Assembly (NCBI RefSeq): GCF_947623445.1
Contig: NC_135246.1
Coordinates: 14,987,856 to 15,051,855 of the forward strand
Reading direction: 5' to 3'
From: Clavelina lepadiformis
Taxonomy: Eukaryota > Chordata > Ascidiacea > Aplousobranchia > Clavelinidae
Length of the DNA: 64,000 nt
A program made the translations under genes and the position numbers. The number at the start of each line of letters is the position of its first letter. Positions within the stretch are counted from its first letter, which is position 1. The notes under the pieces are model-generated. The model ran no database searches and was not told the DNA's origin. It saw only the letters and a program-made list of their open reading frames with translations. Positions 1 through 64,000 of the stretch are shown piece after piece.

Positions 1-326
1 AACTGGTGAACTTGTAATGCTAAAGGTGTTCCAAATATTCCTAACTCATAGTCATCACTACATGCTAAAAAATGCAACCAACTTGAACAGATACACACAC
101 AGCAACACACTTGAAAAAATCAGGATATGCAATAATTACCCGTATCATGAGAATATGCAACATCAACAATGTAACCCTTGATACCATTCAATTCAACAAG
201 CTCAAGTTCAGCTTTCCTCTGTGAAACTTTTTCCAGTAAATCATTGTATCCCATATTTTCATGCAGTACAAATGATTGGCCAGCTCCGTCTTTATCAGAT
301 TCTGAATCACAAACCGTTTGAGGCAT
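1..326 (-). CDS. Unidentified gene, first two coding exons (partial)
   Basis: Two exons join in phase on the minus strand: 326-140 and 64-1, the second running off the window. The first starts at an ATG preceded by an in-frame TAA, and a plausible acceptor (catacag) lies at 334, so the exon would begin at 333 with a short 5' UTR. The donor after 140 is GGTAATT and the acceptor before 64 is ttttttag. The joined reading gives about 83 residues: an acidic Ser/Asp-rich start (MPQTVCDSESDKDGAG), a helix-like Leu/Glu/Lys stretch, then GYIVDVAYSHDTACSDDYEL. A possible upstream untranslated exon would end near 465 (donor gtacgtgag). I do not recognise the family; function unknown. The exon pairing is supported by matching phase only. 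Confidence 0.5.
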
Positions 327-333
327 ATCTTAT

Positions 334-2776
334 CTGTATGAGTGATGTACAGTATACTGTAGATATAGGCAAACCTAAGTACATACCACCAACTAATGAA
401 TCCTATAAGGAAAGACATTTTGGAAATTATAGACAAGATCGTAGCAAAACTCACGTACCAACATAGGAATAAACAATTCCAACGTTAAAATTTGAAATGC
501 GTTTTCATTAGGCTAGCGGCTAGCCTACTCCAATACAATGTTTCAAATTTCAAAATACTGAAATATCCGTCAGCAAAAATTAATCGTCGCAATTCGTTTT
601 AAAGCTTTAAACGCGTTTTACCTCAAACATCACGTGCAGAATAGTATGCTCATACTTCATGCCTGAGCACAGATTACTTATACGCTACTACAGCAAGCTT
701 GTCATGCTGGTTGTTTTGTATCCGGTTGCCGCCGCTTAGGTAAGCAGTTTTCACAACCGCAGCACGAGTGCAAAGTGATTTAAACATGTCAAAAAAACCG
801 TTATCGTGCTTTGGCGCCATTCAATACCACAACTTGCTTAAGTTAGCAATAGGCTAGATACCATTAGAATAGTCAACGTCAGGAACTAAGGCAGGTTTTA
901 GATGAATACAGTATTTACAGACAAAAAAGTGACAATGTTCGGTGGTTAAAGCGTATAGCGTCACATCAACTGTTTGCAGCCTGCTATATATACAAGCAAA
1001 AAGTATTAAAGACCTAGTTCATCTGAGGCGAGTAGGCTAAAGCTACCCTTCGCCCTTAGAATGGTCGATCACCCTTTTTAAGAATGAAAAAAGAATTAGC
1101 GTGTTACAGAACGCAACGTGGTTAGCTGAAAGTGAACAACAGGCAGTTGTATATCTTGTAACTGCGTGAAACTGAACGTTGTGATTACTTTTTCCGCAAT
1201 CGCCTTAACTTATGAGTAGTTGCGTACAATTGTGTGATTAGTCACGATTACTGTACTTGTGTTCTTTATTCAAAACGATCGAAAGTTGTTACAGTACACC
1301 ACTTAATTTCAGCCATTTACAGCTTTATATCTGAAACCTAAAATGAGTCCATTTCATCGATTAACAAGTTTGAAGTTAACTTAATGTTTATGCGTGGCAT
1401 AGTGGGTACCAACGTAATAATAAAGGAAGTTACATTTTATGCTTCCATAGTGCACAGTGCACACTAAAGAGAATAGAATAGACCTTTCACACTGCCGCCT
1501 GCCATTTTGAAAGGTTGAGTAAGGCGTTACGAATCGTAAGTACCGCAACTTCGTTGCGTCTGTGAAACATAAACAAAGACTGACGAGGTCAGTCTTCCCT
1601 TTCCGTTTTTCTCTCTCTCGCTCCACAGACACATCGGCATCGCAACTACGTGCAAACAGGAAAATGTCCTTTAGCCGAGCTGGTCTCAGAAAATGCTTTG
1701 GCCCAATCAGATTCATTCGGCTAAAGGCCAGACATGCCAAAGGTCAACGCAACTTAGTTTAGGGTGCTTGTAAACGCATAGAAAAAGTTACTTCGCCACA
1801 AAGCTGAGAGAATATATTTGTTAGTGTGTTTTGGAAGTTCTATGCTACACATCGAGTAAAAAACATTTGTCAATAGGCCGTGGAACGTATGAAACTGGCA
1901 GAAGTGTTAAAACGTTTCGCAGCTTCGCTTTGTTAAACACAGACGAGAACCAGATTCATGCACCTATTTCAACATGGTGGGCTGTAAAGGTCTACATTGC
2001 TAGTGGTTGCTGTCTGATTCGTTGTGAGGTTAGAGTTTATATAAATAGACTTTGCTTAACAGCGCAAATCAAAGTCGGGAATTTTTTATAGAAATTAAGC
2101 CGCAACCTCTTCAACATGAAACGAAGGGTAAACACTTGCTTTTATCACACGGTGTCTGACTTGTTGTTAACTTAGAGCGTGACTACAAGAAAAACTACTT
2201 TGGCCAAGCTGCTTGTTCACATCTGCGGTGTCGTGTTTGTATTCACGTCATTTACGACCTACGTTGCTGCAACATTTTGCAGACGAATATCGGCAATCTG
2301 TTGCCGAAGTCAATTGCTGTATGTCTGGTAACGCATTTTCGAAATATGAAATTATTTTGTGTAAGATTGCGCAAAAAGTGTCACAATTTGTTAACTAAGA
2401 ATCGGTCACCGTTTTACAACTCTTTTACGCTTCCATATTAACCCAATTTACTGTATAATGCATTTGATAATTACCTAAGCCTATCTTCTAAATCTAACAT
2501 CCCTAGTTCCATTTAACATTTTAACCCTGATTTACCAAAATTAACGTTTTTATAACTTTCTTTACACTTGACTTTCTTTTTCTTGCAACCGGGTGTGTTT
2601 TGAGTTACCGACTTATGGTGAAATGGCCACTTCTCATAGTCAATAGTGTATATCGTAGGCTATTGTACTAAAAGTAGTCTGAATGATTTCTAACATGGCA
2701 AATAACTCCTCTTTCGAAATGTGAAATCGCTTTAACGTTAACTGTAAGTCAAGAAAAAGAAAATAAATAGTTAGTA
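334..2776. other. Intergenic, no gene recognised
   Basis: Short open frames on both strands (for example 1381-1740 minus and 1562-1762 plus) overlap each other, lack convincing splice structure and resemble no family I know. The stretch probably includes the promoter of the leftward gene ending at 333, but I see no clear TATA box. Confidence 0.5.
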
Positions 2777-2797
2777 CAGTACTTCCTCGATTATCCG
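2777..2797 (+). repeat. Left terminal inverted repeat of rDNA-carrying element
   Basis: 21 bp, exact inverse of 4045-4065, preceded by the TA target duplication at 2775-2776. Confidence 0.88.
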
Positions 2798-2870
2798 GTC
2801 AAGTTGGGTCAATATTTTCAAAAATCTGACCGGATAAGCAAAAAAAACGGATAATTGAATTTGTATTTTT

Positions 2871-3063
2871 ACCGAGCACGCACGCAAATCGCCGCCATGG
2901 GCCTGACACCCGCTATGGGACGAAGCCTCGATCAGAAGGACGCGGGCGATCCGCGACGCGCGCAAGACGAATTCTATACGCCACAATTCCGGAGCGCTCC
3001 AAAAGCGACCGGATTCGGCGATGGGCTCATCCCGCTTCACTCGCCGTTACTGAGGGAATCCTC

Positions 3064-3110
<47 letters not shown>

Positions 3111-3128
3111 AGTCTCGTCCGACCTCAG
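2871..3128 (-). rRNA. 28S rRNA 5' end fragment inside transposon
   Basis: On the minus strand the sequence reads the conserved start of large-subunit rRNA, including CCCGCTGAATTTAAGCATAT, GCGGAGGAAAAGAAACTAAC and CCCTCAGTAACGGCGAGTGA, then continues into the D1 region and GTCCTTCTGATCGAGGC. It breaks off near 2871, where AT-rich transposon sequence begins. It cannot give a functional 28S rRNA. One usually invariant base differs (CTAACGAGG for CTAACCAGG), which suggests decay after capture, although a lineage difference cannot be ruled out. Confidence 0.9.
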
Positions 3129-3351
3129 GCCGAAATGTAAGAGACGTCACACGTGCCGAGGATCGACGACGTTCGCGATCGATCGCGGCGACTTGGCGAA
3201 ACGAGGACACCTCTTCGAGGTCGATCCGCCGCCGCCGCGCTCTCCGATCGCGTGCCGGACCCTTGCTGACTTCGACGGGACGGCGGAGACACAGGTCTCC
3301 GTCCGACTCCGCATTCGCCCGGGCGACGGGCGCGCCGGGATTGCTTTTCAG

Positions 3352-3508
3352 ACGACCCTGAGGCGGGCGTGGTCCCGGGATTAACCCGAGGCCGTAATTC
3401 GCGTTCAGAACGTCGATGCTCAATGTGTCCTGTAATTCACACTAATTCACGCAGCTAGCTGCGTCCTTCATCGACTCGCGAGCCGAGTGATCCACCGCCA
3501 AGAGCCAT
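3352..3508 (-). rRNA. 5.8S rRNA copy inside transposon
   Basis: The minus strand carries a whole 5.8S-like segment: GCGGTGGATCACTCGGCTC, GACGCAGCTAGCTGCG and CAGGACACATTGAGCATCG. ITS2 (about 3129-3351) and ITS1 (about 3509-3737) flank it in the normal order. Some widely conserved positions differ (GAAGGACGCAGC for GAAGAACGCAGC; GAATTACAGG for GAATTGCAGG), so this is more likely a captured, drifting copy than an expressed gene. The boundaries are approximate. Confidence 0.85.
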
Positions 3509-3737
3509 CATCGTTTATCGTTTCAGCTTCTACGAAGCAGTCACAGGTTTGAATGTGAGCGCCGAGCGGACGATCTGACGACCGTCACTTGAAACCGCGG
3601 GGGTACTCGACGCCCGTGAAAGACTTGTGCCTTGTCGAGCGCCTCAACGGGCGCGTCTTGACCTCGACAAGCGCGAGAGGCGGCCGGTTTCCCGGCGACG
3701 CCGCCGCAGCTCGAGCGGGAGCCTCCGTTCGTTTCGA

Positions 3738-3795
<58 letters not shown>

Positions 3796-3906
3796 AATGA
3801 TCAAGTTAGATCGTCTTTTCGGACACCGGTTCGGCCGTTGCCAGCCGCTCCGGGTCCAATCGGAGGACCTCACTAAACCATTCAATCGGTAGTAGCTACG
3901 GCGGCG
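3738..3906 (-). rRNA. 18S rRNA 3' end fragment inside transposon
   Basis: On the minus strand this is the last roughly 170 nt of small-subunit rRNA, including GTCGTAACAAGGTTTCCGTA and GTGAACCTGCGGAAGGATCA and ending at ATTA (3738). Similarity stops near 3906, just after CTACTACCGATTGAATGG read back to the decoding-region side, and the sequence then becomes transposon-like. It is a truncated copy in the same orientation as the adjoining ITS and 5.8S. Confidence 0.9.
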
Positions 3907-4044
3907 GTTCAACGTCAATTGAAAAATAAAAACCAGAGTAATCTCACGCATATGATAGTTGCAAGTGCAATCATGCGAAGTAAAACGACCTCCCAAAGTC
4001 ATTGATCACTCGGCCGGATAATCGAATGCCGGTTAAACGAGGTA

Positions 4045-4065
4045 CGGATAATCGAGGAAGTACTG
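4045..4065 (-). repeat. Right terminal inverted repeat of rDNA-carrying element
   Basis: 21 bp, exact inverse of 2777-2797, followed by the TA target duplication at 4066-4067. Confidence 0.88.
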
Positions 4066-4841
4066 TATAGCTTACTAGAGCCTAGCTTCTATTTTTCAAA
4101 CGTGCTGTTTTCAGCAAGCGTTGCCATTTCTCACACCGGGTCTGCATGGAAATGTTACAAAAGATTGCAATGGAACAATAGCCAGTGTGAATCCTAGCTT
4201 TCGGGTTTTCAACTAAAGAACCCTATCTAGAACGTATTGATAATTGCAATAACTTGATCTACAAAATAGTATAGCAACAGTTTTAACGCAGTTTTGGAAA
4301 GTTCAGCAAAAGCTGCGTGAAATGTGTTGCAGCAAGGTAGAACGGAAAAGTATCACAAGACGTTGCAATCATGACCTATTCTCACGTACAATATTTAACT
4401 TAGCTAGGTTAACATACTTTAATGACTAACATAATCACGGTCACAATACGTTTAGAGTTAAATGAACTGATTTCGCAATTTGCCGTATATACAACATTCT
4501 CGCATTATTAAGCAAATCAGAGTTAAGCCGAGCTTACTTTTGGCTACTTAGGTTACTTATGTTTTGTGTTTGTCGGCGCTGTAAACACGCAATTGGCAGT
4601 ATTACTGTTTGGAACTTTCTAACTAGATTTATTTGTTTACAGTATTTCAACACCATCTACACATATATCTAAAAAGTCCGTGGCAAGTAACATATCACTT
4701 TATTATTAGCGTAGCTGCAGGCGTAGCAAAACGAGCCGTAATGTGACGTCACTTCCTAGTATTTTATCAGCAATTTGCAGACTAGCAAATGAACAGCGAG
4801 AGCTGAAAGTTGGCAATGGTAAAGATTAATAAATATACAGT
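4066..4841. other. Intergenic, no gene recognised
   Basis: AT-rich sequence between two transposable elements. I see no open frame, RNA gene or clear repeat in it. Confidence 0.5.
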
Positions 4842-5352
4842 CATAGGTGGGCAGAACCGCGGTACTATAGTACCGAATTACTGTACCGCGGTAATTCTTT
4901 AGTACCGATACCGGTACCGTGGGTACTTTTGAAAAAAAGTACCGAATCTCTATACCGAATTACTTTTTGCAAGAAACTTTAGTCGGTCCCGTTACTCGGT
5001 ACTTTTCACGTGATTATTTCAAAATTTTAACAACTATGTTTTCAAAAATACATGTTAGTTAACCCTTAATACTAATTTTAACATCTATTGATCTTTTTTG
5101 ATGTAGAAATGTCAAGTAAAATTACAAGCAAACAACGTCACATATGTTTTAACCTGGAATAACCATTACCGAGGGTATAAAAGCGGCAAACATTGCATTT
5201 CCAGCAGCATCTTTTACACAAAAAGTACCGGTACCGACAATGTACCGAACTACTTTTTTAAAATAGTACCGTATACCGGAACCGTCGGTTCATTTTTTGT
5301 CAAGTACCGGTACCGTTACCGGTACTTTCAAAGTACTGACTGCCCACCTCTG
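4842..5352. mobile_element. hAT-type MITE, 511 bp
   Basis: The left end reads CATAGGTGGGCAG and the right end, inverted, CAGAGGTGGGCAG, the hAT-like terminal pattern. Eight-base flanks tatacagt (4834-4841) and tatacaat (5353-5360) match at 7 of 8 positions, as expected for an aged hAT target duplication. The interior is built from many GGTACC/GTACCG-type repeats in both orientations and has no coding capacity. Confidence 0.75.
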
Positions 5353-6188
5353 TATACAATGGTAGTAGTAATATCATTGCAAAAGGAACCGCTTTACATT
5401 TTCTGCTCCCTACTACAGAACGTTTATTTTCCGATCGGTGTAATGTTTCCGTTTCCATTTAAGCGTTTCGTTGAAATTCTCATAAAAAATGTCGATTCAA
5501 AATGGTATTAACAGTAGCCCAAGCTATAATTTCATATTGATCTACTAACCGTTGCTGCTTGTTGTCGTGACTGCAGATAATAGACAACAGCATATTTGGC
5601 GGACTCATTCTTATATCACGTTTAAAATCATGAATGTTTTATTGTATTGTTTATTTGTCGCCATTAACTGAGCGAAGCGAAAGTTAGGATGCTAACCGTT
5701 GTAGTTAATATATAACATATATCTATAATATATATCTAGTTAATAATACACAATACAACACAGGCTCAGGAACAATTAACGAGCAGGGAAAAGTGGCAAA
5801 GCCCAAGGGCTTAAAACATGCAGACAGCAATAACACTGGACAACAGCAAAATTATTCCTCAAATGAAAATAAACTGCCTAGACTAACTTTGGGACGCTGA
5901 TTCCAAATCTGAAATCAGAATTGGTCTATCACGTCAGGTTTTCAAGATATGAAAATTCACGAAATTCGGATTTTGCATTGATTGGCACTATATTATAAGG
6001 TTCTACAGTACAAGGTATTGTGCAATTTTCTTTCCCAGCGAATTGTTGGTCATATCATGTCACAATGCATGTTATGTAAGATTAATATTGACATTATTTT
6101 GTAAATGCAATGTTCTATCTTTTCACAATTAATGCATTCTTGAATGTTCTTGGCCATGACTATAGAGGGGGGGGGGGGGTAGGGGTAG
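5353..6188. other. Non-coding, contains a dispersed repeat and a G-tract
   Basis: Holds an AT-rich stretch near 5700-5760, a dispersed repeat at 5636-5715 and a run of guanines at 6167-6194 against the truncated ORF that follows. Otherwise nothing recognised. Confidence 0.5.
5636..5715 (-). repeat. Dispersed repeat, retroposon-tail-like
   Basis: Read on the minus strand it contains ACGGTTAGCATCCTA and CAGTTAATGGCGACAAATA, followed by an ACAATACAAT-rich tail. Related sequence occurs at about 14390-14478 and, weaker, at 36860-36925. The A-rich repetitive tail suggests the 3' end of a retroposon; the family is unknown. Confidence 0.4.
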
Positions 6189-6950
6189 GGGGGGAACATA
6201 TGTGGAGACCTTAAAGTTGTGTCACTTTTGCTCGGATTGCAGTTGGGTTACACCAAGCATATGTGCTTTCTCTGTTTGTGGGACAGTCGAGACGATGCAA
6301 ACCACTATGACACAACTGAATGGCCAGTGAGAACGGACTACATTGTTGGAAGATATAATGTTAAGTGCCAACCCCTAATTGATCCGAGCAAAGTGTACTT
6401 GCCACCACTTCACATTAAACTGGGCCTGATCAAACAATTTGTGAAGGCAATGGATTTCAATGGAGATGGATTCCTGCATATAAAAGAAAAATTTGGTGCA
6501 ATACCAAGTGATGCTAAACTGAGAGCTGGAATATTTGTTGGCCCCCAAATACGTGATTTGATCCGTGACCCAGTATTTCCATCCAAGCTTAATTCAATTG
6601 AATTAAAAGCCTGGAATGCATTTGTACAGATTGTACAAAATTTTCTTGGGAAGTACAGGGCAGAAAATTACTCGGAACTAGTGGACAATTTGCTGGAATC
6701 ATACCGCGAAATGGGCTGCAGAATGTCGGTTAAACTGCATTTTCTTCATTCACACTTGGAATTTTTCCCGCCAAACCTGGGTGATGTGAGCGACGAGCAT
6801 GGGGAAAGATTTCACCAAGACATCTCTGTGATGGAATCGGGGTATAGAGGTCGATTTAACCCAAACATGATGGGGGACTACTGTTGGTTTCTTCAGCGTG
6901 AAACTGACACTGAACATACTCGAAAGAGCAAGTGTATAAAGCACTTTTGA
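6189..6950 (+). CDS. 5'-truncated ORF of a repetitive transposon-associated protein family
   Basis: An intronless frame runs from just inside a G-tract to a TGA at 6948-6950. The first recognisable residues are NICGDLKVVSLLLGLQLGYT, followed by CFLCLWDSR and, near the C-terminus, DEHGERFHQDI and MMGDYCWFLQRETDTEH. I recall this pattern from multi-copy uncharacterised proteins in arthropod, hydrozoan and other invertebrate genomes that look transposon-borne; this is memory, not a search. An in-frame stop at 6186 and the lack of an upstream ATG show that the N-terminal part is missing, so this is a fragment or relic whose C-terminal half remains open. Any role is unknown. It could also be the last exon of a spliced gene, but I found no convincing acceptor. 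Confidence 0.6.
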   Translation, partial: GGNICGDLKVVSLLLGLQLGYTKHMCFLCLWDSRDDANHYDTTEWPVRTDYIVGRYNVKCQPLIDPSKVYLPPLHIKLGLIKQFVKAMDFNGDGFLHIKEKFGAIPSDAKLRAGIFVGPQIRDLIRDPVFPSKLNSIELKAWNAFVQIVQNFLGKYRAENYSELVDNLLESYREMGCRMSVKLHFLHSHLEFFPPNLGDVSDEHGERFHQDISVMESGYRGRFNPNMMGDYCWFLQRETDTEHTRKSKCIKHF

Positions 6951-7520
6951 GGGAATATAATGTTATTTTTGTCTGATTTAATTATCCTGGGTTGTGTTAA
7001 ATTGTGCAGTATGATAATGCTGTTATTTTCAATAGAAATTACTGGGTTGATTACATGTAATGTTTTGTTCCGCTCAGCCAAAATTAGCCAAAATCACAGT
7101 TATGGGTTGTCGTGAGCATATATCATATCTCAAAAACGTGACGTGTTAGAAAAAATCTAAGACCAGATTTGGATTCAGCATTGCAAAATTAGTCTAGGTA
7201 AACTTGAAATGAGCGAGGAATAAAAAATAAGTTGTAAATTGTTGTCCAGTGTAATAGGACTGTGCTATAAGATGATAGGTTAGCATTGCCACCAAACCCA
7301 GCAATGAACTTACTAAATTCTTGAAAATATCAGGTTTAGGCTTTGTTTGATTTGCATTAAAGATTATATGAAAAGGAATTTGTGTACATGTTTGGAGGAA
7401 TAACTTATTGTCTGTGGACATTGTGCATACATTTTGTTTTATTAAATTGTAAAGACCTAAATTCTGTATAGGCTCCTCAGTAGCCTATCTGTTAACCTCA
7501 GGTTCATCATTGTCTTATTG
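6951..7520. other. Non-coding, nothing recognised
   Basis: AT-rich sequence following the truncated transposon-like ORF. A minus-strand frame at 7194-7421 has no family resemblance. Confidence 0.45.
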
Positions 7521-7785
7521 CAGTGGTTCCCAAGCTGTGGGCCATGGCCCAGTACTAGGCCACCAAGACATTTTCAATGGGCCACAGAGCCATTTGAACA
7601 GATTCTACTGTTTTGTTATACTGTAGAGTGTAGATATTATGCGCTTTGTTTTGAAAAACATAATATTTGCTTAAATTAAATTTTCATAGAAATCGTTTGT
7701 GCCCAAATTTACAGCACGTGGTGAGCCACGAATCGCTATTAAATAGACATTTGGGCCACAGACCAAGAAAGTTTGGGAACCCCTG
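7521..7785. mobile_element. hAT-type MITE, 265 bp
   Basis: The ends are CAGTGGTTCCCAAGC on the left and, inverted, CAGGGGTTCCCAAAC on the right, a classic hAT end pattern. Flanking octamers tcttattg (7513-7520) and tcttaatc (7786-7793) match at 6 of 8 bases. The interior has short inverted GGGCCA-type motifs and no coding frame. Confidence 0.7.
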
Positions 7786-7970
7786 TCTTAATCCGACTCT
7801 GGATTTTGGCAATTTATGACAAATTTTTTATCATGTTGCTCATTGAAGGCAGTTTTTATTCACGTGACACAGCGTGAACAATCGTTTGGGTCAGCTGTAG
7901 TAGCACCATTACACCATTCCAAATGCTTTCGTAAATTTTTCAGAGCATACGCAAATTATTTTAAATGCAA

Positions 7971-8236
7971 TCTTATATGAAAGAACACTACTAACTGAAC
8001 AATCTGGTAAAATATTTTTGAAAAATAATTCGTGATTAGTTGGTTATCGGCAAAAGAAAATCCCAGAAAGTCTCAGTTTTTGGCCTTCGTTGTGACGTAG
8101 ATGAAGGCTCTTGTTATGTCATAAGTTAGTTAGCTGTTTGACAACACGCAGCTTAAATATTTAAATATTTAAGCAAAATGTATTTTTCAAACTATTTTAC
8201 CAGAATATTCAGTGAGTAGTGTTCTTTCATATGAGA
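7971..8236. repeat. Long imperfect inverted repeat with central palindrome
   Basis: The left arm (about 7971-8024, containing ATATGAAAGAACACTACT and TCTGGTAAAATA) is matched in inverse by the right arm (about 8181-8236). Near the right arm, 8151-8174 is a perfect 24-bp palindrome (half-site gcttaaatattt). The whole could fold into a hairpin of about 265 bp. Probably a foldback MITE; no target duplication was identified. Confidence 0.6.
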
Positions 8237-8621
8237 TCAACGTGTTTTTGGACTTGCCCTCAATTTAACAGTATCAGAAAGAATTTGTATGACATTTCAC
8301 AGTCGCCAATAAAGTATGCACGCGCTGCCTGAACTCTCTGGGAGACCGCGGCGGCACATGTGCAAGTGCACATGCCGTGTAAAGCTGGAGCTGAAAAATC
8401 TAGAAACGATAATGGATGATTTCGTCGGGGACGTCACCCTAAATAACAAGAAGCATGATTAAAAGAGGAATAGAACGTTTATCAGTTGTGTAATTTGGCT
8501 TGTTTTGACTTCATTGTAACCTTGGTTTCGGCCTGACAATAATACTATTGTCTTTTCAGTTTATGATGTTGAAATGTATGTAGTTTAATATTGTAGATAA
8601 GCACCGTATTGTTGTTCGAAT
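8237..8621. promoter_or_regulatory. Upstream region of ABAT copy 1
   Basis: The last roughly 45 bases before the start codon (ending gttgttcgaat) are nearly identical to those before copy 2, so at least that part of the promoter or 5' UTR was duplicated. The segment also has a roughly 36-bp stretch at 8411-8446 (core GATTTCGTCGGGGAC) that recurs downstream of the gene at 12207-12242. No TATA box is obvious. Confidence 0.35.
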
Positions 8622-11600
8622 ATGCAATCAATTACGACAAGACAGTTCTTACTGAAATCACGCTGGGGATGGAGCAGTTTAAGCAATAGCGGTGAGTTAG
8701 ACTTTGTGCAATTTGCTTATTTGGTCTTTGAAATAGAGTATGTGTAGGTTATATGGAATGTAAAAGAAACCAATATTTATCACTGACCGTCTAACATTCT
8801 CGTTGTTAAATAAGTTTACATGTTTGACAAAGGATACAAAGATTAGCCTTTACTTGATTTCGAAAGTCTTTCTAACATCTTCAAATGTCAACGAAAAATA
8901 AAATATCAAACATGCAGCTTTAGTTAACGATATCTTTTAGGCCACTATATTTTTAATAGGAATTAAATAAAGGGCGTCAAATACGTTATCTGTACGACGC
9001 TACTTTTGCGTGAATGTTGAACGATTTTCCTTTTTCAAAGGCTTACGATTTCAACAAACTCAAACCGCAACAAAAGGTCTCGACGAGTACAACAAACCGG
9101 AAGTAATAACGGAAGTACCTGGACCGGAAACTAAGGTAGACATCGCGTATCTGTGTCACATCTAATCGTAATTCTTCGCGCAATCATCGGTTCAATCGAT
9201 TTTTAATGAGATTCCAGAGGCAGCAGTCGCACATAAATATCACCAATCGATTTGGATACATGGGATTTGTCCTACGATATCGATTAAAATTGACATTAGT
9301 TTTAGTTTTGAAATCCCTGGACGTTAATTAAAACGATATTGAAAGCGGAGAAATGATAATTAAACTCAGAACTGTCGAAATAATTGCATCGTGCTTGGTC
9401 CTTCGATAAATCAGGTTTTTTAAGCTGACAATTCCTTTGATTGCATTAATCCATGCAATGAAAGCAAATAGAACTTTGTTGATTAGAGTATCTATTCATG
9501 AAGGGCCAAAGATGTGTTATAAGTTCAAATCAATGTGTCCATCAGAAATTGCACTCACAAATTCTCACAATCAGATCATGATGTAAATACTTTTATCACT
9601 TCAACGATAAATAGTCCTACATAAAAATAAGCAACTGTACAAAGAACTGGCACCGTATTTTGCACTACATTTGACCAGGTAAAATTTTATCCAACAATTT
9701 GTTTTCTAGAAACTTCTAAAGGAGACGGATGCAATACAGGTAATTGCTGATATGAGATGAAATACAAAGTTTGTTCCGAAAAAATGCAAAACTAACAACT
9801 CAATCCTGAATTTCCAGAACACAAGAGCCGTTTCCTTATTCTGTGATTTTGAGAAGAGCAAGATAAACTACTTGGTCGATGCTGATGGGAATAAGCTGCT
9901 GGATTGTTTTCAGCAAATTTCTTCGCTTCCATTAGGTGAGCATGGCATTATGCAAATGCGAAACCTTTTTTCGGTTTTTGGCTTTGAAACTAACGTTTGG
10001 TTATTTCTATGCAGGATATAATCACCCGGCAATACTGGAACGAAGTATTCAATCAGCGGTAAGCGCTTAAATTTGTTTTGGTAAAAAAGGAAAATCGATA
10101 ATTTCCTGTAACAGCTTTTCACCATAGTTAAAACATTAGGTTGTATATGCAAGTCCGCCGTAGTGTTTCGCTATACACTGAACATGCAGTTCTTAATCGT
10201 CCCTGGTTTTGTAGGCTATCATGGCCAATCGGCCAGCTCTTGGTAGCTTCCCTTCCAAGGATTTTCCGAGGTTAATCAAGAACAGTTTGCTCCGAGCTTC
10301 CCCGTCCGGCCTAGACCAGGTTGTGACCATGGCTTGTGGCAGCTGCGCCAACGAGAACGCTTACAAGTCTCTCTTCTTCTGGTATATGAGGAACCAGAGA
10401 GGTGAAGAGCTCCCAGTTATGGGAGACGAGGCCTTCATATCATGCATGAAAAATCAGGTTAGTTCAAACCGGTTCAATCTAGTTTGACAAAATTTCAATG
10501 TCTGCGATCTTTACTTGTTTAATTTTCACAGATCCTAGTTTGTTGTATTTGGCACGTTATTTTTTTATGATTGTGCGACTTAGGTCCATACATAACCTTC
10601 ATACGTAGCCTCCAGGTTCACCAGAACTTTCCATTTTATCCTTCGACGGAGGATTTCATGGCCGGACCTTAGGGGCTCTCTCCACAACACACAGCAAACC
10701 TATCCATAAGTTAGATGTACCCGCTTTTGATTGGCCAACTGCTCCATTTCCTAAGCTGAAATATCCGCTTGAGGAACACGAAAGGGAAAACGCAGAAGAA
10801 GAGGTGAATTGATTAGAATTACTGCACGTGCAGGTTTCAACAAATTAGACATACATCGATACATTGTCATTAAATAAACCATTTTTTCATCTTAGGCTCG
10901 ATGTCTAGCCGTGGTAGAGGACCTGATCGAACAATGGAAAGATACAAGACCGGTCGCAGGGATGGTGATCGAACCGATACAGGCTGAAGGCGGAGATAAT
11001 CACGCGTCCGATGATTTCTTCAGGAAATTGAGGAACATTGCAACCAAGGTGTGATGGATGAAGATGACTTTGAGTGGTTGACACACTGTGTACTGTTGAA
11101 GGAAAAAACATGTTTTGTTGTCGAAATAATTTAGCCACTGTTGTTCTGTTCAGAACAAAATTGGATTTATCTGCGACGAAGTTCAGACTGGAATGGCCAT
11201 TACAGGAAGAATGTGGGCTCATGACTACTGGGGGCTGGAAACACCACCTGACATCGTGACCTTTGCCAAGAAGATGTTGAGCGGTGGTTACTATTTCTCT
11301 GACGAATTCAGATGGAAAGACGTAAGGCGGACATTTTACTGTAGTGTTAGTGACGTTTGTTTAAACTATTATGGAACGCGTGCTTTTTCATCAGCAGTCA
11401 ATAAATTAAATTAAAGAACCGGGCATTTATGGTCCATGGCTTGGAGTAGCGATAAAGGTTTTTCGGTTTTGCGTAGGGTTATCGCGTCTACAACACGTGG
11501 ATGGGAGAACCAATCAAACTGGTTTTACTTGAGAAAGTCTTGGACGTCGTCAAAGAACAAGATCTGGTATTTCAAGCCGAAAATACTGGTCACTACGTCG

Positions 11601-12032
11601 TGAATGGACTGCGACAGTTGGAAAAGATGTTTCCCGAGTTATTGTCAGCCATTAGAGGGCGTGGTATGTTCATTGCAGCAGATATCACAGAAGCTGGTAA
11701 GAGGGAAACGTTTGTGAAGAAGTTGCTACAGAAAGGTAAGTTGATAGAAAGGAAATACTAAACCGTCCTCTAACATAGAATTATATTTCGCTTTACTATT
11801 GACAGTGCAGATACACTTGTAACAAATTTAAAATCCAATTGCGTAATCGCGATTGCGGTAAGTAGGATAGCCTACGGTATAAGTGACGAATCGGTTTCAT
11901 GTTTCAGGTGTTTTACTTGGTGTATGCGGAGACCACTCGATCAGACTTCGGCCATCACTCTTCTTTACGCCTGCTCATGCCGACATTTTGTTGGACAAAG
12001 TAGAAGAAACTGCTCGAGAGATGAGATCTTGA
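8622..12032 (+). CDS. ABAT: 4-aminobutyrate aminotransferase, mitochondrial, copy 1 (intact)
   Basis: PLP-dependent GABA transaminase, which transfers the amino group of GABA to 2-oxoglutarate in the mitochondrial matrix. Exons: 8622-8691, 9041-9135, 9710-9739, 9818-9935, 10015-10058, 10215-10457, 10609-10803, 10896-11048, 11154-11321, 11477-11735, 11908-12032. All introns are GT-AG and all phases agree, giving 499 aa against 500 in human ABAT. The N-terminus ([17 protein letters not shown]) is basic and fits a mitochondrial presequence. Family landmarks: [13 protein letters not shown] in exon 4; [10 protein letters not shown] with Cys160 and Cys163, the pair that binds the 2Fe-2S cluster in mammalian [24 protein letters not shown] in exon 8; CDEVQTG (Asp324) and FAKKM with Lys356 as the likely PLP lysine in exon 9. 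A polyadenylation signal follows at 12078. It is the first of three tandem copies. Confidence 0.93.
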
Positions 12033-12077
12033 AAAGTGTTTAGGCATATTAAGCGCACACCACTTCGCTAATTCGCA

Positions 12078-12083
12078 AATAAA
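12078..12083 (+). terminator. Polyadenylation signal of ABAT copy 1
   Basis: AATAAA 46 bases after the stop codon. Confidence 0.55.
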
Positions 12084-13231
12084 AATCAAATATCTCTATA
12101 ATCTCGAAGCAAAATTTCTTGTGGCTGTTCACTTAAAATTAAGGTTTTCCAAATGTAGTGTAATTTCTATCCTGAATGTTGTGCACTTTTGCTCTAGGTC
12201 CATTTAAATGGAAGATTTCGTCGGGGACATCACCCTAAAAAAACCTTAATCCTAAATCCTTCTACAATTTTCAATGTCTTGTACATTTTAAGGTGTTTGC
12301 CACGAATCTTTTCTGCATTACATGTGCAATTTTTTGAGATTAAAAACATGGATATACAGGCGTGGTTATTGTCAAAGCTGTTTAGGACTTTAGGGGATAA
12401 GCAGACGATAACGTCAAAACTCTGGGTAAAACGACAGAAAAGCTTAAAACCAAGACAATGAGTAATGAAATACGACCGCTTGGGTTCTTATTATTTTTAC
12501 AGTATTAAATGCCTATCGCCTTATCTTCCTACGTGAATGACGACGATTCGTCGTCGTGACGTCAAATGAGAGGAAAGTTACAACCAGAAAACAATTATTT
12601 TGCAATAAACTCAATGTACAGTAGGAATTATTTATAGACAAAATGACAAAGAAATAAATCACAAGTTGCCAAAAGAATCGGGTCGGGGATTAAATAACAT
12701 TTTTGTTGCACCGACTCCGTAGTTGTTTGAGGAAACTGGGCATAGATTTAAGTCTATGCCTGCAATTCATGTTTTATTCTGGTTATATTCTTTTCTTTGT
12801 CATCAGGGCAGCGTCCATTACGCAAACCACTTATATACGAGTTAGATTTTATACCGACAAATGAACGCATTGGCTATCAAGGAGTGATTTACGAGATCAT
12901 CTTCTATCTAGTTTGTGTCAGAGATCTTTATGTTTGTCTTACTTTCGAACTTCATTACATAAATGCATAAGTGTTTTGATAATAACTGGATTAAGCCTAT
13001 AGACTGGACAAAATAGGACCAGTTCATTCTGGTTTGCCGAGGACAACACGTTGTTATCCAGATAGTTGGCTCTAGTTTGAACTAGTAAACGCTATCAGCT
13101 TACGCCAATGCTTACAAAGTAAACATCGTAAAACCATAAGTTGCGACTAACAACAGTCGCCTTACCGCCTTTGTTTGTTCACAAAGCAATCCCAAGCACG
13201 CGTCACATGACCTTATGAATCATGTTATAAC
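12084..13231. other. Spacer downstream of ABAT copy 1
   Basis: No gene seen. From about 12460 on, this spacer is recognisably related to the spacer downstream of copy 2 (about 23880 onward), for example GCCTATCG.CTTA and the motif around an ACAACACGTTGTT palindrome (13044 and 24950). The 3' flank was therefore duplicated with the gene. Confidence 0.5.
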
Positions 13232-13900
13232 TAGGGCAACCAGTTTTTTGACCTAAAAATTTTAAATTTTGACCTTAAAATTTGCAAATTTTGACCTCAT
13301 TTTGACCTAAAAAGTTTACATTTTGACCTTATTTTGACCTAAAAAGTTTACATTTTGACCTTATTTTGACCTAAAAAGTTTAAATTTTGACCTCATTTTG
13401 AAAAACGCTATACTGATAGTCTCTACACTGTCTACAGCAACTTTCTAATCTAAAGCTGCATTTAAAAATGACAAAATGCTTTTCTAGTGTTGACTTTTTT
13501 TTCGTTTCTGCGTATTAAGATTGACAACTTGCAGTTTCAAATGCAATGACGTCACATCGTGACGTCACCAAACGCGCTGAAAAGCCTTCCCTCTCTTTGT
13601 GGCTTGGGTTCTAAGTAAAATTTGCGGGACTGGAATTGTTTGCGGTACAAGAAAAGAGAAAAACGGAAGAATAATATTACAAAATGGTTACAAAATTACA
13701 AGTTTAATAGATTTTGACCTAAAAAAAAGACCTAACGAAACAATTTGACCGTATTTTGACCTAACGTAACATTTTGACTTTATCTGACCTAATAACTTCT
13801 ATACCACACGTCGTACAAAGCTGAAATTTGTTTTGTGCTTGTTTCATAGCATTCTGAGCAGGTAAAAAAAAATTGACCATATTGACTTTTGGTTGCCCTA
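13232..13900. mobile_element. hAT-type element, 669 bp, with perfect 8-bp target duplication
   Basis: Terminal inverted repeats TAGGGCAACCA / TGGTTGCCCTA are flanked on both sides by the identical octamer GTTATAAC (13224-13231 and 13901-13908). The interior has no transposase frame. Its left third is a tandem array of TTTTGACCTAAAAAGTTTAC-type units, and two TGACGTCA motifs lie near 13545-13566. The related spacer downstream of copy 2 has an unoccupied site (about 25118-25150), which confirms this as an insertion. Confidence 0.85.
13250..13400 (+). repeat. Tandem repeat inside hAT element
   Basis: About three to four head-to-tail units of roughly 32 bases built around TTTTGACCTAAAAAGTTTAC. 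Related TTTTGACCTAA motifs recur near the other end of the element (13710-13790). Confidence 0.75.
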
Positions 13901-13908
13901 GTTATAAC

Positions 13909-15290
13909 TAAATTGAAGAAAGATTAACTATAGCGAAAGAAAAAAAACACAACTTGCCAGCTCATAGGTTTACACTAACTAATAGAACTATACACTAACT
14001 ATATACTATAACTTTACAGAGAATATTTAATGAAAGAATATTGTACAAGTGTTGAAAGCTTCCGATGCTATTTAGGCTATTTAAAAACGATTTAAACCAG
14101 GAATCCCAACCACACGATCGGCTGACTATTGTTTTATGGCCCAAGGCGTGATCTATTGTGATGCTTAATTTCTATCAAACTTTAAAGTTTCTTTTGCCAC
14201 ATCATACACGAGTAGAAACTATTAACTTACTGCGTACTTCTCTAATTGCTGGCCCCTCTGTCCGTGCGTATACGTCCCTTATAATGGGTCACTCGCTCTT
14301 TTGTTTGATCGATATAATCGTTATGTGAGTGATCTCAGCCATTTCAAACATAAATCAAGCCATAAGTTAGGATACTATAGGTGTTTTATTGTGCTATAAG
14401 TACTACGGTTAGCATCGTAGCTTCCGTACGCACAGTAAGTTAATGGCGAAAAATATACAATACAATGCAACTTTTTTCTAAGTTTTGTACAAAATAGAGC
14501 ATTTGCACATTTGCGTGGCAATTTGTCAGGATACCGTGAGAGCTCTGCTAGCACTTTCAAAACTGGTAATATTCTGGCAGTAGCTGGACATCTGCTGGGA
14601 TTTTAATATTATTGTTTCATACAGATGCAACAAAATTTCTCAGATATTTTGACAATGACAAAGAGATAATTATAATTGATAAAATCATAAAAGGATAATC
14701 TTTTTGATCACAAACCCTTCATACCAGGGCTGTAGGTTAACCGGACAAAGCGTCTCTAAACTTTGATCAGTGGTAAAAAAATTACCCTGAAATTAGTTGT
14801 AAATATTTTGAACTTGAGATTAGTATAACGACAAGTTTGGTTAAATTCGACGATTAAAATAGTTCTGATAAAAAGTTCTATTTCCCATATCACTTTTCAT
14901 GATGTAGGCTCAAACGAATGCAGTTTCTTTGCAAATCCAGCACAGGATTTTCGGCTCGGCTTTCATAAAAGAAAAAATGTCTTGATCCAGCTTCCTCGAA
15001 ACAAAGCGTCTATCATCGGCTTGGCGATATATACAAAACCCTTGTCTTTATGTGGCTATAGTTACAACTAAAATGATAGCCCATTTCCCAGCTTATACCT
15101 CAAAAGTTATAATGAGCCATTTCGTTAATAAAATCATAATCAGGATTGAATTTTAATCGTTTTAGTTACTTACCTGTCGCTGTTATAGTGACAGATGGGA
15201 CGAAAGAGAACGTTTTTGATTGCGACTAATGCACTTCTGGTATACAGCGATATGTCGCCTGCATGTAACAGGTACGTGTTAAACATCCAA
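13909..15290. other. Spacer between ABAT copies 1 and 2
   Basis: No gene seen. The part from about 14040 to 14170 resembles 25690-25800 upstream of copy 3. The stretch 14378-14478 contains a dispersed repeat. Confidence 0.45.
14378..14478 (+). repeat. Dispersed repeat, retroposon-tail-like
   Basis: Contains ACGGTTAGCATCGTAGC, AGTTAATGGCGA and an ACAATACAAT tail, matching the inverse of 5636-5715. Confidence 0.4.
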
Positions 15291-15299
15291 ATGAAATTA

Positions 15300-15585
15300 G
15301 TATTGAAACCTTTATTCTCGGACTGAGGAAAGTCTTTGTACGACTTAAACTTGGCAAACATACCTCACCGCTCGAACCCCTACTGTCGAGCTTGTGTGTG
15401 TGCATTCTTTATCGGATTTTTGCTTCTTTGCCCAAATCTGGAACTGTTCACCAGGATCAGAGTACAAGAACAAGTGTCGTTAACTTTTTGCCCAACAGCA
15501 ATACAATGATAGCGTAGAGCCGCTAGTATCGAACCCAGTACTCGTAAATGCGGGGTCAGCGAGCTATCAGCCACACTTTCACCGC
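15300..15585 (-). repeat. Possible tRNA-derived SINE
   Basis: On the minus strand a tRNA-like head shows an A-box-like TGGCTGATAGCTCGCTGACC and a B-box-like GGTTCGATACT, followed by a non-tRNA body containing TGTTGGGCAAAAAGTTAACGA. Its far part (about 15307-15400) resembles 37815-37915, which supports a dispersed repeat. No convincing poly-A tail or target duplication was found. Confidence 0.35.
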
Positions 15586-15590
15586 CGAAA

Positions 15591-17417
15591 TCTAAGGAAC
15601 TCTGATATTTTTGTTCGTATATTCGCTGTCATTCAAGAGGCTTGTTTGCAATTTCTTTTCTGTTTATCATACTAATGGTCGTGTCAAAGGGAGCAAATGT
15701 CGTCTGCTAGGCCAGACTTCTTGGCACATGCTCAGTGCTCATGGCAAAAAAAATTCCTAGTCATAACCCTAATGCTCACATGCTGCTTTTCCTGCGTACG
15801 TTCGTGACGCGCTTCTATAGCCTTGTTTTCGTGTCTTTTTTGATGGTGTTGTTTCTGTGTTTGTTAGTAGTTGTTTTCAGTGCACTTACGCTATTGCTTA
15901 TGTGTTATAACGACCTATATGTGATTCTAGAAAATTTGGTTTGCGTTTTGTATAGTATAGCTTAAACAAACAACTACTAATAAGGACAGCTATCATAGAT
16001 ATTGGTGAAAGACCTCAACCTTATCGTGTAAGACTTTGTTTGGCTTTACAGCTGTAAAATAGGTAAATACATTTTACCGAAAAAACTCCACTTGAATTTG
16101 CGGGTTTTCAGTAAAATTGTGACAAGCATTCTACGGTATTGCAGCACTCTATAATTTCAGTTTAGAAACCTAATAGCAGTAATTTTATATAATTTATATA
16201 TATTAAGTTTTGTGGAATTTGCAAGATTAGGTTTAAATGCTAGTGCAAAGGAAACCGTTGTTAAGGTATGACTATTCTATTTTACACAAAAAAGTTTCAG
16301 AAACTAGCGTTCAATCAAAAGTGATGAAATAACCGTTAAAAGGTTCGAAAACAAAATTTATCCACTGAGCATATATGGAAATGTGAGTGAAGGTGTTTTA
16401 TTCGTGTAGCACAGCAATGTGAGAAACAGGACTACATTGGGATAACATCCTCAATCATGTATTTGTCGTTTGTTAGCATCAGTTTTTCACATCTTCACCA
16501 ACCTGATTCCAATAGTAACAAATTTGATACTCGTATGGCATTTGGTCGATAATTTCTAAAGGCTATAGCCTATATAATTGCGGGAATAATCCTGTAAATC
16601 AGAGGTGTCCAACACGTGGCACGCGACGAGTCTGACCTAGACCCTAGCGGCCTAGCCTAGAGATCACCATAGCCTAACCCTAGCCTAGAGATCAAATCAG
16701 AAATAGCCCAATAGCCTAGTGAATTCACGACACTATGTTCAAAAATGCACTCCGGTATACAATGGATAGGCAAAGCATTGCTAGTGTGACGTCATATTGA
16801 CAGACAATGTGTTCATACCTCATTTTTAAAAACCGCTAGTGGGCACTAAAGAGTGTCCGGATTTTAGGCCACGAAAATATGGTAACCTTATATATATATA
16901 TCCTTTTCCTAATTTCAGCCTTGTTCTGTGCCGCAATGGCGTTTAACCGCGACACCAACTACACTTTCAGAAAACATCTATCATACTGTTGTTTTACGCT
17001 ACCGCGGTACGCGAGCAGAACCAAATTAAAAACTGAAAACTCTCTGTGCAAACCACACAACTCTTATATCTATAGGCGAGGTGCAGACAAGCCTCCATAA
17101 AACACGCAATAAATAAAGTAAAAGGCAAAGCAATAAAAGATAAAATACGAAAGTGTAAAATTCTTCAACCAGTGATGTACGCAGAAATTAATTAAAGATT
17201 CAAAAATGCATTGTAAACCACCTGAAGTAGTGACGTAAGAAGTATCAAAAGTGCCAAACAGGTGTTGGCGGTGAATAAAACAGACTAAATATTGTTACAT
17301 AATGATATATACATATGCTCATATAGGCATACTATAGCCTAACACCTTGCGGTGTTGAAACTTTCTGTATTCTGTATAGTTTAATGTCGTAGATAAGCGC
17401 TGTATTGTTGTTCGAAT
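15591..17417. other. Spacer upstream of ABAT copy 2
   Basis: No gene recognised. The short frame at 15735-15965 is hydrophobic but has no family or splice support. The last bases before 17418 are the duplicated promoter/5' UTR segment shared with copy 1. Confidence 0.45.
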
Positions 17418-20212
17418 ATGCAATCAATTACGTTAAGACAATTCTCACTGAAATCACGCTGGGGATGGAGCAGTTTATACAACAGCGGTGAGAGCTTGTG
17501 TAATTTGTTCGCCACAAATCTTTCAGATATTGTAGGTTATATGGAATGTAAAGCACACCAATGCGAGGGCATTGGCATTGTTAATTATACCTATTTGTTT
17601 TATAAATGATGCCGAGATGATATCGTCTTTACAACATTGCTCATTTGTATTGATCAATTCCCGGTATCTATAACCCACTATGTAAATAATATATCAATTA
17701 AATAGTGTAAAGAGCGCCAGATGCGATATCTGGTTTAAGGAATGATGAAATTTTTTATGATTTTACTTTTAAGGCTTACGAATTCAACAAACTCAAACCG
17801 CAACAAAAGTTCTCGACGAGTACAAAAAACCGGAAGTAATAACGGAAGTACCTGGACCGGAAACTAAGGTAGACATCGCCTATCAGGCTCAAATCTAAGC
17901 GTAAGTCTTCATGCAATCATCGGTTCAATCGATTGTTACTGAAGATTCAGAGGCGGCAGTCGCAGTCAAATATCGCAAATCGATTTACATTTCTGTACTG
18001 TCCCGACTAAGTTAAGTATTAATCTTAGCTCTAAAATTCCAAGTTCATTAAAGAAAAACGACAATGGAAGCGAAGAAATGACAATTAAAGTTAGGAGTGT
18101 CGAAATAATTACATTGTGCATGGTATCAGGATAAATCAGAATTATATTAATTATTAACCAACCATTTACGCTGACAATGGCTTTAATTGCATACATTTTT
18201 ACAACAACAACTTGAACTTGGTTAAATTAATTATCGTTTATGAAGCCATGTGATTAATAAAGAGTATAAAATAAGGAAACAAAAGCTAAAAAAGTATCTA
18301 TCGATATAGTTGCACAAACGAATGTGACAACTATCCAAAGCTCGAGTTGGCACAATTATCATCATAATGTTATAGCCGTGCAAAGACTTTCCTCGGTCCA
18401 AGAATAGATGTCCCGATACCATTAAAATGTCCAAAAACTGGCACCGTATTTTCCACTGCATTTTATCCGACGCATTTTATTTTCTATAGAAACTTCTAAA
18501 GGAGACGGATGCAATACAGGTAATTGCTGATATGAGATAAAATACAAAAACTGTTCCGAAAAAATGCAAAACTAACAACTCAATCCTGAATTTCCAGAAC
18601 ACAGCAGCCGTTTCCTTATTCTGTGATTTTGAGAAGAGCAAGATAAACTACTTGGTCGATGCTGATGGGAATAAGCTGCTGGATTGTTTTCAGCAAATTT
18701 CTTCGCTTCCATTAGGTGAGCATGGCATTATACAGTTCGTATATGAATTACACAAATGCAAAAGTTTTGAGACTTCGGAGCAAACGTTTGGTTATTTCTA
18801 TGCAGGATATAATCACCCGGCAATATTGGAACAAAGTCTTCAATCAGCGGTAAGCGCTTAAAATCGTTTTTTATAATGTTGAAATAACAATCTTTTGTTG
18901 TTGTAGCCTATTGCTTTTGGCCTTAGTTAAAAACGTGTTGCAAGTACTGAGAAACCGTTTCATTTCGTGCTAAACTTAACATGCAGTTCTTAATATTTTT
19001 CTGCTTATTTTAGGCAATCATGGCCAGCCGACCGGCACTTGCTTATTTTCCTTCCAAGGATTTTCCGAGGTTAATCAAGAACAGTTTGCTCCGAGCTGCC
19101 CCGTCCGGTATAGACCAGGTTGTGACCATGGCTTGTGGCAGCTGCGCCAACGAGAACGCTTACAAGTCTCTGTTCTTCTGGTATATGAGGAACCAGAGAG
19201 GTGAAGAGCTTCCAGTTATGGGAGACGAGGCCTTCATATCATGCATGAAAAATCAGGTTAGTTTAATCCGGTTCAATCTAGTTTGACAAAATTTCAATGT
19301 CTGAGATCTTTACTTGTTTAATTTTCGTTTGTTGTTGCTCCCAGTTTGTTGTATTTGGCACGTTATTTTTTTATGATTGATCGATTGAGGTTCATACATA
19401 ACCTTCATACGTAGCCTCCAGGTTCACCAGAACTTTCCATTTTATCCTTCGACGGAGGATTTCATGGCCGGACCTTAGGGGCTCTCTCCACAACACACAG
19501 CAAACCTATCCATAAGCTAGATGTACCCGCTTTTGATTGGCCAACTGCTCCATTTCCAAAGTTGAAATATCCGCTTGAGGACCACGAAAGGGAAAATGCA
19601 GAAGAAGAGGTAAGGAGAAAAAGAATTGATATGGGTCACTGGTCGTGCAGGTTGCTATGACTTTAGAATAAAAAATCATTAAACAAACCAATTTTTCATC
19701 TTAGGCTCGATGTTTGGCAATGGTGGAAGATTTGATCGAACAATGGAAAGACACAAGACCGGTCGCAGGGATGGTGATCGAACCGATACAGGCTGAAGGC
19801 GGAGATAATCACGCGTCCGATGATTTCTTCAGGAAATTAAGGAACATTGCAACCAATGTGAGATGGATGAGGATGACTTTGAGTGGTTGACACACTGTGT
19901 ACTGTTGAAGGAAAAAACATGTTTCGCTGTTTGTTGTCGAAGTAATTTAGCCACTGTTGTTCTGTTCAGAACAAAATTGGATTTATTTGCGACGAAGTTC
20001 AGACTGGAATGGCCATTACAGGAAGAATGTGGGCTCATGCATGACTACTGGGGGCTGGAAACACCACCTGACATTGTCACCTTTGCGAAGAAGATGCTTT
20101 CTGGCGGATTTTACTACTCGGATGACTTTCGATGGAAACACGTGGGTGACTTGTGCTTTGCAAATTTCGTAAAATCATCGCGCAATGTTTTAATAATTCT
20201 CTGCAGGGATAT

Positions 20213-20229
20213 CGTGTCGTTAATACTTG
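20213..20229 (+). repeat. Target site duplication, left copy
   Basis: Seventeen bases of ABAT exon 10, identical to 21632-21648. Confidence 0.9.
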
Positions 20230-21631
20230 TGTTTTTGTTTATTAAACGCTCTCAAACAGTGTTAAGGCACGCTTAATAATAATAATAAAAAAAAATTCGA
20301 GAAAAAATGATCAAAAGGTAGAGCACAGAGTACATTCCAAATCGTTCTGAAATAAGAAACACAGCAGAGTTGTGCGGCCATTACGTGATAGTTCTATTGA
20401 GTTCACTGGGGTTCGGTTTGTACGTTGTTTTGCAGCAATTAAAAAAGCATGGCTTGTATCTATTTTCAACGAGTTGGAACGAGAAGTCGACGCAGTTGCA
20501 CCTTATTAGGGCTCCATCGCATCCCTCACAGTACACCGGGTGCTGAATCCGCGGTGCCTCCTTTCCCGGTTTATTGCTTCTCCGAACTTGATAGAAGTTC
20601 CTGCATGTGCATCTCACGTCTGCGGTTTCGTTTAAAGGCAATTCGGTAAAGTCATATGGCATATGGTCTATCTTACTTTTTTGATTTTCCTGATTTTCTG
20701 TTGAGTCCCCGCTGATGTCTTTTCTTTTGTTTCCTCTGTTTTTCTGTTGTTCAGGGGACTGCTCATTCGAGTCGAGCTTCAGGCTCCCCTCCAAAAGCTC
20801 TCCCGCTCGGCTCTTCTCCGTATCCTTGGTGCTCTTTTCTCGTAATAGTTTGATTGTTCTTTCGCTGGGAGGTGGTGCTGGTTCCTCCTCTTCTGATTCC
20901 ACATTCCGAGTGGTCGTCATCGGTACATCCTGTTTGTCCGCATCGCTGTTGCCCATCCGCATTCTCTTTGGGCAGTCTCTAAATTTGTGCCCTTGTTCTG
21001 TGCAAAAGGAGCATGTTTGAATTTGACCATTATAACTTACTGCGCATCTGATTTTTCCCAGGTACAGGTACGATGGGAGTTGGTTTCGTTCCATTGTTTC
21101 TTTGTTTACTCTATAAATTCTTCTTCCGTCTTTGATGCCGTATTTATCAGAGCCCAATTGTACTGGGCCATGGATCTCATAGTCTGCGAGGATTTCGTCG
21201 AGGTGTTTCTGTGGATAGTGGATAGGTACCCACCGGATCGTGAGGTCTGTTCGTTCATCTCCGTGAGCGATGGCAGATTTTACTTCCGGCCTTTTGCGTA
21301 GAAGGTCTGCAAGTTTTATTGCACTGTTCCTTTTATCTACGGTAATATTTACCGTATTCCCTGGTTTCTGTATGATGCCTTCGATGTATTGGATTAGTAT
21401 CTTGACTTCTTTCAGCAGCCTGTAGATTTCTTCTCGTTTGCTGTCATTGACTAATTGGATCGTTACCTCTCTGTGGTTGCAGTAGTCAGCAGCCACGTCG
21501 TACTTCCACTGTCTTTTCACTCTCTCTGCGTAGGTGAGAGTCTCAGCCATTCTTCAACTTTTCTGTCTAGCTTCTTTATTTTCTGGCGGTCTGCTTGGTT
21601 CGTGCCATTTTTCTTCAATACCATTACATAC
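20230..21631 (-). mobile_element. ORF1-only non-LTR retrotransposon inserted in ABAT copy 2 exon 10
   Basis: The insert is flanked by a perfect 17-bp target duplication CGTGTCGTTAATACTTG (20213-20229 and 21632-21648). In minus-strand orientation it has a short leader of about 81 nt, one ORF of 389 codons, about 150 nt of trailer and an A-rich end (AATAAACAAAAACA) abutting the duplication. There are no long terminal repeats and no reverse transcriptase frame. Size, tail and duplication fit target-primed reverse transcription of a LINE-type RNA whose second ORF is missing. Confidence 0.85.
20381..21550 (-). CDS. LINE ORF1-like nucleic-acid-binding protein
   Basis: An intact frame of 389 aa starts at MAETLTYAERVKRQWKYD. 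Mid-protein it has one CCHC zinc knuckle, CSFCTEQGHKFRDC (C-x2-C-x4-H-x4-C), typical of ORF1/Gag proteins that coat element RNA. A Glu/Lys/Ser/Pro-rich, probably disordered stretch follows, then a second Cys-rich region (CTCRNF, YCEGCDGALIRCNC, CFFNCC) that I cannot assign. The N-terminal third, before the knuckle, may be an RNA-recognition-like fold, but this is inferred from position only. The absence of stops suggests recent insertion or selection at the source locus. The clade (Jockey, I, L2 or other) cannot be set without a reverse transcriptase. Confidence 0.75.
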   Translation of the reverse strand: MAETLTYAERVKRQWKYDVAADYCNHREVTIQLVNDSKREEIYRLLKEVKILIQYIEGIIQKPGNTVNITVDKRNSAIKLADLLRKRPEVKSAIAHGDERTDLTIRWVPIHYPQKHLDEILADYEIHGPVQLGSDKYGIKDGRRIYRVNKETMERNQLPSYLYLGKIRCAVSYNGQIQTCSFCTEQGHKFRDCPKRMRMGNSDADKQDVPMTTTRNVESEEEEPAPPPSERTIKLLREKSTKDTEKSRAGELLEGSLKLDSNEQSPEQQKNRGNKRKDISGDSTENQENQKSKIDHMPYDFTELPLNETADVRCTCRNFYQVRRSNKPGKEAPRIQHPVYCEGCDGALIRCNCVDFSFQLVENRYKPCFFNCCKTTYKPNPSELNRTIT

Positions 21632-21648
21632 CGTGTCGTTAATACTTG
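21632..21648 (+). repeat. Target site duplication, right copy
   Basis: Seventeen bases of ABAT exon 10, identical to 20213-20229; the exon reading continues from 21649. Confidence 0.9.
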
Positions 21649-22190
21649 GATGGAAGAACCAATCAAATTGGTTTTACTTGAGAAAGTCTTGGACGTCGTC
21701 AAAGAACAAGACTTGGTATTTCAAGCCGAAAATACTGGTCACTACGTCGTGAATGGACTGCGACAGTTGGAAAAGATGTTTCCCGAGTTATTGTCAGCCA
21801 TTAGAGGGCGTGGTATGTTCATTGCAGCAGATATCACTGGAGCTGGTAAGAGGGAAACGTTTGTGAAGAAGTTGCTACAGAAAGGTAAGTTGATAGGAAG
21901 GAAATACTAAACTGTTTATTGATAGAGAAGCACATGTTTTGCTGTATCCTTGGAAGTGCAAGTATGCGCTTATTGTTATACCTTAACACCTTACCTATCC
22001 ATTTCGGCAACCTAATGCAGTAGGCTATACCCTACAGTAAATAACGGATTGTTTTCATGCTTCAGGTGTTTTGCTCGGTGTATGCGGAGACCACTCGATC
22101 AGACTTCGTCCATCACTTTTCTTTACGCCTGCTCATGCCGACATTTTGTTGGACAAAGTAGAAGAAACTGCTCGAGAGATGAAATGTTGA

Positions 22191-25100
22191 AACGTTTATG
22201 TAAATGAGGCATTCACGAAGATTCACACTTAACCTATAGCCTAGTTTGACAGTATAAAGCGAAAACTGATCATTCATACTGTGGTCTAAGGATTTCAAGC
22301 TATAGGCCTATTCACAACAGCAAGGCGTTCATTCTTCAGGTTTGAAAATGTAATCTTCACATAGCTTTTCAATTTTTTGCTTCCGCCTAAGTCTGGTTTT
22401 GTGCATAGTTTTTTTTTAAATAAGCATATATCTATTTAAACGCAGATATAAATAAGTTAGTTAAAACCCATATATGCCCAAGTTCCCAAACACGATGCAT
22501 ATATAAGTCTACCAAAGTAATTTGTTGAAGCAATTTTATAATTTTTGTAAAAATCCAAACAATGTTCTCTTTAAGGTTACCGCATATTCTATTGTAAAGT
22601 CACACATAGGTTTTAAATTGGAGAACAGTGTTTGTTTCCAACATGTTCACTCAATCAGGGCAACATTCAATAACAGTTCACTATACTTTATCATATACAG
22701 AAATATATTACTGTCACAAATCGGCTCAATGTAATGTGTGAAATTGCTGGGATATTAGTAAGTTTCGAGGTTTTTTAAGTGTTCACTTGTTGTATACGAT
22801 TATGTGGAAATCAATTCTATGCTCAATGCACTACAGATGACCTTGATATTGCGCCATCCTTCTCAACCTATAAGAAGGGATTCTGGCCTTTGTGATATGG
22901 TTTCCTTTTGTGGAATTCTACTGGTCCACGGTCCATGTTTACTGCAGCAACTTATAGGTTACTGAAATTTATTACAACTTCAGTGACTCACTGCATTCAC
23001 TCTTCTTCATTTCATTGGATTTTCAATAAACGTAGGAATCGTTAAATGTAGTATTTATACCAGGTATCTATACTAGCTCAATGTAACCTTTTGCACCAAT
23101 TTTAAAATATCGTATATAGAAATTAACTCCACCCTGTCCGCAACATCTTATTTTAACGGCTATAACTAGCCTAGCTTGTACCGATTAAAAGTAGTAACAA
23201 TTGCTTAAAAGATAAGAACTAAGTTTTGCCGTTATACACGCCAGCAAACTGCTGGTGAAAAGTTTAGCGTTAGACTAAAGAGTATGTTGATAAATTATTA
23301 AGTTAAGTTACAAAATTAAATTATTTTCGTTCCACCCACAGACAATAACGAAAATAAACATTATGATAGTCATTGCTGTATTAAAAAAAATAATCTCTAC
23401 ATAGGGCCCTAATAGTTATGGTTGTCTATCAACAAAACATAGCCTTGTCGTCAACCAACGGTACAATCCTGGCAATTCATAACTTGAGAATTGCTGGAAT
23501 GGGTTATGACTGGAGTGTGTAGGCCTAAGTTCTTCATACTCTTTCGGGTGGTACGTCTTCGCTTCTTGTCTTTCAATTTCTGTCGGAATAAACGCCCCTG
23601 ATAGGTTATTGAGGTTAAACTTTACGAGTCCATATCATATTGCTTTTGGAAGAAAGCATTTTGCAATAAAAGAAATAACTTAGTCTTTGTTTCTTCAGGC
23701 GAAAATTTAATATTGGGCTGACGGTGACAATACTGACGTTTCTGCCAAACGATGAAGCATTCGACAAATCCCTGATTTGTATATTGTGAATGACCAATCC
23801 TACGTTTTAGGATTTATTCTACAAATATTTTCGTTATTTTATGTGGTATTTCTAGAGGTATAACTGCGTTGTTATTGTCAAAGACTTAAAGGAAACAACA
23901 AAACAAGACAGAAAAGCGCTGGATAACACGGCTAAGGTTTTAGAACAAAGACTTAAAATGACTATACACAATAAGTAATAAAATCCAACCGGCCGGGTTC
24001 CTGTAATTCTTACCGTAGGCTACTAATTGCCTATCGTCTTACTCTACCACGTTGATGATGCATCATCATGGCGGCAAAATTTTTTCAGCAATCAGGTAAA
24101 CCAACGTAAAGTTCTAACAAAAGGCTTACACCGCTCCAAAATACCAAGGATGCAATAAAGTCAAGTCGAATAAATTGCGCAGTTCGCGCAGATAAAAAGT
24201 AGGCTATACCGACACGGAGTAAGTTAAAACTTTGTTTGAGCCAAATTTAGTAATAAAGGACAATCCGATGTTTTTCATTAAATTCCTCCGCTCGGCAACA
24301 GCTCTATGACGCACACTTTTGAAATCAGTTTGCGTATCACTATTGCTCATCGGTCATCACAGTTAATAGCACAAAACAAACTTTGGTATTTGGTTTCTAT
24401 TGGACAGAGATTATTGATGTTGCCTGAAAAGAGCTGCTTTACAAGTTATTCGATCTGCTAGCGTAAGTTAGTATATATTTAAAGCAAAGGAAAACAGGCG
24501 GTGCCATGATTCGACAAGTCAGATGATTTTTTGTGCCGAATTCATGATCCTGGAAATTAAACCGAATGCCGTACACTCGTACAGGAATGGCGCCAAATCC
24601 GCTGATTTCAGTTAAATCGGAATAGATTTGAACTTATTTTAGCATTTAATGCTTTAATCTTGCGTTTCTCATGTTCCTTTCTTGGTCTCCGGCTTGATAG
24701 CGTCCGTAAGACAAAACGCCAATATAAATAATCTGAAGAATGAATGCGTTGGGTGACGCGTTACCGAAGCATAATTACACAAGATCATCTCGCTGTAGAG
24801 AGCAGTATGTTTATTTCATTAGTAAGCTGGATAACATTCGCTAGCGCAGGCAATTAGTTACTGTACTTAAGCATAGCTCAATTAATTTTAATCAGCCATA
24901 AAGTCATAGCTCGATAAAAGGGGACCACTTTATTCTGGTTTACCGACAACAACACGTTGTTTGTGCAGATAATTGAGCAAGCTTTAACCAGTTAGGCCCA
25001 TAGTTATTTACCAATAATAATTGCAGCGTAAGCATCGTAAAACCGAAAGTTACAAAAAACAACATCAGTCGCGTTACCGTTTTTCTTTGTTCAAGATGTG

Positions 25101-25295
25101 TTTATCACCAAACTTTACGAATCATATTATACCTATAACTAATTTAAAGAAAGTGTTGTAAATATCGCTGAGATAGAATAAGTCAGGGGGTGGATTAGCC
25201 TTCGTAAAGACGTTTCGAAATGTCTCATGTTTGCGCTTTACATTACTATTATTTACTATTACAGTCGTTCTGTTATTAGTTGGTAACATTTAGTC
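22191..25295. other. Spacer between ABAT copies 2 and 3
   Basis: No gene recognised. About 23880-25850 is related to the spacer downstream of copy 1. The region around 25118-25150 corresponds to the empty target of the hAT element at 13232-13900. Short frames at 22522 and 23615 look spurious. Confidence 0.5.
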
Positions 25296-28200
25296 ATGCT
25301 TTCCATCACGGCAAAGCAAACGTTTTTGAAACTGGGACGAAGTTGGACTTGCTGCATCTGCAACTTTGGTAAGTTTTGAGTTACTTCACGCCATCGTTTT
25401 CCTAATTGTTGGCTGATTTAATTGTGGCGTAACACACTTAATATGGAGTTGCTTAAGGCATAGTTTGATTCAATGATGTAACATAAAACAAACCTCTTTT
25501 GTCGTTATTTTGTTAAAGTGGTTGTCTCGAAGTCCTCACGTGATTATATACGAGCAGTTAAAACATGATCACCGTAAACCTCTATAGTCTCTACCGTCAG
25601 TCTACTATTTCAAAAGAGATGAATAAAACCATTTCTAAGAACTTTTCGTAACGTATTACAGTAGGCTATATGTTGTAGCACTCGACGACAAAGATAGTTA
25701 GAAAATGGAAAGACATCTTTCGTATATTGAAAGCTTCATTGCTTATATAGTAATATTTTAAACCTGGGGCCCCAAACATGCGATCAATCGACTGTTGTTT
25801 TGTGTCGTGAACTAATTTCCTTTTATCAAACCTTATGCGGTTTTAATTACACGAGTAAAAATATTTTCCTTCTGTATTCATTCAATAGTGGCCTTCCATT
25901 GGTGATTATACACAATGCACAACATAATTACGTGCTCGGTAGCTTCACTCTACTGCTTTGACAGTACCGGTGCTCGCTTTTCGTATGATTGATACTTCCA
26001 TACCTGTTATAACCTGCTAATTTGAACCTTTATTTGTCTATAGAATCCAGATTTATGCGTACCCAGGAGACAACAAAGGACTATAACTTGTGCATGAAAC
26101 CTCAAGTACAAACAGAAATACCTGGACCACAAACAAGGGTATATACGCATGCTGGCCGTCATTAATTAATTAATTATCTATGAGTTTTCCATTAAAACAT
26201 AAACTTAAATTTAACAATATTGTAGTTTATACAAATCTTACACTTGAATTACTGTACATGACGAATAGTTTGTTATTCGGCTTTGAACAGCCTTTAACCC
26301 TACATGTCTTTGCAGAAACTGACAAAGGAAATGGATAAAATCCAGGTATACCATGTTGATATTATTGGGCTTCAAAGTAGGCCTATTTAGCCTAATTTAC
26401 TGCGCAAGAAGACAATCGTTAATTATTGCTAATAGGACAAGATATTTTCATACAGAATACAGCTGTCCTTTCCTTGTTCTGCAATTTCGAAAAAAGCAAG
26501 TTAAACTACTTGGTTGACGCTGATGGAAATATTTTGCTCGACTGCTTTCAACAAATTTCTACACTTCCTTTAGGTAGGCAAGTCCTAACACCATGCATGC
26601 TATGGCCACCATGTGTAGCCAAAGAAAGCCTTTTATTTGTGCTAATGTCTACGATAGCTATACTTTTTAATATAGTGTTTCTATGACAACATTCATCACA
26701 TCTAAAACTTCCATTTTACGATCTATAGGATACAATCATCCCACTATTTTGGAACAAGCGCATCAGTCAGCGGTAAGCTTGTAGGCCTATATCAAACAAT
26801 ATTTCTGTTTGGTTCGACAATTTTGCCGACGAATAACATTTATCACTTGGAAGCCTAACAAAAATATACCTTTTAGTCAACCATTGCCAACAGGCCAGCG
26901 ATTGGATATTTTCCTTCCAGTGACTTTCCTGCCTTAGTCACGAATAGCCTACTAAAAGCTGCACCTAAAGGCTTAACCCAAGTAGTCACAATGGGCTGTG
27001 GGAGCTGTGCAAATGAGAACGCTTACAAGTCACTCTTCTTTTGGTATATGAAGAAGCAAAGAGGGGAGGAGGTGCCTGCTGATGTGCATGATATTGCGTA
27101 CACGTCATGCATGAAAAATCAGGTCGGTTATATTATTTTTGCACGCTTGCCTAGTACTAATGACCAAACCATATTTCTATATCGTAGACGATAGGCTTAA
27201 TATGTAATAACCTACTGTATGTAGGCTTATTATGTTTGACTAGTCTTGAGTCTTTATACCATAAGCAGTATATAGCGATTGATGTAGCACAAATAACACA
27301 ACTAGTACCAAACAGTACCAGTAAACTACGTTAAATGTTACAAAAAGTTAACAAGAAATTATTTTGAAAGCATTTTCTATATACTTGCACCAAATTCATT
27401 TTATCTACCGTATAGTCTAACTGCTTTTATCAAATTCATCTTCACGTTTACCATTGAACTGCAGACATTTAACAGTAAACCAGAGATAACCTTTTCCAGC
27501 TGAATCTGTGCTAGGAAGCAAACTGGTTTTGGTTCCGCAAGCTACAGATGGCAGCCCCACTGATGACGACCATAGTTGCTTAAAATGTTCAAGAGTGTCA
27601 CTTGCCCGCCAATACCATAGACATCAAATTCTAAAATCAGTTGGTCTTTCTCAATTCTCAAGCCTTTTTAGTTTTGGTACCAATAAAATTAATGGAGTAA
27701 AGTTATATAATTCGCCGCATCCAACTATCCTAAATTGTAAACAGCGAATTGTTTCTTTCGAAGACAAAAATTCATTGGTCCTATTTTAAACTCTTCTAAA
27801 AATTTAAATAGAGTAGTGTAGAATTAAAATTAGGCCTATTTATTCATTGCTATTTTGGTGGGCCAAGAAATAGTTTAAATTGCATCACGAAAACCACAAC
27901 CACATTTTATTTCTTAATGAATAAAATATTTTTGTATTACAGGCTCCAGGTTCACCGAACCTTTCCATTATATCTTTCGACGGAGGATTTCATGGCCGCA
28001 CTATTGGTACTTTGTCTACAACGCACAGCAAGGCTCTCCATAAATTGGACGTGCCTGCGTTTGACTGGCCAGTTGCCCCATTTCCAAAGCTGAAATACCC
28101 TCTTGAGGAATACGGAAGAGAAAACGCACAAGAAGAGGTAATCAAACAATTAAAAAAATTAAATTTGTCTTTTCTTTAAATATCGATCAGCGTCAATAGC

Positions 28201-29312
28201 ACAACTATCAACGTTAAGTGACACTTAGGCTGCATTCTTCGGGGTGCTCAAATGTACTTCTGCAGTAGTTACCACTCTATCTACGACGTTATAGGCTCGA
28301 TGTTTGGCAATGGTGGAAGATTTGATCGATAAGTGGAAAGACACAAGACCGGTCGCAGGGATGGTGATCGAACCGATACAGGCTGAAGGCGGAGATAATC
28401 ACGCGTCCGATGATTTCTTCAGGAAATTAAGGAACATTGCAACCAAGGTGTGATGGATGAATATGACTTTGACTCTACTACAGGCTACTGTTGAAGGAAA
28501 AAAACATGTTTCGCTGTTTGTTGTCGAAGTAATTTAGCCACTGTTGTTCTGTTCAGAACAAAATTGGATTTATTTGCGACGAAGTTCAGACTGGAATGGC
28601 CATTACAGGAAGAATGTGGGCTCATGACTACTGGGGGCTGGAAACACCACCTGACATTGTCACCTTTGCAAAGAAGATGCTTTCTGGCGGATTTTACTAC
28701 TCGGATGACTTTCGATGGAAACACGTGGGTGACTTGTGCTTTGCAAATTTCGTAAAATCATCGCGCAATGTTTTAATAATTCTCTGCAGGGATATCGTGT
28801 CGTTAATACTTGGATGGGAGAACCAATCAAACTGATGCTGCTCGAAAAGGTCCTCGAGGTCGTTCAATCGCAGAACTTGTTATTACAAGCCGAAATCACT
28901 GGTCATTACATCATGAATGGCCTCAGACAGCTGGAAAAGCTTTTCCCAGAACTGTTATCGTGCATTCGGGGACGTGGTTTGTTCATCGCAACTACAGTAG
29001 AAAACGGAAAGCGGGAAAAATTCGTGACAAATCTTCTCCAGAAAGGTAAAGTTAAGCTGTGAATTCAGTCATCACTGTACTTTGTTAAAGTGAGGTATGA
29101 GCTATATTATATCCGCAGGAAAAGCGGCAGAAATGTATTGCCTATCCGTTCCGTGTACTTTTAACACAGTATTTGTTAACGTCTTAGGCGTCCTAATTGG
29201 AAAGTGTGGAGACCACTCAGTCAGACTTCGACCGTCGCTTCTTTTTACGCCCGCTCATGCTGACATTTTGCTGGAAAAGGTGGAAGAAACTGCCCGCGAC
29301 ATGAGGTCATGA
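25296..29312 (+). CDS. ABAT: 4-aminobutyrate aminotransferase, mitochondrial, copy 3 (intact, divergent)
   Basis: Exons: 25296-25368, 26044-26138, 26316-26345, 26456-26573, 26729-26772, 26877-27122, 27943-28137, 28295-28447, 28557-28724, 28790-29045, 29188-29312. All are GT-AG and in phase, giving 500 aa. Intron positions match copies 1 and 2. The presequence-like N-terminus ([20 protein letters not shown]) is basic. Landmarks are kept: [10 protein letters not shown] (iron-sulfur cysteines), CDEVQTG and FAKKM with the PLP lysine. Exons 1-7, most of exon 10 and exon 11 are clearly diverged from copies 1 and 2, with exon 6 one codon longer and exon 10 one codon shorter than in copy 1. Exon 8 through the first 45 bases of exon 10 are almost identical to copy 2, the mark of gene conversion. 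Role as for copy 1. Confidence 0.92.
27123..27942. other. Intron 6 of ABAT copy 3
   Basis: An 820-base intron. It contains an open frame at 27508-27789 without recognisable homology; nothing else seen. Confidence 0.5.
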
Positions 29313-30063
29313 AACTCAGTCAGCTATGAAAGAAAATAGAATACACCACCCCGTAGTCTAAATAACTTGGCTTTAATTAATTATTATTTAACTTTTTTCT
29401 GTTCTCCTGTATAGCGACCGTGCTAGATCTAATCAATAAGTTAATATTAATTATCACTCTTTTCTTGCACGCTATAAGCCTTCTTGGCTTTGTCAATTTT
29501 CCCGTGAATTAGGCCACGCTATTATCAACTAGCACTGTTTTGTTGTAGCCTACCAACTGCGGCAAGGACAATAACCAAATGAAAGCAAACTCATTTTTTG
29601 CAGATAAATCATAAAAATCTTCACCAAGTCTGACCTAAATATTGCTAATTATTGTGCCGAAGTATTGCTAATTTGTAGCCTGGAAAAGGGTTAATCCGCT
29701 CAGGATAGAAAAAAAATTTCTGCGACCTATTGGGTTAACTTTTCATTCACGTTCAGGATGTTCGAAATGTGTATGTGTGTAGCTTCTGGGCGCATGCCTA
29801 CAAAATGTTTGACTCCTTTATTTTAACTTCCACAAGTTTAGTTTCCATAAGTTCAGTTACGAATGGGGCACTTTAATAATACCCTATTCTTTGCTCAGTT
29901 TCATGTAATTTTTCCAGACAACTTGAAATCAATCTATTTCAGATTTACCTCATCGTAAACCAGAAATCATGCTTTTCTAGAAATAAGTGTATTTTATTAC
30001 TGCATATATTATGATTGTGTAATATCGATAATGCTGTTGCTTGTTAGCGCATGACATTTGAGT
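29313..30063. other. Convergent 3' flanks of ABAT copy 3 and the glucosyltransferase gene
   Basis: No coding sequence. A minus-strand AATAAA at 29993-29998 probably serves the leftward gene; I see no canonical signal for ABAT copy 3. Confidence 0.45.
29993..29998 (-). terminator. Polyadenylation signal of POGLUT2/3-like gene
   Basis: AATAAA on the minus strand about 65 bases after the KDEL stop codon. Confidence 0.45.
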
Positions 30064-33000
30064 TCAAAGTTCATCCTTCGTCTAGTAAAAACAAAAAGGA
30101 ACGGATTTTACAACAATGCAACAAGGTTTTTACAAGCTAGGTTCAATCCTACGTCCCAGGCATGGTAGAATACAATAGTTCACCTACAAAATACCAATAT
30201 AATAAAATAATGCTGTTGGTCATAAAACCAAATATTTGTTCAAGCAGATTGTAAGAGATGTAACTGACGATCATTGCCATGGTTAAAAATATTTCGTTTT
30301 ATCACAAAAAGAATATTATATTGCCGTTTTTATGACACAGCGATCATTTTCTAATGTTTCACATTTTGTTTGGCAAATTAATTTTAAGATTAAATTTATC
30401 AAACCCATTAAACAAAAAGATATAGTTAAGGTACCAATTTAAATGCAGTGGTACCAGTTTATAAGGAATAGCAAGTCCAGCAAAGCACTTCAAGTTTTAT
30501 AGTCCAGTAAATATGTTTTACCTTATTGCTTTTACGCTTCTTTTTTCTGCAGTTACAATTTTTGTTAGGTTGATCCAGTTTTTCCATTGAACTAAGGACA
30601 GTTACAGGCTGGTTTTGTCTTCGAGAATATTGCTATAAAAGCGGAAAATTTCAAAATTTGACATCATATAATATGCTGTTGGTTTACAAAAGACTAATTT
30701 TATGTTTAATTTAACATGACAAAATAATATGAGCAATATTTTTTATTGTACAAACAGTCATATCAATGTTTCAACTGGCATTATGTGATTAAACTGGTAA
30801 CTTTGGTAATTACCATCCACTGTAAAATATTAACGAATAAATGCAAGAATTAGAGCACGCTTTAATAAATTTAGCTGCCACCACTTTAACGACAAACAAT
30901 GAAAACAAATTCTCACCTCAAAGAAGGCGACGTGGTAACACAGAATCTGAGCTGGTGTTAGGATGCGTCGGGCCAAGTCTGTTCCCGCTCTTTGAATTTC
31001 CTGAGCCTACAAAAAAGACCATGTATTGAGTGCTTCAAGCATGCTCATTAAGGTTTTTACTTAGATGTTTTGTGTTTAAATGGATAATTTTTTGCTTAAG
31101 GTAGTGGGAGGAATGGCAACAGTTTTGAAACTGGGAACTGCAGTGGGCATTGGACTGGCCACTCAAGCATAAAAAAATACGTTAGTGGCTGCTTTTGTTT
31201 AATACGACCAAACTTCAATATTTTGATCACGTCTACCTTCTCTCTTACGTTTTTTCTTCCCGTCACGCATTATTTTGTTGCAATTGGGGTATTGTTTAGT
31301 TTTACATTGTTTAGGTTAGGGTATTGTTTGCACAAGGGAGATGATGAAGTACATGACTAAAAACTTGAAACAGCAAACATTGGAACATTTTTTAAAACTT
31401 GCGGAACAAATGTGTAATTACCGTATATATACTGGCATCTGATCCGTTTTGTATATACAAGTTAAGTGCATTAAAGTTCGTGTTAGCGCCGCTGAAAACG
31501 TTTCGTGTACACGATAGTAAATGTATGCGTTCAAAAATTATTACGTAACAGCAGTCTCAAGGCCTGTCCAACTCTTTTAATCTTTTTTGTTTGTCCAAAG
31601 CAGATAAAAACCACACGACAACCAATCAATTTTAGGCTGTGGGTCAGTTTCTTATGTTAATTACATAACGCTGGGACACATAGTATCGTAATTAAGATGA
31701 CATCCACTAACCAGATAACGTGGCAAAACACGACTTACTGCCTTCGGTTTTACTTCGCTTTTAATGACGTGGTAATTTGGCACAGTTGTAAATCTTAATG
31801 CTAGACAGTGGACAGTGCTTTCGCCCAAATCTGATACATTTCCACATGCCACGTGTACCAGTCTTCCATTACCGTTATGTAATGCATTTTGCTCGTCTTC
31901 TATTCTGAAAAGTCTTTTGCAAAATGACAAGGCAGCGCTTAATAACCAACTTGAGTAGCAAAGACGCTTTATCAAAGAATAAAACAACCACATTCCCACC
32001 AAAACATTGTTTATAATAAAGTGATCGTATTAAAAATGGCGCTTAATATATAAGCCGGTACATACCGGTTTTAAAGTATTGCATAAGAATATTTGACAAA
32101 TTGAACATGCGATCAACCGATTTTGTCTCTAGCACTTTTTACTATGACGTAATTAAGCTTTTAATCATTGGCAGCAGAATTTAAATTTTACGACGCTTTG
32201 CATTACATTTTGATTGTGCCAATTTAATATTATTTTCTACTCAGGACAATTAAATAAGTAACATGCAACTTAATATCATTATAGATTATAGTAATAATAC
32301 TGCTAGGCTTACTTTTTGGTCATTTTTCTTTGCCCATTTAATTTTCTCCGTTACATCAGATAAGTCACGTTTTAAAGGAATGTAGTGAACGTCAGGCTTC
32401 ATTTCACGATAAAAATGTTCATAATACTCTGAATCTTGTTTCATGACTAATGCATCTCCAGCCATGAGATATGGAAATCTATAGGCTGCTACTGTTCCAT
32501 CAACATTGATCTGATATTTGTACTGAAACAAACAGCTGAATATAATATCACCCAAAGTAGATATATCTTTCATTGACCAATTCATTGTTATATATTTGAG
32601 AGACATATTCAATCCATGTTAATTCATGTTATAAATTCAATGGCACTGACTGCCCAATGGCAGTGATGCCCTTTGGCGAATTATTAATGATGGTAGAACC
32701 TGTTCAATTATTCTGTTAAACAGAACCGAATTAAGGCAAGATTAGAAAATTAAAAAAAATACATAAAAAACTATAAATAGCAAACAAAATTTTACAAACC
32801 ATGTTTATGAGCTTACTAGCCTAACCCAACCCTAAATGGTGAGAAATCATTGCCAGTTATAAGTCCTGCGAAGAAGTTCCTCAGTCTTAGTATAAAGATT
32901 CTAATATCATACTGCACCAGATAACATGACCACAAGTAATAACATGAACAATATTTGCTTCATAAAGGTGATAAGAAATTTTAAGAGAGTTAAGAAACGA

Positions 33001-35633
33001 AGTTAAAAAAGTGAAAAAAATTTTTATCTTTACAAGTAAATATTAGTGTTTGCTGTTCACCTGAAAAAAGTCAAAAAAGGAAATTGACTTGACCTTTCCA
33101 TACTTTTCCTCTTCTTTTCTGAAGAAAAAATAGTTGGTAATTTTAGCATCTAGAAGTTCGGGATTTTCTTGACTCATTCCAGCAAGGTTCAATCTTTCTC
33201 GACGACTATCTCGCCCTCGAAAAAATCCTTTCTCAATTTTATTTTTCCATTTTGGCCCAGTGTTGGATTGTACAGAAAATATATCAAGGCTTACTCTGAA
33301 AAATGAAACAACCAAACATAAACATCAAAAACTGAACTTTTATTGAATTTTTACTGCAATTTTTACTGCAATCAAATTTTTACTGCACTCTTTGCTTGAT
33401 TTGAAGCATAGAAAAGTAGAAAATTATAAGAGCAGTAATAACCACACAGCAAATACTATACTATAAATGATTACTGACCATAAATTAATATAAGCATAAA
33501 TTGTAATAACCATAAATTATTATAAACACACAAGCAAAAAGATTAGCGAATATTTACCTTCCCAACATTTCCAGCACAGAGTTGGTAATATCATAAGTTG
33601 GAAGTATAATGTCATAAGTATTGTCAGATCCACACCATGACACAATAGGAAGTGGGTCATCAGGACTTTTCACTAATGGCCAGTCACCGAGGTTGATGAA
33701 GAATTCTACATCAGGAAGCTTTACCTGAAAACAACATATTAATTTTTTATGAAAATATTCTTGTTTTGAAACGACAATACTTGATATATATTTCAAGCAT
33801 GATCAGTGACCACAACATCTTGTTGAACTACTACAGTAGAATCATAACAACATCAAAAAATTACGGTAGTTTACACCCTCAGATAACTCAAATCCGGCTG
33901 CTGATATATATTACTGTGTATTTTACATATGGCGGTGCCATGCAAAACATTAGTTAGAACATACAATTTATACAAGCAAAAGAAATTATTATGAACCTTT
34001 CTTGCCAAATTTAGCATTGGAGCGTCCATAAACATTTTGAAATCAGTGATACTGCCATGGCACTCTCGATATACCTAAAAACCTTCCTGGTTAATATCCT
34101 TTAAATTTTATACTTACTAGTTACTACCATTATTGTTTTTACTACAAGAGTGGAAGTTGTACACTGTACAGTGTATACAAAAAAATAAGTAAATTTTAAG
34201 CAAAAAGGTACAATCGTATTCATATCCTAAATAGCGTGACACAATGTATTTATTTTAACTATTGATAACAGTAAAAAACAATACAAAACAAATTGAAATT
34301 GAACACAGCACAAATCTATACCTCGTTGTCTTTCACAACATAATGGCAGAGTGAATGATGTTTGCCATATCTTGCCAACACTTTTTCTTTAAGTGTGGTC
34401 AGGTCAATTGTTTTACGATTCTTAAAATCCTCTTCTATTTGCTTGTAAGATGAAGGACATTCAAGAGCTTTCATCCATTGCTTCCTGTTGTTCAATGGGC
34501 AATCACATTCATCTCCATAAACATCTATGTTTGAAAAAGTTTTCAGGCTAACACAGATCATTTTCTCAGGCCATGAACTTTGCAATATTACATATTTGAA
34601 AACATGATGGCAAAAATATATTTCTGGCATCAATATCACCTTTTATTGTGTATGGAGACTGGGCAACATGGTTTCCTTTGTGTGTAACAGAAATCTTGAT
34701 ATCACCAGAGTAATCATACATTCGAAACCTTCCAATGTAGCTGCCATTGTGACGATTTAGCAAAGTAACCCAAGCTCTTACATGTGCACCACTTGGAGAA
34801 CCAAGTGTGAACTTGAAGGCATCATCTCCAAGGTCATTTTTTATTCTGAATAGTACATTTATTAAAGTTAGATATTAGTACATACATTTTGCGGATTACC
34901 TTTACTTTGATTAGTGTGATGTTATGGTGTTGGTAAACTGTTAATAATATATCGGTATGTTACATAAATATTAATGAAATGTTTATAAGCTACCGAAAAC
35001 ATAAAGACCATAACACTATGCTGCGAGTATATTTAATAGTAACAAACTTACATAAAATAGAACAACGAAATGTATTCTAATGGTTAAAATTAAATATATA
35101 TGATACTTGCTGTTTTATATGTTAAAGATTTACATAGGCTATCTACTATATATTATAGAAAAACGTCTGCTTTATATACAGTATATATATACTATGGTGG
35201 ACACATCACACAACAAGCAACAAAAGCAAAGCAAAATGGGTTGAATTCTATATCTCCAAATTAATCTATAAACTTTTTAATTTAAACAATACTAAGAAAC
35301 AACTATAAATAATTTGTGCTTTATAAATTGAATGCTACAACAGTAGTGTGAATTTAGCAGTTTAAATCAATTTTTTGCAAGCATACAGCATTACAAAATA
35401 AATCTAAAAACACAGTACCTTGTTATAGCTATAGCTGCTTATAGCATAATTGCAGTGACTTACATTTTATTTTTCTTATCATAAGCTTGAACATAGAAAT
35501 AGCGGACAGGCAATCTCGCTTCACTTCTCAATGCAGAGCCCCAGATTTGCGTATTTTTGACATCAATATTGTTAGCAACCGACAACAGAATAAAACAGGA
35601 AGACACAAAAAATGCAAAAAGCAACTTCATCAT
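30064..35633 (-). CDS. POGLUT2: Protein O-glucosyltransferase 2/3 (KDEL motif-containing)
   Basis: ER-lumenal GT90/CAP10 glycosyltransferase; vertebrate POGLUT2/3 add O-glucose to EGF repeats of Notch and fibrillins. Exons (5' to 3' on minus): 35633-35464, 34845-34640, 34524-34322, 34074-33997, 33724-33558, 33295-33061, 32522-32313, 31006-30917, 30632-30522, 30081-30064. All phases agree, giving 495 aa (human POGLUT2 is about 502). A signal peptide ([20 protein letters not shown]) is followed by a filamin-type Ig domain (about residues 30-130, with [18 protein letters not shown]), then DECDCPL, and the GT90 core from about 150 with [25 protein letters not shown] (299-310), DGTVAAYR (361-368) and [12 protein letters not shown] (380-391). 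The C-terminus [18 protein letters not shown] carries the ER retrieval signal. Whether it is orthologous to POGLUT2, POGLUT3 or pre-duplication cannot be decided here. Confidence 0.92.
31007..32312. other. Intron 7 of POGLUT2/3-like gene
   Basis: A 1.3-kb intron without a recognisable gene. A minus-strand frame at 31661-32002 has no family resemblance. About 32082-32130 shares a short motif (ACATGCGATCAA) with the ABAT spacers. Confidence 0.45.
34846..35463. other. Intron 1 of POGLUT2/3-like gene
   Basis: AT-rich, including a TATATA-type stretch near 35150-35195; nothing coding. Confidence 0.5.
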
Positions 35634-36500
35634 CAAATGTTATGGTTCCTATACGCTTGTGTCGACTAAAAACTAAATCCAAATCTACTGTTCAACCAAA
35701 CGGCAAAGTAGCAGCCACTATGTTCACACCTATTTACATATTTTAGCACCTGCAATAATTCATCATATTTATATGTTGGTTCTGTATTTAAAATTGTATT
35801 ATTCAAATTATAGAGAATTCTATATACAAGAATTTGCATAAATATGACATAACGTTGTGTACAAAATCTTCTTATTTATTATTATTAGGGTATTATTAGC
35901 ACACTTAAAAGCAAAGTCTGAGGGTCATAACCAATTCATCCTAGTCTAACTCAAATCACAAGTTAAGCAAAATTTTTTAAAAGATGTGACTTGAACCAAG
36001 TCTTTTGCTAAATGGGACTTGAGCAATCCTAAACCGATTTAGAGAAATGGCAAAAAGTTTGTCTTTTTTAACAAAACGATCAGCAAGAATTCACTCGAAT
36101 CAAATTGAGTTATTTCAAGTACTAAGTCAAAATAGCCGTTTTATTTTATTCAAACAAGCAGCTTAGCTTTAAGCTTGAATTTCTAAAAGTATGTCAGTGA
36201 GCAAACGACCATAATGGAAAGTGTGGCATATGTACGCTTAAGATTCATCAACTAGCATGCACGCTGAACTTTCACCTGTTTACAACAATTTAAAATAAAC
36301 AAACAAGGCAAAGTTGGTTGTTTGAACGCCAATTTAGAATAAATAAACAAACACTTGACAGCTTGAATCTTCAAGGCACACTGTCACAGCAAAATTTGTG
36401 TTCTTGAACGTAAAACTTCATTGATTTCTTATTAAAAACTACCACACTTTCAGTTAGGGTAAATGGGACAAGAACAAGAAATAGCCAAGTACAGAAGTCC

Positions 36501-36525
36501 AACTAACTAACTGACTAACTAACTA
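36501..36525 (+). repeat. Microsatellite (ACTA/ACTG)n
   Basis: Six imperfect tetranucleotide units, AACTAACTAACTGACTAACT and onward. Confidence 0.7.
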
Positions 36526-37308
36526 TAACCATCCTCATGCACATAAGGCGGCAAGATCTTATCGTTGCCATGTGTGCATATTGATGTAAGTATTTTTGTA
36601 TTTTCAATATTAGGTTTATTTTTGTCTTAACTTAACATGTTTTGGTTTAGTGGCTGTGCTAACCCTCCATCTTTGTAGCACCTCTATAATTTACTTATTG
36701 CACGTTTTGAGCTCTCAGCTGGTGATTGTTTGAGCGTATTTCTTATTTGACCAGTCTATGATGACGTTAGCACCATACTTTTTGCTCCTCACAGATGGTC
36801 ACAGTCAATGGCGATAGATAAAGAATACAATACAAAGTGAGCATGTGTTTTATTGTGCTATAACTAAAAAGGTTCGTAAATTTCGCTCAGTACAGTTAAC
36901 ATCGAAAAAAAAATACAATAGAATACAAAACTCCAACCAAGATCCAACAATTTTTGCCACGTTTACGTCCACCGTAGGGAATTACCCGTAGTAGTTATCG
37001 AGCCAAAACAACTCTGACCAAAGATGATAGAAATCGTAAGATAAGTTATGAGAACAAGATTGAAAATTAAACCATAAGTTACTATACTACAGCATACCAT
37101 ATTACGTGCCTATAGTAGTCTATCATTTAACCAAAGTCTACTTTAGACAATTCTTAGTAAACTTTAGTTTAACTTCGACGATGATGTTTTCGTAGCTAAA
37201 GCATAGACATCTAAAAAAGTCAGTAATGAATAAGGCCGTATCATAGATAGATGGGCCATACATGTTTAGAAGTAAACATATCTATGAGGTAAGGAAAAAC
37301 CAGATGTG

Positions 37309-37370
37309 GGCAGTTCCGAAGTACTGTACCGCAGTACTTTTTCAGTACCGATACCGATGTGGGGATGGCG
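37309..37370 (+). repeat. Fragment related to the 4842-5352 hAT MITE
   Basis: Begins TGGGCAGTTCCGAAGTACTG and continues with GTACCG-type repeats like the left end of the 511-bp element, but is truncated and has no right end nearby. Confidence 0.5.
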
Positions 37371-39076
37371 ATGTGGATTGTTTTAAGTTTGGTCTAAAGT
37401 TTTTTGGCGCTTTCAAGTCTTCATTTCTTTTCGTTTATCGGATTTTCTTGTTAGTGCTACTCCTAATCAGTTATCAATATTACCTGTAGGAAATCATATA
37501 CTAAGCTGGAAAACGGCGTTTTAAAATCGTTGTATATGACGTTTCAAATTATATATCATAAATTGCCGCTACTGTATGTATAAATATAAGAATACAATTC
37601 ATTTTGAGGCCTTTTGAAGCGTAAAAACCCGGTGCCTTTTCGGCGGGGTTAGTAATACGGGAATTTTAGGTACTACTGCGTTTAAACCTTTGCCTCTCTC
37701 TCTCCTTAATGCAATCCTAAATGCGCCACTGAGCAACCGTTTGGTGGGGTAACGTAACGTGTCCTCCTTTTGAGCGATTAAAATTTGGTATCCCTGGCCT
37801 ATCCAAAACGGTATCACAATCTTTACCTTCGGACTGAGAAAAGTCTTCGCACGATTATACTCGGCGATGTTTCGCGACCGCTCGAACTTCGATTACCAAA
37901 CTTGTCTTTGTGGAAGTTTCGACGGACAGAAAAATTTTGTATTTGCTATTCTTTCTACTACCTGGATTTGGAACTACTGGTCACTATCTGGGGCAAAGAC
38001 TATAGTATATATATAACCAACACGCTGTTTGTATAATATATGATCTTGAGTTTTATGGAAGGGTTTGGTAAATGCTTGTTTCAAGTTTGTGGAGCTCAAT
38101 ATAGGTCCAAAAAGTTAAGAATTACTATTCTATAGAACATATATTGCTTCAAAGTAACTAGACTAGGGATACGCTCTACGGTCGTAATAAATTTTGGATA
38201 TCACTATTTTAAACTCTTTCAAGTTTGTTTTCTAATTAACCGATATGGGAAAGTGGGATAATAAGAAAAATCGCTCACTTTATTTGATTTGCAGAATATG
38301 ATAGGCCGGGGATAGCCGCCCCAAGTTGGGTAACCGTGCATTTTCTACTGGGTGACAAAGTTTATTCATTACAATCCATCTTTGAGTCACATTTATTGTA
38401 GGTGTTTTTGTTTCATATCTCATTTTATGACGACCGACGAATGGTTAACGAAACAATGCGCCCAACATTAGAAATGGTTTGTAATTATTTATTCATAAAT
38501 TTACGCTATACTACAAAATGCAATCAAACATCAGGTTTTGCTTTAGTAAGTTGGTACAGTATAGGTAAGTCGGTTATCGTTGTTATATAATACAGCGTTT
38601 TTGTTTCATTTGCAATACATTCTAGTACGGTGTAATACTGGTTCGAATCTTGTATTTGCCTACTGCAAGGGAGCTATAAGGCGCCCTAGAAAGACTGAAA
38701 ACTCCTGATTTAGTGCAATTGAAAAACAAACAATTGCAGTCGATGAAGCTTTGAAGTGACAGGACGTAGTCGGAGTGGACAGTTTTGTTTTAGGCGACCC
38801 CAACGTTACAACTTCCTTTCCGGGTAGGGTATTGACTTTGCCATACTTATGATCTAGGAAGAGTATAGGCGTACAAAAACACGATGTCACACTGAAATTT
38901 CCTTGTTTCCAACTGACAGAAATCTTTTTTCTTTAGTAGTGTTTTAAACTATCGATTAAAAATGTTAATGCCATGCGCTTACCTTTAACTTATAATCGGC
39001 TACCTATGGTAGGTTATTAATAGTCTATAAGACATCAATTTGTTTAAAACACAATCTGAATAAGCAATAAAGAGTT

Positions 39077-39082
39077 TTTATT
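39077..39082 (-). terminator. Polyadenylation signal of BPI/LBP-like gene
   Basis: AATAAA on the minus strand about 60 bases after the stop codon. Confidence 0.5.
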
Positions 39083-39141
39083 CAAAAGTTTAAACTTTCG
39101 CTAAAGCCACGATCATTGCATTAGCTGTTGCTTGGGATGTT

Positions 39142-42100
39142 CTAACTTTGCCTTCCAACGATGTCACCTCTAAATTCCACAGCGTTCTGCAAAATGATGA
39201 ATCTAATTAAAAAATTTAATCCGGTCTGAAAATCTACTCTATTGTTATGTTTTTGTTCGTTATTCGTTTTTGTCTGTTACAGAATATGTTGTTCAACTGT
39301 TTGCAAAAGATTGTCAAAACAACCATTTTCTGCATTCTGCAAAAATCTGAGGCAAAATTAAAAACTATGCTTACAGGATGAAGTTGAAACTCAACATCTT
39401 TAAAATCAAATCCAAATGCAGAAGGGATTTCTATTCCAAAATCAAAGAACTCTGCAAAACATAATGCACACCTACAAGCATAACAAGCGTACGCCGAAGG
39501 CTACCCAAACTATTGTATTCATAGGCTCTACCTATATATACTTATACTATACTTTTATACTATATACTACTACTATATATACTACTTATATACTTATATA
39601 TATATATACTTATACTTACCTATACTTATACTTTAATACAAGAGATAGCTTTGCATAAAAAAAAATTGTCAAGAATGTCTATAATTTGGAATAGCTTTGA
39701 GAGACTGGTTTAGTTTAGCAAACGGCATTCAATAAAATTCTAGAAATTGCTGTACAACATTTGCATTGCTGATGGGGATTTTATATTTTCGTAAGGTTTA
39801 GTTATAAAGATATGATGGAAGTGAACTCCATCGAACATCAACACGGGTTAAGATAACTTCGTGATATGGCTATAAGGTAGCTTAAATGTTGGCAAACTTT
39901 GTTTCTGGCAAGCGTGAAACAAATCTTTTAACGGCAACGGAAGTTTCGAAACTATAACCACATACCATTAAATATAGGTAGAAAAGCTCCACTTAAACTA
40001 CTGCTCAAAAGTTGGTTGATTGGGGCAATGTTGATATTTCCGATATCAGACGATTTTAAAGCAATGTTAAAATCCAAGCTACCGATATTGGCTCCAAAAC
40101 GGGTTCCGTTTACGACAATATTTCCAGACATGGAAAAAGTCTGCAAGTACAAAAAATACTGTTATCTGACTGGCAGAAGCTGCAGTTTCGCATCGTTAAA
40201 CATACAGAGAGTAACTTCTTGATGTAACATTGCATGTAGCTAATGGCGGCAAAAATTTTGATACGATACGAAGCAGTTTTAATAAGTGTTTTTACCACGT
40301 TCAGAACAAAAGCTCTTGCGATATTTCCATTGTTTTCAATGACAGAAAATGTCATGTCGATTTCCCCATCGACTAATAAATCTTCATTGCTTTGCCTGTA
40401 ATCTAACGGTTTTGCCAACACAATGCCAATGCGAAGCGGTCTAAAGGATTATTTATTACATTTAGTCGAAACGTTGGGGCTACAAAAAACTTATTTTCAT
40501 GTAACTTCACTTCTTACTTAAAAACTGATTTACTAAAAATCATAAAAGCATAATTTTAATAACAAACATGCAGAAAAACTTAATTAAGGTGTTACTATAG
40601 TTGTAACAGGCACAACCGATATAATAAAATAGCAACACAAACTCATACCTCCCCAAACCCAATGATCGTAATCCTGGTATAAAGAAGCTTAAGATTGTTG
40701 TGTCCAGTCTAATGGGAAGACCCACCTAAACGTTTAACAAGTATCATAACTGACGACAACCTTCCACCAGACAAGTTTTAGATTCAGAGGCCAAATACGA
40801 GTCATATAGTTTCATCTCTTATTGTTTACATCTATATTGATATTACATTACGTCATTCAGGTTAATCTCGACGTTCAGGGCATTGCTAAGATAAAGCGAG
40901 TGCATGAAAGTCCGGATGACGTAATCACCAACAACCATGTGACCCATCGCGGTTGAGCTTTGCACATCCGGGAGTTGTCTTCGCTCGTATGAGTACCTGA
41001 AAAGAATACCAGCTGCATGAATTTTACATATATTATGATATTTTTGTCCACAAATAGGATTTTGGCGTCGGTCATCGATCTTGTAAGCTAACCACTATAC
41101 TGAATTCGTAGAGTTATTTGTTTAAGTTCTGTACAGCTGTATTCATTTTATTCATGACCAATCTCAATCAAGCTGCCCTGTTAGGTTCTAAAGATCGCTA
41201 ACACAGAACCACACCCGTCAAACAACTTACGCAATATCCCGCTGACCATCGGGGAAACATTTCCCGCTGAAAGGCACCAACAAGGAGGTAGTATCTGCCC
41301 TGGGGTCAGAGAACAGGGACAAGTCGACACTAATACCAAGAGTCAAGGCATAAGAAACTGGAAAAAAATACACGATGAGCAAGTTGTTATGTTTTTGCAA
41401 ACATCAGAAGTTTCATTGGAAATGGGCCGCATATTACTTACGGCCTGCAGTCCTTATAAAACTATTCAGCTGTTGATTTAAGTTTTGCGCTAAACTGTCA
41501 CACATCTGAAACAGAAAACGGTTCAGAAAAAGTTTAAACATAGCATTATTAGCATGGTTAAAAGCAAAACACGTTTCACAAGCCAACAATGACCTTAACG
41601 TAAATGAAGCTTATACCTCAAGTCACAACCTATAGTATAGTAATTGGATTAAGTTATCTTGGTTTTACCTCATCTTCTATTCTTCTTGTGAATGATGGTT
41701 GTATCCCTATGGCCAGATTAACATCTATACTTGGTTGATTACTTTCGGTACGAATTTGGACCGAATGAGCTCTTACAGAACAGGATTTCAATTGTGACTG
41801 TAAGTAAATGTCAGACACACCTGTCAAATTGTACTTCGCAATACGAATTTGCGCTTTATTCAACATATCGGACATAACTTTTTTTAATACTATAGCTCCG
41901 TATCTGCTTATATATTCATCATCAGCGAGAGGGCTATATAAACCGCTCATGCGTTTCACTCTTTAAGTCTTGTAGTCTCACCAAAAACTGATTTTCAACT
42001 TGCAGAAGCTCAACGGACACCAACAATTCCATGTCCACGTCAGCTGTGAATTGCCCGTCCGCTTCACGAATCGTACTACAAATATATACAAGCAGGGATT

Positions 42101-43342
42101 TACACCAGGAGCAGTAAGTTGCCGCTATTTTAATGTTGTTCTGTGCATTGTGCATGTCACCACCGTCGTCATTTTGAAAAACGCATGTAAACGATCCTTT
42201 TATTTTTGTTTATATACAAGCAGTCATAATAAGACGTCTTGTATAATAAAACTTGTAAGTAAAATGCTACAATTGCTCTTAACTCACTTACTTCCCAAAA
42301 AAATCAAGACGGTAATCATACAGACCTACAATCACGGCCGTAACCATGGAGGCATTTAACAAAAGTATGTTAGGTGCAAATGGTTTCAAGGTCCCGTCTT
42401 TGAAGTCCAGATTATCCAGTGTCATTCTAGTTATTATACAATATTTGGTTAGTAAGTTTCATGGCAGCTAAAAAAAACACTAGGACTTTTGTAGGTGTTA
42501 GCTGGGTTAAATAAAAGTAATGAAGAATGTGAAGCAAATATTTAGAAAATATGAGCAAATCCCGCCGTGTCTCGTAAATGCATACCCAACTAAAGACTGG
42601 TCACTGGTTACATCACCCGTCTGGAATGAAAAAGTGCCAGTGACGTCACTGAAGGCAAAACCTTTTGACTGATCTTCTACAGTAGCAAGAGACACATTGC
42701 GTACTATATGAAAAGAAGATTGAAATTTTTAAGTACGGTATAAGCAGTGTTTTTTTAAGGTGTTTTGGGGGACCGAAACGGTCCCCGAAATTTCTCCAGC
42801 GGTTTCCCAAAATTTGGACTTGCAACTACAGGCTATTTTTTGGTATTTAAATGAAACACTTGCAGTCTCTTAAAAGTACTTAGCGGTCACCCAAACCAAA
42901 CCTTAAAAAAAAACCTGGGTATAAGTATAGTGCATACGTATAATTTAATAAGCCTATAAATTTATAAAATGCAGTTATTTTACAACGTTAAAAACAAGTA
43001 TTTTATAAGTCATACAACACAACTATAGGTCTTCGCTCTCCTTGCATTTATGATAGACATAATCTCTCATTATTCCAGAACTTAGCGCCCGAAAACGGCA
43101 GCTAACTTGCACAAGTTTTTACATAACCGAAGCTAGGTGCTATTTGTTAAACCAAATCCCCAGTTTGTGAACGTCACAACCAGCACAGTTATTAGTTGAA
43201 AGTATACTAAGCTCATGATAAGTATCCTCAAAAACGACTTACCGAAGTCCAACCCTCTTTGATTGAGCTGGACATTGATTTGAGATTGCCCATTGATCGC
43301 CGGTGCCAAAAAGCTAATAACCACGCAGGCTAAAATGTTCAT
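39142..43342 (-). CDS. BPI/LBP-family secreted lipid-binding protein
   Basis: Member of the bactericidal permeability-increasing / LPS-binding / CETP superfamily; in vertebrates these are secreted proteins binding LPS or lipids. Exons (5' to 3' on minus): 43342-43243, 42703-42586, 42426-42292, 42075-41982, 41797-41669, 41505-41442, 41357-41231, 40996-40852, 40725-40649, 40440-40296, 40140-39966, 39451-39375, 39186-39142. All are GT-AG and in phase, giving 476 aa (LBP and BPI are about 480-487). A signal peptide (MNILACVVISFLAPAINGQ) leads into INVQLNQRGLDF, the family's N-terminal strand. Cys155 and Cys194 sit where the conserved N-barrel disulfide lies in BPI. The central proline-rich link and the C-terminal barrel are recognisable (YVIRTFMHSLYLSNALNVEI, LPIRLDTTILSFFIPGLRSL, then IEIPSAFGFDFKDVEFQLHP). 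Overall identity to BPI appears low; ligand and immune role are inferred from family only. Confidence 0.85.
39531..39633 (+). repeat. TATACTTA-type microsatellite in intron
   Basis: About 100 bases of degenerate TATACTTATA units in intron 11 of the BPI-like gene. Confidence 0.75.
42745..42917. mobile_element. hAT-type MITE, 173 bp, in intron 1 of the BPI-like gene
   Basis: The ends are CAGTGTTTTTTTAAGG on the left and, inverted, CAGGTTTTTTTTTAAGG on the right. Both sides carry the identical octamer GGTATAAG (42737-42744 and 42918-42925), a perfect hAT-sized target duplication. No coding capacity. It ends about 40 bases before the exon 2 acceptor at 42704. Confidence 0.8.
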
Positions 43343-46300
43343 GCTGATTTACCAAATATCTTTAAGATACGCAAACAAACATACAGTATGTTAAAAGTAC
43401 AAAATGCTTCAGTTTTCTGTCGTTTTACAAAAATGCTTACAGCCAATAAGTCTTTCTAGATATATACACTGTTAATTTTTCATATAAAACAAAAAAAAAT
43501 TTAAACAGGGCAAATTGATGAAGACTGAAAACTATTTGTTTTTACAAAATTTCATTTTTATCTAGAATATTCAAAGACTACCCTAAACATTAAAAATTGT
43601 AATCAGCTAAAAAAAATTTAAAAAAATAACTTTCGAAACGACAAGGTAATAATGACGTGTATAGCAGAGCATCATCATTTTGTTTGTCATTATATAAACA
43701 ATCCTGATGAATTTGAACCTGATTACAACCTGACCTTTTGCCTATACCCGTTGAACATCGCGATGAAGTGTTTAAACTAATGGTTTCTAACTTTTAAAAT
43801 AATTGTATAAGTTTACAACATATACAGCGCTCCCGTATTCATATACACGCTTTTCTCATGTTTTACGAAAACAACACAAAACTTGATCTCGTCAGAGTTA
43901 TAATGTCAGATGCTCGTTTCAAACGACTCAGTTTTCTGGATGCTCATCTTAAAAGGATAGTAAAAATTTTCCAAAGAGCGGTCGTCTACAAATACTTTTC
44001 AAAATAAACTGTTAACTTTAAAAATTATTATAACTGATCATATGGTCTTATTGGCAATCTTCATATAACGCCCCTGGGCATACGATCATCGCTCCTGACA
44101 CCAATTTGTTATGAAAATTATGGTTAATACCAGCAATTTTCGTTAAGATTACCCGATAAGATTATCGTCCAAGGGCCTAGGCCATCTTTACTTCTTCACA
44201 ATGGCAATTTCTGCTGCGTTCACCAACAGCATAATTTTGGTGTGTTATTGCACCAACAAAACAGGTTCGGAGACCTTTTACTATTTTATCAACTGAATAA
44301 TTTTACCCCTGAGGTAAGCTGATAACAACCTAAACAATCACATAACAAGAAAACTTATCCATCATTATTCAGTTGATATTATGTCACAATCACATATCAA
44401 TGGTATTGTTTACTCGATAAGTCTTGTATATGGTCCTACTCCAATATTAATAAATTTTTTCCAAACATTGAATGGGGCGCTCAATAGTTTCATTGCAAAC
44501 ACTTAAAGTTGAATGAAACTAAATAAATATCTTTACACGTATTGGTTATTACCAATGAGGTTTTAACGTGGTCAGCTACTTCAATGAGTAATCCTCGAGT
44601 TTGTGCGAAAGTGAGCTCATGTTTATGTTTTCGGTCTATACGATGCTATATAGTATATACTATATAGTTATTATAGTATATAACAAATTATAGAACATTT
44701 CGTATACAATCAAGTTATATTACTATCTTGCTGCTCTTAGGTTGATTAAGATTGATTGAACAAAACATATCAAATAAAAAAAGAATTACAGGAAGGTTGA
44801 ATTTATACCTATTGTATACATAGCCATTATAAATAATAACTTTATATTTGAACATATGTACATTTTGAAATAGTAAACATCAAGATGGTATAGTTTTATA
44901 TTAACTAAATCTGATGTGTAGAATGAAACAAAATGTTTAGTTTTGAACTCGGAACACAGAAGAACCGCACAAAAATTCTTCATTCTCCAATCAACACGCA
45001 CATGCACACTCCTCGAGTTACCAGAAACCTTTCATAATAATCGCTAAGTGTCGCTGTTAAACAAATCAGTCAAAGTTTTTCTATTTGTATCCTCCGCAAA
45101 GCTTTAGTTGGGCTATGGTTGGGGAGACTAGAAAATAATGTTCAACAAAAGATACGACTTCGTAGTTCAAAGATAAATTTCTTCTACTTGCTTTTTCTTC
45201 TACCATTGGTAGCGGATAATATTTGATCTTCTGCAACTGATAAGATACTGTAGTGCAAAAATATTCTTCACAGCGTTAAAGTTTAAATGTGAGGATGACC
45301 GCAAAAGATATATGTTAACAGAAAACGTCATACTTGCGAGATAACTGCATGTTATAACTGTACTGCATAGTTCAAGTAATCATTCGATTACGTACCTATA
45401 ATGCAGATTTACGACATTTCACATAAACAAAAATTTAAACATATTTTCTGAGTGCTCTTCTCCGATTTATCAACATTATTTTGCCCAATCAGGAAATAAA
45501 AATGGAAGTTTATGCGACTTTCCGCTGAGTAATATGTGAAAGTAGGAAGCGTTGGAACTTACAAACCATAAATTCATTTGTTGTGATGTTTGGTATGACT
45601 TGTGTTATTGTATAAGTGTTTGTGGTTTACTTATTTTGATATAGCAAGCTCAGCGCAAATAACGGAGAAAAGCGCAACCGAAACGGAACAACGATTTCAA
45701 AGAATGATTGCAATGACAGTGACGATTATTAACTTGTTAATTGTCTGTTGTTATTTGAATTATAATCATCATTAGTCTTTTGGAGACCTCTACTGGGCTA
45801 TAATGAAAAGCAAACGCCGCAATGTTGGAATGTGCCACTCGGTTGACCGAAAAATAGGATACGTCAAGTCGTATGCGTAAAATCGACGTCAACCGAATGT
45901 TGTGCACCAACGTACCCAAAAGCTTTGTGAGTCCAGTACAACACGTCATATTTGCCTGCAGCAACGTACTCATGCGTCACACAGCTTTGCGTGTGAAGAA
46001 AGGAAACCGATTAGCCATGGAAATGAATTTGCAGTGATGAGAAAACGCAGGTAATGAAAAATGAACGTCTTGAACGTCTCATTTGAAGCAATTTGATGGG
46101 ACAGGTTTGACTATTTTCATTTAATTGTAGTGGGCTATACAAAAAAATTATAATAAAAAGAATAAACGTCTATAAGCCAATTAAATTATGTCACCTAAAG
46201 ACGAAATAGTTATGATTGGTGCATAGTAATCCCTACACATATTCCGGAATCCTTGTTACTCAGCCATTGTAATGATCATGGGGATATGACGGAAGGTGAG

Positions 46301-48690
46301 GAGTGACCCACCTGTTTTTGACGGACCCTAAAAATAATGTTTGCTCGCTGTTTGCTAGCCATCGACTCAAAATGCTGTATTCAGCTTTTGCAATCTTGAG
46401 TCATTTTGCGGTGCCAAAGCGTGAACTTCCTCGACCGAATTTATGGGAATGGTTACCGCAGCTTCCGGAAGTAATCGATTCGAAAAATATTTTTTAAGAA
46501 AAAGCAAGAAAATAGCAAGTAATCTTTCCAAAGTCATTAAGGAAACCTGTGCAGCGCCAAACCTCATGACGTTAATGGTTGGCACATCGATGTGCAGTGA
46601 GATTTCAAGCATCATCAAAAACAAGTGACGTTTAAAAGGCGAAATAAAGCAGGTTCAGCAAGCACTAACTGTAGCAGTTTGGCGACAATTGTGCAAAGCA
46701 AGGCAGGCCTACTTTGTTTTTCGAAGCGAAATTTCGGCTTAGTATAGTTTTCGATTGAAGCAATTCATTAGTTAGTATAATTAATATATTTTGGTTTAAT
46801 AGTTGGTGTAATATTATCAGTTTCGTTTTGGTTTCTGTAATTTGGTTTCTGTAATCATACAGAAATCATACAGCAAAAAGATTGGCGGAGGTTTTCTTAG
46901 AGCCGGTACCGTATATGGAGCCAGTTGGTTGCAATAGATTTTATTTTTTAGCGAGTGGTCATAATGTCTGCTGCAAAAGCTTTCAAAAACCACAAAAAGC
47001 ATATTTTCTATAACTGGCCAAAAATAATAGAGAATTGGCCTGAGCATAACACGTTGCAAAAATAAAGAAAATGTATCAGATGCTTTTGGATAAAACAAAC
47101 TATCGATACTTGCTTTCATACAGAAGCAAATATTGATTGCTTTAGCCAACCATAATAAATTATTGAAGTGCTCCAGTCAGAAATGAAAGAAAGCTTTCGT
47201 CTGGAGTAGTTTTTTGCAGCTTAATTTCTCAATGCACATGTATTCTTTTAGTATGTCCATTACATTTTAGGTCTATTTAGCTTAGGGGCTGTATATTTAT
47301 ACTACAGTAATTCCGACATAAAAAGGAGTAGGCGTATTTAGACTGTAATGCAAACATTTTTCGCAAAATAAACATCTTTTTATTGGTTGCAGTTGTATTG
47401 CACAGTTGAGGGGGCCATACGAAAATTCTTATTTAAACGGTTGCCTGAGTTCACAAAGCAAAGCAACTTAAATCTGTATGTAACTTAAACATTGTTAATC
47501 AGTAGATGGCCGATAGTAACAAAAAAAATAAAACGAGCTGCGAGAGAGTTGCGAAAAAAGGCGCCAACGAAAAACGTAATCGGAAAGATGGTTCAATTCA
47601 CCAACTCTATCCGCGTATAAAAACAGCTGCGAGCGTAGCATGTTTTGCCAACTATGTTTGAAAATTACAAAGAAAAGAGATGAAGGTGCTCGTCAAGTAG
47701 ACCGCTGAGGTTAAAATCAGCAACTTCTCGCTTTCGTTTACTTCGTCAGACCCGTGAAATAGTCAGCATATTCTGGACAATTGTAGGTTAGATTCGACCG
47801 TACTTTTCCTAAAATCAGGTTGCACCATAAGCTCACTTAAAAATTGATTAAACACAGTTAGAAGAACGAAGGCAATCTTTGGAAAGATAACAGCTTAAAT
47901 CAGATATCTGGCACTTTGCTGTGGCTAAGTCGGTGGTTTCGCTGATGCTGAGATGCGTGCGTGAATATCTGCTATGATTAAACTTTTTTGTTTGCGAAGG
48001 GAAAATAACGCGCGGGCAAGCATGAATTACGTTGTTTGTGTCGTAAGGCGGCGGAAACTTGTCATGAGAACAGCGTAATCAGCTGCAATCAGCAGTTAAC
48101 TAGCCCTTTGTTCGGTGTTTATCTTATGAACAATTTTAGTTTTTACCTCTAAAATAAATTCAAACTTAATCTAGCAGTTTCGTCCTGGCAAAAGAAGGCC
48201 ACGGTAAATAACTAAATAATAATAACAGCACGGGACATTCTAAAAGACGAGCGGGACAGGAAGAGATTCATTTCTCATCCAAGCTATTTTATTCTTCTGC
48301 TGCTGGTTGAATTATATTGTACAGTCAATGCACATCCTTTTTGCTTCTCTGTCAGCCAATAAGCTTTTTTACTGAACTGCGTGAGGAAATTGTTGAGGCG
48401 TTTCGAAAAGAAATAGGCCTATTGTCGTTGTCGTTTTTGCTTAACAGTTTACCTTTGCCCTATGCGTATTGGTTTTCCCAGTGTTTTCTTATTGGCAGTC
48501 ACGTTTGGAACGTATGTTATGCCCTCGAACAGTAGCTACGATGCAGTGCAGTCATTTGCGGGAAGACAATGCTTCGTTATGTTTGCAATATGCTTTCCGT
48601 TGTTAAGGCTACTGTTAGTTTCTTATAAGATGCCTTTATGTTCACAGAACTGAATATTTATATTAATTTATTTTTCAACTGTTTTACTCA
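43343..48690. other. Divergent intergenic region between BPI-like gene and MT-MMP gene
   Basis: No exon recognised in 5.3 kb. Overlapping frames at 46303-46497 (plus) and 46367-46624 (minus) are mutual shadows without family resemblance. AT-rich stretches lie at 44640-44700. Both flanking genes start outward from here, so their promoters should lie within it. Confidence 0.5.
47616..47623 (+). promoter_or_regulatory. Candidate TATA box
   Basis: TATAAAAA in the context CCGCGTATAAAAACAGCTG, about 1.07 kb upstream of the MT-MMP start codon on its strand. It would need an untranslated leader or 5' UTR exon; no evidence for one was found beyond the motif. Confidence 0.25.
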
Positions 48691-51600
48691 ATGAATATCA
48701 TGAATCCAAAGTTTTCGATTTGTACCCGCCTTATTTCCACTTTTGTCCTGCTGCTGTTATATGTCCAGCTGGCCATTTCGTTTCACTTGAAGCTCAAAAA
48801 CGATATAAGCGAAGATGCAAACAATGATGTTCATGCAAGAGCCAAAAGAGCGGCCGATATTGCTTTTGGCAAGGTAAGTTTGACTGTGTAGATTACATTG
48901 TTCGATTTTTGGTAAAAGTTATCCTATCGCTTTCCGTAGGTTAACTAATCTATCTTCTTGCTGTGGTACTGGGTCAGCAACGTGTCATTTAATAAGACGT
49001 TGGACTTGCCACTGAATGTATTTTATTGTGAAACACAGCAGGTAAACCATTGACTGATATCAAGAAATGATATAAAGTCTGCTTGCTGTGTCAGGTCGAG
49101 TTAAAGCGTGCGGCTATGATTCCAAAACTTCTCAAGATTAATGTTCTTCAATAATGAACAATTAATAGACCTACATCGTTCCCTAGTGTGACGTCAGTTT
49201 TTTTTTGGTTAAGTTTGCCATGATTCCCGTGGGTGCTGAAGTGGAGCGATCTGTTATAACCGGTACCAATACATTGTTGACATGACTAGTCCATTATAAG
49301 TTACCAGTGTTACTATCTTTATCGGAAATAATTTTGTGTAAAGAAACACAATTTGTGGCTATTTCTGTACACCAAGGCTGTACTATACTAGCAGCAGGTT
49401 GTAATCAAACGTACGGTTGCCAATGACGTAAGATTTTGCCTTGTATGTATCGCTAGATTAGCTTATCCGTACAAGCGAACTGATAAAAGGACATGTTGAA
49501 ACTTTGTCTTTCGACCAGAACGACTTGACAGATATTACAGAACATTTTCGGATATGTTATTATGATGTCGCATTATGGTGTAGCGTCGTAACATTGTTCT
49601 TTCATAATTATTACGATAGGTAATCATGACAAATTTTCGCTATTTTTAGATTATAAAACAAATTTAACAGAAATCGAAAAAAGCTTGCTGTGACCTGGAT
49701 TCGAACCAGGGTTGCCACGGCCACAACGTGGAGTACTAACCACTATACGATCACAGCATGGTATGTAGCAGAGGATGGTTTCGATCCATCGACCTCTGGG
49801 TTATGGGCCCAGCACGCTTCCGCTGCGCCACTCTGCTGAAGCTTGGCAGCGGAGCATAAAACGTCTGTATTCCTCGAACAAGGGAATTCGTATTTCGTTT
49901 CGACTTCATAAAACTTTGTCGCATCGTTTATCGACATAATCTTAAAAATGTAGCGCAAACTTAAATGTGTAATTTGCCTTCATAAAAAATGCTTCGTTAA
50001 CGAAAAGAGAACATGCTTTTTACAAAATGTTTGGCGTAAAAAATAAGCTGGGGATGGTAAAGCCGAATAAAATGTACAAAGACTTTACTGTACGATTTAA
50101 ATCTAACCGGTTTAATAGTTTTCAGGGCTTCTGGGAGTAAGATAAAGCCTTTGATAGGTACAGGATTCACGCCTCGAAAATCTCATGGGTATACTTGTTC
50201 ACACTGTTTTATATAAGGTAGTTAAAACGCGTGTTGCCAGAGCCCGACAAGTTTTGGAGACACATTGAATTTAATGGCTACCAAGTGACTTGAGCTTTCA
50301 AAATTGCAAAAAATGATCAAATTTTCACCATAACTAATAGCACTTCTGATTTCACCCAACGTTCATATCATAGATTCTGTTTATAGCGCATTGTAATGGA
50401 TGTTTTGCCGTTGAATGAAGTCTTTATCATCACAATCCTTGTCTAAATTGATGATGATATATACCAGTCTTACCGGCCGGTGAGAATTAGATGTTTTGTT
50501 TTAACTTTGATGAAAGGTAGTCCATCGTTAGTGCTTCGTTACTGGCTGTCGTGGGTATTGATTTTTGAAATAGATGATTAATACGTCAGTCTATAGACAA
50601 CGTAGGCTTGAAGCCGATGAACAACTGTGTATGCTGTACCTTAATTAACGGGTGACATTATGTAGTTTGTGTATGTTCTTAACCTTGGAAAACGTCCCTA
50701 AAGGTTGTTTCATAGAAACTGGCCTGAACTTTTAATTGAAAGTATAAATAACATTGCAGCATAATCCAATGCAGTAAATGTTACCTGAGTTGTATGAAGG
50801 CGATTACTTCTCTATCGAGTCGGTTATGGCTCATTGTAATATGTACGTTGACTTTGTTTTGACAAAGGTTATGCGCCGTACCATCCAGCTTTTCAAAACA
50901 GCGATATTTTGCAACAACACCGTTGTTTTCAATTTGAAATAAGTCAAAGTGGCTTGAAATTTAGTTAAACATAAAGTCAACCTTTCGGCCTGGCGTAATT
51001 AAAACGAATTAGGTTAAGATAATTTACATGACTCGTCCCGTGGTTGTCATTTAATCGTCGTAATCAATTACTTACCTCCATTTTTACTTCTAAACGGCAC
51101 CCAAATCGCCTTACGTTATCGGGTTTTGACAATTTCGTTCATTTAAAGTAGTACGTTTGCGGTTTTTGCTTATCTAGGTAAGGCAATTTTAAAAATCTAT
51201 GTCTACTTAGCTCATGTAGGTAAAATGTAAGTGATACGGTGATTAGCCGTCAAATTGTTGCGCTTGACCAAACGCGTATCCTGCGTCATTATGCAAACTA
51301 GTTAACAACGGTGTGAAAATGAGATTAAGGTGTTTTGTGTTTGGCGGATTTTGCGACGGTTGTCTGTAGAAACTCTTCAAATCTTGTTTATATTCCGGCC
51401 GTGTAATTCTTAAGGGATTTTTTTAAATTAAAAATTATTTTCCTTTACCAGTTATGGTCATGTGCTCTGGCAGAAAATTAGGCAATTTTTCAACTTATGG
51501 GTCAATGATACAAATAGTTTTTGCTGTGGGCGTTAGATTTTGCGATAAATTTTTCGTCACTCTGTTTAAAGTCCGTCTGAACTATAAGACAATCAAAATC

Positions 51601-54600
51601 ATCAAGGCGAGGGTGTCAGGTATGGAGAAAGTAGCTTCCGATTTTGGCTTTTGACGAAATGTTTTATTTTGACTACTTTCTCATCTAATTGACCGATCTC
51701 TGTTTATAATGATGTATTTTCTCTTTTACTGTAGGAGTTGTTTTTCTTAATTACTGAAAAATTTTACTTGTTTTGAGTGTTTTATAAATAAGGGCTTTGT
51801 CTGTTTTAAAGCCGCATGAAAACTAACTTATATATGAGACTTTATCAAACAAGGATATAGTTTAAATTGTGCGCTGGAGCAGGTTTAGAAGTGTTTGCCG
51901 GAAAACTTGCAGTTATTTATTCTTCAATCTTCCTATTGCGTTTTGCAAAAAAGTCTGCTTAATGTGCAAAGTCGTGTCGCTAAATCACTTAAAGCCAACC
52001 ATCAAAGAGTAGACCCGGTAAAATATCACATTACGCTTTTCTATTTGTGCGTCAACTCCATCAAAACTTCGGAGAAAGTCTACCGGGTAAAACTAGGCTT
52101 TGAAAGTGTGATTTTTAATCCAATTGGCAGCCGATATTTTGCCCAAAGCTGTTTGCCAATTTACATTTTCTTGCTGCTTTATCCGATCAGTTCTGTTAGG
52201 TCATAATAGTGAGCGTTCATGACCAATCACTCAAACCGGGAATGGGAGCAAAATGTTTTTGGAAATAACACAATCATTAACATTTTTGTAGCGCAGTTGA
52301 CCTAATTTATTATTATAAAACAGCGCATTCGTGTAGTAATTAATTCGAGCAGACAATTCGTTGTGAATTTCTCACAAAAGTCGCCTGTTTTTACCCGTTT
52401 CTTGTTTTCTGAATGATAATACCCATTGGCCCATTGCTCTTTTTGTGCGTTGTTGTATATATATATACGGATATCGTGTATACTGTATAGTGTATATGCT
52501 CTTTGCTTGTGACTTCTTAGGGTTGCGGCTAAATATTGTCGAGGTTGTAATGATAATAATTTACTAGTTGTCCAACAGACACAGTTTGCAGCAATTGAAG
52601 TCACGCATCAGTGCGTAATTTATTACTCCCAGCGAGTGTAACAGTGACGTAATCGAAAATGACATCAGAGTTATTTTGTCGCATTTGAAGCGAAATACCA
52701 ATAAAATTTGAAATGATTTTCCACGGCTTTAGATCATTACTGAACACAATAGCTCGGTTTCCAACATCAATATTAACATTGTAAGCTCGGCACGGGCTCG
52801 AAGGATTGCGGGCGCTCAAAGACTTTACTAATAATAAAAAGGCAATACCTGCAGAGCTTGTGGTCGGACGCTTCGTTGAATTGACGTAAACACTGAAGGT
52901 GATTTTTGGTCCGACCGGTGAGTCATGTAATAGAAAAAAACTAAAATCATTTTTATTGTCGCTATTTGAGCTTTGACTCAGTTTGCCGACGCGTTAAGGG
53001 CTTCTAAATCTTTTCTATCTGTTATAACATATTCCGTGTCGTATTCACGCGTGTAAGACAATAGAGACCAATTGAAGCCAAGATTCGACTCTCTTCGACG
53101 TCTCACCGTCCGGTCTTGGTCAGCCCAACCGCCCCCGTTATGATGTCATAATGGCGATCGCACACACTGATTCATTCGATCAGTCGATAGTTTATTACTT
53201 TTTTTGGTAAAATCAAACAGCAATTTGATTACGAATCGTTGAATACCGCTTCCGGTAACGTAAAGAAATTCCCTAACCTTCATTTGACGACATTACGTAA
53301 TGGCTGCTCCGCAAACGCCGTTTTTTGTTCTTGGTGTTTCGTTCTGCTTTAAACTCTAAACCGATATAAAAAAGGTTTCCCAAGCCACAAAAAGCCATTA
53401 CCAACACTTTGAGGCTTAAATTTCGAAGGCTTCGTTAATTTGCATCGTAAGCTAACCCTTCATTCAATTTTTAGGTTGGTTATTGCGTAATTTAGATGAA
53501 TTGTGACTCATCACAGTGTGCATGCACCTTCATCATCTCACCGCGTTTTAAAGCGAATTTGATTTTTCCAATCGATGTTCGATTTAATTCCAAAGTGGGT
53601 AAAACGGCGTCATGCGATTTCCTATCGATTTTTAGGGGAAAGTTTGAAGAAATAAATGGAAGGGTTGCTTATGTCTAGTACAGTATTCTCGGTTTTATGT
53701 TTAGGTAATGTTCTGTTTCCACTCCTTACCGCAATACGCTAAATGAACGAAAGCTAAAATAACTTTATATCGCTACTAGCCATGATATGTTTTCTTTAAT
53801 ACGCGCAACCTTCTTTCAATACGTTTTTTACCCTACGGGAGAAAGCGTTGAGTGTTTAACGATGAACTTGAGATAATATATCAGCTACGGCTAGGCTTCC
53901 TCCCACCCAACAGATGGGCGAGAAATGTCGGTGATCCAAGTTTGTCTTCCAACGCTGACATCATCGCTATAAATATCGTATAAATTAACTATGAGGCCTC
54001 TTGTTTGGTTTCGTGTTTTCCAATAAAAAAATAAATACAAGCGTTTGACACGCTTCGAAAGTTGTATACCTACATAGCGCCGAAGTTCTTTCAGACACCA
54101 CAAGTCCGTGACTCGGCCGCTGTAAACAGATCAGGTGGTGATATTGAGACTTGTCTTTTAAGTGCTAGGTTTTGAACTGCGGTTTGGTTTTACCAGATTT
54201 AATGGAAGATATGACCTTTACTATGACTTTCTCAAATCTAGATCTCATCAGAAATTTGATTAAAACTTCACAAATCTGGCTGAAAGGATCTTGTTTTTTA
54301 AAGGTTAAATAAACGCAATTTCGTCCTTGGCTGCGGTATTTTAGCCGAGTTTTACCCAAAACAAGAATTTTCATTTTCCCGCCACGATCTGCCCAGAAAT
54401 TCGATAAGTACAATATCACCTGTCGATGGCGCGGGTTGCTCTCCAATATTTGAGACACTATGGGGAAAACTTTTTACGGCCGCTTGACTTTGCACCAAAG
54501 CGCAAACGAGTCACAGTTACTTTTACGTATAATACAAGTAATTGGGTTATGTTGGTTGCCGGTGCGGTGATTACTGAATTCCTTTCTATTATTTCATCAC

Positions 54601-57600
54601 GAACCTCACACAAGCAGCGTATTATCCCGCGTCCAAATGTCACCGCGATCTCTGGATGTCAAGGAAGCAGTAGAGTGGATTTTTGAAAATACTGAATTAC
54701 GTCGAGGATAAAAATCAGCAATATCGTAATACTTGCGTCATACTCATTGTCATCATCGTAGTATCCGCTTATTCAATTGCAAACGCATATTATTACCTGC
54801 AGAATATCGATTCAATGTAATCTTGATAATCCGTGCATCTGCACTAATCGCACATAGCAGCTGCCATTTTAAAGGAAGTGTTGGTATTATGTCGTATATA
54901 GCAGACCCAGGGTGAAATGATAGCCAGTTTGTGCGATACAATACTCACACAGCTGAAATTCACAAGTCATCCCCACAACTGAACGCGAGTAGTTGTAGGT
55001 TAAAACGGATCGAAATATGTTAGTTTTTGGACTTGATTTAATGTCATTATTCTCTGAGACCCAGTGATCAAGGCGTTGAACTAGTCTGGGTTAGTTTGGT
55101 TTGAGTGGCAATAAACGTTAACTGATTAGACCATTCAACTTCACTTCCACATCGTACGTTTGAAGATCGTTCGTCACCGCTGCTGTGTTATCCGTTTATT
55201 GGAAATTGTGAAACTCCCCACGGCTAGTTTTGTCTGTTAATCAAAACCCCATGGGAACAATAGGCTGTCATAACAGGCTTATTAACGATAGATAAAGATC
55301 TGTGGTTCGTCCATTAGCGCAACTCCTATCCAGCAGGGAGTATCCCACTATGATAAGAAAGGAAGCTGCTGAACGTCGGAAGACAGAGATATTGTTCCTT
55401 TTGAAGTGGCCATGTCATATATTACATTAAATCTTATGGGCGACTCGAATCTAAACGCTGCCCTTACTTAATTAGCTTAAAGCGCAGTTCGGGCGTCTGG
55501 GTGAATTAACGTTAAACAATACACTGAACGACTCAGAACAAAAACCGTCTCGAAAGCCGACATTTTGTTTCGTTATCGTGTCAATTTACGCGGCGTTGCC
55601 ATAGCGACTATCTCTTGCTGGCACCGCCTAAAGCCGCTTACAGCATCAGCTGTTGCATTTTGCATTATTTATCGACCTTGCGAGGAAAATTGCTTCCCTT
55701 GCATTGGGGTGAGTGCTCCCAGGTAATTGGACGATGCTTAAGTTTGTAAATATACGTATCGTTGGTAGTATTTTCGTACATAGGCACAAGACTATTTTAC
55801 TTATAAGCATTAGTGTGTTTTGGAAACCTTGCATTTTCGCAGATATATTTATTTACTATTCTCAATATTGTAAAAGATCTTCTCCGGGGTAATTTGTGAG
55901 ATCATATAACGATGGTGTCAAATTCTGAGTTGTTTTGTTGTATTCTGGCAGCCAGGCTCCCCCAAAATTACTTTTCATTCTAACTTGAACCTACTAACCA
56001 GCTTTTATGACGAGAAGAGAATTTTGAAAAATTGCCTTGCGATGGCCAATTTGTTCTCATAATTTGACAAGCGTATCAACACAAATTATCGAACGGTTCT
56101 GATAAACAAGGTGGAGTAATAGGTTAACATTTCCGCAGTACACTCACACATCTGCTGGCACCTTTTCAACTTTTATTAGAAAAATTGGTCCCCGGTAGTG
56201 AATCAGCTAGGCTTGTAATATTTGGCTTTAATATGACCATCACTTTTCCTATTTTTGCTCATCTGTTTTGTCAGCGTGAAATCGTCATTAACTTTTGTTA
56301 CGTCAACAATGATGGATTGTGACGCAACAATACGGATAGCTTGGACCGCGGGTGGCCTTTAGGGTCTATCGATTTTCCAATTAGGTGTGTCCAATTCGGA
56401 CTTTCCGCAGAATTACAGTATCCGCGGTCACTGAGGTTGCTGCCCAGCTCCTTTCTAATTTACTTGCATCACTCACGTCTGGAGAATGAGGTTCATTGTA
56501 ACGTCACAACATCAATTTTATTGTGCAGACCTATTTGACAAAATATGGTTACGTTCCACCCGAAAATCTTGTCTCTGCTGGAGGAGTGGCCAGGCAAACG
56601 AGCATGAGAGAAGCAATCATGGAGATGCAAGCCTTCATGGGGTTGAAGAAAACAGGCGAACTGGATGAAGCGACACTGGCAGTCATGCGCAAGTCGAGAT
56701 GTGCCAATAGCGACAAGGTAAGTTCCTATTCCCACTTGCATTACTCAGTAGACAAACAACCTTGTACGCCTTTGCTGTGTTGACGTAATAGATTGCAAAC
56801 GTCTGTAATTAGTCATTTGCGAGTGTGTCAAGGCGCGAGCCTATTGCATAAGTTTGAACCGAAATGTAACTTTAGTGTCATTAGAATCAGCATCTTTGCC
56901 TGTGCGAATGCATCATTCATTGGAGTAACCTTTTCTTGTTTCAGGGAGCAATTGAGGTGAATTTTAGAAGAAAGAAACGTTACGTCACAGTCGGACAAAA
57001 GTGGCAGAAACGTTACATCACGTATTCGTAAGTAAAATCGTTTCATGCACATTTTTTAAGCCGATAAAAGTTTGGAAGTTTTATCAATGTTCATACTGTA
57101 TCCTGCACAGCGCACATGCATCACGGATAATAGATAGGTTAATGGCCGTATATAGTCAATGCAAAGCTATGCTTATGTAAATACTTGAAAGGAACGCGTT
57201 TTCGGCATATATTCTGGGCGTTGTATCGATTGTCCCAACAGTTTCGTATCCTTGTTTACAAGCCCATCTTCATAGTATACGTATGCAAACGTTATGCAAA
57301 CATAGCATTATGCAAACGATTCCTTTTATACCCAACGCATCATCTCAACTATAAAATAACTTCTGGGCTTCCACCTATTGCTACTACTCGTAAACTTGGT
57401 TTTTACGTTTTGATGTGTAGGACAAGAGTCACGTATTGGGAAAAAGTTCAACTTTGGGTGTTTTCTCGGGGAAATTAAAAAAAAACTTAAGTCTAGGAAC
57501 TTACCTTAGCAGCAGTCATGGCAACTTCCAGGTCACGTTTTTGGTATTTTTTCTTATATTGAATAAAACGGAAATGTATACCACGTCATACTGAGGTGAC

Positions 57601-60600
57601 CACCCGGCTGACTTTTGTCATGAAAACCGGAAGATTATACGTTGAACGCTTCCGCATAGATCATACTGTAAGTGTTGCTGCTGACGTACCACGGTAAACA
57701 GGTGTACTGACCTCACGTTTAAATACCTAATCAGCATTTCCGTCCATTGTAAAAGTATTTACAAGCTTTTTTGGTATAAATTAACACTATGGGGTTTTAC
57801 TGTAACCCCTTTTAGAGCAATACTTCGTTGGAAAATACTTTTACGCATATGAAATGATATACAATCGACCACATATTTTTAGCGAAGTATTAGTAGAACA
57901 AAAAGGTTAATTTTCTTATTTTAGCTCTAATCGTTGTTGTTATAGAACTAGAGAACTCCTATGATCTGTTCTCAAACATGATATCTAGCACATATTCGCA
58001 CCACATTAGTTTTCAAACACCAAACACAACTTGTAAAAATATGGCCGTCCTGCAACAAAATGTAGTCATGTGCTCAATGTTGGTTTGAATGGGTAGTTGT
58101 TTTTATAAAACTTCTATTTTGGAGTAAATTGCTACTTTTTGGACTACGTGGGTTGTATTCAAGGAAACCAAACCTATTCGAACGTGGCCACGCCACATAT
58201 CGGCCGTTTATCAGTCCCTATTAAATTGCTGGGTTCGTCTATTTTCGATTATACGGTTAATTTGCGGTTAAATTCCTATTTGTTAAAATTACCAGTTAGC
58301 CAAAGGGAGCTGTCATGTCGAAATAGGCTATTTTGACATTGGCTGTTGCAACTGACTGATAGCAAGGGATTTTCGACCTCCGATTGGTCAATTTTTGCGA
58401 TCGTTCGCAATCGATGCTATATTTTGTAATCATTAATTACATCACGTTGCAAACATAGAAACACGCACGTAACAACGTCAAATAATGTCATTGGTGTGAT
58501 AATCCTGTACGACATTCTAATGAAAAACAACAAATAAGCTTTTATTCGCATGACGTCACTCCCTTGATGAAATACAATTTGCAACAAGGCACATTCATCA
58601 AAATGGCTTGATTATTCACATTGTGTGAAATCCTGGCGGAATTGTTTATGGAAATACTGTGCAAGTTTGTTGTGAGCATTACGACCTAATTTGAACCAAT
58701 TTGCGAGCGATCCCGGACATACAAATTTGGTAAACTTTGTCATTCGGTATTAGGAAACAATCCTGGAATAAACGACACGAACATGTGATCAGTTCATTCT
58801 TCCGCCGTTCTTGCTGACATTTCAAGTTGCGCCAAAATAGCGAAAGACTATGGGAGAACTTGTAAAACGATCAAATTAACGAGCTAATTACAGGTTTTAA
58901 GCGTCTAGGCAACGTCGAGGATATTTTTACCTTGACAAACTGACAATACGTCCTGAACGAATGTTCGGTACAAACATAAATATAGCTTCAGCGCAGACAA
59001 CTTTTACATTTTGATGACATTGCTGCTATTTACGCCACTAATTTGTGCTCATTGTCACCGGACCACATTGTTATTGCTACAGTCGAAAATAGTAATACCT
59101 GCAAAGTCGACATTTTAGAATGCTTTCGCTGAAGATTTGGCACAAAAGCGGCACGTAGCAATACCACCAAATATCGCTGCATAATCTTTATTAATTATTT
59201 AAAAAGTTACGTAGGAACTGCACGGATCAATCGTCTTATAAATGAAAGACAAACAAAGGAATAGCCTCATGCTTGTCTGTTTTCAACAAAAAAAACTGAA
59301 ATTCTTTTTTTGTGATCAATAAGAAGTAGTTTCTCTTTCTTCTTAATAGCATTTAAGAGTCGGTAACAATCTTTCATTCACTTTAACTCGTGCTTTTATG
59401 CGAGAGCTTTAAAAAAAATTTTTGTTTTTCAACCGTCTGCATAGTATTCAGTACATCATGATTTTTTTGTTGGCAAGGGTTCGACAGAAAATGTATTTCT
59501 TTTTCAGTATCAACAATGTCACCCCGAAATTAGGCAAGAAATTAACCCATGAGGCAATTGACCAAGCATTCGCGGTCTGGAGCAAACATATTCCCATCGA
59601 ATTCGATAAAGTGTCCCCATCCGACAAACCCGACATTGTGACTTTCTTTGCGGACGGTTACCATGACGACAACACCGCCTTCGACGGCCCGGGTGGATAC
59701 CTAGCTCACGCCTACTACCCTGGCCCCGGGATAGGCGGGGACACCCATTTTGACTCTTCTGAACCCTGGACTCTACATAAGCCCCCGTATGAAGGTAGGA
59801 TATTTTCTTTCTCTAGCTTTTAAATCATAAAAATGTGGTTACGGACCTTTTTAAACGTTCCAAATAAGTGCGTTTTGGTATGGTAGTTTGAATAGCACAT
59901 AATTTAGGTGACTTTGAGTTAAGATGAAGAACTTTAAATTTTACCGCATTATTTCTATCGACGATTTATCGTTTCAAAATGCTTTTGCATTTTAAAAGGG
60001 GCTTCCACCTCTTCAAGATAACGAGCAAAACCTGTCTGCTTTTGCTTGTAAAACTATTGTGTCTCGTCTGTTTTCAGCGGGTTTCATCAATAATTCAGGA
60101 GTATACGTCTTAAGTTTTTGCACGTCAAGAATTAATGGAAAAGCATTCTTTTTATCGCATGCAGTATATTACGATAAAGTTACTTTGCATATACGCTCGC
60201 AATACGTGATATTTTGAGCGAAGTTGGTGTCGGCGGAGTATTTATACCTGGTGACATTTGGTAGCACTCTGTCTTAAAGTTTCGTGTTTTGCAACGTATG
60301 TCACTTGTCAATTTGAAGAAAAGGTTATTCTGTTAATTGCGCCTATTCTGAGAACGGCATAATATCGACAAACGAAAGGGATTCTATTCTAGTACCAGTG
60401 ACCTGAACTATGGTTATGGTTGTCCTGAAGAGTTACAACGAGTAGAACTTCGCATGCAAAGCGGGACTTCCTCAATGAATTGTCAGTCCGTGAAGTCATT
60501 TTTCTTGTTTACTCTTCATAACTTCCTTGTGACGTCATAAATTAGTGTGGCCGACACTAAAGTCACAAACGACGGCAACTTTCAGCTGTGCGAACTCGTT

Positions 60601-63324
60601 TCGGATTGGTCGATAGCGGCGGAAATTGCTTCGCGATTGGCTGAGATTTGCACCTGGAAATTCAGGAATGAGCAGCTCGTTTCTATGGTGACGCGACGTT
60701 AGCCGCGGAAACCAAAAGCTGGGGAGTTTTACGAATTTTTTACGACTCAAATCCTTTATGCGAGCGGATTACTGATAAAAGGCTGAAAAACGCCGGAAAA
60801 TTCAATCATTGTGACTTCATACTGAACACATCCCGTCATAATCGACATGAGTGACGTTTAGTCAGTTTTAAAGCGCCAGGAAGTTTATACCAAATAAGGA
60901 TTTCGCTTCAGTATTTGGCGCTGTGCAGTTAAATAAGAAAAACGCAACGAATTTACTTAAAACTGTGCAGTGTAGTGCCAGTTGACTTCATGTCCAGATC
61001 AAACAGGAAACGATTGCGTTTGCCTCTCTGCTTGGCACCAATCTTTGACTCCTGCTTTTTTGCTTTCTTCTAGGAAACGATCTTTTTCTTGTTGCTGTTC
61101 ACGAACTGGGTCACGCTCTCGGTTTGGGGCATTCCCCGGATCAAACCGCTATCATGGCACCAATCTACCAGTATCACAACACCGAGAATTTTGTTTTACC
61201 TCAAGACGACATCAACGGCATTCAAAACATTTACGGTAATTAACATAATCAATAATATTTACTAAAATATATTAATTCTACAACTGATTGCAGTTTGCTT
61301 TATTACAAATACCCGTATCAAGTCATTTAACGCTTACGTTTACATGATGTCACCAGGTGTGAGATATTCGCGACCGGAAAAACCAATCAAACCGACGTCA
61401 ACTACCCCACCGACCTCCACCTTATCAACCACATCAACTAAGTTCTACCCATTCAGAACCAAGTGGCCTTCGTAAGCATTTTCAAATTTTAAACTATTCT
61501 TGTGAAATTCTTCAAAAGTTGATGTGATCAGCCAATTATTCAAAATAATTTAACTTCTTACGCATAACAAAGAATAAGTTAATCTTAATAACTTATCTCG
61601 TTTAGGAGAACAAAAGTTCCCCCTACTTCCAGACCTACACCACGTACCACGACCAAACCTCCACTGCCCGAGGTGTGCAAACTGAAAAAGTTTGATGCGG
61701 TCAGTTATTTGCGACGGGAATTGTACATTTTCAGGTAGGCTTAGCACTGCGCTTTCAGAATATTTACAAAACGCTAAGCAAAAGCGCCTAACTTGCAATT
61801 GCTGCAAAATTTAAGCATGGTTGTATAGAATAATTTACATAGAACTTTGTTGCCCTCATGCTAATTTCCAAACTTTGTTAATTCACTTCAGTGGAAAATA
61901 TATGTGGAGACGGCGACTGCACGACGACAAAGTTCAGGGTCCGTACAAGATAACTTCCTTTTGGCCTCAGCTTAAAGATGGAGTCACTGCGGTGTATGAA
62001 AATCCAGCCACTAATAGAATTGTCTTCTTTAAAGGTATGTACACAAACGTCATTGTAAGATGTAAGTAAATGTAATGATTATATGCTGCACGTTTAGTTA
62101 CTACCAATGAATACTTCCAACCCTGTTGGGTATTCATTTTCTGCAGATACCTGATTATTTTGGCCATAATTTGTCACGTTGTAATATGCTGATTTTGTTA
62201 TATTTCATTTTTAGTAATTCAAACTACGTATATGCTGTTTAGATTACCAATATTGGGAATACGACGGCACCACTTTACTTCCTGGTTCACCACGGCACGT
62301 CCGCTTTCTGGGGTTGCAAAATGACCACGTTGGCGCCGCCGTGTGGTGGGAACGAAATGGCAAAACCTACTTTTTCCAGAGTGAGTGTTCTGACGCTATT
62401 GTTTGACTGCGTTGATATTCCAAGTTATGATATTGTATATAGGTACTGCAGTGATAGGCAAAACCCATAACGGATATCTGAAAAAATATTATAGTTTAAA
62501 ATGAAAATAGACACATGACAATATATAAATCATATATTGAATGACGGTGATAGTTTTCTGTATTCCAGAAAGAGTTAATAATCGCTATAGATTTTGTAAT
62601 GCTTGTGTCTGTTAAACTGTGAAACAAATTTTAAAGCAAATTCCTTGATTAGATGAGAATTATTGGAGATTCTCCGGAGACAAAGTGGAATCGGATTATC
62701 CGAAACGTATCGATGTTTGGAAGGGAGTTCCCGCCAATGTTGATGCTGCTTTCTCCGGTGTCAGTCGAGACGGTAAGTGATATACAGGTCAAACAAACAA
62801 CTGTGTTACGTGTCTCGTGATAAAAAGTTAACCCAGTTGACCAAGTTTATCATATGTTTTCCGTACAACTTAATTTACAAGATTTTATTTTAACCACAGG
62901 TCGCAATCACACTTATTTCGTGAAAGGGAACAGATACTGGACCTTCCACAATTATGACATCAGAGTTGTATCCGGACCTCAATCTTTCAGGAGGGACTGG
63001 CTGGGATGCGGCTCCGTGGGAGACGATTTCGATAAAGACGACGCCTCTGACGAGTACAACTCAACCTCCGTCGGAGCGATCGTCGGAGTGTGCGCAGTGG
63101 CGGTTATCCTGATAATAGCCGCCGTTATGTACATTGTCCGGCGTCGACAGAGAGCAGAGAAACAAAATCCAAGAACCGTAGCAGTTGCCTCTCCCACGGT
63201 ACCCTACGCCCAGGGTTACTCGAAAGGGTTGCCACCCCACACGACTGGGGGAAAAACTATGTGCGTGACGGCAGCCCAGCAGAAACTACGGCGGTTTCAC
63301 TTCTCCCTGCAACCCAGGGTTTGA
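48691..63324 (+). CDS. Membrane-type matrix metalloproteinase
   Basis: Zinc endopeptidase anchored at the cell surface for pericellular matrix cleavage. Exons: 48691-48873, 56529-56717, 56945-57027, 59508-59794, 61074-61235, 61357-61471, 61606-61734, 61892-62034, 62243-62380, 62653-62772, 62900-63324; all in phase, 657 aa. Domains: signal peptide (about 1-30); propeptide with peptidoglycan-binding-like helix bundle and cysteine switch SRCANSD (Cys119); furin site RRKKR (132-136) followed by YVTVGQKW; catalytic domain with [16 protein letters not shown] and [11 protein letters not shown] (257-267) plus Met-turn IMAP; Thr/Pro-rich hinge (about 302-360); four-bladed hemopexin domain closed by Cys364 and Cys553; acidic stalk; transmembrane helix (about 574-596) with RRR stop-transfer; about 61-residue cytoplasmic tail. 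The furin site plus TM helix assign it to the type I MT-MMPs (MMP14/15/16/24 group), but one-to-one orthology cannot be set. The switch differs from the usual PRCGxPD. AATAAA follows at 63819. Confidence 0.93.
49677..49682 (-). terminator. RNA polymerase III terminator after tRNA-His
   Basis: Six consecutive T on the minus strand, three bases beyond the tRNA-His discriminator base. Confidence 0.7.
49686..49757 (-). tRNA. tRNA-His (GTG)
   Basis: A 72-nt cloverleaf on the minus strand. Acceptor stem GCTGTGA pairs with TCACAGC and the discriminator is A. The D-arm region is TCGTATAGTGGTTAGTAC, the anticodon stem-loop CCACG-TTGTGGC-CGTGG has anticodon GTG, and the T-arm is CTGGTTCGAATCCAG. A-box and B-box are intact, so it looks functional. 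A run of six T follows a few bases downstream, the RNA polymerase III terminator. Confidence 0.95.
49766..49837 (-). tRNA. Initiator tRNA-Met (CAT)
   Basis: A 72-nt cloverleaf on the minus strand starting AGCAGAGTGGCGCAGCGGAA, with anticodon stem-loop GGGCCCATAACCC and the eukaryotic initiator T-loop GATGGATCGAAACCATC instead of TTC. The A1:T72 pair (AGCAGAG/CTCTGCT) is also initiator-specific. It lies 8 bases upstream of tRNA-His in transcription order, with no T-run between them. Confidence 0.95.
52601..52998 (-). CDS. Possible exon or relic of an unidentified protein in MT-MMP intron 1
   Basis: The minus strand is open for about 130 codons without an ATG and ends at TGA near 52601. The translation looks protein-like: hydrophilic [20 protein letters not shown], then [37 protein letters not shown] and [14 protein letters not shown], an alternation of beta-strand-like segments. 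A putative 21-nt in-frame intron (gtattg...attag at about 52830-52852) could be removed or retained without breaking frame. No start codon or partner exons were found. I do not recognise the fold; it may be the last exon of a nested gene, a retrocopy, or chance. Confidence 0.25.
57028..59507. other. Intron 3 of the MT-MMP gene
   Basis: A 2.5-kb intron. The frame at 57185-57478 has no splice or family support; nothing else recognised. Confidence 0.5.
59795..61073. other. Intron 4 of the MT-MMP gene
   Basis: A 1.3-kb intron between the two catalytic-domain exons. No gene or repeat recognised. Confidence 0.5.
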
Positions 63325-64000
63325 TCGGAAACACAAAAGTCATGAGGTCCGCGCTTGCCCTTGTGTGCCCGGCCTCGCTTAGCGCCCACAGCGGTTACGT
63401 CAAGTCATCAATCTGAGTCCAATCCAGGATCTCGTGGTCGTTTTCATACATGCATTATATGCAAAGATTACATGCTATCTATATAACTTGTTGCGACTTT
63501 CCAAAAACTGCTGTTTTTTAAGTTGTTAAAGTTGCCGCTTTCTTCAAACATTTAAGTTTATGCACATTTCGTGGAAGCCGTTCATGTTTCACTTCTGTTA
63601 CAGCATCGTTTTGCCAATTTTCCGTTTAATGAAGCAGTATTAGCCTGAACGCACGTCAAACGTGCTTTTACAATGAGCAGTGAGAACGTATAGGCCTATT
63701 ACATTGTGATAATGCCAACCATAGAACTTATGCCCAAGTTATATGGCGCGGTGACAGCATAATAGACATTTTTTTGTTTCGAACATTTTCTCCTATTTCA
63801 AATTATTCTAAAAATATCAATAAAATGCTTTGACAATTTTATTGTTGTGCTTTTCGAAAACTCGTTGCGTCACACAATTTAATACTGTGAGAGTGTACCT
63901 GCTGTTCCTCATTAATTGACGTCAGTTTCGTTTAGGTAAAACTGTTCTAAAACACTTTTTTTACTGTTTTAGTATATATTACTTGCCATTTCGTTTTCTT
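63325..64000 (+). other. 3' UTR and downstream flank of the MT-MMP gene
   Basis: Non-coding. AATAAA at 63819-63824 is the best polyadenylation candidate, implying a 3' UTR of about 0.5 kb. Confidence 0.5.

Follow-up and report, generated by a model that had tools for sequence, protein, structure and literature searches.

How a complete 5.8S rRNA gene, with both ITS and parts of the adjoining 18S and 28S genes, comes to lie between the inverted ends of a DNA transposon is the question raised by a 1,289-bp element in the genome of Clavelina lepadiformis. The element occupies positions 2777-4065 of the 64-kb stretch of DNA analysed here (the window), and the initial annotation regarded it as a pogo/Tigger-like transposon that carries rDNA as cargo and is able to disperse it outside the nucleolar array.

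The ends of the element are perfect 21-bp TIRs flanked by TA duplications, as originally described, and the perfect inverted match grows to 23 bp once the flanking TA is included. With up to three mismatches allowed, the TIR sequence is present at two places in the window (2777-2797 and 4045-4065) and at a mean of 0.00 places in 100 dinucleotide shuffles of it; genome-wide, the exact TA+TIR sequence is found 48 times in forward and 44 times in reverse orientation, with 0 and 0 for a reversed-pattern control. Chance resemblance of the TIRs was rejected on these controls; a unique element with ends that do not recur would have refuted the initial annotation, and the ends do recur throughout the genome. 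Its parts, in window coordinates, are as follows.

2775-2776, no strand: TA target-site duplication, left copy (the inverted match includes the TA)
2777-2797, plus strand: left 21-bp TIR, with CAGT at its start (inverted match, genome-wide recurrence)
2777-2872, plus strand: left 96 bp of the pogo/Tigger-like element (96.9-100% identity to the non-rDNA relatives L031-L037)
2873-3126, minus strand: captured 28S 5' end (RF02543; ITS2 boundary approximate)
3127-3352, minus strand: captured ITS2 (placed between Rfam matches and by the match to the array-like unit L042; boundary on the 28S side approximate)
3353-3506, minus strand: captured complete 5.8S rRNA gene (RF00002, model 1-154)
3507-3745, minus strand: captured ITS1 (placed between Rfam matches and by the match to L042)
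3746-3896, minus strand: captured 18S 3' end (RF01960)
3897-3914, no strand: 18 nt of altered rDNA or filler at the junction (found in every one of the 20 full-length copies)
3915-3987, plus strand: right subterminal piece, common to L035, L036 and L037 (part of a stretch matching a dispersed repeat)
3988-4065, plus strand: right 78 bp of the pogo/Tigger-like element (match to non-rDNA relatives)
4045-4065, minus strand: right 21-bp TIR (inverted match, genome-wide recurrence)
4066-4067, no strand: TA target-site duplication, right copy (inverted match)

The interior is a single contiguous rDNA piece of about 1,024 bp, visible also in base composition: GC content rises from 0.39 in the adjoining 1-kb bins to 0.57 in bin 3001-4000. 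Rfam matches, all on the minus strand, bear out the order and orientation first proposed, from the 18S 3' end through ITS1, 5.8S and ITS2 to the 28S 5' end: SSU (model 1668-1823) at 3746-3908, 5.8S over its whole model (1-154) at 3353-3506, and LSU (model 24-358) at 2772-3109, the SSU and LSU matches nominally overrunning the true rDNA edges slightly and the LSU match crossing the transposon's left end. The breakpoints had been put at about 2871 and 3906, which was close but needed refinement: by comparison with relatives the transposon/28S breakpoint falls between 2872 and 2873, and on the right clear 18S sequence runs to 3896 and is followed by the filler, with transposon-type sequence resuming at 3915. 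No microhomology is evident at the right breakpoint, where the 18-nt filler lies. On the left, the readable array-like unit has no 28S start and does not contain the 28S sequence lying past the breakpoint. Because the cargo holds no IGS it has no rDNA (Pol I) promoter, so that a ribosomal function is unlikely, and the rDNA is most likely a passenger without one. The window copy contains no transposase reading frame and departs from the copies' majority sequence at three positions; its sole stop-to-stop frame of at least 120 aa (134 aa) is rDNA-derived.

Several other features were seen in the window. At 4842-5352 there is a GGTACC-rich, element-like sequence with inverted ends CATAGGTGGGCAG / CTGCCCACCTCTG that are 92% complementary, which we take to resemble a hAT-type MITE. 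Adjacent genes for tRNA-His (GTG) and tRNA-Met (CAT) lie at 49685-49837 on the minus strand. A Peptidase_M10 match at 59413-59820 (E 1.7e-26) and a Hemopexin repeat at 62824-63321 (E 1.3e-06) are probably exons of a matrix metalloproteinase-like gene, presumably the same one, and its product is possibly membrane-anchored, since a hydrophobic stretch follows the Hemopexin repeat. A 390-aa open frame at 20384-21553 on the minus strand has a CxxC...H...C zinc-knuckle-like motif as in retroelement gag/ORF1 proteins, and its Pfam search returned just a sub-threshold zinc-finger match.

The identity of the carrier emerges from relatives with the same TIRs, which the initial annotation had suggested looking for. 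Two of them, L031 (2,450 bp) and L034 (2,446 bp), contain no rDNA, agree with each other at 2,424 of 2,445 aligned bases, and share the left 1-96 and right 1212-1289 positions of the element. L034 has an open frame of 552 aa with profile matches to DDE_1 (E 1.2e-43), HTH_Tnp_Tc5 (E 3.2e-15) and CENP-B_N (E 4.4e-09); the predicted protein resembles the CENP-B DNA-binding domain (PDB 1hlv, E 2.4e-08), and its catalytic residues D187, D301 and D336, with 34 residues between the last two, form a DD34D motif. In L031 the same frame is interrupted by a frameshift. A further pair of TIRs, spaced by 2,451 bp at G000:C2:4280773-4283223, probably marks another near-full-length, transposase-bearing element. 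Tigger elements have catalytic motifs in the range DD29-36D, and a CAG start is typical of Tigger/pogo TIRs. By its TA target, TIRs of about 20 bp, and the transposase domains and DD34D motif predicted for the relative, the carrier is classed as pogo/Tigger-like, in agreement with the earlier assignment. TA is present at both ends in 13 of the 14 non-rDNA relatives shown, L037 lacking it on one side. Three relatives, L035, L036 and L037, have the right 151 bp in common with the rDNA element at 98.7-99.3% identity, and the inner part of these 151 bp lies in a stretch matching a dispersed repeat: among the best 40 of 97 candidates for that repeat, 37 match at 82-89% and the other three are L035, L036 and L037 themselves.

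Copies of the rDNA-bearing form were sought in one C. lepadiformis assembly (209 Mb in 95 contigs, with 9 chromosomes), where the best 40 of 193 candidates were scored and gave 47 matches, so that copy counts are lower bounds. At least 20 copies are full-length or at most two bases short and are 97-100% identical, and at least six are partial: L021 is interrupted by a nested insertion of 529 bp, about 173-304 is missing from L022 and from L023, L025 lacks about 731-1068, and L026 and L027 are truncated. These last two have an identical flank at the TIR end and are therefore counted as one duplicated insertion. There are thus at least 26 copies at at least 25 insertion loci on eight of the nine chromosomes, none of the matches listed being on chromosome C8, and the proposal that a transposon carrying rDNA has dispersed ITS and 5.8S copies outside the array agrees with this distribution. 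The insertion in L021 (972-1500) has inverted ends CAGTGGTTCCCAACC and resembles a nested hAT-type element; 201 bp of it are found again, at 95.5%, in sequence flanking L009. One further candidate, C2:14465705-14466993, has the same length of 1,289 bp and was rejected as an rDNA copy, as 421 bases from its start match non-rDNA relatives.

The copies occupy distinct TA sites. Of the 20 full-length copies, 18 have TA directly at each end of the match; in the remaining two a single base is inserted or deleted at the tip of a TIR, and TA lies immediately outside. TA is likewise present at both ends of L021, L022, L023 and L025, the four partial copies in which neither end is lost. The joined flanks of all 20 full-length copies were compared with the set of element and rDNA loci for empty sites; those of L020 match a stretch beside copy L012 at 293 of 301 positions with a single TA, and a weaker, related empty site was found for L009, whose joined flanks match, at 230 of 277 positions, a repeat lying within the left of the two. 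Genome-wide, exact TA+TIR sites pair into 38 elements shorter than 3 kb, 18 of which contain rDNA, leaving 16 ends unpaired. Among the 20 pairs without listed rDNA, ten were read whole, one partly, and nine are known by their ends alone; within this coverage, no other single form of the TIR family was seen as often as the rDNA form.

Many copies have the same rDNA breakpoints, as had been anticipated. Every one of the 20 full-length copies has the right junction, 15 with no difference over the stretch compared and five with one to three bases changed or added; the left junction is found in 17, the other three having small deletions there. Since these junctions are held in common, they point to a single capture followed by transposition. 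Divergence from the majority sequence averages 0.80% in the full-length copies (206/25,630 cells), 114 of 147 variants are private, and mean pairwise identity is 98.50% (range 97.17-99.69). A tree of the copies and the array unit has very short internal branches with some supported groups, such as L014 plus L020 (0.965); in it the array unit falls next to copy L007 (support 0.74) and marks no clear root. Substitution rates within the cargo are 1.36% for 28S, 0.71% for ITS2, 0.75% for 5.8S, 0.78% for ITS1 and 0.36% for 18S; a 5.8S gene that varies like the spacers fits an unconstrained passenger, of which the lower 18S value alone is no sign.

Readable rDNA is scarce in the assembly, and the comparison with the array comprised one array-like unit, L042 (on C7), and six other rDNA loci that contain 18S and part of ITS1 only; the 28S piece of L042 matched only its own place. 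L042 covers element positions 345-1128 at 98.2% over 788 columns. The suggested comparison of the internal ITS with the functional array was made in part, against this one array-like unit. L042 is partly surrounded by N and its 28S start is missing: at L042:390-420 the 28S start (LSU model to about 358), a region partly present in the transposon cargo, is seemingly absent, the LSU match at this locus being below the gathering score. A parental copy exists elsewhere for element 345-1128, and the 28S portion is without a readable parent. Within 345-1120 the majority sequence of the element differs from L042 by nine substitutions and one 3-base gap, and single copies differ from it at 11 to 25 positions per about 761-779 bases. 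At position 1055 the element has the base found in four of the six other rDNA fragments; at the other eight substituted sites the element base is present in 19 or 20 of the 20 copies, the array base appearing in one copy at one site (802). In this small test of 20 copies against L042 there is no clear sign of gene conversion with the array at the nine substituted sites, and seeding of conversion by the dispersed copies, which had been envisaged, is not seen.

Three other explanations of these observations can be weighed. Arrays of rDNA assemble poorly, and with the array-like locus partly N it could be supposed that rDNA reads were collapsed or chimerically joined into a TIR element. Such an artefact would have to recur with common junctions and different flanks at each of the insertion loci on eight chromosomes, with variants mostly private to the copies and one clean empty site (that of L020), in a genome for which 117-fold HiFi data and a QV of 67.4 are given in the accessible text of PMC10884593; the chance of this is very small. 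That rDNA entered existing elements repeatedly and independently, or through recombination with the array in many copies, could draw on the inserts, possibly nested repeats, of other family members, and is extremely unlikely on account of the shared right junction with its 18-nt filler, the left junction common to 17 copies, and the association of rDNA gain with loss of the element interior.

The remaining alternative is that the element targets rDNA in the manner of Pokey and took neighbouring rDNA by aberrant excision, Pokey being evidence, in the accessible part of its description, that rDNA-inserting transposons can carry rDNA (PMC3849761). We regard this as very unlikely: the rDNA sits between TIR-bearing ends in place of the interior, and when the two 150-bp flanks of each full-length copy were joined, the 20 resulting sequences had a GC content of 0.27-0.40 and none gave a BLAST match to the assembled rDNA-bearing loci L038-L044. 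We favor instead, with a probability of roughly 0.93, a non-autonomous pogo/Tigger-like transposon whose interior was replaced by one rDNA piece of about 1,024 bp and which then multiplied by cut-and-paste, mobilised in trans by a transposase of its 2.45-kb relatives.

The simplest order of events suggested by the sequences would start with the full-length 2.45-kb element, proceed to an L035-type form that gained a repeat piece near its right end, and end with rDNA replacing the interior. The rDNA would have come from the nucleolar array and was most likely copied into a broken element, one already having the L035-type right end, by error-prone gap repair or by template switching during replication. 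The 18-nt filler at the right junction fits a repair-type capture, and gap repair and template switching have been proposed for Pack-TIR capture in the accessible text of PMC8277862. The rDNA element would then have multiplied by cut-and-paste at distinct TA sites. Coding for no transposase, it must move in trans, and the L034-type protein of the 2.45-kb relatives is the obvious candidate to act on it because the ends are identical.

Members of this TIR family have other foreign sequence inside them besides rDNA. A 640-bp GC-rich insert is present in L074, in the element at C2:13650659 (where it was placed by coordinates) and partly in L075; of its 11 matches three are in these elements, and those beyond the family reach 96% identity. 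In L074 it contains a retrotransposon-like frame fragment without a match in Pfam, whose only PDB match, a weak one (E = 0.35), is to a protein of the R2 retrotransposon; R2 is an rDNA-inserting element. It is a tentative and rather unlikely reading that the family captured nucleolar DNA more than once, as about 1 kb of rDNA in one lineage and an R2-like insert in another; if true, it would suggest transposon gap repair near or within the nucleolus and make the family a route of rDNA export and amplification. In L033 and L047 the insert is about 350 bp long and belongs to a very common repeat, for which the best 40 of 486 candidates were scored. This insert and that of the L035-type elements may be nested insertions rather than captures, because the repeats they match are abundant and dispersed, with 486 and 97 candidates respectively.

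Comparison with known systems places the element among several of them. According to the accessible text of PMC9219625, most complete Tigger elements are about 2.8 kb (1018-4525) and code for ~492 aa, with TIRs of ~20 bp (8-33) and a TA target. The family described here is alike in its TA, TIRs of about 20 bp and a 2.45-kb relative with a single 552-aa CENP-B_N/HTH_Tnp_Tc5/DDE_1 ORF, whereas the window copy has no transposase and an rDNA interior. Animal Pack-TIRs, of which 370 were reported in 100 genomes, four of them multicopy (Tan et al. 2021, PMC8277862, accessible text), likewise hold a captured host segment inside a TIR transposon and can be multicopy with distinct TSDs. The same text describes a multicopy frog example with three copies, a Pack-Tigger1, and microhomology at the breakpoint in 67.6% of unique cases; the terms 'rdna' and 'ribosomal' are absent from its main text. 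Known multicopy cases are few, whereas here one capture is found at at least 25 insertion loci.

Pokey of Daphnia, a piggyBac element with TTAA targets that inserts in 28S, carries spacer pieces upstream of its transposase, namely IGS 'A' repeats of ~200 bp and an ITS2 'C' repeat of ~48 bp, and these rDNA-derived repeats evolve in concert with rDNA, as far as the accessible text of PMC3849761 describes it. Pokey had been cited as precedent for insertion into rDNA, and this is correct, but by carrying IGS and ITS2 pieces it is a nearer parallel than was supposed. Both are DNA transposons with rDNA-derived sequence, and both have acquired other genomic pieces; the differences are the pogo ends, the TA target, the missing transposase and a single contiguous segment of about 1 kb from the transcribed region, and no concerted evolution is seen here against the one array-like unit compared. 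No left flank of the 20 full-length copies ends in TTAA. A literature search, covering titles and the starts of abstracts and few subscription journals, found no DNA transposon with contiguous 18S-ITS-28S cargo. What is new is the pogo-type carrier, the contiguous cargo of about 1 kb and the copy number; the kind, an animal Pack-TIR, is already known.

For work on C. lepadiformis, ITS amplicons or rDNA FISH may pick up dispersed copies. Interference with ITS barcoding, as suggested by the initial annotation, is plausible from the sequence: the ITS5 primer site in the element is perfect, the ITS4 site has two mismatches and the ITS3 site three. More broadly, the element represents a route by which a complete 5.8S gene, both ITS and flanking parts of rRNA genes escape from the array and proliferate at unlinked loci, where the dispersed copies are apparently beyond the array's homogenisation. 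It is also a high-copy animal Pack-TIR for which parental and intermediate-looking forms are found in one genome, so that the order of capture can be read.
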